Notes under the pieces: model-generated
The model's input: the letters and a program-made list of their open reading frames with translations, nothing else
Databases searched by the model: none
What the model was told of the DNA's origin: nothing
Position numbers and translations under genes: made by a program
From: Paenibacillus polygoni
Lineage (GTDB): Bacteria > Bacillota > Bacilli > Paenibacillales > Paenibacillaceae
NCBI RefSeq assembly: GCF_030263935.1
Contig: NZ_CP127162.1
Coordinates: 4,049,501-4,113,500 of the forward strand
Length of the DNA: 64,000 nt
Direction of reading: 5' to 3'
In this document: positions 1 to 64,000 of the stretch, one piece after another
How positions within the stretch are numbered: position 1 is the first letter of the stretch
Layout: each line of letters starts with the position of its first letter

Positions 1-1450
1 GGCGCATCTCTCCACTGCCTCTTTGGCGAAAGAAAGCCCCATCTTCCAAACGTTCTTGCTCCTCTGTAATATAAGCAGCAATACGGTCTGCTGTCTCTCT
101 TCCATAAGGAATATCCGCTAGATCCATTGCAGCCATCATCGTTGCACCAAAAGAACCGCAGTCGTCCAAACTATCGATGGCTGACAATTGATTATTAATC
201 CCTGCCGCTCCATACATGGCCCTGTCCCACAACCCATACTGATCAAAGGTGGTGCTGAGGGAAATATGATCTACGCCGTAGCGAATATAATCTTCTCTTC
301 CAAGCTCTGTTCCCGTATGCAGAAGGCCGAGTAAGGTAACCCCTAAAGGATAATTCCATTTGCCATAATGCGTGTTTTCAAGATAAGGCCGGATGGTCGT
401 TCTCGGCTGATCCAGCTCATAGTATACGCCTCGTTTGCCATCATCAAATACACGGTGCACTTCCTGAACCTGAGCCGGGGTCAAGTTTGTTCCCGGCTCA
501 AAAGGTCCTAGGTATAAGTAAGGATCGCGGCTGCCCGCTACTGGATAAGGTGAGATCAGTGCTGCCCCGCTCTCCTGCTCGATCTCCTCCAGATGAAATC
601 CCCACCGGGAAACCGACGAATCAAGACAAGCTCCCTTAATGATTAAATGATGAACACCGAACCTGCGCTGAATTGGCAGTATCAATTCCCCTTCGGCTGC
701 CTTTGATTCATAGATTATCGCTCCATCTAAGTAAACCGTAATCGGTCCGTCGTGTCTGCCCTTCAATAAGAGAGGGGTGCCTCCCCGTTTGTTCACGGCA
801 ATTGTTGTCCAGGCATACGCTTCTGCCTGCTCCTCTGTTCCATAGAGCCTTGCGAATACTCCGGAATGGTTCTCTAGATCACTCCAGTGCTGCCGAGGAT
901 ACCAGGTAAGTCCTGTTTCTTCTTCGGTCATTCCTTGTCGAGGCAGCTCTGCCGGAGGCTCTTCAAATGCTTCCGAATACAGCCACCCTTCCATACCATT
1001 CCGATCATGACTTGGAACGATAAAATGAAGTGGAAAGTTCTTGAATGAACCTGTACCAAATGCACCGCCAAACCCGACATCCGTCTTCACAAACTGAAGA
1101 ATGACATCATTCCAGCCGTACTGTACGGGAATTTGCAGGGCGGTACGCCTTTCAGGAAATAGCTCCTGATGCAGATCCGAAGTAAAAAACAAGGCTCCGT
1201 TCACATAAATCTTCACAGGACTATAACAGATTAGACTCATATTCAGTTTTGTTTCCTGCGGTTGCCCGCTCCACAGCTTTCCCCATACATATGCATAACT
1301 TCCAGTAGTCGCTTCCGGCAGACGTTCACAGAGGCACATCTCATATCTATAATCCGAAAGTCTCTTAAATCCGTCTCTCTGAAAGGCGCGAAATAAAAAC
1401 GAATGCTTAGGATTATCCCCGATATATCGCTGTGCAATGGTCTCAAGCAC
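1..1450 (-). CDS. GH105/GH88-type unsaturated glycuronyl hydrolase (partial)
   Basis: The reading frame stays open from 1531 to the left edge, so the C-terminus is missing. The N-terminal part looks like a beta-sandwich (motif GAFGTGSFKNFPLHF). The later part resembles the (alpha/alpha)6 barrel of YteR/YesR-type unsaturated rhamnogalacturonyl hydrolases, with YGLWDRAMYGAAG followed by SLDDCGSFGAT. This family removes the unsaturated uronic acid left by pectate or rhamnogalacturonan lyases, in the cytoplasm. It follows the Gfo/Idh gene and is the last visible gene of the pectin operon. No ATG or TTG exists between the in-frame stop (1532-1534) and the conserved region. The GTG at 1448-1450 is the only standard start, but it has no ribosome-binding site and the frame reads like protein up to about 1531, so the true start is uncertain. 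Confidence 0.72.
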   Translation of the reverse strand, partial: MLETIAQRYIGDNPKHSFLFRAFQRDGFKRLSDYRYEMCLCERLPEATTGSYAYVWGKLWSGQPQETKLNMSLICYSPVKIYVNGALFFTSDLHQELFPERRTALQIPVQYGWNDVILQFVKTDVGFGGAFGTGSFKNFPLHFIVPSHDRNGMEGWLYSEAFEEPPAELPRQGMTEEETGLTWYPRQHWSDLENHSGVFARLYGTEEQAEAYAWTTIAVNKRGGTPLLLKGRHDGPITVYLDGAIIYESKAAEGELILPIQRRFGVHHLIIKGACLDSSVSRWGFHLEEIEQESGAALISPYPVAGSRDPYLYLGPFEPGTNLTPAQVQEVHRVFDDGKRGVYYELDQPRTTIRPYLENTHYGKWNYPLGVTLLGLLHTGTELGREDYIRYGVDHISLSTTFDQYGLWDRAMYGAAGINNQLSAIDSLDDCGSFGATMMAAMDLADIPYGRETADRIAAYITEEQERLEDGAFFRQRGSGEMR

Positions 1451-1565
1451 TTCTGGTATGGAATCAGGTACACGGCTCGCTATCGCTTCATTAGCATGAA
1501 AATATCGAATGAGGACCAGTCCCTTCTGTTCTTAATTTATAGAGTCCGTCATGACAGCGAATGTT

Positions 1566-2855
1566 CTAGTAGAACTTCACAAGATCATCAATCTGAACAG
1601 GAAGTCCAGTACGAATGGCTTTGTTAGCAGCAATCCCTGTCAAAATAGAACGTGCTCCATCCACATGATTCGCTGCGCGGTCAAATGGATCATGCACCGG
1701 TTCACCAAACAGATCATTTAGAAGAACGGGGTCGCCTCCGCCGTGTCCTCCTTCTCCTTCCTCTACATCAACCAGGTAAGGTGCATCAAACATAGGAAAT
1801 ACTTTAATACTATGTCCTTGCAGCGCCCCTTCGTTTGCCCGGTCTCCGCCTGCATTCACATAGGACTGTTCAACAATATTCATTTCAATCCGTCCCTTAC
1901 TGCCGTTAAAAGCAATACGGTATCCTTCCCAAGGCATATACGCATTCAGTGAATACGTAAGGACTGCACGGTTTTTGTATTTCACAAGGACACCCATCGT
2001 ATCTTCAATACTAATCCCGTCTCCAAAAACGTTTTGGTCCCGCTGATATCCATCTTCGTGCTCGGCATCAAGATACATGGCTTTGAGTGATTCATTCTCA
2101 TCTAGATGGAGTGCAAAAGGATCATCTTTCGCATGAACATTTCCGGTTGCCCGCTGATAAGGATGGCTTTCTCCGCGATTCTCTGCATTCTCTTTACCAT
2201 AGAAGAGTAAGTCCCCAAATGCGAAAACGGTCTCAGGCTGAGAGCCGATCCAGAAATTAACTAAGTCAAAATGATGTGTTGATTTATGTACGAGCAGTCC
2301 CCCGCTGTTTCGTTTGTCACGGTGCCATCTGCGGAAATAATCTGCACCATGACGAGTATTTAGCAGCCACTCAAAATGCACGGAATGAACGTCGCCTATC
2401 GTTCCGTTCATGATCAGCTCACGAGCTTTCGTATGATGCGGTGCATATCTGTAGTTAAACGTCACCCGAACATTCCGTCCGGTTCTTTCTACCGCATCAA
2501 GAATCTCCTGACATTTCTCCTCGTCAACCGTCATCGGCTTTTCTGTAATGACATCACAGCCGAGTTCGAGAGCTCGGATAATATAGCGGTGATGCGTTCG
2601 GTCGATACTTGTAACAATAATCGTATCCGGCTTATGTTTTTCAATCATAGTCTCAAATTCAGTGTCTTTATAAGTAGGCACCTCAGGGTAATCACATTTT
2701 TCCCTCAGCACTTGATTCGCATAATCCATACGTGTCTGGTTGGTATCACAGAATGCAAGAAGTTCAGACTGATCTCGGTAATCCTCAGCCAGTGCCGTAT
2801 AGAAAAATCCTGCTCTTCCTCCCGTACCTACAACCGCATAAGTTTTTTTACTCAT
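1566..2855 (-). CDS. Gfo/Idh/MocA-family oxidoreductase
   Basis: 429 residues. The N-terminal Rossmann fold has the dinucleotide-binding motif GTGGRA at residues 10-15, the family EKP motif at 105-107 and the conserved segment GGLLVHKSTHHFD at about 185-197. These proteins oxidise or reduce sugars and sugar acids with NAD(P). The substrate cannot be read from sequence, but the position between a GH106-like hydrolase and a GH105-type hydrolase suggests a monosaccharide released from pectin side chains. The start ATG overlaps the stop of the upstream gene by four bases (ATGA), with a GGAGG site inside that gene, so translation is probably coupled. No signal peptide; cytoplasmic. Confidence 0.9.
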   Translation of the reverse strand: MSKKTYAVVGTGGRAGFFYTALAEDYRDQSELLAFCDTNQTRMDYANQVLREKCDYPEVPTYKDTEFETMIEKHKPDTIIVTSIDRTHHRYIIRALELGCDVITEKPMTVDEEKCQEILDAVERTGRNVRVTFNYRYAPHHTKARELIMNGTIGDVHSVHFEWLLNTRHGADYFRRWHRDKRNSGGLLVHKSTHHFDLVNFWIGSQPETVFAFGDLLFYGKENAENRGESHPYQRATGNVHAKDDPFALHLDENESLKAMYLDAEHEDGYQRDQNVFGDGISIEDTMGVLVKYKNRAVLTYSLNAYMPWEGYRIAFNGSKGRIEMNIVEQSYVNAGGDRANEGALQGHSIKVFPMFDAPYLVDVEEGEGGHGGGDPVLLNDLFGEPVHDPFDRAANHVDGARSILTGIAANKAIRTGLPVQIDDLVKFY

Positions 2856-5800
2856 TTTATGTTACCTCCTAAGGTTCCTATTTTTGTACTTTGGGATGTG
2901 ACCTGTGCTTCCTTTTGTTTTATTCTCACATCGACTGCAGCATGCTGCTCCTGATCAAAATAAGTACCTTCGAGCAGGCCAATCAGCGTCCCGGTAACTT
3001 TGACTTCTAGATCATTGTCTCCTTCACGAAGAAGGGAGGTACTGCCCGCCCAGCAGTAAGGAGACCAAGCGCGAATCCCCAGGGATTGTCCATTCACCAG
3101 CACTTCAATAACATCTTGCAAACGAAAATCTGTAAAAGATAGTTCAAACTGGTCGGAGCCCTGCTCTTCTACCTCGCTGCATTCAAATGTCCGTTTAACA
3201 CTCGTCGTCCCAGCGTAATGCGGGAAGCCTATCATTGGCTCTGGCAGCAGAGCGCAAATAGACTCAGGTAAGGCCGCCAGTACAGGCCTATCGTCCTCGT
3301 AGTAAACACCGAATGCACCAGATAACATGAGCGGATCTACGATACCGTCATCGTCTTTGGTCACTTCCACGCGAACACGAATCTCATTTAGTCCTACCTG
3401 AAGGTAGGGAGCAATCTCCGTCCCGATATTGGTATAATCCGTAATCCAGACAGGAGTGAAATCAGAAGCACTCAGCCGGTGCTGATTGACTTCAATGACG
3501 TAATTCCCCGAGATGGCGCTCCCATCAAAAAATAATAAGCAGTTCTCTTCTTTTCTATGACATATGAACTGAGATTTATAAACAGCATCTAGTGGATAAG
3601 CCACTTTGGCTCTCTTTGGTGTACCGAATACTTGATCAAATTGGAGAGGCAGGCCGCTTCCCGCTTCACTCGTAATCTGCTCAATGAATGTTTTCGCCTG
3701 TACTTTCAGATCCTGAATATGTACCTGCCCCAGCGAGTCAGTAACCGTTAATGTAAAATCACCGATACGCAGTTTATTATCCTGCTCTGGTGTTACCGTC
3801 CACCTCCCTGTTACAGGAAGCTTGATTTGATATGGACTGGGTACTATTTGCGGTTCTCTATCCGTCATCACGTTTACCGGAACAACGTCCAATAAGAAAA
3901 TGACTGATTCATACGGAGCAAGCGTAACCTCTAGTTCATATTTTTTATTGTTTGAATCCTGCTTGTCCCAATGAGACAAGGTAACAGGCAATTCTTCACT
4001 TACTTCTCCTGTACGCAGTGACAAGTATCGTACCGCTACTTCATTCTTGTCATTCTTCGCATTAACACCCAATCTGCTAAGCAGTGCCTTCTTATCAATT
4101 TGTAACTTACCTTGCAAGGTTTCTCCTTCCTGATTCGTCAGGAATAAAGCAGCCTCATGCGCTGAGATTATGCGGAACTGCTGAAGGATGTGCAGAGGGT
4201 CATTATCTACCTGTAGTACGGCAGCATCATCCAGCCATTCATCGAGCTGTAGCAGAAGATACTCTGAAATTTTCGCCTCCATTGCTCCATCTACAGGAAG
4301 AGAGTACACATTCTCCTTTTTGCCAAGTGCTTCCCAGTCCAAGGCATCCGGACATCCCGGTTCGACGGACTCAACTGGAAGGCACCCGGTCGTAATGACT
4401 TTTCCACCTGCTCTGACAAAAGCTTGAAGCTGATTCCAGGCAGCAGCCTCTAGATTCAGCATAGGGGGCAGAATCAACACCTCATAGGTTGCTTCACCGA
4501 TCTCGATGTTTCCCTCTCTAATCTGTGCTTCAGCAAACAGCTCTGGATCCAGATGATCATAGTCACGGCGATATCGAAGCAGTAGATTCGATAGAATCAG
4601 CCAGTCTTCCTTGAGCTGATCTAGCTGTGCTTTTTCTTCTTCCTCTTCTCCGCCGTACGCAAAACCATGCAGCGGATTCCCCATTAGCGTCCAAAACGTA
4701 GTGGTTGGGTCAAGCAAAGCAATTCGAATATCCGCTTTCCCTTCGCTCATCAGATAACTGATGCGCCCTACATAATCTCCGAGCTCACGGAAATAAGGCC
4801 AATAGGGATTTTGTAAAAATTGAGACGGAGGTGCATCATGTTTTGCAAGCCCGCCGATTGTGTAAAAAAAAGCATGAAAATTATAAAAATTCGTGCCCAT
4901 GGCAGCCATTCGGTCGATCATCCATTTTGCATCCTGTAAGGTCATGGACCAGCCAACGCTGTGAAAGCATTCGATCATATTGCGCGGTCTGCCGAGCTGC
5001 CGGGCTAGTGAACTAACCATCTTCGGGTTATCCCGCATATTTAGTCCGTAGCGCTGCAGTATATATTCAAGCGAACGGCCTGTTTTTTCATGTGCAGAGT
5101 CACCGCCTGGCAGATGACTGTACAGCTGGGTTGTCATTCGCAGAGATGGAACCTCGGCTGCATATTCAATATGTGCCTGTTCACAGAAATCGTGTGCCTG
5201 TTTATGAACCGATTTTCGCAGCAGCAGATGGACGGATTGATAATAGTCATACCGAGTCTGTTTTGCCTTGGGTACATCACTTCGCAGTAAGGCAGGAAGC
5301 TGTTCAATGAGATCATAACCTGTTCTTTCTTTGAAAAAAGACGGCAGCTGCGGTGACCACGGGATTCGGCCAAGAGGTGCAATTTCGTCCGTAAACATCC
5401 CTTTAATTACGGTTCCGAAATCGTCCCCAAGTTCCTCTTGATACCGCTCATGTGTCAGTTCAATGAATCGTTTCATTGCCTTCTCATTAAGAGGGTCTAC
5501 AAAATTGCCGTAATATTTAAAATCATCAATCTCCTGCTCCATGAAAATAAAGATTTCATACTCTCCTTCAGGCACATCCCATTCCAAACGAAACGCAGTT
5601 TCATAAGTGAAAAATCGCTTGCGATTATATGAAGTAAGTCCCGTTTCCTGATATACCTGCTGAAGCTGAATATTTCCGATCTGTTTTCGAAGTTCTATTG
5701 CTTGTTCCCACTGATGTGTCCCGTCAGCATTAACCGGTACAGCTTTTGCATACAAGATTACCGCCCATGGCAAGGTCCATGACACATGATCGCCATGACT

Positions 5801-6151
5801 CACCCTGCCTGTGTGATGTAGGAGTGCACGCTGTTTTGCTTCCGGCATTTCAAGGGTCACTTCTCCGCCGGCCATACCGCTTGGATACGGATATTCGTCA
5901 TAAAGCCAAACCTTCATGCCTTTTGACTTCGCTTCCTTTACAGCAAACCGTACCTTATGAAACCAAGCCCGTGAGAGATAAGGGACGGTTAGTCCCTGTC
6001 TCGCACAGATAAAAAATCCGCCTACGCCCTGCGCTGCCATCTCCGAAATTTGGTGTCTGATCTGCTCATCATCCATCTCACCATTCCAGAACCAGAAAGG
6101 ATGAGCACGATATTCATTTCCTGGATTCTGAAATGTCCTACGATTCCACAT
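2852..6151 (-). CDS. GH106-like glycosyl hydrolase (probable alpha-L-rhamnosidase)
   Basis: 1099 residues without signal peptide. The N-terminus has the pattern of GH106-like proteins: an HPFWFWNGEMDDEQI segment, then a TIM-barrel-like region with GVGGFFICARQGL and WLYDEYPYPSG. The last 250 residues look like a beta-sandwich carbohydrate-binding domain (FDGSAISGNYVIEVN, NEIRVRVEV, VLVNGQSLG). Known GH106 enzymes release terminal rhamnose from rhamnogalacturonan and related glycans. A cytoplasmic location fits a locus that imports oligosaccharides first. An AGGGAGG site lies eight bases before the ATG. The gene starts 23 bases after the solute-binding protein gene and overlaps the next gene by four bases. 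Substrate remains inferred. Confidence 0.75.
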   Translation of the reverse strand: MWNRRTFQNPGNEYRAHPFWFWNGEMDDEQIRHQISEMAAQGVGGFFICARQGLTVPYLSRAWFHKVRFAVKEAKSKGMKVWLYDEYPYPSGMAGGEVTLEMPEAKQRALLHHTGRVSHGDHVSWTLPWAVILYAKAVPVNADGTHQWEQAIELRKQIGNIQLQQVYQETGLTSYNRKRFFTYETAFRLEWDVPEGEYEIFIFMEQEIDDFKYYGNFVDPLNEKAMKRFIELTHERYQEELGDDFGTVIKGMFTDEIAPLGRIPWSPQLPSFFKERTGYDLIEQLPALLRSDVPKAKQTRYDYYQSVHLLLRKSVHKQAHDFCEQAHIEYAAEVPSLRMTTQLYSHLPGGDSAHEKTGRSLEYILQRYGLNMRDNPKMVSSLARQLGRPRNMIECFHSVGWSMTLQDAKWMIDRMAAMGTNFYNFHAFFYTIGGLAKHDAPPSQFLQNPYWPYFRELGDYVGRISYLMSEGKADIRIALLDPTTTFWTLMGNPLHGFAYGGEEEEEKAQLDQLKEDWLILSNLLLRYRRDYDHLDPELFAEAQIREGNIEIGEATYEVLILPPMLNLEAAAWNQLQAFVRAGGKVITTGCLPVESVEPGCPDALDWEALGKKENVYSLPVDGAMEAKISEYLLLQLDEWLDDAAVLQVDNDPLHILQQFRIISAHEAALFLTNQEGETLQGKLQIDKKALLSRLGVNAKNDKNEVAVRYLSLRTGEVSEELPVTLSHWDKQDSNNKKYELEVTLAPYESVIFLLDVVPVNVMTDREPQIVPSPYQIKLPVTGRWTVTPEQDNKLRIGDFTLTVTDSLGQVHIQDLKVQAKTFIEQITSEAGSGLPLQFDQVFGTPKRAKVAYPLDAVYKSQFICHRKEENCLLFFDGSAISGNYVIEVNQHRLSASDFTPVWITDYTNIGTEIAPYLQVGLNEIRVRVEVTKDDDGIVDPLMLSGAFGVYYEDDRPVLAALPESICALLPEPMIGFPHYAGTTSVKRTFECSEVEEQGSDQFELSFTDFRLQDVIEVLVNGQSLGIRAWSPYCWAGSTSLLREGDNDLEVKVTGTLIGLLEGTYFDQEQHAAVDVRIKQKEAQVTSQSTKIGTLGGNIK

Positions 6152-6174
6152 GCTGATAACCTCCCTGAAGTCTT

Positions 6175-7701
6175 TTATTTCTGCAGCTCGGTATACAGTT
6201 TGTTCATCTCTTCTACGTACTCTTTACCTCCGTTTTTCTCCCACAAGGCAAAAGCGTCCTGCAACCCTTTTTCATCAATCTGACCGACGATAAACTTCGT
6301 ACGAGCATCATTAATGATATTGTCGAGCTGCGGTCCTTTTTGTGCATAGACATCCGAGATCAGCGGTTCACCTGGGTTAGGAATAACGATGGACTCGTTT
6401 GCCTTTTGCACTTCAGCTACCTTTTTCCGTATTTCTGTCTGCTCTACAGTAAGTCCCAGCGTCTCCGGAATAAACATCAAAATCTGATTGGTTCCGTTTA
6501 GGTCCCTCATTTTCAATTTATCTGTGGTAGGAACGATATAATCATCCTTTTTCTCATAATGAGTGCCTTCGAGTCCATAAGACATCAGCATTTGCAGCTC
6601 CTCATCATTCAAACGGTCAAGGAAAGTAAGCACTTGTTTCAGCTCTTCCTCTGTTTTCACCGCACTTTTAGAAATAGCGATCATGCCGGCATATCCGGAA
6701 GTGGGAAGATCACGATGTCCTTCAGGACCTACCATCGCTTGCAGAACATCTACAGCATCTGTATGATTCGGATCCTTCTCCAATATTTTCGATTCAATTC
6801 GCTGCGCATTATCTGCTACATCGACCATGACTCCACCGTTGCCGTTGACCATCAAATCGGACATCTTGGTAGGATCCATTACAGCAAAATCTTTATTAAT
6901 AAGGCCCTCGCTATATAACTTGCGGAAGAATTTCAATGCTTCCAAATATTGAGGTGTCTGATGCGCTGGAATCAACTTTCCGTTCTCTTCTCCCCAGCCA
7001 TTCGGTGCACCAAACCATACCTGCATGATGTCCCATGGTCCGTTAAACTGACTTGCGATCAGCCCGTACGTATCCTTTTTTCCATTGCCATCTGGATCAT
7101 CCTCTGTAAACGCCTTCATGACGTTGTAGAACTCCTCAATCGTGGTCGGTGCTTTTAGCTTCAGGTTATCCAGCCAGTCTTTCCGAATCGTAACCCCGTT
7201 TCTTCCAAGTGCCCGAGCACGGTATATACCGTAAGTCTTTCCATCAATGGAGGCATTGTTTAGTATGATCTCATTCGCACCGGATAGATTTTTATAATCT
7301 TTCAAATAAGGACCGAGCTCCCAGAACGCACCACTGCGGGCCGCATTGATAAAACTTGGCGATTTGCCGAGTACGACCATGAGACTAGGAAGTTTACCTG
7401 ATGCGAGTGTAATATTGAATTTATCATCATAAGAACTGCTTGGCACCCACTGAAACTCAACATCGGTATCCGTAAGTTCTTCAAGTTTCTGTAGAACTGC
7501 GTTGTTATCTGCGGGCGTCTCTGCTGCAAAGTTTGGCACCATAATACTAATCTGTTTTTTCGTTTCTGGACTATTCGGGCTTTCAGATTCAGCCGTGTTC
7601 TCTTTCCCCCCAGGTGAACAAGCGGCAAGCAAGGAAGTAATCAAGAACGCAGTGCTTACCATTTTTACAGAATACGCTAACGTACTTTTGGTTTTTTTCA
7701 T
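6175..7701 (-). CDS. ABC transporter solute-binding lipoprotein, LplA/YtcQ type
   Basis: 508 residues. A basic start and hydrophobic stretch end in the lipobox LLAAC at about residues 24-28, so the mature protein is a lipoprotein on the outer face of the membrane. The rest resembles long family-1 solute-binding proteins of Paenibacillus and Bacillus that deliver oligosaccharides to LplB/LplC-type permeases. It lies 33 bases downstream of the LplC-type permease, with no strong terminator between them. The neighbours point to a pectin-derived oligosaccharide such as unsaturated rhamnogalacturonan fragments, which is inference. No ATPase gene is present, so a shared MsmX-type ATPase is likely. 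Confidence 0.9.
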   Translation of the reverse strand: MKKTKSTLAYSVKMVSTAFLITSLLAACSPGGKENTAESESPNSPETKKQISIMVPNFAAETPADNNAVLQKLEELTDTDVEFQWVPSSSYDDKFNITLASGKLPSLMVVLGKSPSFINAARSGAFWELGPYLKDYKNLSGANEIILNNASIDGKTYGIYRARALGRNGVTIRKDWLDNLKLKAPTTIEEFYNVMKAFTEDDPDGNGKKDTYGLIASQFNGPWDIMQVWFGAPNGWGEENGKLIPAHQTPQYLEALKFFRKLYSEGLINKDFAVMDPTKMSDLMVNGNGGVMVDVADNAQRIESKILEKDPNHTDAVDVLQAMVGPEGHRDLPTSGYAGMIAISKSAVKTEEELKQVLTFLDRLNDEELQMLMSYGLEGTHYEKKDDYIVPTTDKLKMRDLNGTNQILMFIPETLGLTVEQTEIRKKVAEVQKANESIVIPNPGEPLISDVYAQKGPQLDNIINDARTKFIVGQIDEKGLQDAFALWEKNGGKEYVEEMNKLYTELQK

Positions 7702-7734
7702 GAACCTATACCCCCATATATGTTTAGTTTCTTG

Positions 7735-8619
7735 TTACCCCTTAATGGAACCAAGCAGGACCCCTTTTGCAAAATGCTTTTGCAAGAACGGATACACGAT
7801 TAAAATTGGGATGGTACCAACCACAATTACCGCCATTTTAATGGCCTGTTCAGGCGGCTGAACAAAGTTTTGATCCAGGTTAGCCATGTCTCCCACCGTA
7901 CCTTGCGATAGAAGTACAATCTGTCTAAGCATGATCTGCAGCGGCCATTTCGCACTGTCTGTTAGATATAAAAGGGCCGAGAAAAAGTTGTTCCAATGAC
8001 CTACCGCGTAAAATAAAGCGAAGGTAGCAATAACAGGTTTGGATAACGGAAGAACAATTCGCCATAACACGCCAATATCCGTACATCCATCGATTCGAGC
8101 CGCCTCTTCTAGTCCTGCAGGAAGTTCTTGAAAAAAGTTTTTGACCACAATCAAGTTAAACGCGCCAATCGCCCCTGGTAGAATCAAAGCCCAGTAGCTG
8201 TCGAGCAGACCGAGTCCACGAATGACGAGATAAGTCGGGATCATTCCTCCCCCAAATAACATGGAGAAGATAACTAAGTTCATCACAACATTTCGTCCCC
8301 AAAAGTCTTTGCGAGACAGGGGGTACGCCATCGTCAGCGTAAACAACAGATTGACAAAAGTTCCGGCAACCGTAATAAAAATGGAATTCCCAATACTTCT
8401 AAAAATGGTGGAGGAAGAGAAAATATACTGATACGCACTCATCGAAAATTCCTTTGGTATTAAAAAGAAACTTCGGGCCGTAATCTCTGCTTCTGTGGCA
8501 AATGAATTCCCGATGATGTAGAGAAACGGCAGTACAGTGACAAGTCCAAACAGTCCCAAGAACACGTAGTTGAACGCATCAAACACACGCCCGCCTGGGG
8601 TATTAAACCGTTTGTTCAT
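7735..8619 (-). CDS. carbohydrate ABC transporter permease, LplC/YtcP type
   Basis: 294 residues with about six membrane segments. The cytoplasmic EAA loop, which docks the ATPase, is visible as EEAARIDGCTDIGVLWRIVLPLSKP split over residues of about 180-205. The N-terminus (FNYVFLGLFGLVTVLPFLYII) is typical of the second permease of Lpl-type importers. The pair LplB/LplC forms the membrane channel. It is separated by 55 bases from the upstream LplB-type gene and followed by the binding protein gene. A homologous but diverged set occurs in the xylan locus of this window. Confidence 0.92.
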   Translation of the reverse strand: MNKRFNTPGGRVFDAFNYVFLGLFGLVTVLPFLYIIGNSFATEAEITARSFFLIPKEFSMSAYQYIFSSSTIFRSIGNSIFITVAGTFVNLLFTLTMAYPLSRKDFWGRNVVMNLVIFSMLFGGGMIPTYLVIRGLGLLDSYWALILPGAIGAFNLIVVKNFFQELPAGLEEAARIDGCTDIGVLWRIVLPLSKPVIATFALFYAVGHWNNFFSALLYLTDSAKWPLQIMLRQIVLLSQGTVGDMANLDQNFVQPPEQAIKMAVIVVGTIPILIVYPFLQKHFAKGVLLGSIKG

Positions 8620-8674
8620 CTTGCGGACCCCCTACAAAAAATTTAGAATCGGTGCAAGCTAACCAGCCTTCAGA

Positions 8675-9676
8675 CTAATAGATCCCGGAGTGCCCAAATT
8701 TTTTGGCCAGTTTGTTCGCTCCAAGAATCAGGACAATGCCGATTAGAGATTTAAATAATCCAACCGCAGTACTGTAGCTGAAAGCGCCCTGTGTAATACC
8801 GACTTGATACACATAAGTATCAAATACATCCGCTACCTCACGGTTCAAGGAATTGGTCATCAGGTAAATTTGCTCAAAACCGGTGTCCATAAAGTTACCG
8901 AGACGAAGAATGAGCAAAATAATAATCGTATTCCGTATCGCAGGAAGGGTAATATGCCATATTCTTCGCATCCGTCCTGCCCCGTCTACAATAGCAGCTT
9001 CATATTGTTCCATATCTACCCCGGCAAGTGCGGCCAGGAATATGATGGTCCCCCATCCCACCTCTTTCCACAGCATTTGGATAATGATCAAAGGCCGAAA
9101 AGAATCTGGATTTGACAGCACATCAACCGGCCTTCCCGTGACTTGAGCGATCAGTTCGTACAGAACACCGCCATTTGGTGTCAGAAACACATACGTAATA
9201 CTTGCGATAATAACCATGGATACAAAGTGAGGTACGTAAACCAGCGTCTGAATGGTTCTTTTAAACCACGATTTTGTAACTTCATTAAGAAGTAAAGCGA
9301 CTAGAATCGGTGCGGGAAAGAAGAAGATCAAATCATATACAGCAAGAATCAAAGTATTTCGGAGCAGCCTAAAGAAGTCCGGATTCTGAAAGAAGGTGGT
9401 GAAATTATCAAACCCTACCCACTGACTGTCACGAATTCCAAGAAAGGGTTGATAGTCTTGAAATGCAATGATAACCCCCCACATCGGTGCGTATTTAAAG
9501 ATAAGAAAATAAAGCAGTCCAGGAGCTAAGAGAACATAAAGCCACTTGTTTCGTTTTAATTGAGCCAGCCATCTTTTTCTAGCTTTTTGTTTCGCTTCAG
9601 CCTTGGTCATTCTATTTGGTGTATACGGCTGTAATGCGGTAGAATCCGGTGAACCACCAGGCAAATGTTGATTCAT
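8675..9676 (-). CDS. carbohydrate ABC transporter permease, LplB type
   Basis: 333 residues. A basic cytoplasmic N-terminus of about 40 residues (KAEAKQKARKRWLAQLKRNK) is followed by six predicted membrane segments. The EAA loop reads EAAIVDGAGRMRRIWHITLPA. The ATG has an AGGAGA site eight bases upstream and is the first gene after a 239-base gap holding a cre site. It therefore probably begins the transporter part of the pectin operon, with the regulator gene upstream transcribed separately or reading through. Confidence 0.92.
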   Translation of the reverse strand: MNQHLPGGSPDSTALQPYTPNRMTKAEAKQKARKRWLAQLKRNKWLYVLLAPGLLYFLIFKYAPMWGVIIAFQDYQPFLGIRDSQWVGFDNFTTFFQNPDFFRLLRNTLILAVYDLIFFFPAPILVALLLNEVTKSWFKRTIQTLVYVPHFVSMVIIASITYVFLTPNGGVLYELIAQVTGRPVDVLSNPDSFRPLIIIQMLWKEVGWGTIIFLAALAGVDMEQYEAAIVDGAGRMRRIWHITLPAIRNTIIILLILRLGNFMDTGFEQIYLMTNSLNREVADVFDTYVYQVGITQGAFSYSTAVGLFKSLIGIVLILGANKLAKKFGHSGIY

Positions 9677-9716
9677 GAGCGATCTCCTTTCTTTGGCGAA
9701 AGAAACCAGAATATTA

Positions 9717-9730
9717 TGTAAGCGTTAACA
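9717..9730. promoter_or_regulatory. cre site (CcpA operator)
   Basis: TGTAAGCGTTAACA agrees with the catabolite-responsive element consensus TGWNANCGNTNNCA at every defined position, including the CG core. It lies about 40 bases before the lplB-type start. In Bacillus a cre at or after the transcription start blocks expression when glucose is present, so glucose repression of the pectin operon is likely. Binding itself is inferred. Confidence 0.75.
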
Positions 9731-9915
9731 TTGGAATGACTTTACTTTACATACCGCTGTTCATTTCCGGCAACTGACCATTTTTGTATATAGATGAAAT
9801 CGCTCAAAAAGCCTGGTGGAACAAGAGATTTCTGTATCCTTTTCCGTTTGCATTTTGTCTTGTATATCACTTTTTTGCACTCATTTCTTTTTTTGTGCTG
9901 CTTATAAAAAATGAA

Positions 9916-12342
9916 TTAACGGTTCCACTGTTCACGGTACTGCCCTGGGGTCAACCCTTCTTGTTTCTTGAAAATCCGATTAAAGTAGCTGTGCTGATAA
10001 CCTACCTGATCTGCGATTTCGTTAATCTTCAAATCGGTTTCTCGCAGTAAACGTTTTGCCATGTCCATACGCCGAAAGGTGACATAATCAATAAAATTGA
10101 TTCCTGCAACTTGTTTAAAAGCTTTACTAAGTGCATAAGGAGTCATATCTTCCAGATCGGCACAAGCTTCTAGCGATATATCCGTCATATACTGCTGATC
10201 GATGCGTTCCATGGTGCGTTCAACTGCGGGTTTCAGCCCTGAATGTGATCTTTGTTCCATAAAGGTAATAAAAGGAGTCATCACTTCCGATTTCAGCCAA
10301 GCCTCTATTTGCACGGGTTCCCTCAGCTGGGCAAGCTCATCATACAAATTACGGCCGCTAAATAGTTCATAGGGAGGAATTCCGGACTGCAGCATCAGGT
10401 GCAGCATGCTTGCCAGCAGTTGAAGCATCATCTGCTGCAGCTGATAAATCGTACATTGACGCTGTGTGACTTGTTTTAGAAACTCACGGAGCAGATCTGT
10501 TGCCTCTTCTTCTTTTCCCGTTCGAATGGCATGAATCAGGTCCCGTTCAATAAGAAACGGATAACTCGAATGTTCTATATCGTGTGTGAATGTCAAATGA
10601 TCTAAATCCAGAAGCTGGTTAAGTTCTTCAATGCTATGGAATGCTTCTGCTTGCTCAAGTTCCATAAATAGGGAGGGTATATCACGAACTGAACTCGTAG
10701 GTCTACCCACCATAATGGTCACATTCATTTTCATAATTTGGTTAATGACCACCATGAGTTCTTCGGACCACTCAAGTACAGATGCTTTTAGTTTCTCTTC
10801 CTCACCGGTTAAAAGGATTGCAGCAGACAGATCGTGGAAATTCAGCACACAAGCTTGCTCAAAACGCTGCTCTGCGAATTCCTCAATAATATTCACTACT
10901 GTCAAAGTAACAAGGCCTTTATCCTGTTCTAGAAAACGTCCGCTCAGCTTGGAGTATCCTGTAAGTTGCAATCTTACGAGTAAAAAATGCTGATCCCGCA
11001 CCCGAAATCCAAGATCCTCTAGTCTCTGCCGTAGATCCTCTTCAGAATGGGCAGACAGATGTCCTTGAATGAGCTGCATGATATATCCATTCCGCAATTG
11101 CGGCATCTGAAGTTCAAGCCTTTTTCGAACGGTACTTCGCTCCATGACAAGTTCATTCCACTGTGCTTCAAGCAGTTCGAATTCATCCACGTTAACCGCA
11201 GGCAAAACTGGGCTGTTACCCGTGTTACCGGCAGATTCAGCAGAAAGCAATCCCAATAATCGTTCAATTGGTGTATAGATGCGGCGAGATACCAGCCAGG
11301 ATAATAGAATCGCAAGCAGGAGTCCGGCCGTACTCATCAGTACAATACCTTTGGACACCGATAACAAAGGGGCAGTTATGTCGGTAATCGGCGCTGCTGA
11401 AACATAGAACCAGTTCGAATCAATCCGATTCATTTTTCCATAGGACACAGAGTAGGTGATCCCTTCAAACGTATATAGTAATGAACCCTTGTCTCGGGAC
11501 AGGTCCACCTTTTGTCTAATTTCTTCATTTAATTGTTTAGAGGAGCTGCCTTCATGGTCTCCGCCGGACAGGAGTATATTTCCTTTTTGGTCCATTAAAA
11601 AAGTGGAACCTTGATCATAAGGGGTAAGCGTTTTCAGCAGGTTTGTCACTTTTTTGTTATCCAGCTTAACGATGAGGGCTCCGAAAGGGCTGAGACTCCC
11701 CCCTGGTATTTTATGTACCAAGACTAAGGCTTCTCCTGGATCTGTATGAAGCAAATGGGCTGAGTTGTCTCCAGCATTTTTTGTTCCCCGCTCCGCCAGC
11801 GGCTGTCCTGGAATTCGATCTGTCCAGTAAATATGGCTCCCATCTCTAAGATACTCATTATAGGAATCAATCAGCGATAGATCGGTCAGCTCGCTATAAG
11901 AACGATTGAACAAGATCGGCTGAGGTTCATTTAAATACAGCTCTACTTTTTGAATAAGTGGATTAGAACCTTGCAGTACGTATAGTGTTTTCATGATATC
12001 TACTGTCTCTGTAAACTGATAGACATAATCCATTTCTTTCAGCTCTTCCCCAAACCGGGGTTCAAACGCCCAATGAGATAAGCTGAGTTCCATATAACTG
12101 AACTGGTCGGCGAGATTCTCAGCTCGGTTCGTAATCTGATTCTGATGGAGCCTGTTAAATTCTTTTTCCATCTGCCCGATAACAAGCCAGTACATCGTCA
12201 TTCCTGTAATGAGCCCTGGAATACTTGCAATCAGCAGAATCGTAATTAAACTTTTACGATAAAAACGTCCCTTGCGTGGACTTCCTTTTATAAAACCAAA
12301 CGGTTTTAACTTCTTCTTACGAGCTGGATGAAGAGGAATCAT
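9916..12342 (-). CDS. AraC-family regulator with extracellular sensor domain (YtdP/YesS-like)
   Basis: 808 residues. One membrane segment lies at about residues 31-52 and a second near 330-350; the roughly 280 residues between them form an external, Cache-like ligand-binding region. The C-terminal 100 residues are an AraC/XylS DNA-binding domain with two helix-turn-helix units (EACADLEDMTPYALSKAF and INEIADQVGYQHSYFNRIFK). B. subtilis relatives activate pectin-fragment transport operons in one polypeptide, without a phosphorelay. Its place directly before the transporter and hydrolase genes suggests it activates them on sensing an extracellular oligosaccharide. The inducer is not known. Confidence 0.85.
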   Translation of the reverse strand: MIPLHPARKKKLKPFGFIKGSPRKGRFYRKSLITILLIASIPGLITGMTMYWLVIGQMEKEFNRLHQNQITNRAENLADQFSYMELSLSHWAFEPRFGEELKEMDYVYQFTETVDIMKTLYVLQGSNPLIQKVELYLNEPQPILFNRSYSELTDLSLIDSYNEYLRDGSHIYWTDRIPGQPLAERGTKNAGDNSAHLLHTDPGEALVLVHKIPGGSLSPFGALIVKLDNKKVTNLLKTLTPYDQGSTFLMDQKGNILLSGGDHEGSSSKQLNEEIRQKVDLSRDKGSLLYTFEGITYSVSYGKMNRIDSNWFYVSAAPITDITAPLLSVSKGIVLMSTAGLLLAILLSWLVSRRIYTPIERLLGLLSAESAGNTGNSPVLPAVNVDEFELLEAQWNELVMERSTVRKRLELQMPQLRNGYIMQLIQGHLSAHSEEDLRQRLEDLGFRVRDQHFLLVRLQLTGYSKLSGRFLEQDKGLVTLTVVNIIEEFAEQRFEQACVLNFHDLSAAILLTGEEEKLKASVLEWSEELMVVINQIMKMNVTIMVGRPTSSVRDIPSLFMELEQAEAFHSIEELNQLLDLDHLTFTHDIEHSSYPFLIERDLIHAIRTGKEEEATDLLREFLKQVTQRQCTIYQLQQMMLQLLASMLHLMLQSGIPPYELFSGRNLYDELAQLREPVQIEAWLKSEVMTPFITFMEQRSHSGLKPAVERTMERIDQQYMTDISLEACADLEDMTPYALSKAFKQVAGINFIDYVTFRRMDMAKRLLRETDLKINEIADQVGYQHSYFNRIFKKQEGLTPGQYREQWNR

Positions 12343-12612
12343 CGCTCAGTTCACCTGCCTATTTTCTCGAAGTCGCATTCATCATTATATTTTAAAAAAA
12401 CACGTATTTTTGTTCTAGACGAGCATGTAAGTTCGATAAGGTTTAACATGACAATGAAATGGTTAATATATTTGTTTCGCCCCGTTTTATCCTTAATCCT
12501 GCAAAAATGGATTATTCTGTCGTTTAATCGCTTCATATTTCGTATTCCTCGAAAAAGAGTGTAAAATAATAAGGAATCGTTGAAGACGTTATTTGAGGAG
12601 GATCTTTACACT

Positions 12613-13974
12613 ATGAGTATTGATTACAAGGCTTATTTTGAAGACAATCGTGAACAACATCTGAATGAGTTACAAGAATGGTTATCCATTCCAAGTATCT
12701 CTGCCTTATCTGAACATAAAGGTGATGTCCATAAAGCAGCGGAATGGCTTGCAGCAAAACTGACAGAAGCGGGTCTTGAGCATGTAGAAATCCATGAAAC
12801 CAAAGGTCATCCTTTGATTACCGCAGATTATCTGCATGCAGAAGGAAAACCTACCGTTCTGGTCTACGGTCACTACGACGTGCAGCCGGTTGATCCGCTG
12901 CATTTATGGGAGACACCTCCTTTTGAGCCTTCCATTCGTGACGGGAAATTGTATGCCCGCGGTGCAACCGACGATAAAGGACAACTGTTCTTGCATGTTA
13001 AGGCTGTTGAAGCGATTTTGAAACAAGAGAAGGAACTACCTGTTAACATCAAATTCTGTATTGAAGGTGAAGAAGAAGTATCGAGTCCTAACCTCCCTCT
13101 CTTCCTCGAAGAAAACAAGGAAAAGCTGGCAGCTGATGTCGTGCTCGTCTCAGACACATCCTTGCTTGCTCCCGGAAAACCAGCCATCTCTACAGGACTG
13201 CGTGGACTTTGTTCCCTTGAGCTTTCTTTGAATACAGCGAATACAGACCTGCATTCCGGTTCTTACGGAGGCGGCGTACCTAATGCACTTCATGCGATGG
13301 TTGAATTACTGTCTACCTTACATGATAAACAAGGACGAGTAAGTGTAGAAGGTTTCTATAATGGAGTACAAGAATTGTCTCCGGAAATGCGTGAAGAATT
13401 TGCTAAACAGCAATTTGACGAAGAGAAACTGAAACAAGATCTCGGTCTTGATGCGCTTTATGGCGAAGAAGGTTACTCTTTCGTAGAACGAATCGGTGCT
13501 CGTCCAACGCTTGAACTTAACGGTGTATACGGCGGATTCCAAGGAGAAGGCACGAAGACGGTTATCCCTAAAGAAGCACACGCCAAGATTACTTGCCGGC
13601 TTGTTGCGAATCAGGATCCGCAAGCTTGCCTCGATGCAATCGAAGCACATCTAAATGCTCACACTCCGGTAGGTGCAAAATTAACTATTTCACCAAAAGA
13701 GAAAGCATATGCTTTTAATATTGATCCGTCCCATCCGATGCTGCAAAAAGCAGCAGATGCGTACGAAACCGTATATGGTACACGTGCACTGTTTACTAAA
13801 GATGGCGGCTCAATCCCTATTGTTGAAAAACTGTCCAGCACACTGAATGCACCTACCGTAATGATGGGCTTCGGCTTGCCAGATGAAAATCTGCACGCAC
13901 CAAATGAGCATTTCAACTTGGAGAATTTTGATAAAGGTCTGCTGACCATTGTTGAATATCTAAAGCGTGTTTAA
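12613..13974 (+). CDS. M20-family metallopeptidase (dipeptidase)
   Basis: 453 residues from the ATG at 12613, chosen because GAGGAGG lies 11 bases upstream; an in-frame TTG at 12580 is poorly placed. Zinc-ligand motifs of the M20/ArgE/CPG2 clan are visible: GHYDVQP, ARGATDDKGQ, EGEEEVSS and the C-terminal LHAPNEH. A dimerisation domain lies between them. These cytosolic enzymes cleave dipeptides or related amides. The gene stands alone, divergent from the pectin regulator, and ends at its own terminator. Confidence 0.92.
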   Translation: MSIDYKAYFEDNREQHLNELQEWLSIPSISALSEHKGDVHKAAEWLAAKLTEAGLEHVEIHETKGHPLITADYLHAEGKPTVLVYGHYDVQPVDPLHLWETPPFEPSIRDGKLYARGATDDKGQLFLHVKAVEAILKQEKELPVNIKFCIEGEEEVSSPNLPLFLEENKEKLAADVVLVSDTSLLAPGKPAISTGLRGLCSLELSLNTANTDLHSGSYGGGVPNALHAMVELLSTLHDKQGRVSVEGFYNGVQELSPEMREEFAKQQFDEEKLKQDLGLDALYGEEGYSFVERIGARPTLELNGVYGGFQGEGTKTVIPKEAHAKITCRLVANQDPQACLDAIEAHLNAHTPVGAKLTISPKEKAYAFNIDPSHPMLQKAADAYETVYGTRALFTKDGGSIPIVEKLSSTLNAPTVMMGFGLPDENLHAPNEHFNLENFDKGLLTIVEYLKRV

Positions 13975-13987
13975 AAGTAAATAAAAA

Positions 13988-14017
13988 AACTCAATTCGAG
14001 TGAAATCGAATTGAGTT
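13988..14017 (-). terminator. terminator of the nag genes
   Basis: A perfect 12-base-pair stem (AACTCAATTCGA with its complement) around a six-base loop. Read on the minus strand it is followed by a run of T, so it should end nagA transcripts. It lies inside the 79-base gap between the converging M20 and nagA genes. Confidence 0.85.
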
Positions 14018-14025
14018 CTTAGGAA

Positions 14026-14055
14026 GCAGGTTGGATCGAATCCAGCCTGCTTTTT
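14026..14055 (+). terminator. terminator of the M20 peptidase gene
   Basis: GCAGGTTGGAT pairs with ATCCAGCCTGC (one G-U pair) around a three-base loop and is followed on the plus strand by TTTTTATTTT. The T-tract overlaps the last codons of nagA on the other strand. Confidence 0.85.
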
Positions 14056-15238
14056 ATTTTAATTTCGAACCTTTAATCCATACGTCTGTTAGCTCTAGGG
14101 AAGAATCCAGCAGCAGAATATCGGCTTGTTTCCCCTGTTCAATGGTACCTGTTACATCAAGAAGTCCAAGCAGGCTTGCCGGATTGTGACTTGCTGCCTG
14201 AGAAACTTCTACTATACTCAGCCCCGCTTCCTTAACTAGGAACTGGAATCCTCGAATCATAGTAAGTGTACTTCCTGCAAGTGTGATTCCATCTTCCAGC
14301 CGGGCTACCCCCTCTTTTACTACAACAGGCAGATCTCCTAATGTATAATTTCCATCGGGAAGACCCGTAGCTGACATGGCATCTGTGATGAGCACCAGCT
14401 TGTGAATACTGCTTTTGAGCTGAGCAATGAGAGATACTGCAGCAGGGTGCACATGAATCCCATCTGCAATCACTTCTGCACTGATTCGCGGGTCACTTAA
14501 CACTGCCCCTGCCGTTCCAGGCTTACGATGATGAAGCGGGGTCATCGCATTAAATGTATGAACTGCATGATGAAGTCCAACTTCCACGGCAGCTTCCACC
14601 TCTTCATACGTAGCATCCGTATGCCCTACAGCAGCAGTAATATGCTGTTCTCGCAGCCATGTAATCACTTCGTGCGCCCCTTCTCGCTCAGGAGCAAGGG
14701 TAACTTGGCGAATAAGTCCTGGGTACAGCTTTTCCCAGGAAATAAGCCAGTTCACATCAGGCAGAGAAATATGTTCTGGATTTTGTGCACCGGGCCATTT
14801 TGGACTAATAAATGGACCTTCTAGATGAACTCCTGCCAGCTGTGCATAAGGCATCGGCTGCGCGCGATATTCATTCACTTCATGGAGAACTTTATCAATC
14901 CATTCTTTGGGAGCTGTCATCGTTGTTGCCAGCATGGTTGTCGTTCCTTGTGAAGCATGATATGAAGTAATCGTGTCTAAGACCTCTTTTGAGGAATCCA
15001 TAAAATCTTGGCCGCCGCCCCCATGAACATGAATATCTATAAAGCCAGGAACAATGTATCCGTCATGCCCCTGGATCACTTCTCCTTGTTCATCCGTCCA
15101 TCGATCGGGAATATCAGAGGCAGGTCCTGCGTAAACGATGGTATCATTTTGTATAATTACAGCGCCTTGTTCTAGAACCTCATCTTTCATTACTACATTT
15201 CCATAAATAGTGGTCAGGCTGTTATTATGATTTATCAT
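14054..15238 (-). CDS. nagA: N-acetylglucosamine-6-phosphate deacetylase
   Basis: 394 residues, normal for the family. Metal-binding and catalytic motifs of the amidohydrolase fold are present: GFIDIHVHGGGG near residue 65, HLEGPFIS, GHTDATYEE, HTFNAMTPLHHRKPG and the catalytic aspartate in LITDAMSATG. It converts GlcNAc-6-P to glucosamine-6-P and acetate in the cytoplasm, the first committed step of GlcNAc catabolism and cell-wall amino sugar recycling. It begins one base after nagB and ends at its own hairpin. Confidence 0.96.
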   Translation of the reverse strand: MINHNNSLTTIYGNVVMKDEVLEQGAVIIQNDTIVYAGPASDIPDRWTDEQGEVIQGHDGYIVPGFIDIHVHGGGGQDFMDSSKEVLDTITSYHASQGTTTMLATTMTAPKEWIDKVLHEVNEYRAQPMPYAQLAGVHLEGPFISPKWPGAQNPEHISLPDVNWLISWEKLYPGLIRQVTLAPEREGAHEVITWLREQHITAAVGHTDATYEEVEAAVEVGLHHAVHTFNAMTPLHHRKPGTAGAVLSDPRISAEVIADGIHVHPAAVSLIAQLKSSIHKLVLITDAMSATGLPDGNYTLGDLPVVVKEGVARLEDGITLAGSTLTMIRGFQFLVKEAGLSIVEVSQAASHNPASLLGLLDVTGTIEQGKQADILLLDSSLELTDVWIKGSKLK

Positions 15239-15239
15239 C

Positions 15240-15965
15240 TTACATGAACCTCCCAGCTCCGCGATCCAGCAGAACAGTCACATTGGGATGGCATTGCAAA
15301 AGAGATGCTGGACATTCGGTCGTAATTGGACCCGTCAGTGCCGTACGAATAATCTCAGCCTTATCCTCACCACGGGCTATAAGCACTATATGCTTCGCCT
15401 TGAGAATAGAGGCAACCCCCATCGTCATCGCTTGTTTTGGCACATCCTCAATGGATGGGAAGAAACGTGCATTCGCCTTCAGGGTCTCCTCTTTCAAGTT
15501 CACCACGTGAGTACTTCCCGTAAGACTTGCTCCTGGTTCATTAAACCCAATATGTCCGTTATGTCCAATCCCGAGGAGCTGAAGATCCACCGGTCCCTGA
15601 TTAACGAGCAGTTCCTCATAACGTGTACATTCTGCGTCCAAATCTGCTGCATTTCCATCAGGTATGTGTGTATTCTCCATCTTGATATCTATATGATGAA
15701 ACAACTTGTTATTCATGAAGCTGCGATAGCTTTCCGAGTGACTTACAGGCAATCCAACATACTCATCCAAATTAAAAGAAGAAGCACTCACAAAACTTAC
15801 AAGTCCGCGGTTATACATATCGATTAGTTCATTATAAATTCCAACAGGAGAACTCCCTGTGGCAAGACCGAGCACTGCTTTTGGTTTATTCTGTACAAGT
15901 GATGCGATAAGTTCTGCTCCGGTTGTGTTAAGCTCTTTTTCTTGATCAAAAATTCTAATATTCAT
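15240..15965 (-). CDS. nagB: glucosamine-6-phosphate deaminase
   Basis: 241 residues from the ATG at 15965. An ATG nine bases upstream directly abuts the GGAGG site, so the inner start fits better. Family motifs: LGLATGSSPVGIY, SFNLDEYVGL with the catalytic aspartate, LGIGHNGHIGFNEPG, and a C-terminal lysine-rich loop. It converts glucosamine-6-P to fructose-6-P and ammonia, following NagA. The upstream regulator gene overlaps its leader, giving the order regulator-nagB-nagA in one unit. Confidence 0.96.
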   Translation of the reverse strand: MNIRIFDQEKELNTTGAELIASLVQNKPKAVLGLATGSSPVGIYNELIDMYNRGLVSFVSASSFNLDEYVGLPVSHSESYRSFMNNKLFHHIDIKMENTHIPDGNAADLDAECTRYEELLVNQGPVDLQLLGIGHNGHIGFNEPGASLTGSTHVVNLKEETLKANARFFPSIEDVPKQAMTMGVASILKAKHIVLIARGEDKAEIIRTALTGPITTECPASLLQCHPNVTVLLDRGAGRFM

Positions 15966-15970
15966 CTTAT

Positions 15971-16828
15971 TCATCCTCCATTCCGTAATTTCACACGTTG
16001 TACTTGCTCATAAGAGCCATCCAGTCTTGGAACAAATCGTTCAAAATCCTGACTGACCATGCCTGTAAATAAAATATCAATCACATGTAGCAAGGCGATA
16101 CGCGAAGCCATATCTCCTCGGCGCATCCCCTGTTCGAGTGAGGAAGTAAACAAGGGAATATCAGTGACAGATGCTAGGGTGTTGTGTCCATACGAAGTAA
16201 GAGAAATCGTGCTTGCTCCGTGTTCTTTCGCACATACGAGCGCGTCGATCGTGTCCTGGGTCTCACCTGAATACGAAACCGCAAAAGCAACATCCTCAGC
16301 ACCCAGGGACGAGGCAGATGTAATCTGCATATGTCCATCGGAAAATGCGGTACAGGAAATCCCAATTCGAATTAACTTCTGATAGAAGTCCTGCGTCACG
16401 ATCGATGAAGTAGCCACTCCGTACAGATCTACTCGTCTTGCTCGGCAAAGCAGATGGATTGATTTCTCAAGACGTTCCATATCCAGCAGTCTTGTGGTGT
16501 CTGTAATCGATGCTAAGTGATTCGCTTCGATGGCTTCTACAATCGTAGTAAGCGAATTTCCTGCAACGATATCTTGATACACCTCATTACCCGAATGTTG
16601 AAAAGTTTCTGCTGCTAGCTTCATTTTGAAATCTGGAAATCCTCGAAAATGCCTGGATTTACAGAACCGAGTCACCGTTGCAGGGCTGGTTCCACTTCTT
16701 TCGGCTAGTTCCTTAATAGATAACCGCGTGATCACAGAAGGGGATTCTAAAATGACCTCGGCAATTCTTCTCTCTTGAGGAGGAAGTTGCTCCATTTCTT
16801 GGAGTAACGCATGTAAGATTGCTGCCAT
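15971..16828 (-). CDS. RpiR/MurR-family transcriptional regulator of the nag genes
   Basis: 285 residues. The N-terminal helix-turn-helix (SIKELAERSGTSPATVTRFCK) is followed by a SIS sugar-isomerase domain (residues about 125-265, with YGVATSSIVTQDFYQKL and VSYSGETQDTIDA) that binds phosphosugars. Members sense amino sugar phosphates such as GlcNAc-6-P or MurNAc-6-P. As the first gene of the nagBA operon it most likely controls its own transcription unit. B. subtilis uses a GntR-type regulator for these genes, so this is a different control scheme. Confidence 0.88.
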   Translation of the reverse strand: MAAILHALLQEMEQLPPQERRIAEVILESPSVITRLSIKELAERSGTSPATVTRFCKSRHFRGFPDFKMKLAAETFQHSGNEVYQDIVAGNSLTTIVEAIEANHLASITDTTRLLDMERLEKSIHLLCRARRVDLYGVATSSIVTQDFYQKLIRIGISCTAFSDGHMQITSASSLGAEDVAFAVSYSGETQDTIDALVCAKEHGASTISLTSYGHNTLASVTDIPLFTSSLEQGMRRGDMASRIALLHVIDILFTGMVSQDFERFVPRLDGSYEQVQRVKLRNGG

Positions 16829-16865
16829 AGGGTGAATCCACCTCGATATGAATATTATTATAAAT

Positions 16866-16911
16866 GAAAATTATTTTAATAAATTTTATATTTAATGAAG
16901 AAAATTATTTT
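16866..16911. promoter_or_regulatory. direct repeat upstream of the rpiR-nagBA operon (possible operator)
   Basis: The sequence GAAAATTATTTT occurs at 16866-16877 and again at 16900-16911, in an AT-rich stretch 38-83 bases before the regulator's start. The core AAAATTATTTT is nearly palindromic, as are operators of other RpiR-type proteins. The spacing and position fit autoregulation, but the region is so AT-rich that chance similarity is possible. Confidence 0.35.
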
Positions 16912-17023
16912 TACTACCCTCTCATCATAATCCATTATAGATGGTTAAATCAACCAGGTTTTGGGTTATATCGGTAATACATCCTACTAATAAATGGATT
17001 AGCCCAAAATTTTGCACAAACCG

Positions 17024-17052
17024 AACCATTCTAGGTGACTTTACATAAGATG
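17024..17052 (+). promoter_or_regulatory. possible sigma-K promoter of gerE
   Basis: AACC at 17024-17027 and CATAAGATG at 17044-17052 with a 16-base spacer resemble the sigma-K elements mACm and CATAnnnTA (last base differs). It lies about 60 bases before the gerE start. gerE is sigma-K dependent in B. subtilis, which makes the match credible. Confidence 0.45.
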
Positions 17053-17112
17053 ATTTGACTGTATCCCTTAACCTTGTTACACCATACAAACCCGGGCAAG
17101 GAGGGGTGAACA

Positions 17113-17334
17113 TTGAAGGGTGACCACAAGAGCAAATTTTTGTTGACCCACCGTGAACGCGAAGTATTCGAGCTTCTGGTGCAGGACAAAACGACGCGTG
17201 ATATCGCGGGACTTCTTTTTATCAGCGAGAAAACGGTGCGCAATCATATTTCCAATGTGATGCAGAAACTCAATGTTAAGGGTCGTTCACAAGCGGTAGT
17301 AGAGTTAATTAAGCTAGGAGAATTAAAAATTTGA
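17113..17334 (+). CDS. gerE: spore germination/coat regulator GerE
   Basis: 73 residues, almost entirely a LuxR-type DNA-binding domain with LLTHREREVFELLVQDKTT, ISEKTVRNHISNVMQKL and GRSQAVVELIKLGEL; from memory it is very close to B. subtilis GerE (74 residues). GerE acts late in the mother cell with sigma-K, activating and repressing coat and outer-layer genes including cge genes. The start is TTG with an AGGAGGGG site seven bases before it. It has no operon partner. CgeB-like genes occur 22 kb away in this window. Confidence 0.96.
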   Translation: MKGDHKSKFLLTHREREVFELLVQDKTTRDIAGLLFISEKTVRNHISNVMQKLNVKGRSQAVVELIKLGELKI

Positions 17335-17360
17335 CGAAAAAGAAGCTCTATTCTTTCGTC

Positions 17361-17406
17361 ATAGCCCTCTTCGTTTGTCCTTAGGGATGAAAGAAGAGGG
17401 CTTTAC
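17361..17406 (+). terminator. probable gerE terminator
   Basis: AGCCCTCTTC (17361-17370) is perfectly complementary to GAAGAGGGCT (17391-17400), with a smaller hairpin in the loop. Only a short T-rich stretch follows, so it is a moderate terminator. Confidence 0.6.
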
Positions 17407-17550
17407 TTGTTACTGGGGCCAACAAAATCAGCTATAAAAAAGATACCCATACTGCGTCTTAGAGAGCTCTTTGTAAATTGTTTATAGAGGACATGGGAGT
17501 TGTGGAGGGATACACCTTTCAATTAGATCAGCTCAAATTAGGGTAGACAA

Positions 17551-17592
17551 AAAAGAGAATCAATGAACGTATAATGAACATTGATCCTCTTT
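17551..17592 (-). terminator. hairpin terminator in the non-coding block
   Basis: A 13-base-pair stem with one mismatch (AAGAGAATCAATG against CATTGATCCTCTT). On the minus strand it is followed by six T, so it may end transcripts coming from the tRNA-Phe genes 255 bases upstream. Why the tRNA transcript would run so far is unclear. Confidence 0.55.
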
Positions 17593-17634
17593 ATGATTAT
17601 AATTAAAAAATCCCGATTTATTATTTACATCGTA

Positions 17635-17664
17635 CTAAGATATTTAAGTATCTTAGCTCTTTTT
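17635..17664 (+). terminator. hairpin with T-tract on the plus strand
   Basis: CTAAGATA and TATCTTAG form a perfect eight-base-pair stem around a six-base loop, followed by CTCTTTTT. This is a plausible plus-strand terminator, but no plus-strand gene after gerE is visible that would need it. Confidence 0.45.
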
Positions 17665-17698
17665 GTATTCTAAAATATCTTCAGACTGTCCTTTTTGG

Positions 17699-17831
17699 CC
17701 GTTGGAAACTCCAAAATCTTGATCATGATAGGAGAGGTGTGTCCGCCTCTAAGTAGAGATATTTCCTTAATCCCAACTTATCGAGCATCCATTGTAGATT
17801 TGCCCTGATACCCGCATCTCATTTCCAACGG
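17699..17831. repeat. 10-base inverted repeat bounding a 113-base non-coding segment
   Basis: CCGTTGGAAA at 17699-17708 is the exact reverse complement of TTTCCAACGG at 17822-17831. The enclosed sequence has further small hairpins (AGAGG/CCTCT) but no convincing open reading frame. It could be the closing stem of a structured RNA or a small mobile-element relic. I do not recognise it. Confidence 0.4.
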
Positions 17832-17847
17832 TTCATTAAAAATATGA

Positions 17848-17920
17848 TGGCTCGGGACAGAATCGAACTGCCGACACTAGGATTTTCAGTCCTATGCTCT
17901 ACCGACTGAGCTACCGAGCC
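17848..17920 (-). tRNA. tRNA-Phe (GAA), copy 3 in transcription order
   Basis: 73 bases folding as a cloverleaf: acceptor stem GGCTCGG/CCGAGCC, discriminator A, anticodon loop CTGAAAA with anticodon GAA. CCA is not encoded. In the T-stem this copy has the GGCAG/CTGTC pairing where the other two have GGCGG/CCGTC, a compensated pair change that keeps the stem. Confidence 0.97.
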
Positions 17921-17935
17921 TTATTTATTTAGAGA

Positions 17936-18008
17936 TGGCTCGGGACGGGATCGAACCGCCGACACTAGGATTTTCAGTCCTATGCTCTACCGACTGAGCT
18001 ACCGAGCC
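17936..18008 (-). tRNA. tRNA-Phe (GAA), copy 2
   Basis: 73-base cloverleaf with anticodon GAA and the same arms as its neighbours. It differs from copy 1 by one base in the T-loop. A 15-base AT-rich spacer separates it from copy 3 and a 16-base spacer from copy 1, so the three are surely one transcript. Confidence 0.97.
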
Positions 18009-18024
18009 TTATTTTATTTAGAGA

Positions 18025-18097
18025 TGGCTCGGGACGGAATCGAACCGCCGACACTAGGATTTTCAGTCCTATGCTCTACCGACTGAGCTACCGAGCC
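18025..18097 (-). tRNA. tRNA-Phe (GAA), copy 1
   Basis: 73-base cloverleaf with anticodon GAA, first in the direction of transcription. It begins about 54 bases after the U-tract of the T-box terminator. Acceptor, D, anticodon and T arms are all complete, so this appears functional. Confidence 0.97.
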
Positions 18098-18113
18098 TTA
18101 TTTTTAATAGATT

Positions 18114-18143
18114 ACTATAAATGGAACCCTGTGATATCGTAAA
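18114..18143 (-). promoter_or_regulatory. candidate tRNA-Phe promoter
   Basis: On the minus strand TTTACG and TATAGT stand 18 bases apart, with the -10 element 17 bases before the first tRNA. This would let the tRNAs be transcribed independently of the T-box. The -35 element is weak. Confidence 0.45.
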
Positions 18144-18151
18144 TGGAATAC

Positions 18152-18423
18152 AAAAAAGCCCCTCATCCAAAGGGACGAGGAGCCGCGGTACCACCCTATA
18201 TTAGAGCCTTCTTGACTAACAAAGAAGAACGCTCTCACTTTAATGAATAACGGTTAAACCGGTACACCTCTACTTGCCATGGAATGGTTTCAAGGGACAG
18301 CTCCGGAGCGAACTTCATTCAAACCATTACCTTAGAAACGCTCTCAATCTTCGGCGTTTCCTCCCTGTGAGCTGGTATTTGAATTACTTTTCTCCTTCAA
18401 AGCTTTTAGATCGCTATGTAATT
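18152..18423 (-). promoter_or_regulatory. T-box riboswitch with phenylalanine specifier
   Basis: The minus strand carries a full T-box leader. The conserved T-box sequence AGGGTGGTACCGCGG lies at 18183-18197, followed by a terminator stem (CCTCGTCC/GGATGAGG) and six T at 18152-18157. Stem I shows AGTA of the specifier loop (18385-18388), opposed by GAAGTTCG. By analogy with glyQS (GAA-A-GGC-A) the specifier is TTC, phenylalanine, at 18310-18312. The acceptor-binding bases TGGT match the ACCA end of tRNA-Phe. T-boxes normally precede synthetase or amino acid genes. Here the next genes on that strand are three tRNA-Phe genes, and no protein gene follows on that strand within the window before the rpiR-nagBA operon. 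Confidence 0.9.
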
Positions 18424-18429
18424 TTCCTT

Positions 18430-18458
18430 ATTATGATGTAATAACTATTTAAAGTCAA
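18430..18458 (-). promoter_or_regulatory. promoter of the T-box leader
   Basis: TTGACT and CATAAT on the minus strand, spaced by exactly 17 bases, close to the sigma-A consensus. Transcription would start near 18423, giving a leader of about 270 bases. Confidence 0.75.
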
Positions 18459-18612
18459 CACTTTTAATAAATTGGTTTCATATTATTGAATTATTTTCTC
18501 TTTCTACAAATTGATTACACCTATATATTAAATAAGGAGTAAACAAGTAACACAAATGAATAAATTTCATAGTACGTATAACTCATAAAGGATAGAAAGA
18601 GGGCTACCTAAA

Positions 18613-19398
18613 GTGAAACCGATCATACAACTATTACATTTTGGATATCATCAAGCGATGAGCTGTATTTTCCCTGTCGCTATATTTACCACTCTTGCCA
18701 TCACTAGCGTAATTGAGATCCCTTTCCTCTATCGTTATGACGCTATTCTCCTTATCCTGCTCGGAGTACAGTTCCTCATGTACCGCAGTGGACTTGAGTC
18801 CATAGATGAAATTAAAGTTATTTGTATATTTCACGTGATTGGATTGGTACTGGAGATTTATAAAGTATGGATGGGGTCATGGTCTTATCCTGAACCTGGA
18901 TATACCAAACTACTTGGTGTACCGCTGTATAGCGGATTTATGTATGCAAGTGTAGCAAGTTTTATGTGTCAAATATGGCGTAGACTGCGCATGGACATGA
19001 CAGGTTGGCCCGGGCTTATTCCTTCGCTTATGTTAGGAGGAGCAATTTATCTCAACTTTTTCACACATCATTTTATACCGGATTTTCGTTGGTGGTTGAC
19101 TGTGCTTGTTTTTATTGTTTTCTGGAAAACCTGGATCATATACCGGGTAAGGACAGAAACTTACCGAATGCCTCTAACTCTCGCCTTTATTATTGTCGGT
19201 TTTTTCATCTGGACTGCAGAGAATATAGCTACTTTCTTTGACGGTTGGAAATACCCTGACCAGCAAGAAACTTGGCAATTCGTAAGTTTTAGTAAAATCA
19301 GCTCTTGGTTTCTGCTCGTGATCATTAGCGTTATCATCGTTGCCCAGCTAAAACACGTGAAAGCGAACCTTATTAACCATGACACACGAATAAAATGA
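18613..19398 (+). CDS. DUF817-family membrane protein (YoaT-like)
   Basis: 261 residues with about seven or eight hydrophobic segments and a signature stretch SYPEPGYTKLLGVPLYSGF near residues 95-115, which I associate with DUF817 proteins such as B. subtilis YoaT. Function is unknown. The GTG start has an AGAGGG site upstream. The gene is monocistronic, with a strong terminator behind it. The 190 bases before it hold the T-box promoter on the opposite strand. Confidence 0.85.
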   Translation: MKPIIQLLHFGYHQAMSCIFPVAIFTTLAITSVIEIPFLYRYDAILLILLGVQFLMYRSGLESIDEIKVICIFHVIGLVLEIYKVWMGSWSYPEPGYTKLLGVPLYSGFMYASVASFMCQIWRRLRMDMTGWPGLIPSLMLGGAIYLNFFTHHFIPDFRWWLTVLVFIVFWKTWIIYRVRTETYRMPLTLAFIIVGFFIWTAENIATFFDGWKYPDQQETWQFVSFSKISSWFLLVIISVIIVAQLKHVKANLINHDTRIK

Positions 19399-19425
19399 AC
19401 ATAAATCATTTTATACACCTTATAT

Positions 19426-19465
19426 AGAAGACGCTGTCCTATTGGACAACGTCTTCTTCTTTTTT
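19426..19465 (+). terminator. terminator of the DUF817 gene
   Basis: A 14-base-pair stem with one mismatch (AGAAGACGCTGTCC against GGACAACGTCTTCT) and a four-base loop, followed by TCTTTTTT. Confidence 0.9.
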
Positions 19466-19504
19466 GATAAAATTATGATGTCTAATACTTCAAATACAGA
19501 TGTT

Positions 19505-20347
19505 TTACTTACGATTAGACGTTGTTTTCGCTGGGAAAATGCGGTCCATCATAACCTGGAACTCATTCACAATACCGCTGATCGGATGTCCATTCTCAAG
19601 ATCAGTTCCGTAACCTTGGATACGCTCCAGGAAATCAGGGTTTGCTGAAATATAGACATTTTTCACTTTTGGATCCATTTGTTTAATTTTCTTTGTGATT
19701 TTTTCTCTTAACTCAGCTGTAACTTGTTCTTCTGCTTGCGTGTTGTTATTCATACTGCCGTTCGTTCCTGTTCCTCTTTGGTTGTTGTTATTAACGTTAT
19801 TTGGATTAAAGATTCCGCCTGCCCCGTGGGAACTGTTTGCATTATCTCCATACATATTGCTTTGAGAATAGTCATTTGAGCGAAGCCCTGGTGCAATACC
19901 GCTCGTTGTATATGGAGCTCTTGTCCCCATATCATTTACACCCAAATTATTTACATTTTGATTCATTTGATTTCGGTTATTATGATGTCTTGTGTTTTGT
20001 GACCGGCCGCCTTCTTTGAGCGATACCGCAACATAAGCATTATGATCAGTGCGCAAAACATAAGCTTTTCCCACTCCGTTCATATCCGAGATCGCTTTCG
20101 TCATTTGACTATTTGCAGAAAGACTCGTCGTGCGGTGTACACTAGCCCGATCTGGGTTAATCCCATTCATTCCATAGTTAATTCCATTACGCACGTTGCG
20201 GTTTGCATCCGATGCATAATTACGGACATTGTTCGTCTTCACTCCTTGATCATCCGACGTAGATCCACAACCGGTTAGAGCTGACATCATAAGAATTGCA
20301 GCAGATAAAGAAAGGGTAACAGCTTTGGTTTTTTTCATTCCTGGCAT
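19505..20347 (-). CDS. YhcN/YlaJ-family sporulation lipoprotein
   Basis: 280 residues. Signal peptide with lipobox SALTGC near residue 27. The central part is low-complexity and Asn-rich (about residues 35-75 and 120-200), and the ends of the YhcN/YlaJ domain are visible as KAYVLRTDHNAYVAVSL and PKVKNVYISANPDFLERI. B. subtilis YhcN and YlaJ are forespore-expressed lipoproteins of the spore inner membrane with roles in germination or outgrowth. A GGAGG site lies seven bases before the ATG. A sigma-G-type promoter stands 44-73 bases upstream, supporting forespore expression. Confidence 0.88.
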   Translation of the reverse strand: MPGMKKTKAVTLSLSAAILMMSALTGCGSTSDDQGVKTNNVRNYASDANRNVRNGINYGMNGINPDRASVHRTTSLSANSQMTKAISDMNGVGKAYVLRTDHNAYVAVSLKEGGRSQNTRHHNNRNQMNQNVNNLGVNDMGTRAPYTTSGIAPGLRSNDYSQSNMYGDNANSSHGAGGIFNPNNVNNNNQRGTGTNGSMNNNTQAEEQVTAELREKITKKIKQMDPKVKNVYISANPDFLERIQGYGTDLENGHPISGIVNEFQVMMDRIFPAKTTSNRK

Positions 20348-20390
20348 GGTTCATCCTCCGCTTCAAATTGAAGTTGTTATAACACTCCGT

Positions 20391-20420
20391 TAGCATGCGC
20401 GAAGCATTACTGCGTTATGC
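20391..20420 (-). promoter_or_regulatory. sigma-G (or sigma-F) promoter of the YhcN-type gene
   Basis: Minus-strand GCATA, 18 bases, then CATGCTA. Both elements and the spacing match the forespore consensus GNATR-N18-CATNHTA exactly. The gene behind it is a sporulation lipoprotein, so the match is unlikely to be chance. Confidence 0.75.
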
Positions 20421-20449
20421 TGAAAGGATATGGAACACGCCATAAAAAA

Positions 20450-20489
20450 AGCCCGAAGATTCCCAAGGTATCATCAAGGTCTTCGAGCT
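20450..20489 (-). terminator. terminator of the Gld-like operon
   Basis: AGCCCGAAGA pairs with TCTTCGAGCT with one mismatch. Read on the minus strand the hairpin is followed by seven T, so it ends transcription of the DUF4340 gene. Confidence 0.75.
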
Positions 20490-20497
20490 TTCTTTTA

Positions 20498-21454
20498 TTA
20501 TTCGGTTGTATTTGTTTCTTCTGTATTACTAGGTCCATTCCGTAAATCTTTTGCTTTATCAGTTACCTTATTCACTGAATCAGCAGAAATAACATAAGCA
20601 AGCGTCATATCCTGGTTCGTTTTCACATAGTACATACCTTGCTCAGAGGAATCCGTCAGCCCTTGATACACCTTGGTCGTTCCATCTTCTAATTCAGTTG
20701 TGACTGTAAAAGAAACCGAGGTGCTTCCTTGTTTCGGTTTTTGCAGGACTTGATCCGTTGCGATTGTCTTTAGCTGATTCATAAGCGAATCTGCATCGGT
20801 GAGTTCTATATTTTCACCATTTAAAGTCCAGGCCGCTGTCTCCCCTTCTTCATCATCCTTACGTTTTAAAACCCATGATATATCGCTGCTTTCCCACTCA
20901 AGGGATACAAGCTGATCATTATCCCATTCAAAAGGCGTGGTATCCATCAGCTGTAGAGGACTCAACAGGAGATTGGATGCTGTCGTTTCTGCAATACTCA
21001 CGACTTGTCCTGCCCCTAATTGTGCGTAAACTTTGCTCCCTGTAGGCAGGTGATTCCCAAGTGCGATTTCGATCGTACCGCCATCTTCCGTTGTAATGAT
21101 AATCCCTTGATCATCTACAGAAAGTCCATATTTCTCAAGATCTGCCGGATTCTCTTCTACGACAGAAGCTAGATCCACGTTGGTCACCGTATCAAGCCAT
21201 TCATCCACGGCATAGTTATTTACAGGATACGCTTCTGGTGAAGTCATTACCCACTCGTTATTTTGCTTCGTAAGTTCTGTTATTTCACCGCCGCTTACAA
21301 TACGGAATGACGTTATTGCTGCTGGGTCGATCACATCCGTGCCCATTAGTTTTTCCGGTTCTGCTTGTTCCTGAAAATAGTTCTGGGAGTGAGCGAATGC
21401 CCACATCCCTGCGAGTACAACTAACAAAAGAATCGTCGGAATAAACTTTTTCAT
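20498..21454 (-). CDS. DUF4340 domain protein of the Gld-like ABC operon
   Basis: 318 residues from the ATG at 21454, which overlaps the previous stop by four bases with GGAGG 11 bases upstream. An N-terminal membrane anchor (FIPTILLLVVLAGMWAFAHS) is followed by repeated beta-rich units of DUF4340 type: ITSFRIVSGGEITELTKQNNEWVM, then EIALGNHLPTGSKVYAQ. Such proteins are often encoded after GldG-like proteins and are predicted to sit outside the membrane. Function is unknown. It is the last gene of a four-gene operon with ATPase, permease and GldG-like protein. Confidence 0.82.
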   Translation of the reverse strand: MKKFIPTILLLVVLAGMWAFAHSQNYFQEQAEPEKLMGTDVIDPAAITSFRIVSGGEITELTKQNNEWVMTSPEAYPVNNYAVDEWLDTVTNVDLASVVEENPADLEKYGLSVDDQGIIITTEDGGTIEIALGNHLPTGSKVYAQLGAGQVVSIAETTASNLLLSPLQLMDTTPFEWDNDQLVSLEWESSDISWVLKRKDDEEGETAAWTLNGENIELTDADSLMNQLKTIATDQVLQKPKQGSTSVSFTVTTELEDGTTKVYQGLTDSSEQGMYYVKTNQDMTLAYVISADSVNKVTDKAKDLRNGPSNTEETNTTE

Positions 21455-22839
21455 TTTTTTCTGCGCCTCCACCATAATAAAGCACCAATGATGACAAAAA
21501 TAAGCGGCATTCCGATGACAGCAATCGCGAAAATTGCCGAACCTTGGGCCTGTGTCAAGTAAGCCAGTTCATATCCCATCTGCTCCCTTGGACGAATGGT
21601 TAAACCATTTTCTTTTTCTGCGAGATAATTAATGGTATTGAGGATAAAATCCCGATTCCCCCCGCTTCCAATTTCGTAATCTTGCATGAAAGTGGTTGCA
21701 CCTATAATAACGGCCTTTGGATTACCATCCGTCGTTTCGATGGCGTATCCTAATTTGACGGGTCCTTGCAAATCTTCTTCCGTATCATTACTCGTTTCAT
21801 TCTCCAAAAGACCTGTTATATCTGTTTCCCCGTAACTCGTGTCTGAGGACGCAAGAATAGACGTTACCACCCATTGATCTTGTGTTTCAGCGCTAAGTCC
21901 AAGCGATAGACTGAAGACAGGCTGAAGATGATTTTGAATTAATTTATCGGTAACCGTATGTGATTCAAGCTCAGGCATGGACCATAAAGGTCCATTCGTC
22001 GTAGAAGATTCCTGATCGACCATAATCGCATGTTCATCTACCACACCGTACTGTTTCATCAGTGCATCAATATTGGTCCACTGGCTCTTCATCTCTTCGT
22101 GAAAACCAAGGGTGAGGAGCAGCTTGCCCCCTTGATCCATATAGTTTTGAACCTGCTTTAACTCTGCATCACTCAAATCCTCTTGCGGACCCAGAATAGC
22201 TAAGACATCAGTGCCCTCCGGTACCCCGGTATCTTCCGCTAATGTTATCTCCGTAGTCTCCATGTTGCTCTGATTCAGTGAGGTTTGAAGCGTTGTAGCC
22301 GCAGATAGTTCTAGTTCTCCATGTCCAGTTAAAAAGGCTATTTTATGTTTTTCATCTGACTCCAGTGAAAGAAGTGCCTGGGTTAATTTTTCTTCTCCTG
22401 AGAACAAATAAGATCCTTCATTCTCCCCAGAAGAGAATAAATCAATCATGGGCACAACTTGCTGCTTGTCCCCTTGTAAAATAACAATGGAACTTGAATT
22501 TAGCTCATACTGCTGAGCCAGTACAGGTTCTGATTCAAGATTATATTTTTCCACTTTCAGTTTACTATTCAGCTTACTGTACTCATCGACTAAATCCGTT
22601 ACTTCCCGGTTTAGCAGTTCATCACTTGAGCTGTTCACCGTAAACACCAGCACCCGGGTATCTTCCGAAATCGCTTTGACCGCTTCTTTCGTTTGGTCTG
22701 ATAACGTGTTTTGTTTTCCCTCCGAGAGATCCAGCTGAAAACCTCCGAGTGAATTCATAAATAACGTCAGCAAAATAAAAATACCGATAATCGCTGCAGA
22801 AATAATACCGCTGTTCGTATGATTCATCCATTTTTTCAT
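21451..22839 (-). CDS. GldG-like ABC transporter auxiliary protein
   Basis: 462 residues. I chose the ATG at 22839 because the GGAGG site falls inside the longer GTG-started frame. One membrane segment lies near residues 15-35 and another at the C-terminus (IFAIAVIGMPLIFVIIGALLWW), with a basic end. Between them is the substrate-binding-like domain of the ABC_transp_aux/GldG family, with FLTGHGELEL and LLLTLGF. GldG works with an ABC-2 permease in gliding Bacteroidetes; in Firmicutes the role is unknown. The gene overlaps the permease gene upstream only slightly, or abuts it. Confidence 0.82.
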   Translation of the reverse strand: MKKWMNHTNSGIISAAIIGIFILLTLFMNSLGGFQLDLSEGKQNTLSDQTKEAVKAISEDTRVLVFTVNSSSDELLNREVTDLVDEYSKLNSKLKVEKYNLESEPVLAQQYELNSSSIVILQGDKQQVVPMIDLFSSGENEGSYLFSGEEKLTQALLSLESDEKHKIAFLTGHGELELSAATTLQTSLNQSNMETTEITLAEDTGVPEGTDVLAILGPQEDLSDAELKQVQNYMDQGGKLLLTLGFHEEMKSQWTNIDALMKQYGVVDEHAIMVDQESSTTNGPLWSMPELESHTVTDKLIQNHLQPVFSLSLGLSAETQDQWVVTSILASSDTSYGETDITGLLENETSNDTEEDLQGPVKLGYAIETTDGNPKAVIIGATTFMQDYEIGSGGNRDFILNTINYLAEKENGLTIRPREQMGYELAYLTQAQGSAIFAIAVIGMPLIFVIIGALLWWRRRKK

Positions 22840-22844
22840 TGTTC

Positions 22845-23558
22845 TTACCTCCACCGTTTCCGCTCAATGCCCTGAATACTGAGCGTCAGGAAAACACCGG
22901 CTAATGTAAGATAAAAAATCACATCAGGTCCGCTAATCACACCTTTAGTGAAGTTCGCGAATCGATTAGACAACGAAAATGGAGAGAGCCAAGCTGTGAC
23001 GGCACTGCTGCTATCTGTAAAGGAATCAATCATCCACAGCACAAGCAATATAATGAAACCAGCTACCGCTGATACCATCTGATGTTGGGTAAGAGACGAC
23101 GCAAAGAGTCCAATTGCCATCATCGAAGCGCCCATTAAAAAGAGCCCCAGTGCCGACAGCCATACGGTCGTTTCATTAATATCACCATACAAGGACATAA
23201 TAAGCGGGTAGGTCAGACTGCATAGAATCAGGAGCAGTAAAATGACCAAAGATGCCAAATATTTTCCGAATACAATTTCAGTTACGCTCGTGGGTGAGGT
23301 CATTAATAGTTCGTCGGTTCCCTGCTTAAATTCTTCCGCGATAAGACGCATGGTCAGCAGAGGTACAATATAGATCAGTAAAGATACGGTATCTCCGAGC
23401 ACTAGCCGGTAGTCCACAATACTAGGCTGATAGTAGACAAAGCTCATAAAGAACAAAAAGCTCGACAACAATACATACACCGCAAAAGCAAAGTACGTAG
23501 TTGGAACAAGAAAATAGGATTGAAGTTCTTTATAGAAAATCGCCATCATCCGTTTCAT
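22845..23558 (-). CDS. ABC-2 type permease (GldF-like)
   Basis: 237 residues with six hydrophobic segments and an N-terminal amphipathic MAIFYKELQSYF stretch, typical of ABC-2 exporter permeases. The conserved motif RLIAEEFKQGTDELLMTSP follows the second membrane span. It overlaps the ATPase gene by four bases. With the neighbouring genes it should form an export-type or mechanical ABC complex in the membrane; substrate unknown. Confidence 0.88.
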   Translation of the reverse strand: MKRMMAIFYKELQSYFLVPTTYFAFAVYVLLSSFLFFMSFVYYQPSIVDYRLVLGDTVSLLIYIVPLLTMRLIAEEFKQGTDELLMTSPTSVTEIVFGKYLASLVILLLLILCSLTYPLIMSLYGDINETTVWLSALGLFLMGASMMAIGLFASSLTQHQMVSAVAGFIILLVLWMIDSFTDSSSAVTAWLSPFSLSNRFANFTKGVISGPDVIFYLTLAGVFLTLSIQGIERKRWR

Positions 23559-24517
23559 TTCCGCTCTCTCCCTTCTTCCGTCATCGTCAGCTTCTGGAAC
23601 ACTTCTTCGAGCGTCTGATCCTGTTTCTTCATCTCAAGAATCGGAATATGCTCCGAAGCAAGCTTATAAAAAAGCGCCTCTCTATAGTCATATTGAGTTG
23701 GAGTACTCAGCCGCAGCTGCAAAATCTCTTCGGATTGACTATGCATACCCAGTGTAATCGGGTGTTCTTGTCCATTTCCCCAAGAAGTCAGAATAGGCAT
23801 TACATGTTCTGCTTCTCCTTTTACCGTAAGATGAACCTCAAAAGCATCTCCCATCGAATTCCCTACCGAATCAGGTGAACCATCCAGCACAAGCTTTCCT
23901 TGATTGATAATAAGAACTCGGCTGCATAAAGCACTTACTTCTGGGAGTATATGCGTGCTGAGTAATACCGTGTGATTCTCGCCTAACTCTTTAATTAAAT
24001 CCCGTATCTCCATAATCTGGTTTGGGTCTAGTCCAGACGTAGGTTCATCGAGAACCAGCAAATCCGGCTTATGGATAATGGCTCCTGCGAGTCCCGTCCG
24101 CTGTTTATATCCTTTGGATAAGCTCCGAATCATTTGGTGTTCTCTTCCGCTAAGTCCAAGTCGGCTTACCATCTCATCTACTCTCAGCTTCTGTTCCCTT
24201 GCAGGCACATCACGTAATTTTGCGACAAACTGTAAATAAGACAGCACGGTCATGTCTGGATATAGTGGGGGGGTCTCTGGTAAATATCCGATCCGAGAAC
24301 GAACCTTTCTCCCCTGCTCATGTACAGACATTCCATCTAGAAGGATTTTGCCTTCGGTTGGTCTTAAATATCCGGTAATCATTCGCATGGTTGTTGTTTT
24401 CCCTGCTCCGTTCGGGCCCAAAAAGCCAACAATCTCTCCCCGTTCCATTGAGAAATCAAGGTCCTGAACCCCTCTTTGACCATTGTAAGTTTTACTTACT
24501 TGATCCAGTTTCAGCAA
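23555..24517 (-). CDS. ABC transporter ATP-binding protein (GldA-like)
   Basis: 320 residues. Walker A GPNGAGKTT near residue 35, signature LSKGYKQRTGLA near 135, Walker B LLVLDEPTSGLD near 155 and a switch histidine (STHILPE). A C-terminal extension of about 100 residues is typical of this branch. The start is TTG with AAAGGA upstream. It is the first gene of the operon with the permease, GldG-like and DUF4340 proteins and provides the energy for that complex. Confidence 0.93.
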   Translation of the reverse strand: MLKLDQVSKTYNGQRGVQDLDFSMERGEIVGFLGPNGAGKTTTMRMITGYLRPTEGKILLDGMSVHEQGRKVRSRIGYLPETPPLYPDMTVLSYLQFVAKLRDVPAREQKLRVDEMVSRLGLSGREHQMIRSLSKGYKQRTGLAGAIIHKPDLLVLDEPTSGLDPNQIMEIRDLIKELGENHTVLLSTHILPEVSALCSRVLIINQGKLVLDGSPDSVGNSMGDAFEVHLTVKGEAEHVMPILTSWGNGQEHPITLGMHSQSEEILQLRLSTPTQYDYREALFYKLASEHIPILEMKKQDQTLEEVFQKLTMTEEGRERK

Positions 24518-24719
24518 AAGACTTCATCCTTTCTGCTTCTCGTCTCCGTTCATTAACGGTATTCCCAGTCTAGCCTGATAACAATAAACGATTCTTAAAT
24601 CAATCTAAAAGAATCCTTAAAAAAATATGTCTAAATTGTGAACTGATACCTAACTACCCACACCGTCCCCCCATGTTATACGTACCTTATCTTATCAATA
24701 GTAACGGGAGGGGTATGTC

Positions 24720-25790
24720 TTGAAAGTATTGTTTACTTTCTTTATTCCAAGCGGCGGTGTGGAGACGCTCAATCGGCTGCGCTGTGCAGCCTTGAAACAA
24801 CATGGGATCGAAGCACATACCTTATATCTCATGCCAGGCACCGGACTTCAGAATACTACAGGTACGGTGTATACCATGTCAGATAATGAGGAGATTCGTG
24901 CGCTTTTGGAAGAGCAGGAGTATGATGCCGTCATCTCTACTTCGGATATTAATATGTTGGAACGGCTCCGTGTTTTTCTTCATTACAAAGGGAAAATTAT
25001 CTTCGAGGCACAGGGACTAGGCACAAAGGAAGCGGCTGTCGAGACCATTGAAATGGCTTCTCCTTATCTGCAAGCCTATGCAGATGCGGTTCTTATTCCC
25101 CCAACCACCCATCTTCATCAACTTTTTTTGGACATGTGCCCGTTTATGCACCTGTTTATTATTAAAGGAATGCTCGATACAACGAGCTTTGCCCCGCTTG
25201 AAACCGACATCCCCCCTTACCCCGCCTTACTCTGGGTTGGTCGTCTCGAATTTAATAAAAACTGGCGGGAATTTCTTCACATTGGTCACCGCGTAATTCA
25301 AGAAAAACCAGAAGCAAAACTATGGTTTTTTCATGACCCTACCCTTGCCTTTTCAGCGGATGAACAGCAGTTCTACGAAACATTAAAAACACTCCATTTG
25401 GAAGATAAAATCGGAATTTTTAGCAACGTTCCACACTCCAAGATGCCGATGTACTATTCTATGGCAGCGAGATCAGGCGGAGTTATGATTTCAACGTCGA
25501 TTATGGAGGGCTTTGGATATGCGGTAGCTGAAGCGATCAGCTGTGAGTGCCCTGTTGTCAGCACGGATTCTGACGGCGTAAGAGCGTTCATTACACATAA
25601 TCAAACCGGTAAATTTTATCCGCTTGGAGAGGTCGAACAGGCAGCAAACGAGGTACTGGAATTGATGAACAATCATACGATGCGTACGCAGATTCAAAAG
25701 GCAGGCCGTGAGTATCTTGTCTCTCAATTCTCCCCAGGTGCTTATGCTCATTCGTTCCGTCAAATGATGAACGCCTTGGCTATTTTTTAA
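24720..25790 (+). CDS. GT4-family glycosyltransferase
   Basis: 356 residues with two Rossmann-like halves of the GT-B fold. The C-terminal donor-binding region has STSIMEGFGYAVAEAISCECPVV, the E-x7-E pattern of GT4 enzymes; the N-terminus has a glycine-rich acceptor loop (FFIPSGGVETLNRLR). TTG start with GGGAGGGG about eight bases upstream. It is followed after 21 bases by another GT4 gene in the same operon. The linkage made and the acceptor cannot be read. Similar pairs occur in spore-coat loci (CotSA-like), which is only a suggestion. Confidence 0.85.
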   Translation: MKVLFTFFIPSGGVETLNRLRCAALKQHGIEAHTLYLMPGTGLQNTTGTVYTMSDNEEIRALLEEQEYDAVISTSDINMLERLRVFLHYKGKIIFEAQGLGTKEAAVETIEMASPYLQAYADAVLIPPTTHLHQLFLDMCPFMHLFIIKGMLDTTSFAPLETDIPPYPALLWVGRLEFNKNWREFLHIGHRVIQEKPEAKLWFFHDPTLAFSADEQQFYETLKTLHLEDKIGIFSNVPHSKMPMYYSMAARSGGVMISTSIMEGFGYAVAEAISCECPVVSTDSDGVRAFITHNQTGKFYPLGEVEQAANEVLELMNNHTMRTQIQKAGREYLVSQFSPGAYAHSFRQMMNALAIF

Positions 25791-25811
25791 CAGGAAGGAG
25801 CACACTTCTTC

Positions 25812-27233
25812 ATGAAAATACTCATGGCAACCTTCTGGGGACTTCAGAATCTTGGGGGGATTTGGACGTATATTCGGCAATTATCGGAGTGGTACGCGGA
25901 ACATGGAATCGAAGTCGACGTCATTGGAACGGATATGCAGAAAGAGACCGTTTATATACTAAAGAAAGGATGGTTATTTGAAAAAAAAGCGGTCCTCCCT
26001 GCTCTGCATTCAAGCCTCTCTAACGGGCATGTTCCTGCACTTCATGCAGACCCCTACCTTGCTTATTTAGAACTGAATCGGTATGCCTATGAACTTGGAA
26101 TGGCCTATCTTGGAACTGAATCTTATGATCTAATTCATGCCCAAGACCCGATTAGCGCATACTCTATTTCCCGTGTGATGAAACGCAAAGTTCCACTTGT
26201 TACAAGTTATCATGGATCGCTGCATTTAGAAGGATATCTCGATGAACTGCAGATCAACCCGGATACGCGCAAAGAAGATTATTTACGTACCCCGCTCGGA
26301 AATTACTACAAGACGATGGAACAACTCGGCATTGCTGCATCCGACGGGTTTATTGTCTCATCGAGCTGGATTCAGCAGCTCATGCAGCAGTTTCATGCAC
26401 CTGCTGCTGCATTCAGCCGAATTCCTTATGCGGTAGACTTGGTTCAGTATGATGAGCTTGCAGCAAAACAAACTTCCTATTCTGCTCCTCCTAACAAGCA
26501 AGTCATTGCTTTTACAGGTCGTTTGGAATACATCAAAGGGATTCATGTTCTTCTTGAAGCGGCCTCGATCCTGAAAAAATATAGAGAGGATTTTGTTATC
26601 TGGATTGCCGGGGAAGGAAGTATGGGCTCTCTTTATAAAGAACAAACTCAGAACAAAGGATTAGAGGGTCATGTGAAATTCTGGGGGATGGTCAATAACG
26701 TGCCTTCGTTCCTGAAAAACGTTCATATCTATGTACAGCCAAGTTTACAGGATACTCAGCCCTTCTCTGTTACAGAAGCACAACTTGCAGGAATTCCTGT
26801 CATTGTGGCGGATACCGCCGGAATGCCGGATATGGTAGTAGAGGGCAAGACCGGTTATGTCGTTCCTCCCTCTGATGCTGCTGCTCTTGCCCGCAAGCTT
26901 GATTACCTTCTCACCCACCCTAACGTAAGAACCCGTGTTGGAACGGCAGCGCGTACATGGGCACGTAAATACCGATCACTGGAACGGCAAGCGAAAGATA
27001 CTCTTGCCGTTTATGAGCAGTATATCAAAAAGAATCGGATAGCAGAGCGTGGACAAGACGAGATGACCGATGTAAAAATCAGAAGAGACGAACGAACGGA
27101 ATCCCTAAGTACATCAGCAGCTTTCTCTCTTCCTCATCTGCCGATTGCTTCCGATCTTCTTGCTGATTTAATGAGCAAACTTCCCCCCGATTACCGCCTG
27201 CCTGATCGGAAGGTAATAAAGGATAGAGAATAA
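25812..27233 (+). CDS. GT4-family glycosyltransferase with C-terminal extension
   Basis: 473 residues. The GT-B fold is marked by the N-terminal LGGIWTYIRQLSEW loop, the middle VIAFTGRLEYIKGIHVLLEAA and the C-terminal donor site DTQPFSVTEAQLAGIPVIVADTAG. After about residue 405 comes a roughly 65-residue extension that is charged and not part of the fold. It is the second gene of a two-gene operon. No plus-strand T-tract follows; the hairpin behind it serves the opposite strand. Confidence 0.87.
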   Translation: MKILMATFWGLQNLGGIWTYIRQLSEWYAEHGIEVDVIGTDMQKETVYILKKGWLFEKKAVLPALHSSLSNGHVPALHADPYLAYLELNRYAYELGMAYLGTESYDLIHAQDPISAYSISRVMKRKVPLVTSYHGSLHLEGYLDELQINPDTRKEDYLRTPLGNYYKTMEQLGIAASDGFIVSSSWIQQLMQQFHAPAAAFSRIPYAVDLVQYDELAAKQTSYSAPPNKQVIAFTGRLEYIKGIHVLLEAASILKKYREDFVIWIAGEGSMGSLYKEQTQNKGLEGHVKFWGMVNNVPSFLKNVHIYVQPSLQDTQPFSVTEAQLAGIPVIVADTAGMPDMVVEGKTGYVVPPSDAAALARKLDYLLTHPNVRTRVGTAARTWARKYRSLERQAKDTLAVYEQYIKKNRIAERGQDEMTDVKIRRDERTESLSTSAAFSLPHLPIASDLLADLMSKLPPDYRLPDRKVIKDRE

Positions 27234-27237
27234 AAAA

Positions 27238-27277
27238 GACGGCAGACAAACTAGAGAAAGCTAGTGAATCTGCCGTC
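27238..27277 (-). terminator. terminator of the stalk-protease gene
   Basis: GACGGCAGA and TCTGCCGTC form a perfect stem with an inner ACTAG/CTAGT stem. On the minus strand six T follow. It probably also stalls the converging plus-strand operon. Confidence 0.8.
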
Positions 27278-27369
27278 TGCGCGCATCGTTTGATCGAGGC
27301 ACTTATTTCTCATCCTTAGGAGAAAAGTATTTATCTATTCTTTTAGTAAAATCTAACCGTTTCTTTGAA

Positions 27370-29565
27370 CTAGAGCTCTGTAACCATCTCTATCGCATTT
27401 CTCGTTAGCGCTGAGCCAGTCACAGTGACTTTCGTAATCGCAATAAGCTGAGTATCTGTCATTAGCAGTTTTACGATGGTGCCTTGTGTCTTGTATGTTT
27501 TCGTCGTGGATAATGTGTTTGTATCCACTTGGTTAATCACATTTTTTGTAGCTGTATAAAATTTTTCCGTATGATTCTTATTCGCAGCAAAGATATCAAA
27601 CGTATCCATCGTACCTGCATAATTCATATCAGTCGTCTTGTTATTAGTAGCCGTAAAGATCGAACCCGCACCGTTCACAATAAACTTACCATCTGGCGTA
27701 ATCCCAAATACCGTAGACAATTTATAGTCTCCATGATAGGGAGAATCATAGGTGGTTGTGATCTTCCCATCCGTGAGCCGGAACACATCCATATCTCTCG
27801 GACTTAACGGAGTAGTGATAGAATAAATTCGATTCTCTGATGGATGCATCATGATTTTTGTTTGGTGATATACGCCAGACGAAGAAAGCTCCCTCTTGGT
27901 CGTCCGGTCATAACTTTTCATATAGGTCCACTGACCGGAGCCTGAGGTAAGATATACATGTCCCGATTCATCAGCCGCAATATCGTAAGGATCAATATCC
28001 ACATCCCACTCATCTATTACTTGCAGTGTAGAGGGATTAAGTACTTTCACGGTTCCGCCTTGCTCTTCATCAAACCGATAGGGACTGTATTCTCCATCAC
28101 TAAAAATGACATAAAGTTCTCCACTTGCATAAACGAGTTTCCGCGGCACCTTGCTAAATGAAGTGGAAGTCTTGGTTACTTTTTTCTTAGTAAGGTCATA
28201 GGAGACAATAGTAGATTCACTGTCATCGATAGCATAAACAATGGGCCTCGATGGATCGGTTACCGCTTCCTGTATAACTTCATTGAGTACACTTACATTT
28301 CCTGCTGGTATTGTGACTGCTGGAGGCTTTGGAGTTTCTTCCGGTGTAACTGTATCAGATCCATTCGAAGGTTCTCTAAATTGATCTTGATTTAATACCG
28401 TTATTTTTGAAAAAGCTGCTGCATTATATTGGCTAATCCAAGATTTCGCATAATCTATAGGAACAGCAAAATTCAAATTTCCTTCATCCATACTTGCAGA
28501 AGTAACGCCGATAACTTCTCCTTTTTTATTAAACAGCGCTCCTCCCGAACTGCCTGAAGCAATGGGCGCTGTAAATTGAATTAAACTTTGGCCGTCAATG
28601 ACACGAAGTCCGCTTATCACTCCCGTCGAAACGGTGTTTTGCAGTCCTTCCGGATTACCAATCGCAACTACGGCTTGTCCTTTCGCCAAGTTCTGCGTGG
28701 AACCGATATAAAGCGGAGGTACATTCGTCCGAATCTTCGCTTTTACTAAAGCCAGATCATTCGTCTTGTCCACAGCGACAATGCCTGCTGCTTCATACAC
28801 TTGATCTTTCCCTGTGTAAATTACATAACTGCTTGCTTCATTAATCACATGATAATTCGTTAAGTACAAACCATAACCTACCGCGAATGCACTGCCAAAT
28901 CCGGTAGATTCACCGCTGCGATCCAGTGATTCCAATAGAACAACACTTTGTTCAAAACCCGCAATTTGCTGATTTGTTAAATTCTTACCTGTATAAGGAC
29001 TCTTTTTATAGGGTTCTAAAATAAATTTTAAATAATCTACAATCTCAGCATCTTGCACCGGATCTAGAATCGCTTCCTCACTAATCACGATAATTCCCCG
29101 GCTGTAAAATACCTTCTTCCCGAGTGTTTCACTGATCAGACGAATAGGTACAAACGTCCGGCCTTGTTGATATTCTGCCGGTGCGTCAAGTGCTGTCTTT
29201 TTCCCATTCACAAGTATGGTCTTGCTGCCTAGCGTAATTTTTATTTCCTTTCCTGCAAGCGTAATGGTTGCCGTAGAAGTAGACTGGTTCCAGGCAACTC
29301 TTGCGCCAAGGCTTTCACTAATAAAGCGCAGCGGCACCATTGTTCGTTGACTCTTTACATACGGCACAATGTTGTAGTTGTTTTCATCAATAATACGATC
29401 TTCCGTATCATAGATGGCGTTTGGACTCCCAATGGACAGAATAACTGCCTCGTTAAATAGATCTTCAAAATCGAGCTCATCTGCCTGAGCGTACCCTGAT
29501 ATTGGATAGCAAAGCAGTCCTAAAATAGTAATTAAAACTAGTAACCTGCGCTTCATTTGTTTCAT
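27370..29565 (-). CDS. secreted protein: stalk domains, trypsin-like protease and propeller-like C-terminus
   Basis: 731 residues. A signal peptide (about residues 1-27, ending SGYAQA) is followed by copper-amine-oxidase-N-type stalk repeats (VPLRFISESLGARVAW and VPIRLISETLGKKVFY, about residues 70-160). A HtrA-like protease domain (about 205-385) carries the triad in LTNYHVI, NDLALVKA and GSSGGALF. No PDZ domain follows. Instead residues 410-731 form repeated beta units (SGELYVIFSDG, ESGHVYLTSG) like a seven-bladed propeller. An AAGGAG site precedes the ATG. It is probably anchored in or near the cell wall; its target is unknown. Confidence 0.82.
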   Translation of the reverse strand: MKQMKRRLLVLITILGLLCYPISGYAQADELDFEDLFNEAVILSIGSPNAIYDTEDRIIDENNYNIVPYVKSQRTMVPLRFISESLGARVAWNQSTSTATITLAGKEIKITLGSKTILVNGKKTALDAPAEYQQGRTFVPIRLISETLGKKVFYSRGIIVISEEAILDPVQDAEIVDYLKFILEPYKKSPYTGKNLTNQQIAGFEQSVVLLESLDRSGESTGFGSAFAVGYGLYLTNYHVINEASSYVIYTGKDQVYEAAGIVAVDKTNDLALVKAKIRTNVPPLYIGSTQNLAKGQAVVAIGNPEGLQNTVSTGVISGLRVIDGQSLIQFTAPIASGSSGGALFNKKGEVIGVTSASMDEGNLNFAVPIDYAKSWISQYNAAAFSKITVLNQDQFREPSNGSDTVTPEETPKPPAVTIPAGNVSVLNEVIQEAVTDPSRPIVYAIDDSESTIVSYDLTKKKVTKTSTSFSKVPRKLVYASGELYVIFSDGEYSPYRFDEEQGGTVKVLNPSTLQVIDEWDVDIDPYDIAADESGHVYLTSGSGQWTYMKSYDRTTKRELSSSGVYHQTKIMMHPSENRIYSITTPLSPRDMDVFRLTDGKITTTYDSPYHGDYKLSTVFGITPDGKFIVNGAGSIFTATNNKTTDMNYAGTMDTFDIFAANKNHTEKFYTATKNVINQVDTNTLSTTKTYKTQGTIVKLLMTDTQLIAITKVTVTGSALTRNAIEMVTEL

Positions 29566-29697
29566 TCTGTCTCCTTCTAGGTGTGTGATATTTGTAGGAC
29601 TGCGTATAAAAAGCCCGTGCCCTAAGTTAGACGCAGAATGAATTATAATGTTTCACACGATCTAAGTGAAACCATATTTTACCTTTAGATAAAAAAA

Positions 29698-29723
29698 CGT
29701 TTGAACCCCAAAAGGCTCAAACG
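29698..29723 (-). terminator. terminator of aroD
   Basis: CGTTTGAACC and GGCTCAAACG pair with one mismatch around a six-base loop. Seven T follow on the minus strand. Confidence 0.8.
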
Positions 29724-29740
29724 CTTTTCACGTCTCAAAT

Positions 29741-30514
29741 TTACATATGTTTGTGCAGCGTGTTCAGCACACTGCGAAGTTCTTCAACAGGCACCTGACC
29801 TGGAGCAGATGCTTTTTTGGCAGATCCAAATGTGAGGGCAGAACCAAACAATTCACCCGCAATCCGGCTGATCACGCCTTTGCCCGCCATGGACATCGTA
29901 ATGATCGGTCTATCCGCATACTCTTCTTTCATAATATGAGTGGCTTCCATCAGCATCAGCACATCAGAGACACTTTGCGGCATGGCTGCCAGTTTCGGAA
30001 TATCGCCGCCGAGTTCTTGTGCTTTGCGAAGACGGGATATGATTTCTTCTTTAGAAGGGGTCTTGTCAAAATCGTGGTTCGAGATGATCACATAGACATG
30101 ATGCTTATGAGCTTCTTCGATTATTGCTTTTACTTCTGCATCACCAGTGAACAGCTCAGCATCCACGATATCTACTTGTCCGGTTGCCGCAATAGCTTGA
30201 TTCAGTTCTACATAATAAGCGGTGCTGACTTCTTTTTCTCCGCCTTCTTTTGCGCTGCGGAACGTAAAGACAATCGGCTGGGAAGGAAGAATCAAGCGGA
30301 TCTCCGCTAGAGCTTCTTTCACTTTTTCAATATCTTCTACATGTTCATAGAAGTCGACACGCCATTCAATGACATCAAAATCCTGTGATGTTAGAAAATT
30401 CGCTTCTTCTTTTAATTGTTCCATTGTCTCGCCCACAAGAGGAACACAAATTTTAGGTGCGCCTTCGCCAATGGTGACGTTTCTAACGACAACGGGTTTT
30501 AGCGTGTTTTGCAT
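29741..30514 (-). CDS. aroD: type I 3-dehydroquinate dehydratase
   Basis: 257 residues, the usual length. Active-site motifs of the class I enzyme are present: EWRVD, FTFRSA, the catalytic histidine in SNHDF, the Schiff-base lysine in DIPKLAAMP, SMAGKGVISRI and ASAPGQ. It converts 3-dehydroquinate to 3-dehydroshikimate in the shikimate pathway. The gene stands alone with its own terminator. Many Bacillales carry a type II enzyme as well, so the physiological share of this one is open. Confidence 0.96.
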   Translation of the reverse strand: MQNTLKPVVVRNVTIGEGAPKICVPLVGETMEQLKEEANFLTSQDFDVIEWRVDFYEHVEDIEKVKEALAEIRLILPSQPIVFTFRSAKEGGEKEVSTAYYVELNQAIAATGQVDIVDAELFTGDAEVKAIIEEAHKHHVYVIISNHDFDKTPSKEEIISRLRKAQELGGDIPKLAAMPQSVSDVLMLMEATHIMKEEYADRPIITMSMAGKGVISRIAGELFGSALTFGSAKKASAPGQVPVEELRSVLNTLHKHM

Positions 30515-30655
30515 GTTGGTAGACTCCTTTGCCTTCTGTTAAATACTCGTTCTGGATAGTATACCTGTTATTACAACTATTGAGAATGTATTAGAAAAAA
30601 ACCAAGTCTCAAAAAGAGAAGCAAGATATGTTGCATCATTAAAAAAACGTACAAG

Positions 30656-30682
30656 AACCCCTGGCTTCTAAAGCAAGGGGTC
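30656..30682 (-). terminator. probable terminator of the glycan cluster
   Basis: ACCCCTGGCTT pairs with AAGCAAGGGGT with one mismatch. On the minus strand seven T follow about eight bases later, so termination is probable but not ideal. It lies 34 bases after the last gene of the cluster. Confidence 0.6.
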
Positions 30683-30715
30683 TTTCCATATCGAAAGTCC
30701 AAAGAGGACTTCCAG

Positions 30716-31762
30716 CTAATTTGCATGGAATCTGCTCACAATATCGTTCACAATCCGCTCCAGCTCGGAATAGCTTTTCTCCCAGGTGAAGACATTCGAA
30801 TCGCGCTCTCCATTCTTCGCCAGTTTTAACCTCAGATGATCATCTTCAATCAGCCTGATCACATCTTTCGCTAACCGATTTTCGTATCGATAAGACATGA
30901 GACAATTTCGCTCATGCACGGCATATTCGGTGTTGCCTCCAGAATAACAAGCGACAAGAGCTGCACCGCATCTCATGGCTTCAAGACCGGGAAGTGAGCC
31001 GGTATCATATGAACCTGAACTAACATAGATATCTGTCTCGTTATAATGATATCTCAGCTCTTCATCGTTCTCTGGCGTGTAGATATTATATTTTCCCGTC
31101 GATTGAAGAAACTGTATATCCTCAGATTCTGCATACTCTCCAGGAGGTGTGATTAAGTTCAAAATCACTTCTGGATGAGCGGCCTTCACAAGATCAAGCT
31201 CGGCAAGTAGATATTTTTGTTCCCGATGCCACGAGAAATTCCCTTCTTCTTTCCGGTAGATCGAAGTAATACGCAGCGGACCATTTAATTGCTCCCGGAT
31301 ATGCATATTATGAAAAAAGCGGCTGACACCGACAGGTACAATTCTGCCTTTGATTCCATGATTAAGAAAAATCATATCTTGCTGCCATCTGGATAGTACA
31401 AGTAAATGAGGGGTTAGATGATAGGAAGGAAATGAATACTGGTTATCTCTCAGAAAAGTAGGCTCATAACACAAGGATAACCTAACATGCAGCCCTTTGC
31501 CTTCTTCGCTGGCTTGCTGGGCCGGATAAGCTGTTGTGTAAAAATTAGATAAAATGACATCCCCCTTAGGGATATGGCGTGATTGTAAAATGGTCTCCTT
31601 CACTTGCAAAATTCGTGCTTTGATCTCATATTCCACTACGCCTTGGCTTGGCATTACGATCAAAACTTCATGCCCCGTGTCAACAAGCCGATTCGCAAGT
31701 TCCGCGATCATTCGCTGTGCTCCGCCGTGACATAATGTATATACAGGTAAAATGTAACGCAA
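30716..31762 (-). CDS. GT4-family glycosyltransferase
   Basis: 348 residues from the TTG at 31762, which has GGAGG 10 bases before it; the longer ATG at 31783 would place that site inside the gene. GT-B features: YTLCHGGAQRMIAELANRL at the N-terminus and YVSSGSYDTGSLPGLEAMRCGAALVA as the donor site with the E-x7-E pattern. Last gene of the tightly packed cluster. No basic tail is present in this member. Confidence 0.85.
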   Translation of the reverse strand: MRYILPVYTLCHGGAQRMIAELANRLVDTGHEVLIVMPSQGVVEYEIKARILQVKETILQSRHIPKGDVILSNFYTTAYPAQQASEEGKGLHVRLSLCYEPTFLRDNQYSFPSYHLTPHLLVLSRWQQDMIFLNHGIKGRIVPVGVSRFFHNMHIREQLNGPLRITSIYRKEEGNFSWHREQKYLLAELDLVKAAHPEVILNLITPPGEYAESEDIQFLQSTGKYNIYTPENDEELRYHYNETDIYVSSGSYDTGSLPGLEAMRCGAALVACYSGGNTEYAVHERNCLMSYRYENRLAKDVIRLIEDDHLRLKLAKNGERDSNVFTWEKSYSELERIVNDIVSRFHAN

Positions 31763-31783
31763 CTGCCCTTCACCTCCATCCAT

Positions 31784-32491
31784 TCACAGTAAAGATAGCA
31801 AAGCAGACCGATGAAGATTCTGAATGGCAGCTACCTCTTTTTCGATCTCTCCCATATGTCTTGCAGTCCCCATCTGTTCGTGCATCCGGTACTTGATCAG
31901 CGGGATATCCACACATCCAAGTTCATAAAACGGAAGTAATCTAAGCCACATCTCATAATCATGTGCATAGCGGAAATTCGGATTGAACAGTCCCACTTTA
32001 CCAAATACCTGCATAGCCAGCATGACGGAACAACCGTTGATCGGACAATACGATAAAAGAGTATGAATCATGTCTGACCTGCTACCGAGTTTCGGATAGA
32101 TCGTTTCGGTCTGCTCACTGAGTGAATTCATATAATGATAAGCCGATTGGGTAAAAGATAAGCCTTTTTCAATCATATAATTCACTTGTGTCTCCACTTT
32201 ATGGGGAAGAAACGCATCATCACTGCTCAGCCAGGCAAAATACTGCCCCTTTGCATGTACAATTCCTGTATTTAGTGCCGTAGCTGTCCCGCCATTCACT
32301 TTTCGGATATAGCGAATTTGATCTTCATAAGGTGTAATGAGTTCTGTATGCTGAGTTGATCCATCATCTACAACAATAATTTCAATATGGGGATAGGTCT
32401 GCTGTAAAGCACTCTCGATGGCTTCTCCAATATATTTGCAATTATAAAAGGGAATGACGATGGTCACGACAGGTTTGCTAATCACAAGCAT
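31784..32491 (-). CDS. GT2-family glycosyltransferase
   Basis: 235 residues, GT-A fold. N-terminal VVTIVIPFYNCKYIGEAIESAL, nucleotide-binding IIVVDDGSTQHTE, and FAWLSSDDAFLP carrying the metal-binding acidic motif. It is closely similar to the GT2 gene at 33102-33824 (IPFYNCPYISQAIRSAL, VVDDGSTQYTE), so the two are probably paralogues adding related sugars. It lies between the methyltransferase and the final GT4 gene. Confidence 0.9.
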   Translation of the reverse strand: MLVISKPVVTIVIPFYNCKYIGEAIESALQQTYPHIEIIVVDDGSTQHTELITPYEDQIRYIRKVNGGTATALNTGIVHAKGQYFAWLSSDDAFLPHKVETQVNYMIEKGLSFTQSAYHYMNSLSEQTETIYPKLGSRSDMIHTLLSYCPINGCSVMLAMQVFGKVGLFNPNFRYAHDYEMWLRLLPFYELGCVDIPLIKYRMHEQMGTARHMGEIEKEVAAIQNLHRSALLSLL

Positions 32492-32503
32492 CTCACCTCA
32501 CTT

Positions 32504-33085
32504 TTACTCATCAAGGATCTTCCAGGCCAATAGGGCATCAACAGGCTCGTGTTCTGTTCCATAGGACTCCTCGAAAGAGGGGTTCTTCTGATTATGAAAT
32601 CCTTTAAGGACAATGACCTGATATCCAATGCTCTCGAGTTCCTCTGCTTCCCAACCGCTGTAATGATTCTGATACACTTCACCCTGTAAGTTGTAATGAT
32701 CGACTCCTTCTTGATGAAAAAAACCGCGCGGTGTAAAAATAACAATCCGATTTTTGGCGATTTTTTCGGCTTGCTGAAGGATTGAGATTCCCTCTTCTTT
32801 TGTAAAGTGTTCCAAAGAATCAATCATGGTTACCGCAGAAAATGATTTGGGAAGAAATAATTGATCTAATATTTTCGCATCTGCATTCAGAGGGATGACA
32901 TGGGGAGCTCGGCAGACGCGATGTTCCAGATAGGGCCGGTGGATATCCAGTGCTACTATGAGCCTGGACTCGTAATATTCTAGTAAAACACCTAGACCGC
33001 TGCCAACATCAAGCACACTATCTGAGAACCGAAGCAGTTCACTGAGTAATGGTAAAAAATCAGACTTCTGTATTTCATGATACAC
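32504..33085 (-). CDS. SAM-dependent class I methyltransferase
   Basis: 193 residues. Motif I is VLDVGSGLGVLLEYY near residue 25, followed by the acidic strand IVALDIHRP and a motif IV-like VTMIDSLEHF. The position among glycosyltransferases suggests methylation of a sugar hydroxyl, as in methylated deoxysugar caps, but small-molecule or lipid targets are not excluded. Spacings to both neighbouring GT2 genes are short (12 and 16 bases). Confidence 0.82.
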   Translation of the reverse strand: MYHEIQKSDFLPLLSELLRFSDSVLDVGSGLGVLLEYYESRLIVALDIHRPYLEHRVCRAPHVIPLNADAKILDQLFLPKSFSAVTMIDSLEHFTKEEGISILQQAEKIAKNRIVIFTPRGFFHQEGVDHYNLQGEVYQNHYSGWEAEELESIGYQVIVLKGFHNQKNPSFEESYGTEHEPVDALLAWKILDE

Positions 33086-33101
33086 TCGCTTTCCCCCTTC
33101 C

Positions 33102-33824
33102 CTACCGTCCTTGCACTTGAATCATCTTCTGAATCTGTTCCGCATACCTCTTTTGAATCATTCGAATTTCTTGCTGGATTGCATCTGCATATTTAACAGA
33201 CCCCATGCCATGATGTTTACGGTAGGCTGTCAGCGGTTCTGGCAAATAGGGAACTGAATATCCCTTTAGCAAAACACGGTACCACAAATCATAATCATGC
33301 GTATACGGAAGAGATTCATCGAACAATCCGATGTTCTGAACCAGTGATTTATGAAACATAACCGTACATCCATTCACCGGATTTCCTGTAAGAAAAACTC
33401 GCAGCATTTCTTTGTCTGTCATGGGAGAAATGCCGGCACGGTGCTGGGTGACACTGCTATCTTCATTAATATAATTAAAATTGGTATGAGAAATGACAGC
33501 CTGCTGATTCATCATGAACTGCACTTGTTTCTCTATTTTCTCTGGATAGAACCGGTCATCCGAGCTGAGCCAAACGATGTACTCTCCAGAGGCATACCGA
33601 ATTCCGTGATTGAGTGCGGAAGCCGTTCCGCCATTCGCCTTACCAAGATAATAAATAAAAGGCAGATAGGGATGAATTTGTTCTGTATACTGTGTAGATC
33701 CGTCATCCACTACGATAATTTCTACCATAGAATACGTTTGGCTGAGTGCACTGCGAATGGCTTGCGAAATATAGGGACAGTTATAGAAAGGAATGACCAC
33801 CGTGACCAGAGGGAGCGAATTCAT
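33102..33824 (-). CDS. GT2-family glycosyltransferase
   Basis: 240 residues. GT-A motifs: VVIPFYNCPYISQAI, IIVVDDGSTQYTE and VWLSSDDRFYPEK. The C-terminus (KMIQVQGR) carries no special tail. An AAGGAGGG site lies five bases before the ATG. It overlaps the upstream SDR gene by four bases. It is the likely paralogue of the GT2 gene two positions downstream. Confidence 0.9.
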   Translation of the reverse strand: MNSLPLVTVVIPFYNCPYISQAIRSALSQTYSMVEIIVVDDGSTQYTEQIHPYLPFIYYLGKANGGTASALNHGIRYASGEYIVWLSSDDRFYPEKIEKQVQFMMNQQAVISHTNFNYINEDSSVTQHRAGISPMTDKEMLRVFLTGNPVNGCTVMFHKSLVQNIGLFDESLPYTHDYDLWYRVLLKGYSVPYLPEPLTAYRKHHGMGSVKYADAIQQEIRMIQKRYAEQIQKMIQVQGR

Positions 33825-34780
33825 GCTTGCCCTCCTTCCTTACTTCGGCGAAAGCGATGATCTTGTAGTACATCTTTTATAGAAGAAGCGAATGGAATTT
33901 CTGGTTTCCACCCTATTTTGCTAAGAGAAGCGAAGGAAGAAGAATCATCTTCTACTGCCGATATACCTCCAGGACCAGAAGAAGGCGCTCCCCAGAGCAG
34001 AGGTACCTGCGCTTTTGTATAAGAAAGGAGTAAGTCCGCGATCTCTCCAAGTGTTCTTTCTTTCCCTGAAATAACAGGATAGATTCTGCCTGGCTCCCCA
34101 TTCAGCAAAAGCGCAACATATGCCCGGACCGCATCCCGCACATCTAAATAATCACGAGCATCCGTACGGGATGATAAGCGAAAAGGAGTTGGATTTTCCC
34201 CTTGTTCAGCCGAAACCACATGGGCAGCAAGCAGTGAACATATGCCTGTCGAAGGCCCGGGCCCAATTAGATTTCCTGGTTCAGCGTAGATCATCTGCTG
34301 GCTGTACATCGCTGAGAATGACATAGAAACGAGTTCTTCCATGTACTTACTGAGACTATAAGGATGAGGAGGCGATAGCGGGAGATCTGGGACAGGAATG
34401 TATTTGAGACGTGAACCAACGATGACTGCCCGGCATTCGGGCAGTGTTCGCATGGCATCGAGCAGATAAAGCGGGGACATCACATTCATTTCAATCGTAG
34501 ATACGGGGTCTGCCCAGGAGACAGGTACGGAATTCTGTCCTGCTAGATGTAAGATATAATCAGGCTGAGTACGACTCACCAGCTGATTCACGGCCTGACG
34601 ATCCCTTAGATCACATAAATGGACGGTTACCTGATCATCTTGCCAATCTGCAGAAAGTGACCGGGTGACGGCCGCAACCTTTGTACCACAGGCACGTAGC
34701 AGCTGAACTGCATGCCGGCCTGTAAATCCAGAAGCACCGGTTACCAGCACGACTTTGTCTTTCAGCCTTGTTGTATCCAT
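33821..34780 (-). CDS. NAD-dependent sugar-nucleotide epimerase/dehydratase or reductase (SDR)
   Basis: 319 residues. Extended SDR fold: VVLVTGASGFTGRHAV at the N-terminus and the catalytic YxxxK in PHPYSLSKYMEE. The overall pattern (LAGQNSVPVSWADP, SRTDARDYLDVRDAV) resembles GDP-mannose dehydratase or RMD-like reductases making 6-deoxyhexoses. The exact reaction cannot be fixed. It follows the FnlB-type gene with a 19-base overlap, so it probably supplies a second activated deoxysugar. Confidence 0.8.
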   Translation of the reverse strand: MDTTRLKDKVVLVTGASGFTGRHAVQLLRACGTKVAAVTRSLSADWQDDQVTVHLCDLRDRQAVNQLVSRTQPDYILHLAGQNSVPVSWADPVSTIEMNVMSPLYLLDAMRTLPECRAVIVGSRLKYIPVPDLPLSPPHPYSLSKYMEELVSMSFSAMYSQQMIYAEPGNLIGPGPSTGICSLLAAHVVSAEQGENPTPFRLSSRTDARDYLDVRDAVRAYVALLLNGEPGRIYPVISGKERTLGEIADLLLSYTKAQVPLLWGAPSSGPGGISAVEDDSSSFASLSKIGWKPEIPFASSIKDVLQDHRFRRSKEGGQA

Positions 34781-35592
34781 TCCTTCAGCTCCTTCAGCAT
34801 GTCACGATAAGACGGCAGAAGAGGGTTTACATCCTCCCGAGTGACAGCGAGGGTTCGATCCTGTACAAACGTACTATTAGGGACGATTACTGTTTCTTTG
34901 AGATCCCATATTTCTTTGAAAAGTAATAACAGCTCATACTTCGATACGGGTTCAGGATGAGCCAGATGAATCAGACCCGACACTTTTGAAGTCATATACT
35001 CATCCACCACCTTAGCAAGCATGAGTGTAGTCACTCCATTCCACCTTGCCTTCGCATACCCTTGCACAACCCCTTTTTGCTGAAAGAACCAATGCATGAG
35101 ACCGATCCCATTCTTCCGCACTTCCGGCCCAATGATGGAGGTACGTATCGTAAGATGACCCGGGGAACGAACTTCCCCGAGTGATTTAGTAATCGCATAT
35201 ATCGTATCTCCATCTGGTAAATCCTCTTCTGTATATCCTCCTGACCGGTCCCCTTTAAATACACAATCTGTGCTGATATGAATGAGTTTTGCACCGATTT
35301 GATCAGCTAGATTCGCAAGGCGGTGCGGTAAAAATCCATTGACATGGTAGGCTTGAATTATATTTTTTTCTGCATATTGATTTAAAATCCCCACTGCATT
35401 GATAATGACATCAGGTTGAACCGCTTTTACGAGCAGATCGACGCTGTGAATATCATTCACATCCAGGATTAGTCCATTCGGATCTTTCTTATTACGAGAT
35501 GTATAAAACACCGTGTGTTTTCCTTGTTGTTTGAAATATTGAACCATCATGTGGCCTGCCATACCCTGACCACCAATTATGAGCAGTTTCAT
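34762..35592 (-). CDS. fnlB: RmlD-like reductase, FnlB/CapF type (UDP-L-FucNAc pathway)
   Basis: 276 residues. NAD(P)-binding LLIIGGQGMAGHMMV at the start and STDCVFKGDRSGGYTEED with the catalytic YAITKSLGE (YxxxK). FnlB-type enzymes reduce or epimerise the keto intermediate made by FnlA. The S. aureus counterpart CapF carries an extra cupin domain, absent here. ATGA overlap with the FnlA-type gene. Assignment rests on family resemblance together with the adjacent FnlA and FnlC types. Confidence 0.72.
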   Translation of the reverse strand: MKLLIIGGQGMAGHMMVQYFKQQGKHTVFYTSRNKKDPNGLILDVNDIHSVDLLVKAVQPDVIINAVGILNQYAEKNIIQAYHVNGFLPHRLANLADQIGAKLIHISTDCVFKGDRSGGYTEEDLPDGDTIYAITKSLGEVRSPGHLTIRTSIIGPEVRKNGIGLMHWFFQQKGVVQGYAKARWNGVTTLMLAKVVDEYMTSKVSGLIHLAHPEPVSKYELLLLFKEIWDLKETVIVPNSTFVQDRTLAVTREDVNPLLPSYRDMLKELKEWIQQG

Positions 35593-36575
35593 CCAAGGAA
35601 CCCCCCGCGCTGCAGGATTTCCTTAATCTCCTCTTTCGACATCAGATTAAATTCGGAACTGAAGCTGGAGAAGGTCACCGGCTCGTAGTGTTTATAGTGT
35701 TCTTTTAGTTCAGGCAGATTAATGGTCGGAAGAATGACAAGGTATTTTTCATCATAAACAACGGTTGTTCTGCTCTCGAACTCGCTCATCAGGATTTCGT
35801 GAATTTTTTCTCCCGGCCGAGTACCTCGTTCCACGATTTGAACACCAGATACCGCTGCATCTTCGATTAATACTTCTGCTAGATCTACAATTTTGCAGGT
35901 AGGCATCGTCATTACAAAAATTTCACCGCCCACACTTTTTACAGAAGCATCAAATAAAAGCGATATCGCATCACGCAGCGTAAGAAAGAACCGTGTCATC
36001 TCCATATCCGTAATCGATACTACACCTTTATTCTTAATCTGATCCTTAAACAGATGGACTACACTTCCGTTCGTACCCAGCACATTACCGCCCCGCACGG
36101 TTACGAATGCTGTTTTGCTGCGGAGTAAGTTCGCATATACAATCAGCTTTTCTCCAATCGCCTTTGTCATTCCATAAAAGTTCGATGGGTTTGCTGCTTT
36201 ATCCGTGGAAATATAGATCACTTTCTTTACTTCATTCTCTACTGCTGCCTCAATCACATTCTGAGTACCAATGACATTGGTTTTCAGCGCTTCATAAGGC
36301 TGATCTTCGCAGACAGGGACATGTTTCAGTGCTGCTAGATGATAGACATAATCCACTTCTTTACAAGCGGCAACGAGGGCTTCCTTATCCCTGATATCTC
36401 CAATACAAAAACTGAGGCGGCTGTCTTCAAATTCACGGCTCATGGCTACTTGACTCGATTCGCCGCGAGAATATACGATGACTTCCTTCGGATTTAAAGT
36501 CAGTAATTGAGTGATTAATTCATGCCCCCAGGAACCAGTACCTCCGGTAACGAGAATACGTTGATTTTCAAACAT
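35589..36575 (-). CDS. fnlA: UDP-GlcNAc 4,6-dehydratase/5-epimerase, FnlA/CapE type
   Basis: 328 residues from the ATG at 36575, which has GGAGGG seven bases upstream; the longer TTG-started frame contains that site. Motifs: ILVTGGTGSWGHELI, DIRDKEAL, the catalytic YGMTKAIGEK (YxxxK) and RPGEKIHEIL, typical of CapD/CapE-like dehydratases. It should act on UDP-GlcNAc, giving the keto-deoxy intermediate on the way to UDP-L-FucNAc. Flanked by FnlC- and FnlB-type genes. A related UDP-QuiNAc or pseudaminate-like route is the main alternative. Confidence 0.8.
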   Translation of the reverse strand: MFENQRILVTGGTGSWGHELITQLLTLNPKEVIVYSRGESSQVAMSREFEDSRLSFCIGDIRDKEALVAACKEVDYVYHLAALKHVPVCEDQPYEALKTNVIGTQNVIEAAVENEVKKVIYISTDKAANPSNFYGMTKAIGEKLIVYANLLRSKTAFVTVRGGNVLGTNGSVVHLFKDQIKNKGVVSITDMEMTRFFLTLRDAISLLFDASVKSVGGEIFVMTMPTCKIVDLAEVLIEDAAVSGVQIVERGTRPGEKIHEILMSEFESRTTVVYDEKYLVILPTINLPELKEHYKHYEPVTFSSFSSEFNLMSKEEIKEILQRGGFLG

Positions 36576-37659
36576 GCAGCTTCCCTCCAAGCAGAAATTT
36601 AACTACTTTATCCGATACATCTTTAGCGAGATACCCTTTTGGACACTCCCAAGAACGATTTAGTTCCATCATCAGCGCTGCGGATGCAGCAATTCGTTCT
36701 GCTTCAAGCCCTGATACAATGTTACTTCCGCAATCGACGGTCTCTGGCCGTTCTGTCGTCTTACGCATGGTCACCGTAGGCACTCCCATAATGCAGCACT
36801 CTTCCTGGACTGTTCCGCTGTCCGTTAAAGCGCAGCATGCATTTTGCTCCAGTAAAAGAAAATCGAAAAATCCGAAGGGCTCATGAAATTCTACTAAGGG
36901 ATGCATCGTCAGCTTCAAATGTTCTTTAATCCGTGCTGCGGTACGAGGGTGAATACTGCAAATGATCCGTTTTCCATGTTTCTCTGCTACGAGATTGAGT
37001 CCTGTCATAATAGCTGCTAGATGCGCGGGATGATCTACATTTTCTGCTCTATGGGCGGTAACGAGAAAGTACTCTCCTTTTTCAAGGCCCAAGGTTTTCA
37101 TAATTTTGCTGTCCAGCATACGATTTTCATAATGCTTCATTACTTCATATATGGGATTGCCCGTGAGCACGATTCGCTGACTAGGAACACCTTCCCGGAT
37201 TAAATGTGCTTTGCTTTGTTCTGTATAAGGCATATTAATGCTTGATATAGCGTCAATTACCCGGCGGTTTTTCTCTTCGGGTACATCGAGGTCATAACAC
37301 CGATTCCCTGCTTCCATGTGAATGACCGGTATACCCATTCTCTCTGCGAGAATGGCAGATAAAGCACTGTTCGTATCTCCTAGCAGCAAGATTTTATCTG
37401 GCTTTTCCTGTACCAGAATTTTTTCCAGCTGACTGAACATGGCAGACAATTGCTCACCAAGCGTAGCTGCTTCATCCTGAAGTACATAATCTGGAGATCG
37501 CAGGCCTAATTCTCTAAAAAATTGACCGCTGAGACTTTCTGTGAAATTCTGTCCTGTATGCACAAGGATGTGACGATCTGCATAACGGTCCAGCTTAGGA
37601 ATAATAAGACTCAGCCGGATAATTTCCGGCCTTGTTCCAAGTACCGTCATAATCTTCAA
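36568..37659 (-). CDS. fnlC: UDP-N-acetylglucosamine 2-epimerase-like protein, WecB/FnlC type
   Basis: 363 residues, the normal length for non-hydrolysing 2-epimerases. Conserved pieces: LGTRPEIIRLSLIIPKL, HTGQNF, LLGDTNSALSA, HMEAGNRCYDLDVPEEKNR and LTDSGTVQEECCIMG. Alone it could make UDP-ManNAc, but next to FnlA- and FnlB-type genes it most likely inverts C-2 in the last step to UDP-L-FucNAc. Overlaps the FnlA-type gene by eight bases. Confidence 0.83.
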   Translation of the reverse strand: MKIMTVLGTRPEIIRLSLIIPKLDRYADRHILVHTGQNFTESLSGQFFRELGLRSPDYVLQDEAATLGEQLSAMFSQLEKILVQEKPDKILLLGDTNSALSAILAERMGIPVIHMEAGNRCYDLDVPEEKNRRVIDAISSINMPYTEQSKAHLIREGVPSQRIVLTGNPIYEVMKHYENRMLDSKIMKTLGLEKGEYFLVTAHRAENVDHPAHLAAIMTGLNLVAEKHGKRIICSIHPRTAARIKEHLKLTMHPLVEFHEPFGFFDFLLLEQNACCALTDSGTVQEECCIMGVPTVTMRKTTERPETVDCGSNIVSGLEAERIAASAALMMELNRSWECPKGYLAKDVSDKVVKFLLGGKLHV

Positions 37660-37675
37660 GGTGACCCCTCCTTTT

Positions 37676-39103
37676 TCATGAAGTCAACTTTCGTTTTTTC
37701 TGAGACCTCTGAGGCTTCATGACAGAACGTGTTTGCTTCCTTTTATTTTTCTTCAATGGCTTTATCTTCGTGTTATTTCTAGATTTTTTACCGTTTTTTT
37801 TCAGCCGCGCAGAGCTTGATTTTTTCTTTCGTTGCTGCATTATCCTTCTCTTACTTTTCACCGGTTTACGCTTTTTGGCATGAGTTCGCAGACGAGCAGA
37901 GGGTGTACCAAACCAATCTGGGAATTGGCTCATGAGTTGACGAATCATGTCTTCTGCACGGTTTTTATATGCTTCTGCACCGTATCGCTGCTCTGCGGCT
38001 ATTTTGCTCCGTTCGCCCGTACGCGCCGTTTCCTCTGGATTTTGGATACAGACAGCCATTCTGCTTGCTAAGTCCGAAGCACTACCCGGCTCAGCAAGTA
38101 AATGCGAATTACCGACAGCCTCCATCATCTCCTGAAGACCTCCCTGTCCAAAGGCAACAACCGGTGTTCCAAAGTAGAGACTCTCCAGTGCCGTCATCCC
38201 AAAACCTTCTTTGACCATACTCGGAACGGCGGTAAGATCCATCGCACAGTACGCTTCGCTGACTTGTTCAAGAAAAGGAGTAAAGATGAATTGTTGGCGG
38301 TATCTCGATTCAGCGATCAATCTCACACATTCGTTGTAATAGACCTCATCGACTGGGTTTCCTATAATCCAAAACCTGCTATGGGGATAGGATTCACATA
38401 AAGACAGAGCACTTTGTACGAAAGGCAGTAACCCTTTAGCATCGTATATAAAAGTGGAAATATAACCAACGCAGAAATGTTCGGGCGATAGTCCAATCAT
38501 GCTGCGCCTTGTTGCTCGAAGAACATTCCACTGATGAATTGCAGCAAGAGAAGCATCCCATGTGGGAGATAATATGGTGGATTTTGCGGAGATATTGCTG
38601 CCTTGTAAAGGTTCGAAGACGGTTTGCGAGATGCCGATGACCCAGTTGCTGAACTCATCAATGATCTTTATGGATTCCCCCGTATACGCGTTCATGGTAA
38701 TCGTTTCAGTAATTTTCCAAATCACCGGGATGTAAAGCATTCGTGCTGCCATAGCAGGTACCGCATTCACACAGGTATTCGTGAGTACGATTTGAGGGGA
38801 TTCTTTTTGCAGCAGACGGATCACAGCGTGGGAAGACGGGGTATGCATTAACTGATCTGCCTCTTGTCTAAGCCCCTCATGGGGAGTGTAGATGTTGTGA
38901 AGCAGTTCATAAGACTGGACTTTTACTCGAATTCCATTCTTTCGAGCTAGCAAGGAAATCATTCCTTCATTAGGGACCACGAGTACACAGCGAAAGTAAG
39001 GCCTCATTTCTTGGCAAAAGCGAAGCAGCAGCTTTTCTGCCCCCGTAATACTTTGGCTGTGACTGATATGACTGAATAACATTAATTTCGGCTTTTGTGT
39101 CAT
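37676..39103 (-). CDS. GT4-family glycosyltransferase with a strongly basic C-terminal tail
   Basis: 475 residues. The GT-B fold spans about residues 1-405, with SQSITGAEKLLLRFCQEM at the start and SMVKEGFGMTALESLYFGTPVVAFG as donor site. The last 70 residues are almost only Lys, Arg, Ser, Gln and Asn, with runs such as QQRKKKSSSARLKKNGKK. No such tail belongs to the GT4 family. Other proteins of this cluster carry basic N-terminal extensions, which points to a shared binding function. A strong SD-like AAGGAGGTGA about 65 bases upstream has no good open reading frame behind it. Confidence 0.85.
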   Translation of the reverse strand: MTQKPKLMLFSHISHSQSITGAEKLLLRFCQEMRPYFRCVLVVPNEGMISLLARKNGIRVKVQSYELLHNIYTPHEGLRQEADQLMHTPSSHAVIRLLQKESPQIVLTNTCVNAVPAMAARMLYIPVIWKITETITMNAYTGESIKIIDEFSNWVIGISQTVFEPLQGSNISAKSTILSPTWDASLAAIHQWNVLRATRRSMIGLSPEHFCVGYISTFIYDAKGLLPFVQSALSLCESYPHSRFWIIGNPVDEVYYNECVRLIAESRYRQQFIFTPFLEQVSEAYCAMDLTAVPSMVKEGFGMTALESLYFGTPVVAFGQGGLQEMMEAVGNSHLLAEPGSASDLASRMAVCIQNPEETARTGERSKIAAEQRYGAEAYKNRAEDMIRQLMSQFPDWFGTPSARLRTHAKKRKPVKSKRRIMQQRKKKSSSARLKKNGKKSRNNTKIKPLKKNKRKQTRSVMKPQRSQKKRKLTS

Positions 39104-39282
39104 CTCGGGCGTACAACCTTCCTGCTTACTTGCCTAACTATAGCCAGCGAAAGGATGTGCGTCGTTCACCTCCTTCGTTTGTGCGTTTGAAGGATCATGG
39201 CTCTACCTCAATATATGAAATACGGCAAATGACGGCACGACATATGCACCGTATCATTCGCACATAATTTACAGCATACTCG

Positions 39283-40434
39283 CTATGAGCCGAATATCGT
39301 CTGAAGCAGGGATTCCATGCGGTGATGATAGGAATGCTCTTTCCAGGTACGCTCAAAACCTCTGAGCGCAATAGCTCTCCGTTTATCTTCATTAGCAAGA
39401 TAGTATTCAATTTTGTCCATCATCTCAGCAGCCGTCTCATATGTTTCAATCTCTACTCCAGGTTTATAAAAACGGGCTAAGTCTCCTCTGGCATCGGTAA
39501 GCTGCAGGGTTGCACAGGCTGAAATTTCAAAGGTACGGGGGTTCGGTGATAAAGCAGGGATTTTAAGACTATTATTATTTACAGAATCGTCTTCATGGGA
39601 ACGGTGTAAGTTGAGCACAATCTTTGTTCCGTTATACACCTCTTTTGTCTCCTCTGGACTCATCCAGCGATTCAGTTCAATCTTGTGTTTATATTTTTTA
39701 AAGTCAGGGAGTCGATCCCACCATATTCCGTTGAATACAGTTTGATGCGACATGATTTGCGGGAGGAGAGGATTGAAATAATTCACACGGTTCCAATATC
39801 CTGACCCAATGAAGCTGATATCTCTGCGATGAAGGGCAGGCATTTTACTCGGGTGAAACTGGGGGAGGTAAGCAGCAAAAGGTAAATAATGCACTTCTGA
39901 ACATCCATGACTCTCGTATAACTCGATACAATTCAGTTCAAGTGTGAATACATAATCGTAACGGGGAGCAATATTTAGCGTTATATCTGTATAATAAGGA
40001 TCATCTGTCAGCCAAATTGCTGTTTGTATTCCTTGATTTCGGATGGCATCTACCTGTTCTACCGGAAAGTACATTCCATCTAAGACCAGCACGAGATCAG
40101 GCTTTAGCAAGGCTGTCATTTCTGCAACGGGTTCATGAGGTTCTGCTGTATGAAGAGTCGTAACCATGTCTCGTAACGTCCCTCTTATTGCCTCGTCCAG
40201 AGGCGAGTAAGGAAATCCCTTACCTGAGGAAACATATAGGACGTGTAGAGGTCGTACAGGCGAAGGCTCGACTGCTCGGTTCATTATAAAATGAGCGCGG
40301 CCGCGCAAATACCCATCATCATAACCTCGTTGAAAAGATGTACTCTGATTCGCTGGATTTACGGAATACGGTAACCGCTTCGGTCTTGCTCGTACTGTTT
40401 TCTTTCTTGAAGCCTTTACTCGCTTTATGGCCAC
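39283..40434 (-). CDS. CgeB-like spore glycosyltransferase with basic N-terminus
   Basis: 383 residues from the GTG at 40434 (AAGGTGG nine bases upstream; a GTG three codons earlier is possible). The first 25 residues are Lys/Arg-rich (RVKASRKKTVRARPKR), then the motif SFQRGYDDGYLRGRA at about 33-47, then a CgeB-type GT-B domain: HVLYVSSGKGFPYSPLD, IWLTDDPYYTD, ISFIGSGYWNRV and PNPRTFEISACATLQLTD. B. subtilis CgeB is needed for the outermost spore layer. It is a paralogue of the upstream gene at 40487-41554. Confidence 0.8.
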   Translation of the reverse strand: MAIKRVKASRKKTVRARPKRLPYSVNPANQSTSFQRGYDDGYLRGRAHFIMNRAVEPSPVRPLHVLYVSSGKGFPYSPLDEAIRGTLRDMVTTLHTAEPHEPVAEMTALLKPDLVLVLDGMYFPVEQVDAIRNQGIQTAIWLTDDPYYTDITLNIAPRYDYVFTLELNCIELYESHGCSEVHYLPFAAYLPQFHPSKMPALHRRDISFIGSGYWNRVNYFNPLLPQIMSHQTVFNGIWWDRLPDFKKYKHKIELNRWMSPEETKEVYNGTKIVLNLHRSHEDDSVNNNSLKIPALSPNPRTFEISACATLQLTDARGDLARFYKPGVEIETYETAAEMMDKIEYYLANEDKRRAIALRGFERTWKEHSYHHRMESLLQTIFGS

Positions 40435-40486
40435 CTCATTCACCCACCTTCTTCTTATCTCTTCATCTGTTCACGAAGTGAATAGT

Positions 40487-41554
40487 TTACAAATAACTCA
40501 GCAGCATCTGAATGCGCGTCTGAAAGGTATGCTTCTCATGCGTTGTATATAGACTTCTCCAAGCAACAGCTAGCCTTTCTTCTTCATTCTTAAGATAATA
40601 GGAAATCTTATCCTGCAGCTCAGCACTATTTTCATAAGTCTCTATATCGTATCCAGGTCTGTAGTAATTCGGTAAATCCTCTCTTATATCTGTGATTTGC
40701 AGGGTTCCACAGGCATTCATTTCATACGTTCTGGGATTAATAGAACCTGCTGCAATCTGATGAGTGTTCCGATTATCCAGCCCATATTCATGGGGTCTAT
40801 GCATATTAATCACGATTTTTGCTCCGTTGTAGTAATCTACCGTTTCCACTGGAGGAATCCAGTCCGGCTTGATAAAAGAAGCGAGTAAGTCTTGCCTCTG
40901 CAGTCTGCTCCACTGTCCCCCTGCAATCAGGACACGCTTATTACTTAGAAAAGGAGCAAGTTCATCGAATAAAGAAATTCGATTCCAGAATCCATTGCCG
41001 ATAAAGCAGACATCATACTGGACATCTGAGGATATTTTACGAGGTGAGAAAAGAGAGGTGTTTACCCCGAGCGGAACATGATGGACATGCTTAGCCCCCT
41101 GGTTCTGATAGAAGGGTACCGCCCTAATTTCATGGGTGAAGACAAGATCGTAATGCAGACAAATGTCTGCTGTAGCTTCTGTAAAATATGGATCATCTAC
41201 AAACCAGATCGCTGTACGAATACCTAGTGCACGAATCTCATCTATCTGTGATAAATGGTTCTCCGGAAAGACATGAAGACCATTCATAACGAGTACAAGA
41301 TCCGGCCTATGAATAGCCGCATATTCTTTCATATGAGCTGCATTCACGACGATACATTTAGAAACAGTCATTTGAAGCGCAGCAATCACACCGCCATCAA
41401 TCGCTTCAAAACCTTGCGGTACATAAAGTACCTTCATGTTTCGAATCACGGTCTCCGGCTGCTTTACTCTCTGAAGGATGGCTTCACACCCGCCAAGCCG
41501 AACCCCTTCCGCATAACCATCAAGATAACTTTGCTTCCTTCTTGTATTTTTCAC
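40487..41554 (-). CDS. CgeB-like spore glycosyltransferase
   Basis: 355 residues, GTG start with AGGTGA seven bases upstream. A short basic start (MKNTRRKQ) leads into SYLDGYAEGVRLGG at residues 9-22, then the CgeB-type domain: MKVLYVPQGFEAIDGGV, IWFVDDPYFTE, VCFIGNGFWNRISLF, INPRTYEMNACGTLQITD. The catalytic parts align with the next gene along their full length, so the two arose by duplication. The WFVDDPY segment is typical of the DUF3880/CgeB family. Donor and acceptor are unknown; the neighbouring UDP-FucNAc genes suggest one donor. Confidence 0.82.
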   Translation of the reverse strand: MKNTRRKQSYLDGYAEGVRLGGCEAILQRVKQPETVIRNMKVLYVPQGFEAIDGGVIAALQMTVSKCIVVNAAHMKEYAAIHRPDLVLVMNGLHVFPENHLSQIDEIRALGIRTAIWFVDDPYFTEATADICLHYDLVFTHEIRAVPFYQNQGAKHVHHVPLGVNTSLFSPRKISSDVQYDVCFIGNGFWNRISLFDELAPFLSNKRVLIAGGQWSRLQRQDLLASFIKPDWIPPVETVDYYNGAKIVINMHRPHEYGLDNRNTHQIAAGSINPRTYEMNACGTLQITDIREDLPNYYRPGYDIETYENSAELQDKISYYLKNEEERLAVAWRSLYTTHEKHTFQTRIQMLLSYL

Positions 41555-41599
41555 CTCGCACTCACCTATCTCTCTCTGTACATTAGTTCATGTAGTCCT

Positions 41600-41632
41600 T
41601 CTAACTATATGCCCTAAGGTCAAATGCATCAT
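41600..41632 (-). promoter_or_regulatory. weak sigma-K-like -10 element before the CgeB-like pair
   Basis: The minus-strand sequence GCATATAGTT lies about 60 bases before the CgeB-like start and differs from the sigma-K -10 pattern gCATAnnnTA in the last base. No good -35 element stands at the usual distance. B. subtilis cge promoters need GerE, which can replace a poor -35. Confidence 0.3.
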
Positions 41633-41745
41633 GGACGTGTGTCCAGAAACTAAGAAAATTGGCGTTTGTACGGCAGACATTTGTCTAAACTGCGTTATGT
41701 ATATGTAAGTCTAACTTGAGTGACTTGTCCTCCCGAAAATAGAGC

Positions 41746-41811
41746 CTAAGCCGTCATCTTGAACGTCTGTTTTGTCTAACACAGACAAAGATGACAGCCC
41801 TCATGAGCTTA
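41746..41811 (-). terminator. long hairpin after the basic small protein (possible attenuator)
   Basis: GTCATCTT/AAGATGAC and GTCTGT/ACAGAC form a nested stem at 41753-41795, with an outer CTAAG/CTTAG pair reaching the stop codon. No T-run follows on either strand, so it may stabilise the upstream mRNA end or act as a partial stop rather than a full terminator. Confidence 0.5.
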
Positions 41812-42147
41812 GATCTCTTCACCTTGATAAGCGAGTGCATGACCATCTTCGAACCCTTTGGCAAATCCGACGTTGAACCCCTCGTTGTAAGCATCGTTGT
41901 AGGATTTGTGTCCGGTTTTTTTTGCTGAGGAGTGTCGTCTCCCGGTAGTTTTTCGAGAGACCTTTCGTTTTCCGTTCTTTTTTTTGATGAGTGAAGAGGT
42001 TTTTTTTCTCAATAGAGATTTGTTCTTCTGCCCTGCCGCCTTCTTCTTTTTCTTCGCAAGTCTCACTGATTTCGGCACCGAACGAGTTGCCTTTTTGACA
42101 GCACCTTTTTTTAAGGTCCCCACTTTTGAAGACTTTTTTCTTGTCAT
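41809..42147 (-). CDS. small Lys/Arg-rich protein ending in a repeated aromatic-glycine motif
   Basis: 112 residues from the ATG at 42147 (GGAGG seven bases upstream). The first 80 residues are dominated by Lys, Arg, Ser and Thr (MTRKKSSKVGTLKKG at the start). The last 30 residues are a repeat of aromatic-x-x-G units: SYNDAYNEGFNVGFAKG, then FEDGHALAYQG. There is no catalytic domain. The same layout, basic segment then aromatic-glycine motif, is the N-terminus of the neighbouring glycosyltransferases. It may be a free-standing anchor or scaffold of the coat glycan system. I know no family for it. Confidence 0.75.
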   Translation of the reverse strand: MTRKKSSKVGTLKKGAVKKATRSVPKSVRLAKKKKKAAGQKNKSLLRKKTSSLIKKKNGKRKVSRKTTGRRHSSAKKTGHKSYNDAYNEGFNVGFAKGFEDGHALAYQGEEI

Positions 42148-42168
42148 CCTCATTCCTCCTGTCTAAGT

Positions 42169-42462
42169 TCAGTCTTGGGACGTGCCCTTGCATGGCAGTC
42201 GCTTATTTGCGAACCATGGAGGTGCTGGAGTTCCCTTATTCAGTGGACTAAACTTCATCAGCCCAGCCATCTCTGCCATCTCTAGGCGACAACGTTCAAT
42301 AAGAAGGATATGCTCAGGCAGACGCTCCTCGCCCTCGGTGGAGCTCATCAGCTCATAGCGATCGCCAATGATGGTCAGTATCCGTGACAGTGCTAGCTGA
42401 CTCCTTGTCATCGACTCAAGAAAGGCGATTTTCGCTTCTTTTTCTTTGGATAGTAAATTCAT
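42169..42462 (-). CDS. small helical protein of the spore glycan cluster
   Basis: 97 residues, predicted mostly helical over residues 1-75 (KEAKIAFLESMTRSQLALSRIL, LLIERCRLEMAEMAGLMK), with a proline-rich, basic end (GTPAPPWFANKRLPCKG). An AAGGGA site lies five bases before the ATG, inside the end of the previous gene. No family recognised. It is the third of three consecutive small helical genes and precedes the basic motif protein. Confidence 0.72.
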   Translation of the reverse strand: MNLLSKEKEAKIAFLESMTRSQLALSRILTIIGDRYELMSSTEGEERLPEHILLIERCRLEMAEMAGLMKFSPLNKGTPAPPWFANKRLPCKGTSQD

Positions 42463-42464
42463 CT

Positions 42465-42788
42465 TTATCCCTTACCATTATCATAGTCCATCATCATTTG
42501 ATCATAGCCATTCTCTTCACTCTGATGAAGCAGTGCTTTCAAATTCTTGTTCAGTCCTGCTTCCATACGGTTAATACCTTCAAGCAGTTCAAGCAACTGC
42601 TCCTGTAGTTTAAGAGAGACCGTTAGTTGATCCTCATGACTGTCATAGGTGGCAGCGCTTAAGTGATTGACAGACCAATTTCTCATCTTTTCTGCTTCGA
42701 GTGCTTTCGCCTCCAAGATAAGGGAAATGTTGTGCTGAACTTTGACCGCAGCATCCAGCATTTGGAGCAGTGACTTCTCTCTGTTCAT
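42465..42788 (-). CDS. small helical protein of the spore glycan cluster
   Basis: 107 residues, almost wholly amphipathic helix: SLLQMLDAAVKVQHNISLILEAKALEAEKM and QLTVSLKLQEQLLELLEGINRMEAGL in two stretches, then an acidic Asp/Met-rich end. AGGTGA precedes the ATG. Unlike its basic neighbours it is acidic, so a direct interaction between the two is conceivable. No function known. Confidence 0.72.
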   Translation of the reverse strand: MNREKSLLQMLDAAVKVQHNISLILEAKALEAEKMRNWSVNHLSAATYDSHEDQLTVSLKLQEQLLELLEGINRMEAGLNKNLKALLHQSEENGYDQMMMDYDNGKG

Positions 42789-42815
42789 TTCTTAGATCAC
42801 CTGCCTTTAAGAAAT

Positions 42816-43103
42816 TTACTCTTCATCGGCTACTGCCAGTTCCTTCACTAGATGAGAAATGGAATCTGCAATCATTTCTTGTAAATCTGCAAGTCCGCTG
42901 AGATAAGCTACAATCCCTGCATTCACAGAAGCCGAACCATCAAGTAAGCCTTGAGCATCTGCAAATTGCGGCATCAAATCTGGCATTTCATGCATGAGTT
43001 CTGCCATACGGACATTGACCTCTCGTTCCGCATCCAGTACTCTGGCCACCTGCTGATGCGCATGAGCCATATGTGCAAGCATTTCATCTAATTTGTTTTG
43101 CAT
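42816..43103 (-). CDS. small helical protein of the spore glycan cluster
   Basis: 95 residues, acidic and helical: KLDEMLAHMAHAHQQVARVLDAE and IVAYLSGLADLQEMIADSISHLVKEL in separate stretches. I recall similar short proteins beside CgeB-like and other glycosyltransferase genes in Paenibacillus genomes, sometimes with an unsupported epimerase label; nothing in this sequence supports an enzyme. First gene after the sigma-K-like promoter, so it probably starts the spore glycan transcript. Confidence 0.72.
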   Translation of the reverse strand: MQNKLDEMLAHMAHAHQQVARVLDAEREVNVRMAELMHEMPDLMPQFADAQGLLDGSASVNAGIVAYLSGLADLQEMIADSISHLVKELAVADEE

Positions 43104-43168
43104 GTCCCGGCCCCTTCTTCTTAAATTTGAGATCGGTTATTTTGATTTTCCGAAAGAACAAAAAAAAT

Positions 43169-43213
43169 ACCCGGCCTTCGCATTTGCCTTAGGTAGCATA
43201 TGCCGGGCCGGGT
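43169..43213 (-). terminator. ldh terminator
   Basis: ACCCGGC (43169-43175) pairs with GCCGGGT (43207-43213), and eight T follow on the minus strand. The loop contains a sigma-K-like -10 element (see the overlapping promoter). Confidence 0.8.
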
Positions 43214-43222
43214 AGCTCAGTT
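43194..43222 (-). promoter_or_regulatory. sigma-K-like promoter of the spore glycan cluster
   Basis: On the minus strand AACT (43219-43222), 16 bases, then CATATGCTA (43194-43202), preceded by G. The -10 matches the sigma-K pattern gCATAnnnTA in full and the -35 in three of four positions. Transcripts from here would begin near 43185, inside the ldh terminator, without its 5' arm. Confidence 0.55.
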
Positions 43223-43239
43223 CCTATATATGGAGGGAA

Positions 43240-44208
<969 letters not shown>

Positions 44209-44235
44209 TCAATCTCAAAAGCTGAATTTTTGGTC

Positions 44236-45882
44236 TTAATAAAGAGCCCAGTTTATTATCCCAACAACAACGAGTAAAATTACACTGATCTTGATTGTAA
44301 ATTTAAACAATTCATTCTCTTTACCCGCAAGACCTACTGCCGCTGCAGCGACTGCTACGGATTGCGGCGAGATCATTTTAGCCATTGCACCACCCATTAC
44401 GTTCGCTGCAACCATGGCTTCTGGCAAAATGCCGATTTGGTTTGCCGTTACCGCCTGTAATGGTGCAAATAGAGATCCGCTGTTAACAACAGAACCCGTT
44501 AAGAATACCCCAATCCAACCCAGAATTGGTGCAAACAATGGGAAGATACTGCCCGTTGATGCAAAAGCAAGACCGAGTGTTGAAGACATACCTGAATAGT
44601 TACAAATGTAAGCAAATGCAAGTACGCTACAAATGGTAATAATCGGGATGTACAATTCTTTAAACGTTTCTACTGCTGCTTCTTTAATAATGCTTCCTTT
44701 AATTCGATAAATCAGAATGGTTAGAAGCGCTGCAATGACAATTGCGGTGGTAGTAGATGAGAATAAATCAAGATTAAATACAGCAGCGTAAGGTGTCTCT
44801 TCTGGAACAACCGGAGGTTGTCTCAGAATTTGGTTGTGAACTCCTTTTATAGGGAAACTGAAGACCAGATTGTTAAGCGGTCCACCTGCTGCGAACAACG
44901 CTTTAACTGGTTTCAGTGAAAACAAAATAACCATAATCGTTAGCAAAATAAAGGGTAACCAAGCAAAAGCAACTTGTCCCAAACTATACGTTTCTTTCTT
45001 AACCGCATGTTTCGTTTGTTTCGCTGTTTCCTTATGATCCAAACGGTAAATTTCTTTTGGTTTCCATACACGCAGGAAGAGTGCAAGTGCAACCAGACTG
45101 ACAAGAGCAGAGATAATATCTACGAGTTCAGCACCCAGGGTATTAAGTACAATATACTGAGTGATGGCAAAAGAACCTCCACTTACCAGAATTGCTGGCC
45201 AAGTTTGTTTCATTCCTTTGAAACCATCAATTAAGTAAACCAACAGAAAAGCAATCATTAAACTGATAATCGGAATAACATACGATGTTCGGCTTGCAAC
45301 ATCAAGCCCAGAAAGTCCTGTTAGCGTAGCAGGTGTCGTAACAGGAATACCCATCGCACCATAAGAACCTCCAGCAATGTTAGCCACAAGACAAAGACCA
45401 GCTGCGTATACAGGTTTGAATCCCAAACCAATCAGGATTACCGCTGTAATCGCCACAGGAGCACCAAAGCCAGCCGCCCCTTCCAGGAAGGCACCAAAGG
45501 AAAAAGCAACAAGAAGTACTTGTAAACGCTGATCTTCGGTAATTGTTGCTATACTATTCTTGATTATATCAAATTTTCCTGTTTTTACCGTAAGTTTATA
45601 CAAGAAAATTGCTGCAAGTACAATTGAAGCTACTGGCCATAAACCAGCAAGTACACCATAGAAACCAGTACCAACCACTTTAACGAAAGGCATTTTATAA
45701 AAAAGCAGTGCAACAATTGCTGCAACGATAATGCTCAAAATTCCTGCTACATAACCTTTCATTTTAAAAACCGTTAAAGCCACAATAAAGAATATAATGG
45801 GTATAGCAGCCACCAAAGCAGATAGCCATATATTGCCCATCGGGTCGTATATTTGATTCCAAACCTCCAAGTTGTATCCCAC
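44236..45882 (-). CDS. lctP: L-lactate permease
   Basis: 548 residues with about 12-13 membrane segments. Typical LctP segments: GAFLEGAAGFGAPVAITA near residue 130, NIAGGSYGAMGIPVTTPATL and the C-terminal LTGSVVNSGSLFAPLQAVTA plus SPQSVAVAAAAVGLAGKE. It moves lactate with protons across the cytoplasmic membrane. GTG start with GGAG six bases upstream. First gene of the lctP-ldh unit, after a long regulatory region (45883-46274). Confidence 0.96.
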   Translation of the reverse strand: MGYNLEVWNQIYDPMGNIWLSALVAAIPIIFFIVALTVFKMKGYVAGILSIIVAAIVALLFYKMPFVKVVGTGFYGVLAGLWPVASIVLAAIFLYKLTVKTGKFDIIKNSIATITEDQRLQVLLVAFSFGAFLEGAAGFGAPVAITAVILIGLGFKPVYAAGLCLVANIAGGSYGAMGIPVTTPATLTGLSGLDVASRTSYVIPIISLMIAFLLVYLIDGFKGMKQTWPAILVSGGSFAITQYIVLNTLGAELVDIISALVSLVALALFLRVWKPKEIYRLDHKETAKQTKHAVKKETYSLGQVAFAWLPFILLTIMVILFSLKPVKALFAAGGPLNNLVFSFPIKGVHNQILRQPPVVPEETPYAAVFNLDLFSSTTTAIVIAALLTILIYRIKGSIIKEAAVETFKELYIPIITICSVLAFAYICNYSGMSSTLGLAFASTGSIFPLFAPILGWIGVFLTGSVVNSGSLFAPLQAVTANQIGILPEAMVAANVMGGAMAKMISPQSVAVAAAAVGLAGKENELFKFTIKISVILLVVVGIINWALY

Positions 45883-45910
45883 TCCCTACTCCAAATTGTT
45901 TTTTTAGATA

Positions 45911-45942
45911 TTGTGAGCCGCGCTAGATTATCCTATTCACAA
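45911..45942. promoter_or_regulatory. pair of Rex half-sites before lctP
   Basis: TTGTGA at 45911-45916 and TCACAA at 45937-45942 are exact inverted Rex half-sites but with a 20-base gap instead of six. They lie 29-60 bases before the lctP start. Whether Rex could use them is doubtful. Confidence 0.3.
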
Positions 45943-45981
45943 TGCCGACAAAATAGAGATGCTTGTCTTTCTAATCATTTT

Positions 45982-45999
45982 ATGTGAAAGTTTTCACTT
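45982..45999. promoter_or_regulatory. Rex-type operator 1 of lctP-ldh
   Basis: ATGTGAAAGTTTTCACTT fits the Rex pattern TTGTGA-N6-TCACAA with the TGTGA and TCAC core intact. Rex represses fermentation genes until NADH rises; ldh-lctP is a known target in B. subtilis. Confidence 0.65.
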
Positions 46000-46015
46000 T
46001 ATTGAGATTAAAAAA

Positions 46016-46058
46016 AGCCGCCATTTATCGTTATGATAATTGTCACAATGCCCGGCTG
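46016..46058 (-). terminator. hairpin with T-tract in the lctP leader
   Basis: AGCCG and CGGCT close a stem with inner CATT/AATG and TATC/GATA pairs, followed by seven T on the minus strand. It lies between the two Rex-like operators and about 130 bases before lctP. It could attenuate transcripts starting upstream or be the remnant of another unit's terminator. Confidence 0.5.
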
Positions 46059-46093
46059 CGTGTATTACTATAGCGATACTTATTGTTTTTGTA

Positions 46094-46109
46094 TGTGATT
46101 TTTGTCACA
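46094..46109. promoter_or_regulatory. Rex- or FNR-type operator 2 of lctP-ldh
   Basis: TGTGATTTTTGTCACA is a perfect TGTGA-N6-TCACA palindrome. This fits the Rex core as well as the FNR/CRP-type site; both proteins control anaerobic genes in Bacilli. It is 212-227 bases before lctP and 166-181 before galU. Confidence 0.55.
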
Positions 46110-46274
46110 CCAAAATAAGAAAACAATATATACCAGTGAACAAATTTCTAATTTTTTCTATTTTTTTAAATACTAGAGACAGTAAATCTCACCAAATGCC
46201 CTTCTCTGTGACTTTCTCCCCTAATCTTGATATGATGTCCTTAAGCAGATAAACTCAGGAAGGTGATGAGATTC

Positions 46275-47156
46275 ATGACAGTAAAAAAAGCAGTCATTCC
46301 TGCTGCCGGACTTGGAACCCGATTTCTTCCCGCTACAAAAGCCATGCCAAAAGAAATGATGCCCATCCTGAATAAACCAACCATCCAGTATATTGTCGAA
46401 GAAGCGATCGCTGCTGGAGTCGAAGATATTATTATTGTTACCGGAAAGGGAAAAAGAGCGATTGAGGATCATTTCGATCATGCTTTTGAACTGGAGCAGC
46501 TACTTGCAGACAAAGGAAAATCTCTCGCTCTGGAAGAAGTCCTTTCTTCCTCTAACGTGCCTAATATTCATTATATTCGTCAAAAGGAACCTAAAGGTCT
46601 CGGTCACGCAATCTGGTGTGCTCGCAAATTTGTCGGAGATGAGCCATTCGCAGTTCTCCTTGGAGATGACATTGTGGTAAATCCGGTACCTTGCTTGAAA
46701 CAATTGATTGATGAGCATGAAAAGGTGGGCGCTTCCGTGCTGGGGGTCATGCAAGTACCTGATGAAGAAACACACAAATATGGAATTATGGAACCGCTTA
46801 AAAAAAGAGGTCGAAGTTACTCCGCACTGCGATTTATCGAGAAACCAAAACCAGGATCCTCCCCTTCCAATCTTGCGATTATCGGTCGGTATGTACTGAC
46901 GCCTGATATCTTTCCGTTGCTAGAAGATCACCACATTGGTCTTGGGGGTGAAATTCAGTTAACGGATGCGATTGAGAGATTAAACCATATTACGCCTGTA
47001 TACGGTTACGAATTTGAAGGCAAACGATATGATGTAGGTGATATACTAGGATTCCTCGATACAAATATTGAATTTGCTTTAGCTAATCCTCATTACCGCG
47101 AGGAGGTATTACGCATGTTACATACCAAACTTGAGAATCCCTCTTTGCATCGATAA
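46275..47156 (+). CDS. galU: UTP-glucose-1-phosphate uridylyltransferase
   Basis: 293 residues from the ATG at 46275, with an AGGAAGGTG site upstream; the GTG at 46263 lies within that site. Motifs: [21 protein letters not shown] split over the nucleotide-binding loop, [22 protein letters not shown] with the metal-binding aspartate, RFIEKPKP and [10 protein letters not shown]. It makes UDP-glucose for teichoic acids, glycolipids and surface glycans. A GtaB-type enzyme; the nearby glycosyltransferases could use its product. Monocistronic. Confidence 0.95.
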
Positions 47157-47186
47157 TTTCACAACGAAGTGAGTGTTTTGATTAAA

Positions 47187-47225
47187 AAAAGGAGTATGTC
47201 CCATGTTATGAGACATACTCCTTTT
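47187..47225. terminator. bidirectional terminator between galU and the GH43 gene
   Basis: AAAAGGAGTATGTC and GACATACTCCTTTT form a perfect 14-base-pair stem around an 11-base loop. T-runs on both strands let it stop galU (plus) and the xylan operon (minus). Confidence 0.88.
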
Positions 47226-47282
47226 CGCTTTCTGCTATGCTGTTAATCCAGCAACAATTCGTAACAGCTCTTAAAGTCTACG

Positions 47283-48278
47283 TTACTTTTCGGGGTAAGG
47301 ATCAATCATACGAATCGTACCATCCGAATTGTACGTAAGTTCTGCAAATTTTACGCAGCGTTTGTAATCAACGCCGCCGGAAAGAGAACAATCGTGATAG
47401 AATAAATACCATTTTTCCTCGAATTGGACAATCGAATGATGTGTTGTCCAGCCCATAACAGGCGGTAAAATCGTGCCTTGATATGTGAAAGGTCCCATCG
47501 GACTGTCACCGATCGCATAAACCAGCTTGTGTGTCGAACCAGTGGAGTAGGACAAATAATATTTGTCATTATACTTGTGCATCCATGGTCCTTCAAAATA
47601 CCTGCATTCCTCATTACCAGCGGTCAGCGGCTGTCCTTCCTGGTCTAGGATAACCATTTCCATCGCTTCTGTGGTCATGGAGAGCATGTCTTCACTTAGC
47701 TTCGCTATTCTTGGACCAAGCGCCGGCTCATCCGGAGCTGGACCTTCTGCATTTTCCACATAGCTTCCAGTCTGCCACTTTTCTAATTGCCCGCCCCACA
47801 GTCCGCCAAAGAGCATATAAGCCTGTTCATCTTCGTCAATAAAGACAGCCGGATCAATACTGAAACTGCCCTGAATATACTGTTCCTCGGCCTTAAATGG
47901 ACCTGCCGGAGACGATGACGTAGCTACGCCGATACGAAAGATACCTTCATGATCCCGCGCAGGGAAAAATAAGTAATATTTTCCGTTTTTGAAGGCAGCA
48001 TCCGGTGCCCACATTTGACAAGATGCCCACGGGACATCCTTCACATGCAGTACTTCACCGTGGTCTGTCACGGGTGAATTCAGATCATCCATTGATAAAA
48101 CGTGATAATCCTCCATCTTATATTGATCACCATTGTCATTGATTGGACCGTCGTGATCCAAATCATGAGAAGGATAAATATAGATACGACCCTCGAACAC
48201 ATGAGCTGAAGGATCAGCAGTATAAATATGAGTAACTAAAGGTTCATGGGGTTTCGGCTGTTTAGGCATTGTAGACAT
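47283..48278 (-). CDS. GH43-family glycoside hydrolase (beta-xylosidase/arabinofuranosidase type)
   Basis: 331 residues from the ATG at 48278 (AAGGAG eight bases upstream; the longer TTG start contains the site). The three acidic residues of GH43 five-bladed propellers are visible: Asp in IYTADPSAHVF, Asp in FSIDPAVF and Glu in YFEGPWMHKY. No signal peptide. It should cleave xylosyl or arabinosyl residues from short xylan fragments in the cytoplasm. Last gene of the xylan operon. Confidence 0.88.
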   Translation of the reverse strand: MSTMPKQPKPHEPLVTHIYTADPSAHVFEGRIYIYPSHDLDHDGPINDNGDQYKMEDYHVLSMDDLNSPVTDHGEVLHVKDVPWASCQMWAPDAAFKNGKYYLFFPARDHEGIFRIGVATSSSPAGPFKAEEQYIQGSFSIDPAVFIDEDEQAYMLFGGLWGGQLEKWQTGSYVENAEGPAPDEPALGPRIAKLSEDMLSMTTEAMEMVILDQEGQPLTAGNEECRYFEGPWMHKYNDKYYLSYSTGSTHKLVYAIGDSPMGPFTYQGTILPPVMGWTTHHSIVQFEEKWYLFYHDCSLSGGVDYKRCVKFAELTYNSDGTIRMIDPYPEK

Positions 48279-48350
48279 CCAAATAACTCCTTCCAAAAGG
48301 TGTAATGAGTTGCTCTATTATTTCGATAATCTATCGATTCCGTTAATATA

Positions 48351-49388
48351 TTAATTCCTCTTGCTCATGTTTAGTTGAGGAATTTGGGCAACCCGCTGAT
48401 AGGCTTCCTTCGGATGATGAGCCTCATCAAATAGGAAAGGCCAGTTTTTACGTCCTCTAACCGGAAAACCATCAAGCCATGTATAATCGTCAGCAGCTCC
48501 CCAGAAAGTTACGGCGCTGATATGTTCACGATATTCATAAAGCACGCGGAAAATAGACTCATATCTTGCAGCTTGTAACTCCATCATGTCCTGCGTAGGC
48601 TGAATAAGATCAGTGCGTCTATCCTCGAAGCGGAATACCGACATATCCAGTTCAGTCAGCTGCAGTTGCAATCCCAGCTCGGCATACCGTTCAATCGCGG
48701 CGCGAATATCATCCAGAGACGGATCGTACAGATTCCAGTGTGCTTGCAAACCAACGCCATGAATCGGCACTCCTTGATCTAACAAGGAACGAACGAGACG
48801 ATAAATGCGCTCCCGCTTATGCGGATGGGACTCATTGTAATCGTTATAAAATAATAGTGCCTGAGGATCTGCTTCATGGGCAAATTCAAAAGCTTTGGCA
48901 ATGAAGTTCTCTCCAGCAATATCTAACCATTTCGATGGTCTTAAAAATGCATTCTCATCATTCGCATCATCTGAAATTGCTTCATTCACGACATCCCAGG
49001 AGTATATGACATCTTTATATCTGTCGACGACGGTCTCAATATGCTCACGCAAACGTGCGAGTAATACGTCACGTTCCACAAGTCCTCCTGTTTCATTCTC
49101 GAACAACCAGCCTGCAGTTTGGTTATGCCATACCAGTGTATGTCCGCGCAGCGCCATGTTATTTTCTTTGGCAAACGCTGCGATGATATCTGCCTTTTCG
49201 AACGTGTACACCTCTTCTTGAGGATGCAAACTTTCGAATTTCATTTCATTTTCTGCTGTTAAGCTGTTGAAATGATAGGTGAGCAGTGATTCTTGGGTTA
49301 CAATCGTTGTCGGATTAACCGCTGCTCCAATCTGGAAAGCATCCTTGTATAAATCCTTCAGCGGAGCTTCTGTTCTGCTTGGTTCCAT
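48351..49388 (-). CDS. GH10 endo-1,4-beta-xylanase, intracellular type
   Basis: 345 residues, a bare GH10 TIM barrel without signal peptide or carbohydrate-binding module. The acid/base Glu lies in SWDVVNEAISD and the nucleophile Glu in QLQLTELDMSVF; LRGHTLVWHNQ and NSLTAENEMKFE are further family marks. Intracellular GH10 enzymes finish imported xylo-oligosaccharides and aldouronates. A GAGGAGGGG site stands before the ATG. It lies between two GH43 genes, fitting stepwise breakdown after uptake. Confidence 0.94.
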   Translation of the reverse strand: MEPSRTEAPLKDLYKDAFQIGAAVNPTTIVTQESLLTYHFNSLTAENEMKFESLHPQEEVYTFEKADIIAAFAKENNMALRGHTLVWHNQTAGWLFENETGGLVERDVLLARLREHIETVVDRYKDVIYSWDVVNEAISDDANDENAFLRPSKWLDIAGENFIAKAFEFAHEADPQALLFYNDYNESHPHKRERIYRLVRSLLDQGVPIHGVGLQAHWNLYDPSLDDIRAAIERYAELGLQLQLTELDMSVFRFEDRRTDLIQPTQDMMELQAARYESIFRVLYEYREHISAVTFWGAADDYTWLDGFPVRGRKNWPFLFDEAHHPKEAYQRVAQIPQLNMSKRN

Positions 49389-49443
49389 GGTACCCCTCCT
49401 CTTCTCTTGCCGTTAACCTGCTTTCGCATCCATTTACTTTGAA

Positions 49444-51003
49444 TCAAACAAGATACTCAAACCAGTCGAAGCGAGCAGGTGTTTGACTTTCCTGGCCATT
49501 GCCGGTAGCATATAGCCCGACCACTGCGCCGGTAAAGCACATTTTATGCACAAAAGCCTCTGGAGAGATTGCACGAGCTGTACCTGAACCTAAACGTAAC
49601 CAGCTCTGTCCATCCTCTGAACAAGTTAGATTGTATTCGTCCTCTGTCGATTCGATTCGGAGTAATAGCTGCTCCGTTTCTTGCTTGCTCTCATGCACAA
49701 TTTTGGACTCTCCACGTTCCGTTAGGCGGGCAAAAATAATATTCTGACCTGCAGAGCGTCTTATGCCAATTTCATAATGCGCATCCTCATCTCGGCGAAT
49801 ACATAGTCCAGCCTCTTCTCCTTCGAAAGCCGGCGCGAATGATATACAAGCAGTAAAGCTGGCATTCAAATGCTGCTGTCTTCTGCCGACAAATGTGATC
49901 TGCTGGGTATCGTTAAGCCCTGCTTCTTGACCATACAAAGTAAGGAACCCTGGTCTTTCCGTAACCGTACATTTCCCATCTGTTGGATTACGTACATACA
50001 GCCAGTGCGGCCCAAGCTCAGCGTCAAAGTCCTCCCGGCCCACAACAATTGCTTCATTCCTGTCTAGGTTAGAAGCTTCTGTCATCTCTAACCGCTGGAC
50101 TGACATATCGAGGCTCACTGTCCCTTCATTATTGTCGATGTGCGGCCAACCATCCTTCCAAACGACAGGAGCGAGAAACGTTTCTCGTCCAAGCACGCTG
50201 TATCCGTCATCTGTCAATCGAACCCCAAGGAATACAGCCCACCAGTCGCCTTGATGATCTTCGACCAGATCGGCATGACCCAAATACTGGATAGGATGAT
50301 CCAGATTACGATGAGTAAGAATCGGCTCAGGGTAGCGTTCAAAAGGACCATACGGATTTTCACTTCGACCGATGATTTCACGGTGTTCCTTGGCCGTACC
50401 TCCAGAAGCGGACATCATGTAATACAATCCATTGATCTTGTATAAATGCGGTCCTTCCGTCCAGGGACCGCCATCTCCATACCAGACAATTTGCGGATCA
50501 GTGAGTGCCTCTCCTGTAGCAATATTGATCTCATACTGAATGGCATGAGAGTCGTAATCAGCACCTTGCTGAGCAGTAACATACACTTTGCCGTCATCAT
50601 CGAAAAACAACGATGGGTCGATCCCTCCATAAGGAATGCGAATTGGATCTGACCAAGGCCCCGCAGGGTTTGTTGCCGTAACATAAAAGTTACCGATGCC
50701 CCTCACATCTGTTGTAATCATATAGAAAATGCCTTCATGATATCTAATTACAGGAGCATAAATTCCGTCAGAACTTTTCTGTCCCGTTAAATCAAGCTGG
50801 CTGAACCGATCTAGTACATTGCCTATCTGCTCCCAATGGATTAAATCCCGGCTCCGAAAAATCGGAACGCCGGGGAAGTATTCAAATGAGCTGCAAATGA
50901 GATAAAAATAATCTTCTGCTTTCACGATACTAGGATCGGGATAGAACCCAGGAAGGATTGGATTCGTGTAACGGATCGTTTTTGATAGTAGCTGATCCTT
51001 CAT
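49444..51003 (-). CDS. GH43-family beta-xylosidase with C-terminal beta-sandwich
   Basis: 519 residues. Catalytic Asp in NPILPGFYPDPSIV, second Asp in YGGIDPSLFFDDDGK and the Glu in PWTEGPHLYKI. From about residue 320 a beta-sandwich domain follows (GFLTLYGQEAGLNDTQQITFVGRRQQH in separate strands), as in XynB-type xylosidases. No signal peptide, so it acts on imported xylo-oligosaccharides. It begins directly after the LplC-type permease gene. Arabinofuranosidase side activity is possible. Confidence 0.92.
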   Translation of the reverse strand: MKDQLLSKTIRYTNPILPGFYPDPSIVKAEDYFYLICSSFEYFPGVPIFRSRDLIHWEQIGNVLDRFSQLDLTGQKSSDGIYAPVIRYHEGIFYMITTDVRGIGNFYVTATNPAGPWSDPIRIPYGGIDPSLFFDDDGKVYVTAQQGADYDSHAIQYEINIATGEALTDPQIVWYGDGGPWTEGPHLYKINGLYYMMSASGGTAKEHREIIGRSENPYGPFERYPEPILTHRNLDHPIQYLGHADLVEDHQGDWWAVFLGVRLTDDGYSVLGRETFLAPVVWKDGWPHIDNNEGTVSLDMSVQRLEMTEASNLDRNEAIVVGREDFDAELGPHWLYVRNPTDGKCTVTERPGFLTLYGQEAGLNDTQQITFVGRRQQHLNASFTACISFAPAFEGEEAGLCIRRDEDAHYEIGIRRSAGQNIIFARLTERGESKIVHESKQETEQLLLRIESTEDEYNLTCSEDGQSWLRLGSGTARAISPEAFVHKMCFTGAVVGLYATGNGQESQTPARFDWFEYLV

Positions 51004-51948
51004 TTATTCCTTCACACTCCCTACATTAAGTCCAACGACAAAGTATTTTTGCATGAATGGGTAAACTACCAAGATTGGCACTGAAGCAACAATTGTAACT
51101 GCTGCTCGGATGGAAATCGGCGTTACCTGGGTTGCAATTTCCGCTCCCACACCGTTAGCAACCGAAGGATTGCTGTTGGCATTCATACTAGAAGATAATA
51201 GTTTCATCAATTCATATTGCAGTGTGCTCAGTTCTTGACGAGAAGACGTGTATAGGAATGCATCAAACCAAGTATTCCATGCACCGACCGCAACAAAGAG
51301 GGCGATGGTTGCAAGAACAGGTGTGCATAACGGAAAGATGACTTTCCAGAAAATTTTGAATTCTCCTGCACCGTCGATTTTTGCTGATTCGATCAAGGCT
51401 TCAGGAATGGTATAAATATAAGTCCGAATAACGATAAGGTTAAATGCACTGATAAGTGATGGTAAAACATATACCCAGAACGAATTAATTAGATGCAGGT
51501 CTTTAATCAAGAAGTACCCTGGGATAAGTCCTGCGTTGAAATACATGGTGAGAACAAAGATCGTAGTAATCAGCTTACGGAAGACATAATCTCGCCGGCT
51601 CAGCGTATATGCCAGCATACTAGTCAAGAAAATATTCAGCACGGTAGATAAAACGGTCCGTGCTACGGAAACTAGGAATGCGTTATAGATGGTACCTGAA
51701 GCAAATACTGCTTTATAATTCTGCAGGGTGAACTCACGAGGCCATAAATATAATCCTCCTCGAATGGTATCATTTCCTGCGTTAAATGAAATAACGATTG
51801 TGTTCAAAAATGGATATAGTGTCACTGCCACCAGCATAATCATGAAAATGGTATTGAAGGTATTGAACAGTATTGGTTCGAGGGTACCGTTTCCCGAACG
51901 CCGTGTAGAAACTACTGCTGAACCAGACATTGGTGTTTTTTTCATCAT
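51004..51948 (-). CDS. carbohydrate ABC transporter permease, LplC/YtcP type
   Basis: 314 residues from the ATG at 51948, which overlaps the upstream stop as ATGA and has GAGAGG five bases before it. Six membrane segments, with the EAA loop ESAKIDGAGEFKIFWKVIFPL near residue 200. It pairs with the LplB-type protein upstream as the channel of the xylo-oligosaccharide importer. Confidence 0.92.
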   Translation of the reverse strand: MMKKTPMSGSAVVSTRRSGNGTLEPILFNTFNTIFMIMLVAVTLYPFLNTIVISFNAGNDTIRGGLYLWPREFTLQNYKAVFASGTIYNAFLVSVARTVLSTVLNIFLTSMLAYTLSRRDYVFRKLITTIFVLTMYFNAGLIPGYFLIKDLHLINSFWVYVLPSLISAFNLIVIRTYIYTIPEALIESAKIDGAGEFKIFWKVIFPLCTPVLATIALFVAVGAWNTWFDAFLYTSSRQELSTLQYELMKLLSSSMNANSNPSVANGVGAEIATQVTPISIRAAVTIVASVPILVVYPFMQKYFVVGLNVGSVKE

Positions 51949-52910
51949 AACAGCCTCTCTTCCCCAAGCCGCTTGGCCGTCCAATTCGCAAAGAGCAACA
52001 TGGTAATACTGACCACAGACTTAAAGATTCCGCCTGCAGTAGCCAGTGAATAGTTGCCTTGTGCAATCCCGTATTTAAGCACGAAGATATCAATCGTTTC
52101 TGACCAATCCACTACAAGTCCGTTACCAAGCAAATATTGAACCTCGAATCCCGCTTCTAGAATATGTCCGATAGACATAATCAGCAGGATAACAATCGTA
52201 GGCTTAATTCCTGGCAAAGTAATATTCCACATTTTTTGATAGCGGTTAGCTCCATCGATATCAGATGCTTCATACAGCGCCGGATCAATGGAGGAAATAG
52301 CTGCCAAATAAATGATTGTATTCCATCCTACTTCTTTCCAAACATGTGAGCCTGCAACGACTCCCCAGAAATACTTTCCTTCAGTCAGCCACAGGATCGG
52401 CTGATCGATTAGATGCAATTTCATTAAAATATCATTGACAATCCCATCGGAAGCAAGCGACGTTGCCACGATGCCGGTAACGATAATCCAAGATAAAAAG
52501 TGAGGCAGATAGGAAATGGTCTGTACCGTCCGCTTCCATAGTACCTTTTTGATCTCATTAAGCAGAAGCGCCAAGATAATGGCAGTTACAAATCCTAGTA
52601 TTAAGTTAATAATACTCATTCCTAGCGTATTTCTAAGTACGCGTAGAAAGTTGTCATCTGTGAACAAAAATTTAAAATGTTTAAATCCCACCCAAGTTTG
52701 ATCCGAGAAGCTTCGTGCAGGTTTGTAATCCTGAAAAGCCATCGTCCAACCCCAGATTGGTACATATGCAAAAGTGATGATATATGCTAACAGAGGAACA
52801 GACATGAATATAAGCTGTTTCTGTTCTTTAATCGTTTGCCAGGTCAGCCGCTTATTTTTCAGTTTTTTCTTCGGGCTGTGGGGCTTGGTGCCCACTACAA
52901 TTTCCTCCAT
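51945..52910 (-). CDS. carbohydrate ABC transporter permease, LplB type
   Basis: 321 residues from the ATG at 52910 (GGGAG 10 bases upstream). A basic N-terminus (PHSPKKKLKNKRL) precedes six membrane segments. The EAA loop reads YEASDIDGANRYQKMWNITLP. It is the first gene after the hairpin behind the binding-protein gene, so its expression depends on read-through of that hairpin or on a separate promoter, which I do not see. Confidence 0.92.
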   Translation of the reverse strand: MEEIVVGTKPHSPKKKLKNKRLTWQTIKEQKQLIFMSVPLLAYIITFAYVPIWGWTMAFQDYKPARSFSDQTWVGFKHFKFLFTDDNFLRVLRNTLGMSIINLILGFVTAIILALLLNEIKKVLWKRTVQTISYLPHFLSWIIVTGIVATSLASDGIVNDILMKLHLIDQPILWLTEGKYFWGVVAGSHVWKEVGWNTIIYLAAISSIDPALYEASDIDGANRYQKMWNITLPGIKPTIVILLIMSIGHILEAGFEVQYLLGNGLVVDWSETIDIFVLKYGIAQGNYSLATAGGIFKSVVSITMLLFANWTAKRLGEERLL

Positions 52911-53002
52911 AAGTATCAAACTCCCTATCCATCTTTGTCATGAAAAGAAAAACGTAGAGTAGCGCTTCGATATACGTGTCAAACATGCCTTTTGAAAAAA
53001 AA

Positions 53003-53033
53003 ATCAGGAAGGAAGGATACCTTCCTTCCTGAT
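53003..53033 (-). terminator. intercistronic terminator between binding protein and permease genes
   Basis: A perfect 14-base-pair stem (ATCAGGAAGGAAGG and its complement) with a three-base loop, followed by nine T on the minus strand, 10 bases after the solute-binding gene. It should let only part of the transcripts reach the permeases. Confidence 0.9.
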
Positions 53034-53043
53034 CGAAACAACC

Positions 53044-54726
53044 TTACTTCACAGACCAGTTATCAATTCTCCACTGCAATACTTCATTGATGCGATCTTC
53101 ATAAGCTTTAACGTCCAGTTTTTGAATCTCAGAAACGTATTCACTCCAAACACCGTCAAATTCAGTTGGTTTAGCCAGAATAGCTCTAGGTAAATACTTA
53201 GTAGACGTTTCATTCAGCTTCGTACTTGCAATTTTGGCTGGAGATCCTTCAACCAAGTCAACTGACCACGCTGGGTAATAAACCGGGTTTTCCGGTGGAG
53301 CACTGAAGAAGTCAATATAGCTGTTAAACCCGTACGCATCGAGTACTTCTTTATCAAACGGTTTCAAGCTTGCTTGATATTCTTCCGGCTGATTACTTGC
53401 CGAAGTTGCGTTTCCATCACTGAAATAACCTTCCAGCTTCGGTGCAGTTGCATAGAACGCATCTGCTTTGTTTGCAAGCTTCCAAGTCGCATCCGTTGCT
53501 TTGTCACGCTGTTCTTGAGTTTTCATGAAACGTCCTTCTTCATTGACGTAGTAGTCCTCGTCCTGAACACCCCACGTCATTAACTTCTGCCAATCTTCTT
53601 CGATCAGCTTATCAAGTACTTTGATAATCTTCACAGGATCCTTGGCACTTACAGTAATACCGAACCCGTTATTAAGATTCAGTGCTGCGCGGTCACGATA
53701 GTAGTCTTTCGTACTGCTGTCGTAAACAAGTGGGAAACCTACATAAGTTCGTTCGATTTTCTTTTGCGTTGTCAAAGAATCTTCTGCTTGTTGGAAGTTC
53801 CAGTGCTGGTCGAACATGCCGAGTACTGCGCCGCTGGACAATTTAGCCATGTACTGATCATAGTTTTGTGCAAATGCTTCCTTGTCAAGCAAGCCCTTAG
53901 CATTGATTTCATTGAGCTTTTGATAGTACTGTTTGGCATAATCCTTATCCGCAAAAATTTCAGCTTTTCCGTCGTTTACAACCACACCGCCATCATTCGG
54001 ATGACCGATCAAATGCTGCGGTGCATTGAGCAAGCTCCAGTTTTTCCAGTCATAGTTCAGGACTTCAAAACCAATCGTTGGTTTGCCATCAATCGTTGGA
54101 TACTTTTCCTTGTATTTCTCGATCAAGTCGAAGTATTCATCAAGCGTTTTCAATTGTGGATAACCAAATTCTTTTAGTACCGCTTTTTGAACCCAAAATG
54201 CAGGTCCGCTGTAATAAGTATCAGACACTTCACCGTTATATGCCCCGTAGTTAGGCAGATAATAGATATGTCCATCATTAGGATCCTTCATCTGATTCCA
54301 GTACTTCTCGTAGTGTTTCTTCAAGTTAGGAGCATGTTCCTCGATCAGATCTTCCAGTGGGATTACCGAACCCGCCGCTGTCAGCTTGGTATCCGCTGAG
54401 ATCAAGTCTGGATAATCACCGCCAGCAATCATAACGCCGAGCTTCTGGTTCTTGTCACCAGCCAGAAATTCGAAGTTAAATGAAACGCCAAGCTCTTCCT
54501 TGATTTTCTTGTAGATTTTGTTGTCTGCAGTTGGCTGTTGTCCGGCCTCGTTTAGGAAAACCGAGATTTCTATCGGATTATCAGTTCCAACCTCGCTGCC
54601 CTTACTGCTTGTTTCTCCGCCGCCTGAATCACTTCCACTGCCGCCTGAACAGCCGGCCAGCACTACACCCAGTGACAACAGCAATGTTGCCCCCGCGCGG
54701 AAAAACGGTTTTTTTCTTTCCCCCAT
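53044..54726 (-). CDS. ABC transporter solute-binding lipoprotein, LplA type (xylo-oligosaccharide)
   Basis: 560 residues. Signal peptide with lipobox VLAGC near residue 25, then a Gly/Ser-rich linker (SGGSGSDSGGGETSS) and the solute-binding domain. Lipid-anchored on the outer membrane face, it should hand xylo-oligosaccharides or aldouronates to the LplB/LplC pair; the substrate is inferred from the xylanase and xylosidases. First gene of the operon, with a GGAGG site before the ATG. Confidence 0.9.
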   Translation of the reverse strand: MGERKKPFFRAGATLLLSLGVVLAGCSGGSGSDSGGGETSSKGSEVGTDNPIEISVFLNEAGQQPTADNKIYKKIKEELGVSFNFEFLAGDKNQKLGVMIAGGDYPDLISADTKLTAAGSVIPLEDLIEEHAPNLKKHYEKYWNQMKDPNDGHIYYLPNYGAYNGEVSDTYYSGPAFWVQKAVLKEFGYPQLKTLDEYFDLIEKYKEKYPTIDGKPTIGFEVLNYDWKNWSLLNAPQHLIGHPNDGGVVVNDGKAEIFADKDYAKQYYQKLNEINAKGLLDKEAFAQNYDQYMAKLSSGAVLGMFDQHWNFQQAEDSLTTQKKIERTYVGFPLVYDSSTKDYYRDRAALNLNNGFGITVSAKDPVKIIKVLDKLIEEDWQKLMTWGVQDEDYYVNEEGRFMKTQEQRDKATDATWKLANKADAFYATAPKLEGYFSDGNATSASNQPEEYQASLKPFDKEVLDAYGFNSYIDFFSAPPENPVYYPAWSVDLVEGSPAKIASTKLNETSTKYLPRAILAKPTEFDGVWSEYVSEIQKLDVKAYEDRINEVLQWRIDNWSVK

Positions 54727-54756
54727 AAAGCACCTCCAAATTTTGTCTTGCCATGT

Positions 54757-54770
54757 TGAAAGCCCTTACA
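54757..54770. promoter_or_regulatory. imperfect cre-like site before the xylan operon
   Basis: TGAAAGCCCTTACA matches the cre consensus except that the central CG is CC. It lies 31-44 bases before the binding-protein start. The core mismatch makes CcpA binding uncertain. Confidence 0.35.
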
Positions 54771-54852
54771 TTGTGTAATTTCATTATAGATTTAACGTGT
54801 AGTCGAAACTATATCTGAATTATAGGTCTTTCCGAGGAAAATACAGGTTTTC

Positions 54853-56391
54853 TTATAATTGGACATTTTTCTTGTAATCATTAGGCGACATGTTCATCCG
54901 TTTCTCGAATTGCTTTAAGAAAAGAGGGTAGCTTGAATATCCTACCTTCTCAGAAATTTCACTATTTTTGTATTGATTCATTTGAAGTAAACGGCAAGCT
55001 TCCTCAATCCGCAAATTATGGAGCATTTCATTAAATCCAATCCCATTTTTACGTATTAGTAACTGCCCTAAGTAGGCCGGATGAAGGAAGAAATGTTCCG
55101 CCAGCATCTTAATGGTCAGCCCCTCACGAAAATGCACATGAATATAATCATTAATATCTTGTACAATGCCTTGTGTTTCAGCTGGATTCTCTTTAAGCAA
55201 CAGCTCAAAGCAAACTCGTCCGCATGAATACAGCATATCGATCAGAACATCTAAGGTCAGCATGGTTGCATCCAGATTAGGAATCTCAAACAATTGAACT
55301 AGAATTTCTTCATTCCGTGCCAGCTGCTTATCCATATATGTCCGAATCTCATGAAGAAGATAGATTACAAACTTCTGAGCTTCATCTGGATGGACTCGTG
55401 CTTGCCGGAAGGTCTGCTCCGTATACTCTACGACAGATTGGTAGGCTGCGTGGTCAATGAGCTGAAATGCTGCCAGTATGCGCTCCAGTATCTCCAGCTG
55501 ATTGTAATGCTTTGAAAAGTGCTGATCCTTGAGCTTGTCATAATCCAAAATCATGCTGTTATCCTCTTCATAAAAGGCATGCAGCAGCGCCTCTTCTGCC
55601 GTTATTTGGGACTGCCTAATACGAGTCAGTGAAGACACGGCAGAACCAGCAGCCATAAATGCACGAAAGCTCGCCAGACGGCGAGCCATTGCTTCCAGTT
55701 GTTTTCTAATGGGTGCACTCGATTCATGAGCAGCATCACCGAATACAATGGAAACCAAATTATTTCGCAAACGAATCATGTAAACGGGATCCCCTTGGTT
55801 TAAAAACTCTGCAGAAAGGCGGATCCACCGAGCTGCATTCTCTTGGGGCCCCTGAACCAGACATACATTCCATACTTCGGCGGACTGGGAGAGAGACTCT
55901 ATCACCTGATGCGCTTCTATGGATAACTCTTTCCCCATGAGCGTCTCCTTTATGGACATAATCTCGTGTTCTCGCTGTACGACTTGTCCAATATGAAGCT
56001 GTTCCTGCTCTTTGATCAGTTCTTGTACTACCGCACGAATTTCAAGCACTGCTTGATCCTCATCAAGAGGTTTGAGCAAATAACGAGATACTCGAAATTT
56101 AAGTGCTTTTCTTGCATATTCGAAATCACTGTATCCCGTTATAATAATGAATTTAGTCGACCCGTTTCCTCTTCGCCGCCACTCCTCAATCATTTCTAGT
56201 CCATCCATCACTGGCATATGAATATCGACCATGACAAGATCTGGCTTCCATTCCTCCATCCGCTTTAGTCCTTCCGCCCCGTTCTCACAAACACCGCAAA
56301 TTTCAAATCCTAGCTGTTCCCATGGAATCCAAAGCTGCAAGCCCTCAAGCGCCCATGGCTCATCATCAATGAGCAGCACTTTAAATGTCAT
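54853..56391 (-). CDS. AraC-type response regulator (YesN family), second of the locus
   Basis: 512 residues from the ATG at 56391 (AAGGAGG eight bases upstream; the longer frame begins without a site). Receiver domain: LLIDDEPWALEG, phosphoacceptor Asp in PDLVMVDIHMPVMDG, IIITGYSDFEYA and LLKPLDED. A long middle region precedes the C-terminal double helix-turn-helix (IKMLAEHFFLHPAYLGQLL, SEISEKVGYSSYPLFLKQF). Overlaps the kinase gene by 11 bases. It probably activates the xylan operon starting 126 bases downstream. Confidence 0.93.
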   Translation of the reverse strand: MTFKVLLIDDEPWALEGLQLWIPWEQLGFEICGVCENGAEGLKRMEEWKPDLVMVDIHMPVMDGLEMIEEWRRRGNGSTKFIIITGYSDFEYARKALKFRVSRYLLKPLDEDQAVLEIRAVVQELIKEQEQLHIGQVVQREHEIMSIKETLMGKELSIEAHQVIESLSQSAEVWNVCLVQGPQENAARWIRLSAEFLNQGDPVYMIRLRNNLVSIVFGDAAHESSAPIRKQLEAMARRLASFRAFMAAGSAVSSLTRIRQSQITAEEALLHAFYEEDNSMILDYDKLKDQHFSKHYNQLEILERILAAFQLIDHAAYQSVVEYTEQTFRQARVHPDEAQKFVIYLLHEIRTYMDKQLARNEEILVQLFEIPNLDATMLTLDVLIDMLYSCGRVCFELLLKENPAETQGIVQDINDYIHVHFREGLTIKMLAEHFFLHPAYLGQLLIRKNGIGFNEMLHNLRIEEACRLLQMNQYKNSEISEKVGYSSYPLFLKQFEKRMNMSPNDYKKNVQL

Positions 56392-58204
56392 TGTCTCTGC
56401 CTCCTTCTCCACCTTGATTCTCAAGCAGCTGTAGAGGAATTTCAAAGGACACCTCGGTCCCTTCACCCAATTTACTCACAATTCTAAAATTCACTTTATC
56501 GTCATAATACAATTCAAGACGGCGATAAACGTTCCGAAGGCCAATATTATTTCCTCCACATTCCTCTTTGCCCCTCATATGGTACATCACCTCTTGCAGC
56601 CGTTCTTTATCCATGCCCTTGCCATTATCAGATACAACGATACGCAGGCAATCGCTCATGACTTCAGCTCGGATTTTCACATAACCAAGCCCTGGAGTAG
56701 CTTGTATCCCATGCTTGCACGCATTTTCCGCTAATTGCTGGATGCTCATTTTTGGTATTTTATAATGCCGTACCTCATCACTGATATCAATGTAGTACTC
56801 AAACTTATCCCGGAAACGGAATTTTTCAATCCCGAGGTACATTACTGTAAAACTCATCTCCTCTTCCAAGGTAACCAAATCATCTTTCCAATTTAGAAGA
56901 CGACGAAGCAGCTTGGACAGGTCTTTGATAATGTCTTTAACATCTACATAATTGTTCTTGGTACTAACCACGAGCATCGCATTCAATGTATTGAATAAGA
57001 AATGGGGATTCATCTGGCTTTGTAATAAATTAAGCTCAGCGCGTATACGCTCGGCCTCTAAACTTCGTTGCTGAATTTCAAGCTTATACACATTGTTAAT
57101 CAAGGATTGGATCTGGGCGGTCATCATATTAAAATTACGGATCAAATCACCGATTTCGTCTTTTCCGCCATCGATGTTAATCAGATCGAACTTCTCATTC
57201 CCCACCTTTTGCATATGCCTCGACAGACGTTTTACTCGGTAATTATACGAACGCAGCATAATATATATGAAAATTGAGGTAATTAAAGTAATAATACCTG
57301 CCAGCATGCCAAAATAAAGCTGCATCGACAGCATCGCTTGTTTTGTTCGTGTTTCCTGAGGCACGCCAATCAGTTTCCATCCCTTCACATAGCTGGCATC
57401 ACCGATTGGAACAATATGTAAGTCTTGCTCTGTCGCCTTGCTCGTATCAAATAACGCATAATCGCTGCCCATTTCGCCCTGGTACTTATCATTTGCAGAT
57501 ACGATAATTTGATTTTGGGCGTTGACTAGATATAGATCGAGTGAACTCTCTTCTCTCGCGATCACGTCATAAAAACGATTTAGATAAAAATCAATGCGCA
57601 CCAACTTCTGATAAGCATTGTCCGCATAGTAGTAGTCCATTTTTTCAATAACGCTAAAATAAGATGAAGTCATCGTCCGATCATTAGCTGCCTGATCGCG
57701 ATATGCGACCACTTGCAGAGGTCCCCCCACCGCTTCCCATCTCTTAAACCAGTTGCTCAAGCGCACCGAGCTATCTAGATAGTAATAATCGCCTCCAGGC
57801 ACGATGGTTGGATTGTCCGTGTAAATACCAATTCGCTGAATTTGGTTATTCACAGGAATATAGGAGGTCACTCGGTGACGAAGCTGCGCATCAAGCGTCC
57901 TGTAAAAATCTAGTTGTCCATCGTACTGCCGGTCCATCGATTCAGACAACACCTTGTCCGTGATTAAGGCATGACTGACAGCAACACCGCCGTCAATCAT
58001 GGTATGGATATCCTTTCTTGCCCGCTCCAGTGAAATTTGTAAATTTTGTTCTTCCCGTTCTTTGATCAGCCCAGTCATTCGGTCCATAAACAGAGAATTA
58101 CTCACGATGATGGGAAGCAAAATCCCAATAATATAGATCAGCATAAACTTGTAATTCAGGGGAATATCGTTCACGATGCCGCGAAATCGAAATTTCTTAA
58201 ACAT
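56381..58204 (-). CDS. sensor histidine kinase, YesM family
   Basis: 607 residues from the ATG at 58204; a TTG at 58240 lacks a site, and the GGAGG present lies 15 bases from the chosen ATG, so the start is uncertain. Membrane segments near residues 20-40 and 285-305 enclose an external Cache-like sensor. A HAMP linker leads to the phosphorylated His in QSQMNPHFLFNTLNAM and the ATP-binding N-box QLAENACKHG and VSDNGKGMD. It likely senses a xylan-derived sugar, alone or with the binding protein. Confidence 0.92.
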   Translation of the reverse strand: MFKKFRFRGIVNDIPLNYKFMLIYIIGILLPIIVSNSLFMDRMTGLIKEREEQNLQISLERARKDIHTMIDGGVAVSHALITDKVLSESMDRQYDGQLDFYRTLDAQLRHRVTSYIPVNNQIQRIGIYTDNPTIVPGGDYYYLDSSVRLSNWFKRWEAVGGPLQVVAYRDQAANDRTMTSSYFSVIEKMDYYYADNAYQKLVRIDFYLNRFYDVIAREESSLDLYLVNAQNQIIVSANDKYQGEMGSDYALFDTSKATEQDLHIVPIGDASYVKGWKLIGVPQETRTKQAMLSMQLYFGMLAGIITLITSIFIYIMLRSYNYRVKRLSRHMQKVGNEKFDLINIDGGKDEIGDLIRNFNMMTAQIQSLINNVYKLEIQQRSLEAERIRAELNLLQSQMNPHFLFNTLNAMLVVSTKNNYVDVKDIIKDLSKLLRRLLNWKDDLVTLEEEMSFTVMYLGIEKFRFRDKFEYYIDISDEVRHYKIPKMSIQQLAENACKHGIQATPGLGYVKIRAEVMSDCLRIVVSDNGKGMDKERLQEVMYHMRGKEECGGNNIGLRNVYRRLELYYDDKVNFRIVSKLGEGTEVSFEIPLQLLENQGGEGGRDNDI

Positions 58205-58247
58205 GGTTGTTATCGCCATCCTCCATTTGTTACTTATCAAGTCGTCA

Positions 58248-59774
58248 TCATCGTTGTTTTCGATATGCAGAAGGTGCCATCCCGGTCATTCGTTTGAACT
58301 GACTTACAAAATAGTCGACATTGGGATACCCTGAATTCAATGAAACCTCAGCAATATTGAAACGACTCTGGCGCAACAATCGTTTTGCTTCCTCCATTCG
58401 TTTGTCATTTAAATATTCTCGAAAAGATTTGCCGGTCTGCTGTTTGAATGCTTGCCCTAAATAGTTAGCATTCATATGGAACTTTTGTGCAAGTTCCTGT
58501 AGTTGCAATTTTTCTCGAAACTCCTGATTAACGTACTGCACCACCTGAAAAATCGTGCTGTCCTCTTTTACTTTCCGCAGCTCCATCAGCATCTTCATCG
58601 CATTCTGAGTTAGCCTTAGCGCATATTCTTGAATCGCAGAATAGGAGCTGATTCCGGTAGTAAGACCCAGCGTATTTTGCATGTCCTGCATAAACTGATC
58701 CACATCTCCATCCAGCTCCTTCAACTGCTTACGAACACCCATCTCGAGTGCAAGTAATTGAACCCTGGCATAATCAATATCCGATACCGGCAGCAGAGAA
58801 TCAGAGTTAGCAAGCAAATCGCGTACTGCTCCTTCCACTTTTTCCTGTTCACCGGACAGAATCGTCTCCATCAGAATTGTTAACGCTTTTTGATTCACAC
58901 TCGTCATACCCTCATTCTGTGGTAGATCCTCATAATGGATAATACCATCTTCTCCCTGATAGCGCTTCCATTTGAGTGCAAATAATGCTTTCTCGTATGC
59001 CTGCTTCGTAGCCTCTGCTCCGCCTCGATGTTGTCCGAGAGCCATTGTCATAGGCGTACGATGGGAGTACAGCTTATAGAGTTCTTTTCCGAGGGTCTTC
59101 ATCCGCTCCTGGGATGGTTCTGCCATCGCAGAGAATACACCTATTCTTCCTTCTGCATCCGTAAAGAGCTCAGCACGATAAGCACCCGTCAGGCTGCGAA
59201 CCTGCGATTTTATGTCTTCCTCATAAGAATCGGTCTCAATTAAAAGACAGGCGATATTCTCCTGACCTTTCATATGCAGCATAGTTTCTACTTCCTTCTT
59301 GAGCATGCTGCAGTCTTCGCCCGCGAGCAGTCGGTTGAACAAACTATTCACATATAAAACCTGCTCGCGCTGATGTACATCCTCGAAAGCCTGCTCTTCC
59401 TGAATTTTACGGCCGACCTGTTCTAAAACCTTTTCGATCTCCACTTCATCAATCGGTTTAAGCAAGTAATCCTCGACACGCTGTTCAAGCGCTATTTTCG
59501 CATATTCAAAACTATCATAACCGCTTAATATGACGAATCTCGGCGGCTTAGCCAGTTCCTGCATAGAACGGTCAATCAGTTCAAGACCACTTAGGGAAGG
59601 CATATGAATATCCGTCAGCACGAGATCCGGCTGAAGATCCTCAATTAAGGACCATGCAGCATCTCCATTTTCGACCTCACCGCAGATTTGAAAACCATAC
59701 TTGTCCCAGTTCACCATGGTTCGCAAGCCCTCCAGCACCCATGGCTCATCATCTACCAATAAAACATTCATCAT
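58248..59774 (-). CDS. AraC-type response regulator (YesN family), first of the locus
   Basis: 508 residues. Receiver domain with LLVDDEPWVLEG, phosphoacceptor Asp in PDLVLTDIHMPSLSG, VILSGYDSFEYAK and LLKPIDE. C-terminal AraC domain: LQELAQKFHMNANYLGQAF and IAEVSLNSGYPNVDYFVSQFK. An AAGGAGG site lies before the ATG. The receiver and DNA-binding parts are complete, as in the second regulator behind the kinase; both may receive phosphate from the same kinase. The 123 bases upstream hold no recognisable operator. Confidence 0.93.
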   Translation of the reverse strand: MMNVLLVDDEPWVLEGLRTMVNWDKYGFQICGEVENGDAAWSLIEDLQPDLVLTDIHMPSLSGLELIDRSMQELAKPPRFVILSGYDSFEYAKIALEQRVEDYLLKPIDEVEIEKVLEQVGRKIQEEQAFEDVHQREQVLYVNSLFNRLLAGEDCSMLKKEVETMLHMKGQENIACLLIETDSYEEDIKSQVRSLTGAYRAELFTDAEGRIGVFSAMAEPSQERMKTLGKELYKLYSHRTPMTMALGQHRGGAEATKQAYEKALFALKWKRYQGEDGIIHYEDLPQNEGMTSVNQKALTILMETILSGEQEKVEGAVRDLLANSDSLLPVSDIDYARVQLLALEMGVRKQLKELDGDVDQFMQDMQNTLGLTTGISSYSAIQEYALRLTQNAMKMLMELRKVKEDSTIFQVVQYVNQEFREKLQLQELAQKFHMNANYLGQAFKQQTGKSFREYLNDKRMEEAKRLLRQSRFNIAEVSLNSGYPNVDYFVSQFKRMTGMAPSAYRKQR

Positions 59775-59897
59775 ACCTTGCTTCCTCCTTCCTGTGAATG
59801 AAGCTTGTACGGTGTTAAACGGAAATGTAAATACCTGTTAAAATAACAATATTTATTGTAATATATCACATTTTCGCTTTATTTGCCCAGACTATGA

Positions 59898-60509
59898 TTA
59901 TCGCTTCCGTGAGCGGCGGATGATCCAGCGGGTGAGCTGATAAAGTACAAATAGGACGCCAATCAAAATAAGCGTCCGGGTCAGCGAACGTTCAACGATC
60001 TGAAATACTTGCTTCCACTGTTCACCAAACACGTAACCAACAGAGAAAAATACAGTGACCCAAATGGCTGTGCCTGCATAGGCGTACGTTGCTACTGTAC
60101 GGTAAGGGAGGCGAATAATGCCGATGAAATAACCGATAAATTGTCTCACGCCGGGAACAAAAAAGACGTATAATAGCAGCTTGTCCCCATATTTATCATA
60201 TCGTTTCCTTGTCTTCTCTAAGAACTCCGGATGAATAGACAGCCATTTTCCAAACCGATCTACGAGCGGAGTTCCAAACCGATAACCAATACCATATGTA
60301 ATCGTTACACCTAAAATTGCGCCTGCCAAAGCAAATAAATAAGCAGGAAGCCAGTGCAACAAACCTAGGTATACTAAATATCCCGTATATGTTAATGTGC
60401 TATTTCCCGGAGGTATGGGCAAAGCAATAAAATCCAAAGGCAATCCAATAAGTAATACATAGTACCCGTATTGATCGAACAATCTTTCTACTACATCAAT
60501 CAGATTCAT
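59898..60509 (-). CDS. DedA-family membrane protein
   Basis: 203 residues with about five hydrophobic segments. The DedA/SNARE-associated pattern is visible: IALPIPPGNSTLTYTGYL near residue 35, the GYRFG segment, and FFVPGVRQFIGYFIGI near residue 120 with the conserved Arg and Gly residues. DedA proteins include undecaprenyl-phosphate and lipid flippases, linked to cell-wall and surface polymer synthesis. A basic C-terminus (RWIIRRSRKR) follows. Monocistronic by position. Confidence 0.9.
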   Translation of the reverse strand: MNLIDVVERLFDQYGYYVLLIGLPLDFIALPIPPGNSTLTYTGYLVYLGLLHWLPAYLFALAGAILGVTITYGIGYRFGTPLVDRFGKWLSIHPEFLEKTRKRYDKYGDKLLLYVFFVPGVRQFIGYFIGIIRLPYRTVATYAYAGTAIWVTVFFSVGYVFGEQWKQVFQIVERSLTRTLILIGVLFVLYQLTRWIIRRSRKR

Positions 60510-60644
60510 GAAGTCTCCTTATGTACAGAAATAAATGTATTTTCTCTTCTAGAAATAGTAATCCAAATGTAGAACTTTAATCAAGTTTACCCTTCTACCT
60601 TTCATAAGAATCATAGAGAAAAGCAGAAGGTTCTTCCGCCATAT

Positions 60645-62057
60645 TTATAACGGATTCTTCAGCACAGAAGCTGCAATCAGGGGCAGCCCCAGCGGTAAGG
60701 TTTGAATGACTTGACTGCTAAGAGTATGAACGGTATCCGTATCGTTCAACCAGTACTCCGCAGCATACCTGGTCACGAATGGTCTTCGCTTCCCTTGACT
60801 TAGTTGAAACCATTCCAAATCTCCGTTTAGGGAATCCTCCATAATGATACTCCCCTCGGGTAAGCCCACAGTATAGTTTTGCTCCCTGATCATTTCCGTA
60901 ATTTCTTGTTCACTGCTTGCCGTAATTTCCCTCCCTGAAGGGATTTGGCGAAGCTCGGGTCTTGATAGAGTGACTGCTTTCTTCTGGAGCTGATGATAGT
61001 CTGCATCTGCTCCTACAAAGCTAATACGATGTTTCTGTCCATCCGCTAACCAGTACAGAATTCCTGCTGAACTCTGAATCCATCGATAGTTTGGATATAG
61101 ATGGTAGGCATATATTTTAAGGTCGGTACTATTTTCTGTTCTTCGTATTTCTTTTGTTTTCAGAACAAGTTCATGAGGATTTCCCCACTTGGCTGCATAG
61201 AACTTCGCATTGTGATCATTCGTCTGCTCGAACTGATCCGCAAGTTTTTTCATGCTTACACTGCCATAATGATGAATAAAACTGTCTCCTGCCACAGCTA
61301 GTTTGCGGTCAGTTAAGCGAATACGAATGTTCCAATCTTCATCTTCATAGTTTCCGATCCGGTATCCTTCGTCCAAATATCCAACTTCTGAGATAAGCTC
61401 ACGCCGAAACAATAGACAGAATCCCACAAGCCTGTCTGTTATTCGCCACTGAGAAGGATCGGAGTTACTGTACCTTTTCGCAAATGCCCACATGTCCTGT
61501 ATCCGCTGATAAGAGACTTCAATCTGCTGGTCTCCTCCAATATAATTCGTGACGGGACCAACTGCTGCGATCCGCTCATCACTCTGTAGACAATGGAGCA
61601 TATGAGTTAACCACCCTTTTGTTACCACCGTATCATTGTTCAGCATCACAATATATTTACCTCGTGCCATCATCAGCCCGTGATTAATGCCGCCTGCAAA
61701 CCCGCGATTCTCTTCTAGAACTGTATAACGGACCCCTAAGTTTTGACTCCGTAAATAAGCCTCAGTACCATCATTTGATGCATTGTCCACGACAATGATC
61801 TCGTATGGCACATCGGTGTTTGCCTTTATGCTGTTAATGCATTCTTTAAAGTAAGCAAGCTGGTTAAATGTTGGAATAACAATACTGGTTCCATCGAAGT
61901 CGTTCCCATAGGATACTGTCCCTGCTTTTAGGCCTTCTTTATATCCGAGCAGGTATCCATCTCGGTAAGCAGGGCTAAATGGCTGCCCAGCTGCTCCTCC
62001 TTGTTTCTGCTTCCTTTTTCTAGAGATGGTCCCTTTCTTGCTGAAGTTTTTTTTCAT
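60645..62057 (-). CDS. GT2-family glycosyltransferase with basic N-terminus and aromatic-glycine motif
   Basis: 470 residues from the ATG at 62057 (AAGGGG seven bases upstream). The first 25 residues are basic (MKKNFSKKGTISRKRKQKQ), then comes AYRDGYLLGYKEGLKAG at about 30-46. The GT-A domain follows: VIPTFNQLAYFKECINSI, EIIVVDNASNDGTEAYL, NRGFAGGINHGLMMARG and the acidic LNNDTV. About 150 C-terminal residues are not part of the GT2 core. It matches the layout of the CgeB-like enzymes 20 kb away and probably belongs to the same glycan system. Confidence 0.88.
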   Translation of the reverse strand: MKKNFSKKGTISRKRKQKQGGAAGQPFSPAYRDGYLLGYKEGLKAGTVSYGNDFDGTSIVIPTFNQLAYFKECINSIKANTDVPYEIIVVDNASNDGTEAYLRSQNLGVRYTVLEENRGFAGGINHGLMMARGKYIVMLNNDTVVTKGWLTHMLHCLQSDERIAAVGPVTNYIGGDQQIEVSYQRIQDMWAFAKRYSNSDPSQWRITDRLVGFCLLFRRELISEVGYLDEGYRIGNYEDEDWNIRIRLTDRKLAVAGDSFIHHYGSVSMKKLADQFEQTNDHNAKFYAAKWGNPHELVLKTKEIRRTENSTDLKIYAYHLYPNYRWIQSSAGILYWLADGQKHRISFVGADADYHQLQKKAVTLSRPELRQIPSGREITASSEQEITEMIREQNYTVGLPEGSIIMEDSLNGDLEWFQLSQGKRRPFVTRYAAEYWLNDTDTVHTLSSQVIQTLPLGLPLIAASVLKNPL

Positions 62058-62073
62058 ACGGATTCCCCTTTTA

Positions 62074-63120
62074 TCAACCAGATGCTGCTTCATTCTTTAA
62101 CATTTCATCCGCAACATGGCCTATATCAATAGCAACCTTTCGGTACGTTGAAGCAATCCGCTGACAGATGACAACAGCTGGGACACCCGCAGCTACAAGT
62201 GCAATATCATATTCATATTCACCGCAGGAAGCAAGAACCTTCTCAATGTCAGAAAAATTAGAGACCGGGTAGATCGTACCGATCACATTGATTCCTTTTT
62301 TCCGCAGGACCTGTGCTGTACTTACGGCTTTGTTCCCGATCAGCAGTATACGCCTTCCGTATAGAAGCGGTATCAAGTACCCTGTATGATACAAGCTGAA
62401 ATTTATCGTAGAAGTTGTGAGTTTCATCTCTCTGATAGGCAGCTGGTAATGCTTGCATATACGAAACATCAACATCTGAAAAGCCGGCTTACGTGATACA
62501 GGCACCCCGATATAATCCGCTTCCTTAATTGCATCGATTAAAGACCTCTGTACAGAAGCATCAGGTATAGGCACTCCAGCATAAGGTAGGAATGCCCCTA
62601 CCTCATCGACTTCCGCTGGAGACATCACGGTATCATAAGCAAGACTTAGCAGCTCTCCATCACCAAGCCTTACCAGCGATAAGGGCCTTTTCTCTACAAT
62701 TGCAGTCCACAAGAGATCTCTAATCTCCGAAACGCCTGCAAGTTGCAACATTTGAGATCGATAATAGAGAAGTCCTGCCTGGATTATATCTTCACAAGTG
62801 ACATCAGGCAGGAGCATCCCATCCGGCATCCATTTCTCTACGAGAGCCTCTCCCCCTGAATAAACGGCTTCTCTATAGTAGGAATGAAGAGCAGCCTGAG
62901 TAGGCTGATTCTTCGATTCAGCTTTCACAGCCTGCTTTCTATTCTTTGATAACTGCTTGTCAGCCGGCTGCCTAGTATTCTTACGACGGCGTTTTGGTCC
63001 AGCAGAAGTCGATCTAGAGGCGCGAAAGTTACTTTTCCCTCTTTCTTTGACCCTAGATTTGAATAAGGTATTTTTAGAACGAATCCTTTTCTTAGGTTTG
63101 GAGACTTGCTTGCGAGTCAT
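62074..63120 (-). CDS. GT-D-fold glycosyltransferase (DUF1792-like) with basic N-terminal tail
   Basis: 348 residues from the ATG at 63120 (AGGAG 10 bases upstream). Residues 1-75 are Lys/Arg/Ser-rich (MTRKQVSKPKKRIRSKN at the start). After the linker HSYYREAVYSGGEAL comes a GT-D domain: RPLSLVRLGDGELLSLAYD carries the metal-binding D-x-E motif, followed by YIGVPVSRK and ILLIGNKAVSTAQVL. GT-D enzymes were defined in streptococcal adhesin glycosylation, where they add glucose to a protein-linked glycan. The start MTRK recurs in the small basic protein at 41809-42147. Confidence 0.82.
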   Translation of the reverse strand: MTRKQVSKPKKRIRSKNTLFKSRVKERGKSNFRASRSTSAGPKRRRKNTRQPADKQLSKNRKQAVKAESKNQPTQAALHSYYREAVYSGGEALVEKWMPDGMLLPDVTCEDIIQAGLLYYRSQMLQLAGVSEIRDLLWTAIVEKRPLSLVRLGDGELLSLAYDTVMSPAEVDEVGAFLPYAGVPIPDASVQRSLIDAIKEADYIGVPVSRKPAFQMLMFRICKHYQLPIREMKLTTSTINFSLYHTGYLIPLLYGRRILLIGNKAVSTAQVLRKKGINVIGTIYPVSNFSDIEKVLASCGEYEYDIALVAAGVPAVVICQRIASTYRKVAIDIGHVADEMLKNEAASG

Positions 63121-63133
63121 TTGGACCACTCTC

Positions 63134-63865
63134 CTATGGCAGCAGGTCTTTCATTTTTTCGGCGGCCTCTTGTAAAGATTCAAAAGTCCCTGCATCACTC
63201 CAGAATCCAGGAACAATATCATACTCTAATCCTCCTGCTGCAGCATAAACATTGTTCACGTCCGTAATTTCAAGTTCTCCCCTTGCCGAGGGAGCAAGTC
63301 CGCTAATGAGCTGAAATACGGAAGCATCAAACATGTAGAACCCAGTTACACTATAACCAGACTTAGGTTGATCCGGTTTTTCTTCAATATGAGAAATAAG
63401 TTTATTGTTCGCTGTGTCAAATACAGGAACACCGTACCTTCTTGGATCCTCCACTTCTTTCAGCAGCACCCGGGCCGTTCCTTGCGGCTGCTTCACATAA
63501 GACGCTACATAGGGACTTAGATCATCTGCGAACAAGTTATCCCCCAGCAGTACAACGAATTTCTCCTCTGGCAAAATAAATCCTTTGGCTAGATCTAGCG
63601 CTTCAGCAATTCCACCTGCTTGTTCTTGGATTCGGTAGGTAATACTCACGCCAAAAGCTTCTCCGCTGCCTAGAAAGTCGGTGTACAGACCTGAAGACTG
63701 CTTGCTGATGACCATAAAAATTTCTTTTATTCCTGCTTTACGCAGAGATTCTATTCCGTACACAATCATAGGATACTTCCCGACTGGCAGCAGATGTTTA
63801 TTTAAATACAGGGTAAGCGGACGAAGACGTGTTCCCGTTCCTCCTGCAAGGATTACTCCTTTCAA
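63134..63865 (-). CDS. sugar-1-phosphate nucleotidyltransferase (RmlA-like)
   Basis: 243 residues. N-terminal GVILAGGTGTRLRPLT with the signature nucleotide-binding loop, LLPVGKYPMIVYGIESL, LLGDNLFADDL with the metal-binding Asp, HIEEKPDQPKSGYSVTGFYMFD and FWSDAGTFESL. Shorter than glucose-1-phosphate thymidylyltransferases (about 290), as in several RfbA-like or NDP-sugar enzymes of surface glycan loci. The TTG start has GGAGGG six bases upstream. It supplies an NDP-hexose, probably to the neighbouring transferases; which one is open. Confidence 0.87.
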   Translation of the reverse strand: MKGVILAGGTGTRLRPLTLYLNKHLLPVGKYPMIVYGIESLRKAGIKEIFMVISKQSSGLYTDFLGSGEAFGVSITYRIQEQAGGIAEALDLAKGFILPEEKFVVLLGDNLFADDLSPYVASYVKQPQGTARVLLKEVEDPRRYGVPVFDTANNKLISHIEEKPDQPKSGYSVTGFYMFDASVFQLISGLAPSARGELEITDVNNVYAAAGGLEYDIVPGFWSDAGTFESLQEAAEKMKDLLP

Positions 63866-63867
63866 GT

Positions 63868-64000
63868 CTATCCCTCCTTCGCATCAAGCGGCTCATCAAT
63901 AAATTGCAGTGGATCGACCTTCCACTTCTCCATATATAACATCCGATTGCGGTTAATAATTCGCTGTAATCTATCCTTTTTTTCTTTATTAAAACTTGCA
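63868..64000 (-). CDS. C-terminal fragment of a probable glycosyltransferase
   Basis: The last 43 codons of a gene that continues beyond the right edge, ending at a TAG two bases before the nucleotidyltransferase start. The end is charged (FNKEKKDRLQRIINRNRMLY, then MEKWKVDPLQF). An Asn-rich helix followed by a KW pair is common at the end of GT2 enzymes, but the fragment is too short to be sure. Confidence 0.5.
   Translation of the reverse strand, partial: ASFNKEKKDRLQRIINRNRMLYMEKWKVDPLQFIDEPLDAKEG

Follow-up and report, generated by a model that had tools for sequence, protein, structure and literature searches.

T-boxes are known as regulators of protein genes that respond to the charging state of a tRNA. 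The locus described here raises the question of why such a leader should stand directly before genes for the tRNA that it is built to recognise, and what it would do there. It lies in a stretch of 64,000 nucleotides from Paenibacillus polygoni (the window; G000:C1:4049501-4113500), part of a genome, our G000, that consists of one contig of 4,939,088 bases and is 99.94% complete. Three tandem tRNA-Phe genes are preceded in this window by a full-length phenylalanine T-box leader, all on the minus strand; positions below are those of the window unless a contig is named.

A preliminary description of the window had proposed a leader with every T-box element, a UUC specifier, acceptor-binding bases complementary to tRNA-Phe and three tRNA-Phe genes 54 bases beyond the terminator on the same strand, and all of this was borne out. 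The leader (18168..18409) matches the Rfam family RF00230 at 18409-18168 over the full length of the model (positions 1-219), scoring 109.8 bits (E 2.2e-23) where the gathering score is 93, and could be aligned with 11 homologues. The covariance-model alignment sets GAA-G-UUC-G opposite the consensus specifier, which gives UUC (Phe) and no other codon (18310..18312, within GAAGUUCGC); this matches the GAA anticodon of the host tRNA-Phe, which was found in this genome in the leader's own operon only. A UGGU bulge (18190..18193), identified from the sequence and the same alignment, is complementary to A73-CCA of tRNA-Phe, where the CCA is unencoded and its addition assumed. The specifier TTC and the bulge are invariant in 12/12 aligned leaders. 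The intrinsic terminator (18152..18184), found by terminator scan and folding, has a 12-pair stem (18184-18157) and, up to 18152, a T6 tract (-20.7 kcal/mol); the leader stretch holds 3 terminator-like sites, against 1.0 in shuffles. As the terminator and the antiterminator of the alignment share one strand, the two structures would be mutually exclusive. A spacer of 54 nt (18098..18151) then leads to the first tRNA gene.

The three tRNA genes, at 18025..18097, 17936..18008 and 17848..17920, were recognised by Rfam, ARAGORN and reading of their stems. All have the anticodon GAA, a U27-A43 pair and no encoded CCA, and the third has one changed T-arm pair. The downstream target is thus three tRNA-Phe genes and not an amino-acid-related protein gene, by which a T-box regulon is usually recognised; the next minus-strand open reading frame of at least 100 aa, at 16828-15971, encodes an HTH/SIS regulator. 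Rfam gave 112 tRNA matches in the genome (150 of 324 first-look candidates scored), and ARAGORN, run on stretches covering all 112, called 110 tRNA genes, among which tRNA-Phe is represented by the three window copies. BLAST with tRNA-Phe found 3 places at 97-100%, the next six being at 75%. No tRNA-Phe beyond these three was found in the assembly; a further copy could conceivably be carried by a plasmid outside it. Two tRNA clusters of this genome (L091 and L092) have tRNA-Asp and tRNA-Thr 50 nt apart with no tRNA in between, clusters of the same genus (e.g. L038, L040 and L055) are ordered Asp-Phe-Thr, and in the sister genome G018 a cluster at a contig start (L232) reads Phe-Thr after the end of an Asp gene. 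The simplest reading would be that the ordinary tRNA-Phe copy was lost in the P. polygoni lineage.

A few observations concern the neighbourhood of the array. A 10-bp inverted repeat, CCGTTGGAAA...TTTCCAACGG, lies 3' of the third tRNA gene (17831-17699, minus strand). A 130 nt part of this segment is 89% alike in G018, where the arm adjoining the tRNA is unaligned. The segment was rejected as a structured RNA (z -1.49, 20/200 shuffles fold as well, no Rfam match). On the plus strand, 17113-17334 may encode a LuxR-type DNA-binding domain (GerE) on its own, 73 aa long and lacking both receiver and sensor. What looked like an insertion in the second tRNA gene of G018 is a run of N.

We next considered the origin of the leader. 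With E at most 0.001, the genome shows 24 T-box matches, of which 13 exceed the Rfam cut-off. A match below the cut-off (85.6 bits, C1:1476088-1476398) stands before pheS, at about 1.476 Mb, confirmed by Pfam domains PF01409 and PF02912; the 814-aa frame that follows, still open where the fetched stretch stops, is read as pheT. The earlier statement that no pheST is near needs a small correction, as pheS and a pheT-like frame are present elsewhere in the genome. The pheS leader, like that of the window, belongs to RF00230 and has its UUC specifier in GAAGUUCGC, the specifier region GAAGTTCGCTCCGGAGC being common to both; it differs in preceding a protein gene and in its descent. As pheS has a Phe T-box of its own, the window leader is a second Phe leader. 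Stem I of the pheS leader is 80% identical to that of the tRNA-linked leader of G343, a relative. In a FastTree phylogeny, 12 tRNA-linked leaders group together to the exclusion of 21 pheS leaders, with a local support of 0.999 (the pheS rows are 28 loci minus 5 unorientable by motif and 2 without a T-box core within 400 nt). The suggestion that pheST had been lost from this place, leaving an orphan leader, was thus rejected: pheS and the pheT-like frame stand behind their own T-box, and the leaders linked to tRNA genes have a descent of their own.

The comparison of gene order in relatives that the preliminary description had called for showed how widely the arrangement occurs. A pattern search of the family genomes, in its wider version, found it in 7/394. 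As this search misses carriers with other spacing or sequence, the leader of G343 was used in a similarity search of the same 394 genomes, with two candidates scored per genome, so that a third copy could escape. Some match was found in 269/394, and at least 15/394 carry the leader lineage (a match of at least 130 bits, among the matches listed), the other listed matches reaching at most 124 bits and being mostly Stem I alone. tRNA-Phe follows directly in 10 of the 15 (G343, G263, G252, G251, G043, G396, G018, G000, G005 and G391). In one more (G210) it lies about 1.1 kb on, past a transposase, and in four (G273, G351, G311 and G257) no tRNA was found behind the leader within the fetched locus. 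A scan with one genome per species yielded 38 stretches (19 examined with Rfam, 26 with ARAGORN, the rest by reading) and added four carriers: P. eucommiae (L131), P. contaminans (L138), a Paenibacillus MAG (L125) and P. hemerocallicola (L143), the tRNA of the last being cut off by the contig end. Three other loci of the scan, from Paenibacillus sp. An7 (L117), Marseille-Q4541 (L120) and P. baekrokdamisoli (L145), correspond to G018, G043 and G343. Over the loci examined, the tRNA array comprises from 1 to 6 genes.

The 12 leaders, from several genera, align end to end with a mean column identity of 83%; TTC, GGGTGGTACC, UGGU, AAGTA (Stem I) and CCGTTA (Stem III) are invariant. Covariation gives weak support to the T-box fold in this alignment: according to RNAalifold, 13/59 predicted pairs show, in one or more sequences, a change on both sides that keeps the pairing, the covariation term amounts to -1.84 kcal/mol and the consensus is only partly the T-box fold. 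In the 12 further tRNA-bearing loci whose leader is not a mere fragment, the leader is 77-99% identical to that of the window, versus 24-92% for the spacer, which argues that leader and tRNA are not together by chance. Flanking genes are clearly common to close relatives only, and since they differ between genera, either the locus has changed place or the genes around it have been rearranged. Phages yielded no match to the leader, and the leader-tRNA pattern gave 0 hits in viral contigs; in plasmids 128 records have some match, none covering 80% of the query, and the 10 listed of these 128 start at query positions 379-384, that is, in the tRNA part.

The Rfam cut-off is passed by the leader in 12/14 loci with tRNA-Phe directly behind (the 10 family genomes plus L131, L138, L125 and L143). 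The two below it are G005, without the 5' part of Stem I, and G391, without Stem I, and in both the tRNA genes therefore persist without a working switch. Among the four leaders without a nearby tRNA, one (G273) passes; the core is changed (ACCGAG) in G351, the terminator is lost in G257, and the G311 leader falls below the cut-off yet keeps specifier, T-box core and terminator stem. The transposase-interrupted G210 leader passes. This pattern fits a history of gain and loss in which the leader would decay once uncoupled from the tRNA, although few loci are involved and two leaders decayed while tRNA genes remained behind them.

Two further observations on these loci may be recorded here. In G210 an IS30-family transposase (L260:400-1416, minus strand) splits the T-box from the tRNA-Phe, a natural uncoupling of switch and target. 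In P. contaminans (L138), the spacer between terminator and tRNA-Phe holds an apparent remnant of the 3' half of a tRNA-Phe gene, pointing to a larger former array.

We consider it likely that the leader is a transcription-attenuating Phe T-box whose target is the tRNA-Phe operon, so that uncharged tRNA-Phe would antiterminate its own genes. The observations that speak for this are the anatomy of the leader, its position before the sole tRNA-Phe genes of the assembly, its conservation, its separate lineage and the lack of a conserved internal promoter. The larger share of leaders above the Rfam cut-off where tRNA-Phe lies directly behind, and the distinct tRNA lineage described below, point the same way. 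The truncated leaders of G005 and G391, the leaders kept without a tRNA in G273 and G311, the weak covariation and a promoter-like site in the P. polygoni spacer count against it. The lack of a conserved internal promoter bears on an alternative in which tRNA-Phe would be transcribed mainly from a promoter of its own in the spacer, the T-box being a relic, or a minor input, from a Phe T-box that landed upstream. Promoters were scanned in 13 homologous loci with a sigma-A matrix of approximate weights and 200 shuffles. Before the leader, a candidate TTGACT-17-CATAAT (18430..18458, minus strand) has 10/12 consensus matches (p=0.07 versus shuffles). The P. polygoni leader stretch has 5 promoter-like sites, no excess over the shuffle mean of 4.7, and the weight of this candidate comes from its conservation across loci: a TTGAC-type -35 with 17-nt spacing is found at the corresponding place in 12/13, with p at or below 0.03 in 9 loci, 0.07-0.09 in 3 (P. 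polygoni included) and 0.38 in the truncated G005.

The spacers, of 19-62 nt, gave a different picture. The P. polygoni spacer contains a site, TTTACG-18-TATAGT (18143-18114), that matches the consensus at 9/12 positions and ends 16 nt before the first tRNA gene, and the broken leaders tolerated upstream of tRNA-Phe in G005 and G391 would also be expected if a spacer promoter did the work. However, no spacer of the 13 loci has a promoter that beats shuffles at p<0.05, the lowest values being 0.09 (G005) and 0.13 (P. polygoni); the counterpart of the P. polygoni site scores lower in the sister G018; and in 12 loci, outside that sister, spacers are only 0.24-0.69 identical to that of P. polygoni, whereas specifier and core are invariant in 12 leaders. 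The separate weak promoter before the tRNAs that had been suggested earlier is thus unconserved, and a weak site particular to P. polygoni is conceivable; as the main source of tRNA-Phe, a spacer promoter appears unlikely.

Still less credit can be given to the idea that the leader is a fixed attenuator, setting the dosage of tRNA-Phe without physiological sensing of charging. A terminator with basal read-through would alone suffice to set output, and array sizes do vary from 1 to 6, but the invariance of specifier, UGGU, AAGTA and CCGTTA over 12 leaders from several genera goes beyond the needs of an attenuator, and we regard this explanation as quite improbable.

The T-box-linked tRNA-Phe are also, for the most part, a distinct isodecoder. 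Position 27-43 is U-A in 27, U-G in 1 and A-U in 1 of the 29 tRNA-Phe genes of T-box-bearing loci (a set that includes one gene cut by N and the G210 gene behind the transposase, the linked genes of G005 and G436 being unmatched by the pattern). Of the remaining tRNA-Phe genes 24 were read, and there it is G-C in 23 and A-U in 1 (G253). Pair 27-43 can matter for recognition by PheRS, as work in E. coli indicates. Encoded CCA is absent from most linked copies, the exceptions being in G343, G434, G396 and G391. The other typed tRNA-Phe of the family make the same product, tRNA-Phe GAA, from mixed tRNA clusters, and differ from the linked copies in their G27-C43 pair (23/24) and in adjoining tRNA-Asp, tRNA-Thr or tRNA-Tyr, in several relatives beside rRNA genes; none was found in P. 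polygoni. The closed genomes G251, G252, G263 and G343 each have two further tRNA-Phe genes, of which the typed ones (two of G251, one each of G252 and G263) sit in mixed clusters adjoining tRNA-Asp, and G005 and G018 have one cluster-linked tRNA-Phe each. P. polygoni seems to run on the T-box-linked isodecoder alone; G043 was dismissed as a second such genome, its draft yielding just 27 tRNA matches, which makes the absence uninformative. It is barely credible that the linked copies are signalling molecules that amplify the uncharged-tRNA signal to other Phe T-boxes and do not serve translation, as their consistently different 27-43 pair and the ordinary copies also present in several carriers might suggest, since the sole tRNA-Phe found in P. 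polygoni must serve translation there.

Control of the tRNA-Phe operon by its own uncharged product could operate as follows. RNA polymerase would initiate at the leader promoter, and the nascent leader would bind tRNA-Phe via the UUC specifier. An uncharged tRNA would pair with UGGU through its NCCA end, so that the antiterminator would form and transcription would continue into the three tRNA-Phe genes; with a charged tRNA, it is the terminator that would form. As no other tRNA-Phe gene was found in P. polygoni, the ligand there would be the operon's own earlier product, closing an autoregulatory loop that would need no dedicated protein regulator. Charged tRNA would limit, and uncharged tRNA promote, further synthesis of tRNA-Phe, and falling charging would raise both tRNA-Phe and, with the help of the pheS T-box, its synthetase, with a possible effect on growth. 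That uncharged tRNA-Phe boosts transcription of tRNA-Phe had been one of two options proposed at the outset, and it is the best-supported reading; the positive loop that was part of that proposal is what we infer from it. An argument against it is that the loop is in principle counter-homeostatic for the amount of tRNA, because scarce tRNA is more fully charged. As an illustration, and not as evidence, a toy model of the loop reached the same end state from two starts in 150/150 random parameter sets, and at a tenfold drop in charging its rise in tRNA was a median 1.87-fold larger than with constitutive supply. The model suggests that bistability is not inevitable when such a tRNA loop acts together with a T-box that controls PheRS.

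Judged by comparison of genomes, the arrangement is real, conserved and recurrent, and it gives a familiar riboswitch family a target of a new kind. A T-box placed before the genes of its own tRNA makes the ligand the product, a topology that we know for no other riboswitch. The T-box-linked operon is apparently the sole route to an essential tRNA in P. polygoni, and the seemingly complete dependence of this tRNA on a T-box makes it testable how charging, in place of the growth-rate control of rRNA-linked promoters, can set the abundance of a tRNA, and how such a circuit avoids collapse or runaway. It also offers a case of an ordinary tRNA gene gone from its usual clusters while a riboswitch-linked paralogue remains.

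The T-boxes of synthetase, biosynthesis and transport genes (Wels 2008, PMC2494555; TBDB, PMC7778990) share the ligand class and the antitermination logic, and in the portions of these two sources available to us the targets described are protein genes, versus tRNA genes here. TBDB entry pages are described in the accessible part of PMC7778990 as giving the annotation of the downstream protein, so that tRNA targets could go unseen; target lists for T-boxes may lack entries where they were compiled from the annotation of proteins. A T-box before tRNA genes is not reported in the literature searched, which included the available portions of PMC2494555, PMC7778990, PMC7583486 and PMC5670726; the 2008 RNA and 2009 MMBR surveys lay outside this search, and a prior mention is possible.

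A second case was found with another amino acid. Nine loci of Bacilli/Erysipelotrichaceae MAGs (L111, L112, L116, L118, L122, L130, L133, L140 and L142) have a T-box followed by two tandem tRNA-Asn genes. As in the window, the T-box stands directly 5' of tandem tRNA genes cognate to its specifier, here AAC (by covariance-model alignment in L111, by eye in the others), with a UGGC bulge, or UGGU in L130. The T-box is above the Rfam cut-off in 7/9, L112 having 86.6 bits and L133 91.5 bits. Unlike in the window, the first tRNA gene begins 14-20 nt past the T-box match in 9/9, and protein genes follow on the same strand: by reading, the next open reading frame is gatC-like in 8/9 and asnS in L111. 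HMM searches identified GatC, an amidase and GatB in L116 and an asparagine-tRNA ligase in L111. The authors of PMC2494555 state that they did not find T-boxes in front of the amidotransferase genes under consideration there. L116 differs further in its terminators, with a weak terminator-like site (5 pairs, mixed tail) overlapping the end of the T-box and a better one (8 pairs, T5) after the tRNAs. In 7/9 of these MAGs, one to three other, untyped places resemble the query at 78-90% along some or the whole of its length, and further tRNA-Asn genes may exist. We think it probable that T-boxes also regulate the supply of tRNA, since leaders precede the genes of the cognate tRNA in no fewer than two unrelated settings, with Phe in Paenibacillaceae and with Asn in uncultured Bacilli, and that in P. 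polygoni the whole tRNA-Phe pool would be held in a closed loop, through binding to the nascent leader, with the usual supply from clusters displaced.

A locus of Ruminococcus flavefaciens (L134:2721-3114) has a T-box of 92.5 bits (cut-off 93) followed by a tRNA-like gene of 111 nt, about 40 nt too long, which scores 50.5 bits and is not called by ARAGORN. By eye, its anticodon loop looks like that of Lys UUU, and a further locus, L148, looks alike.
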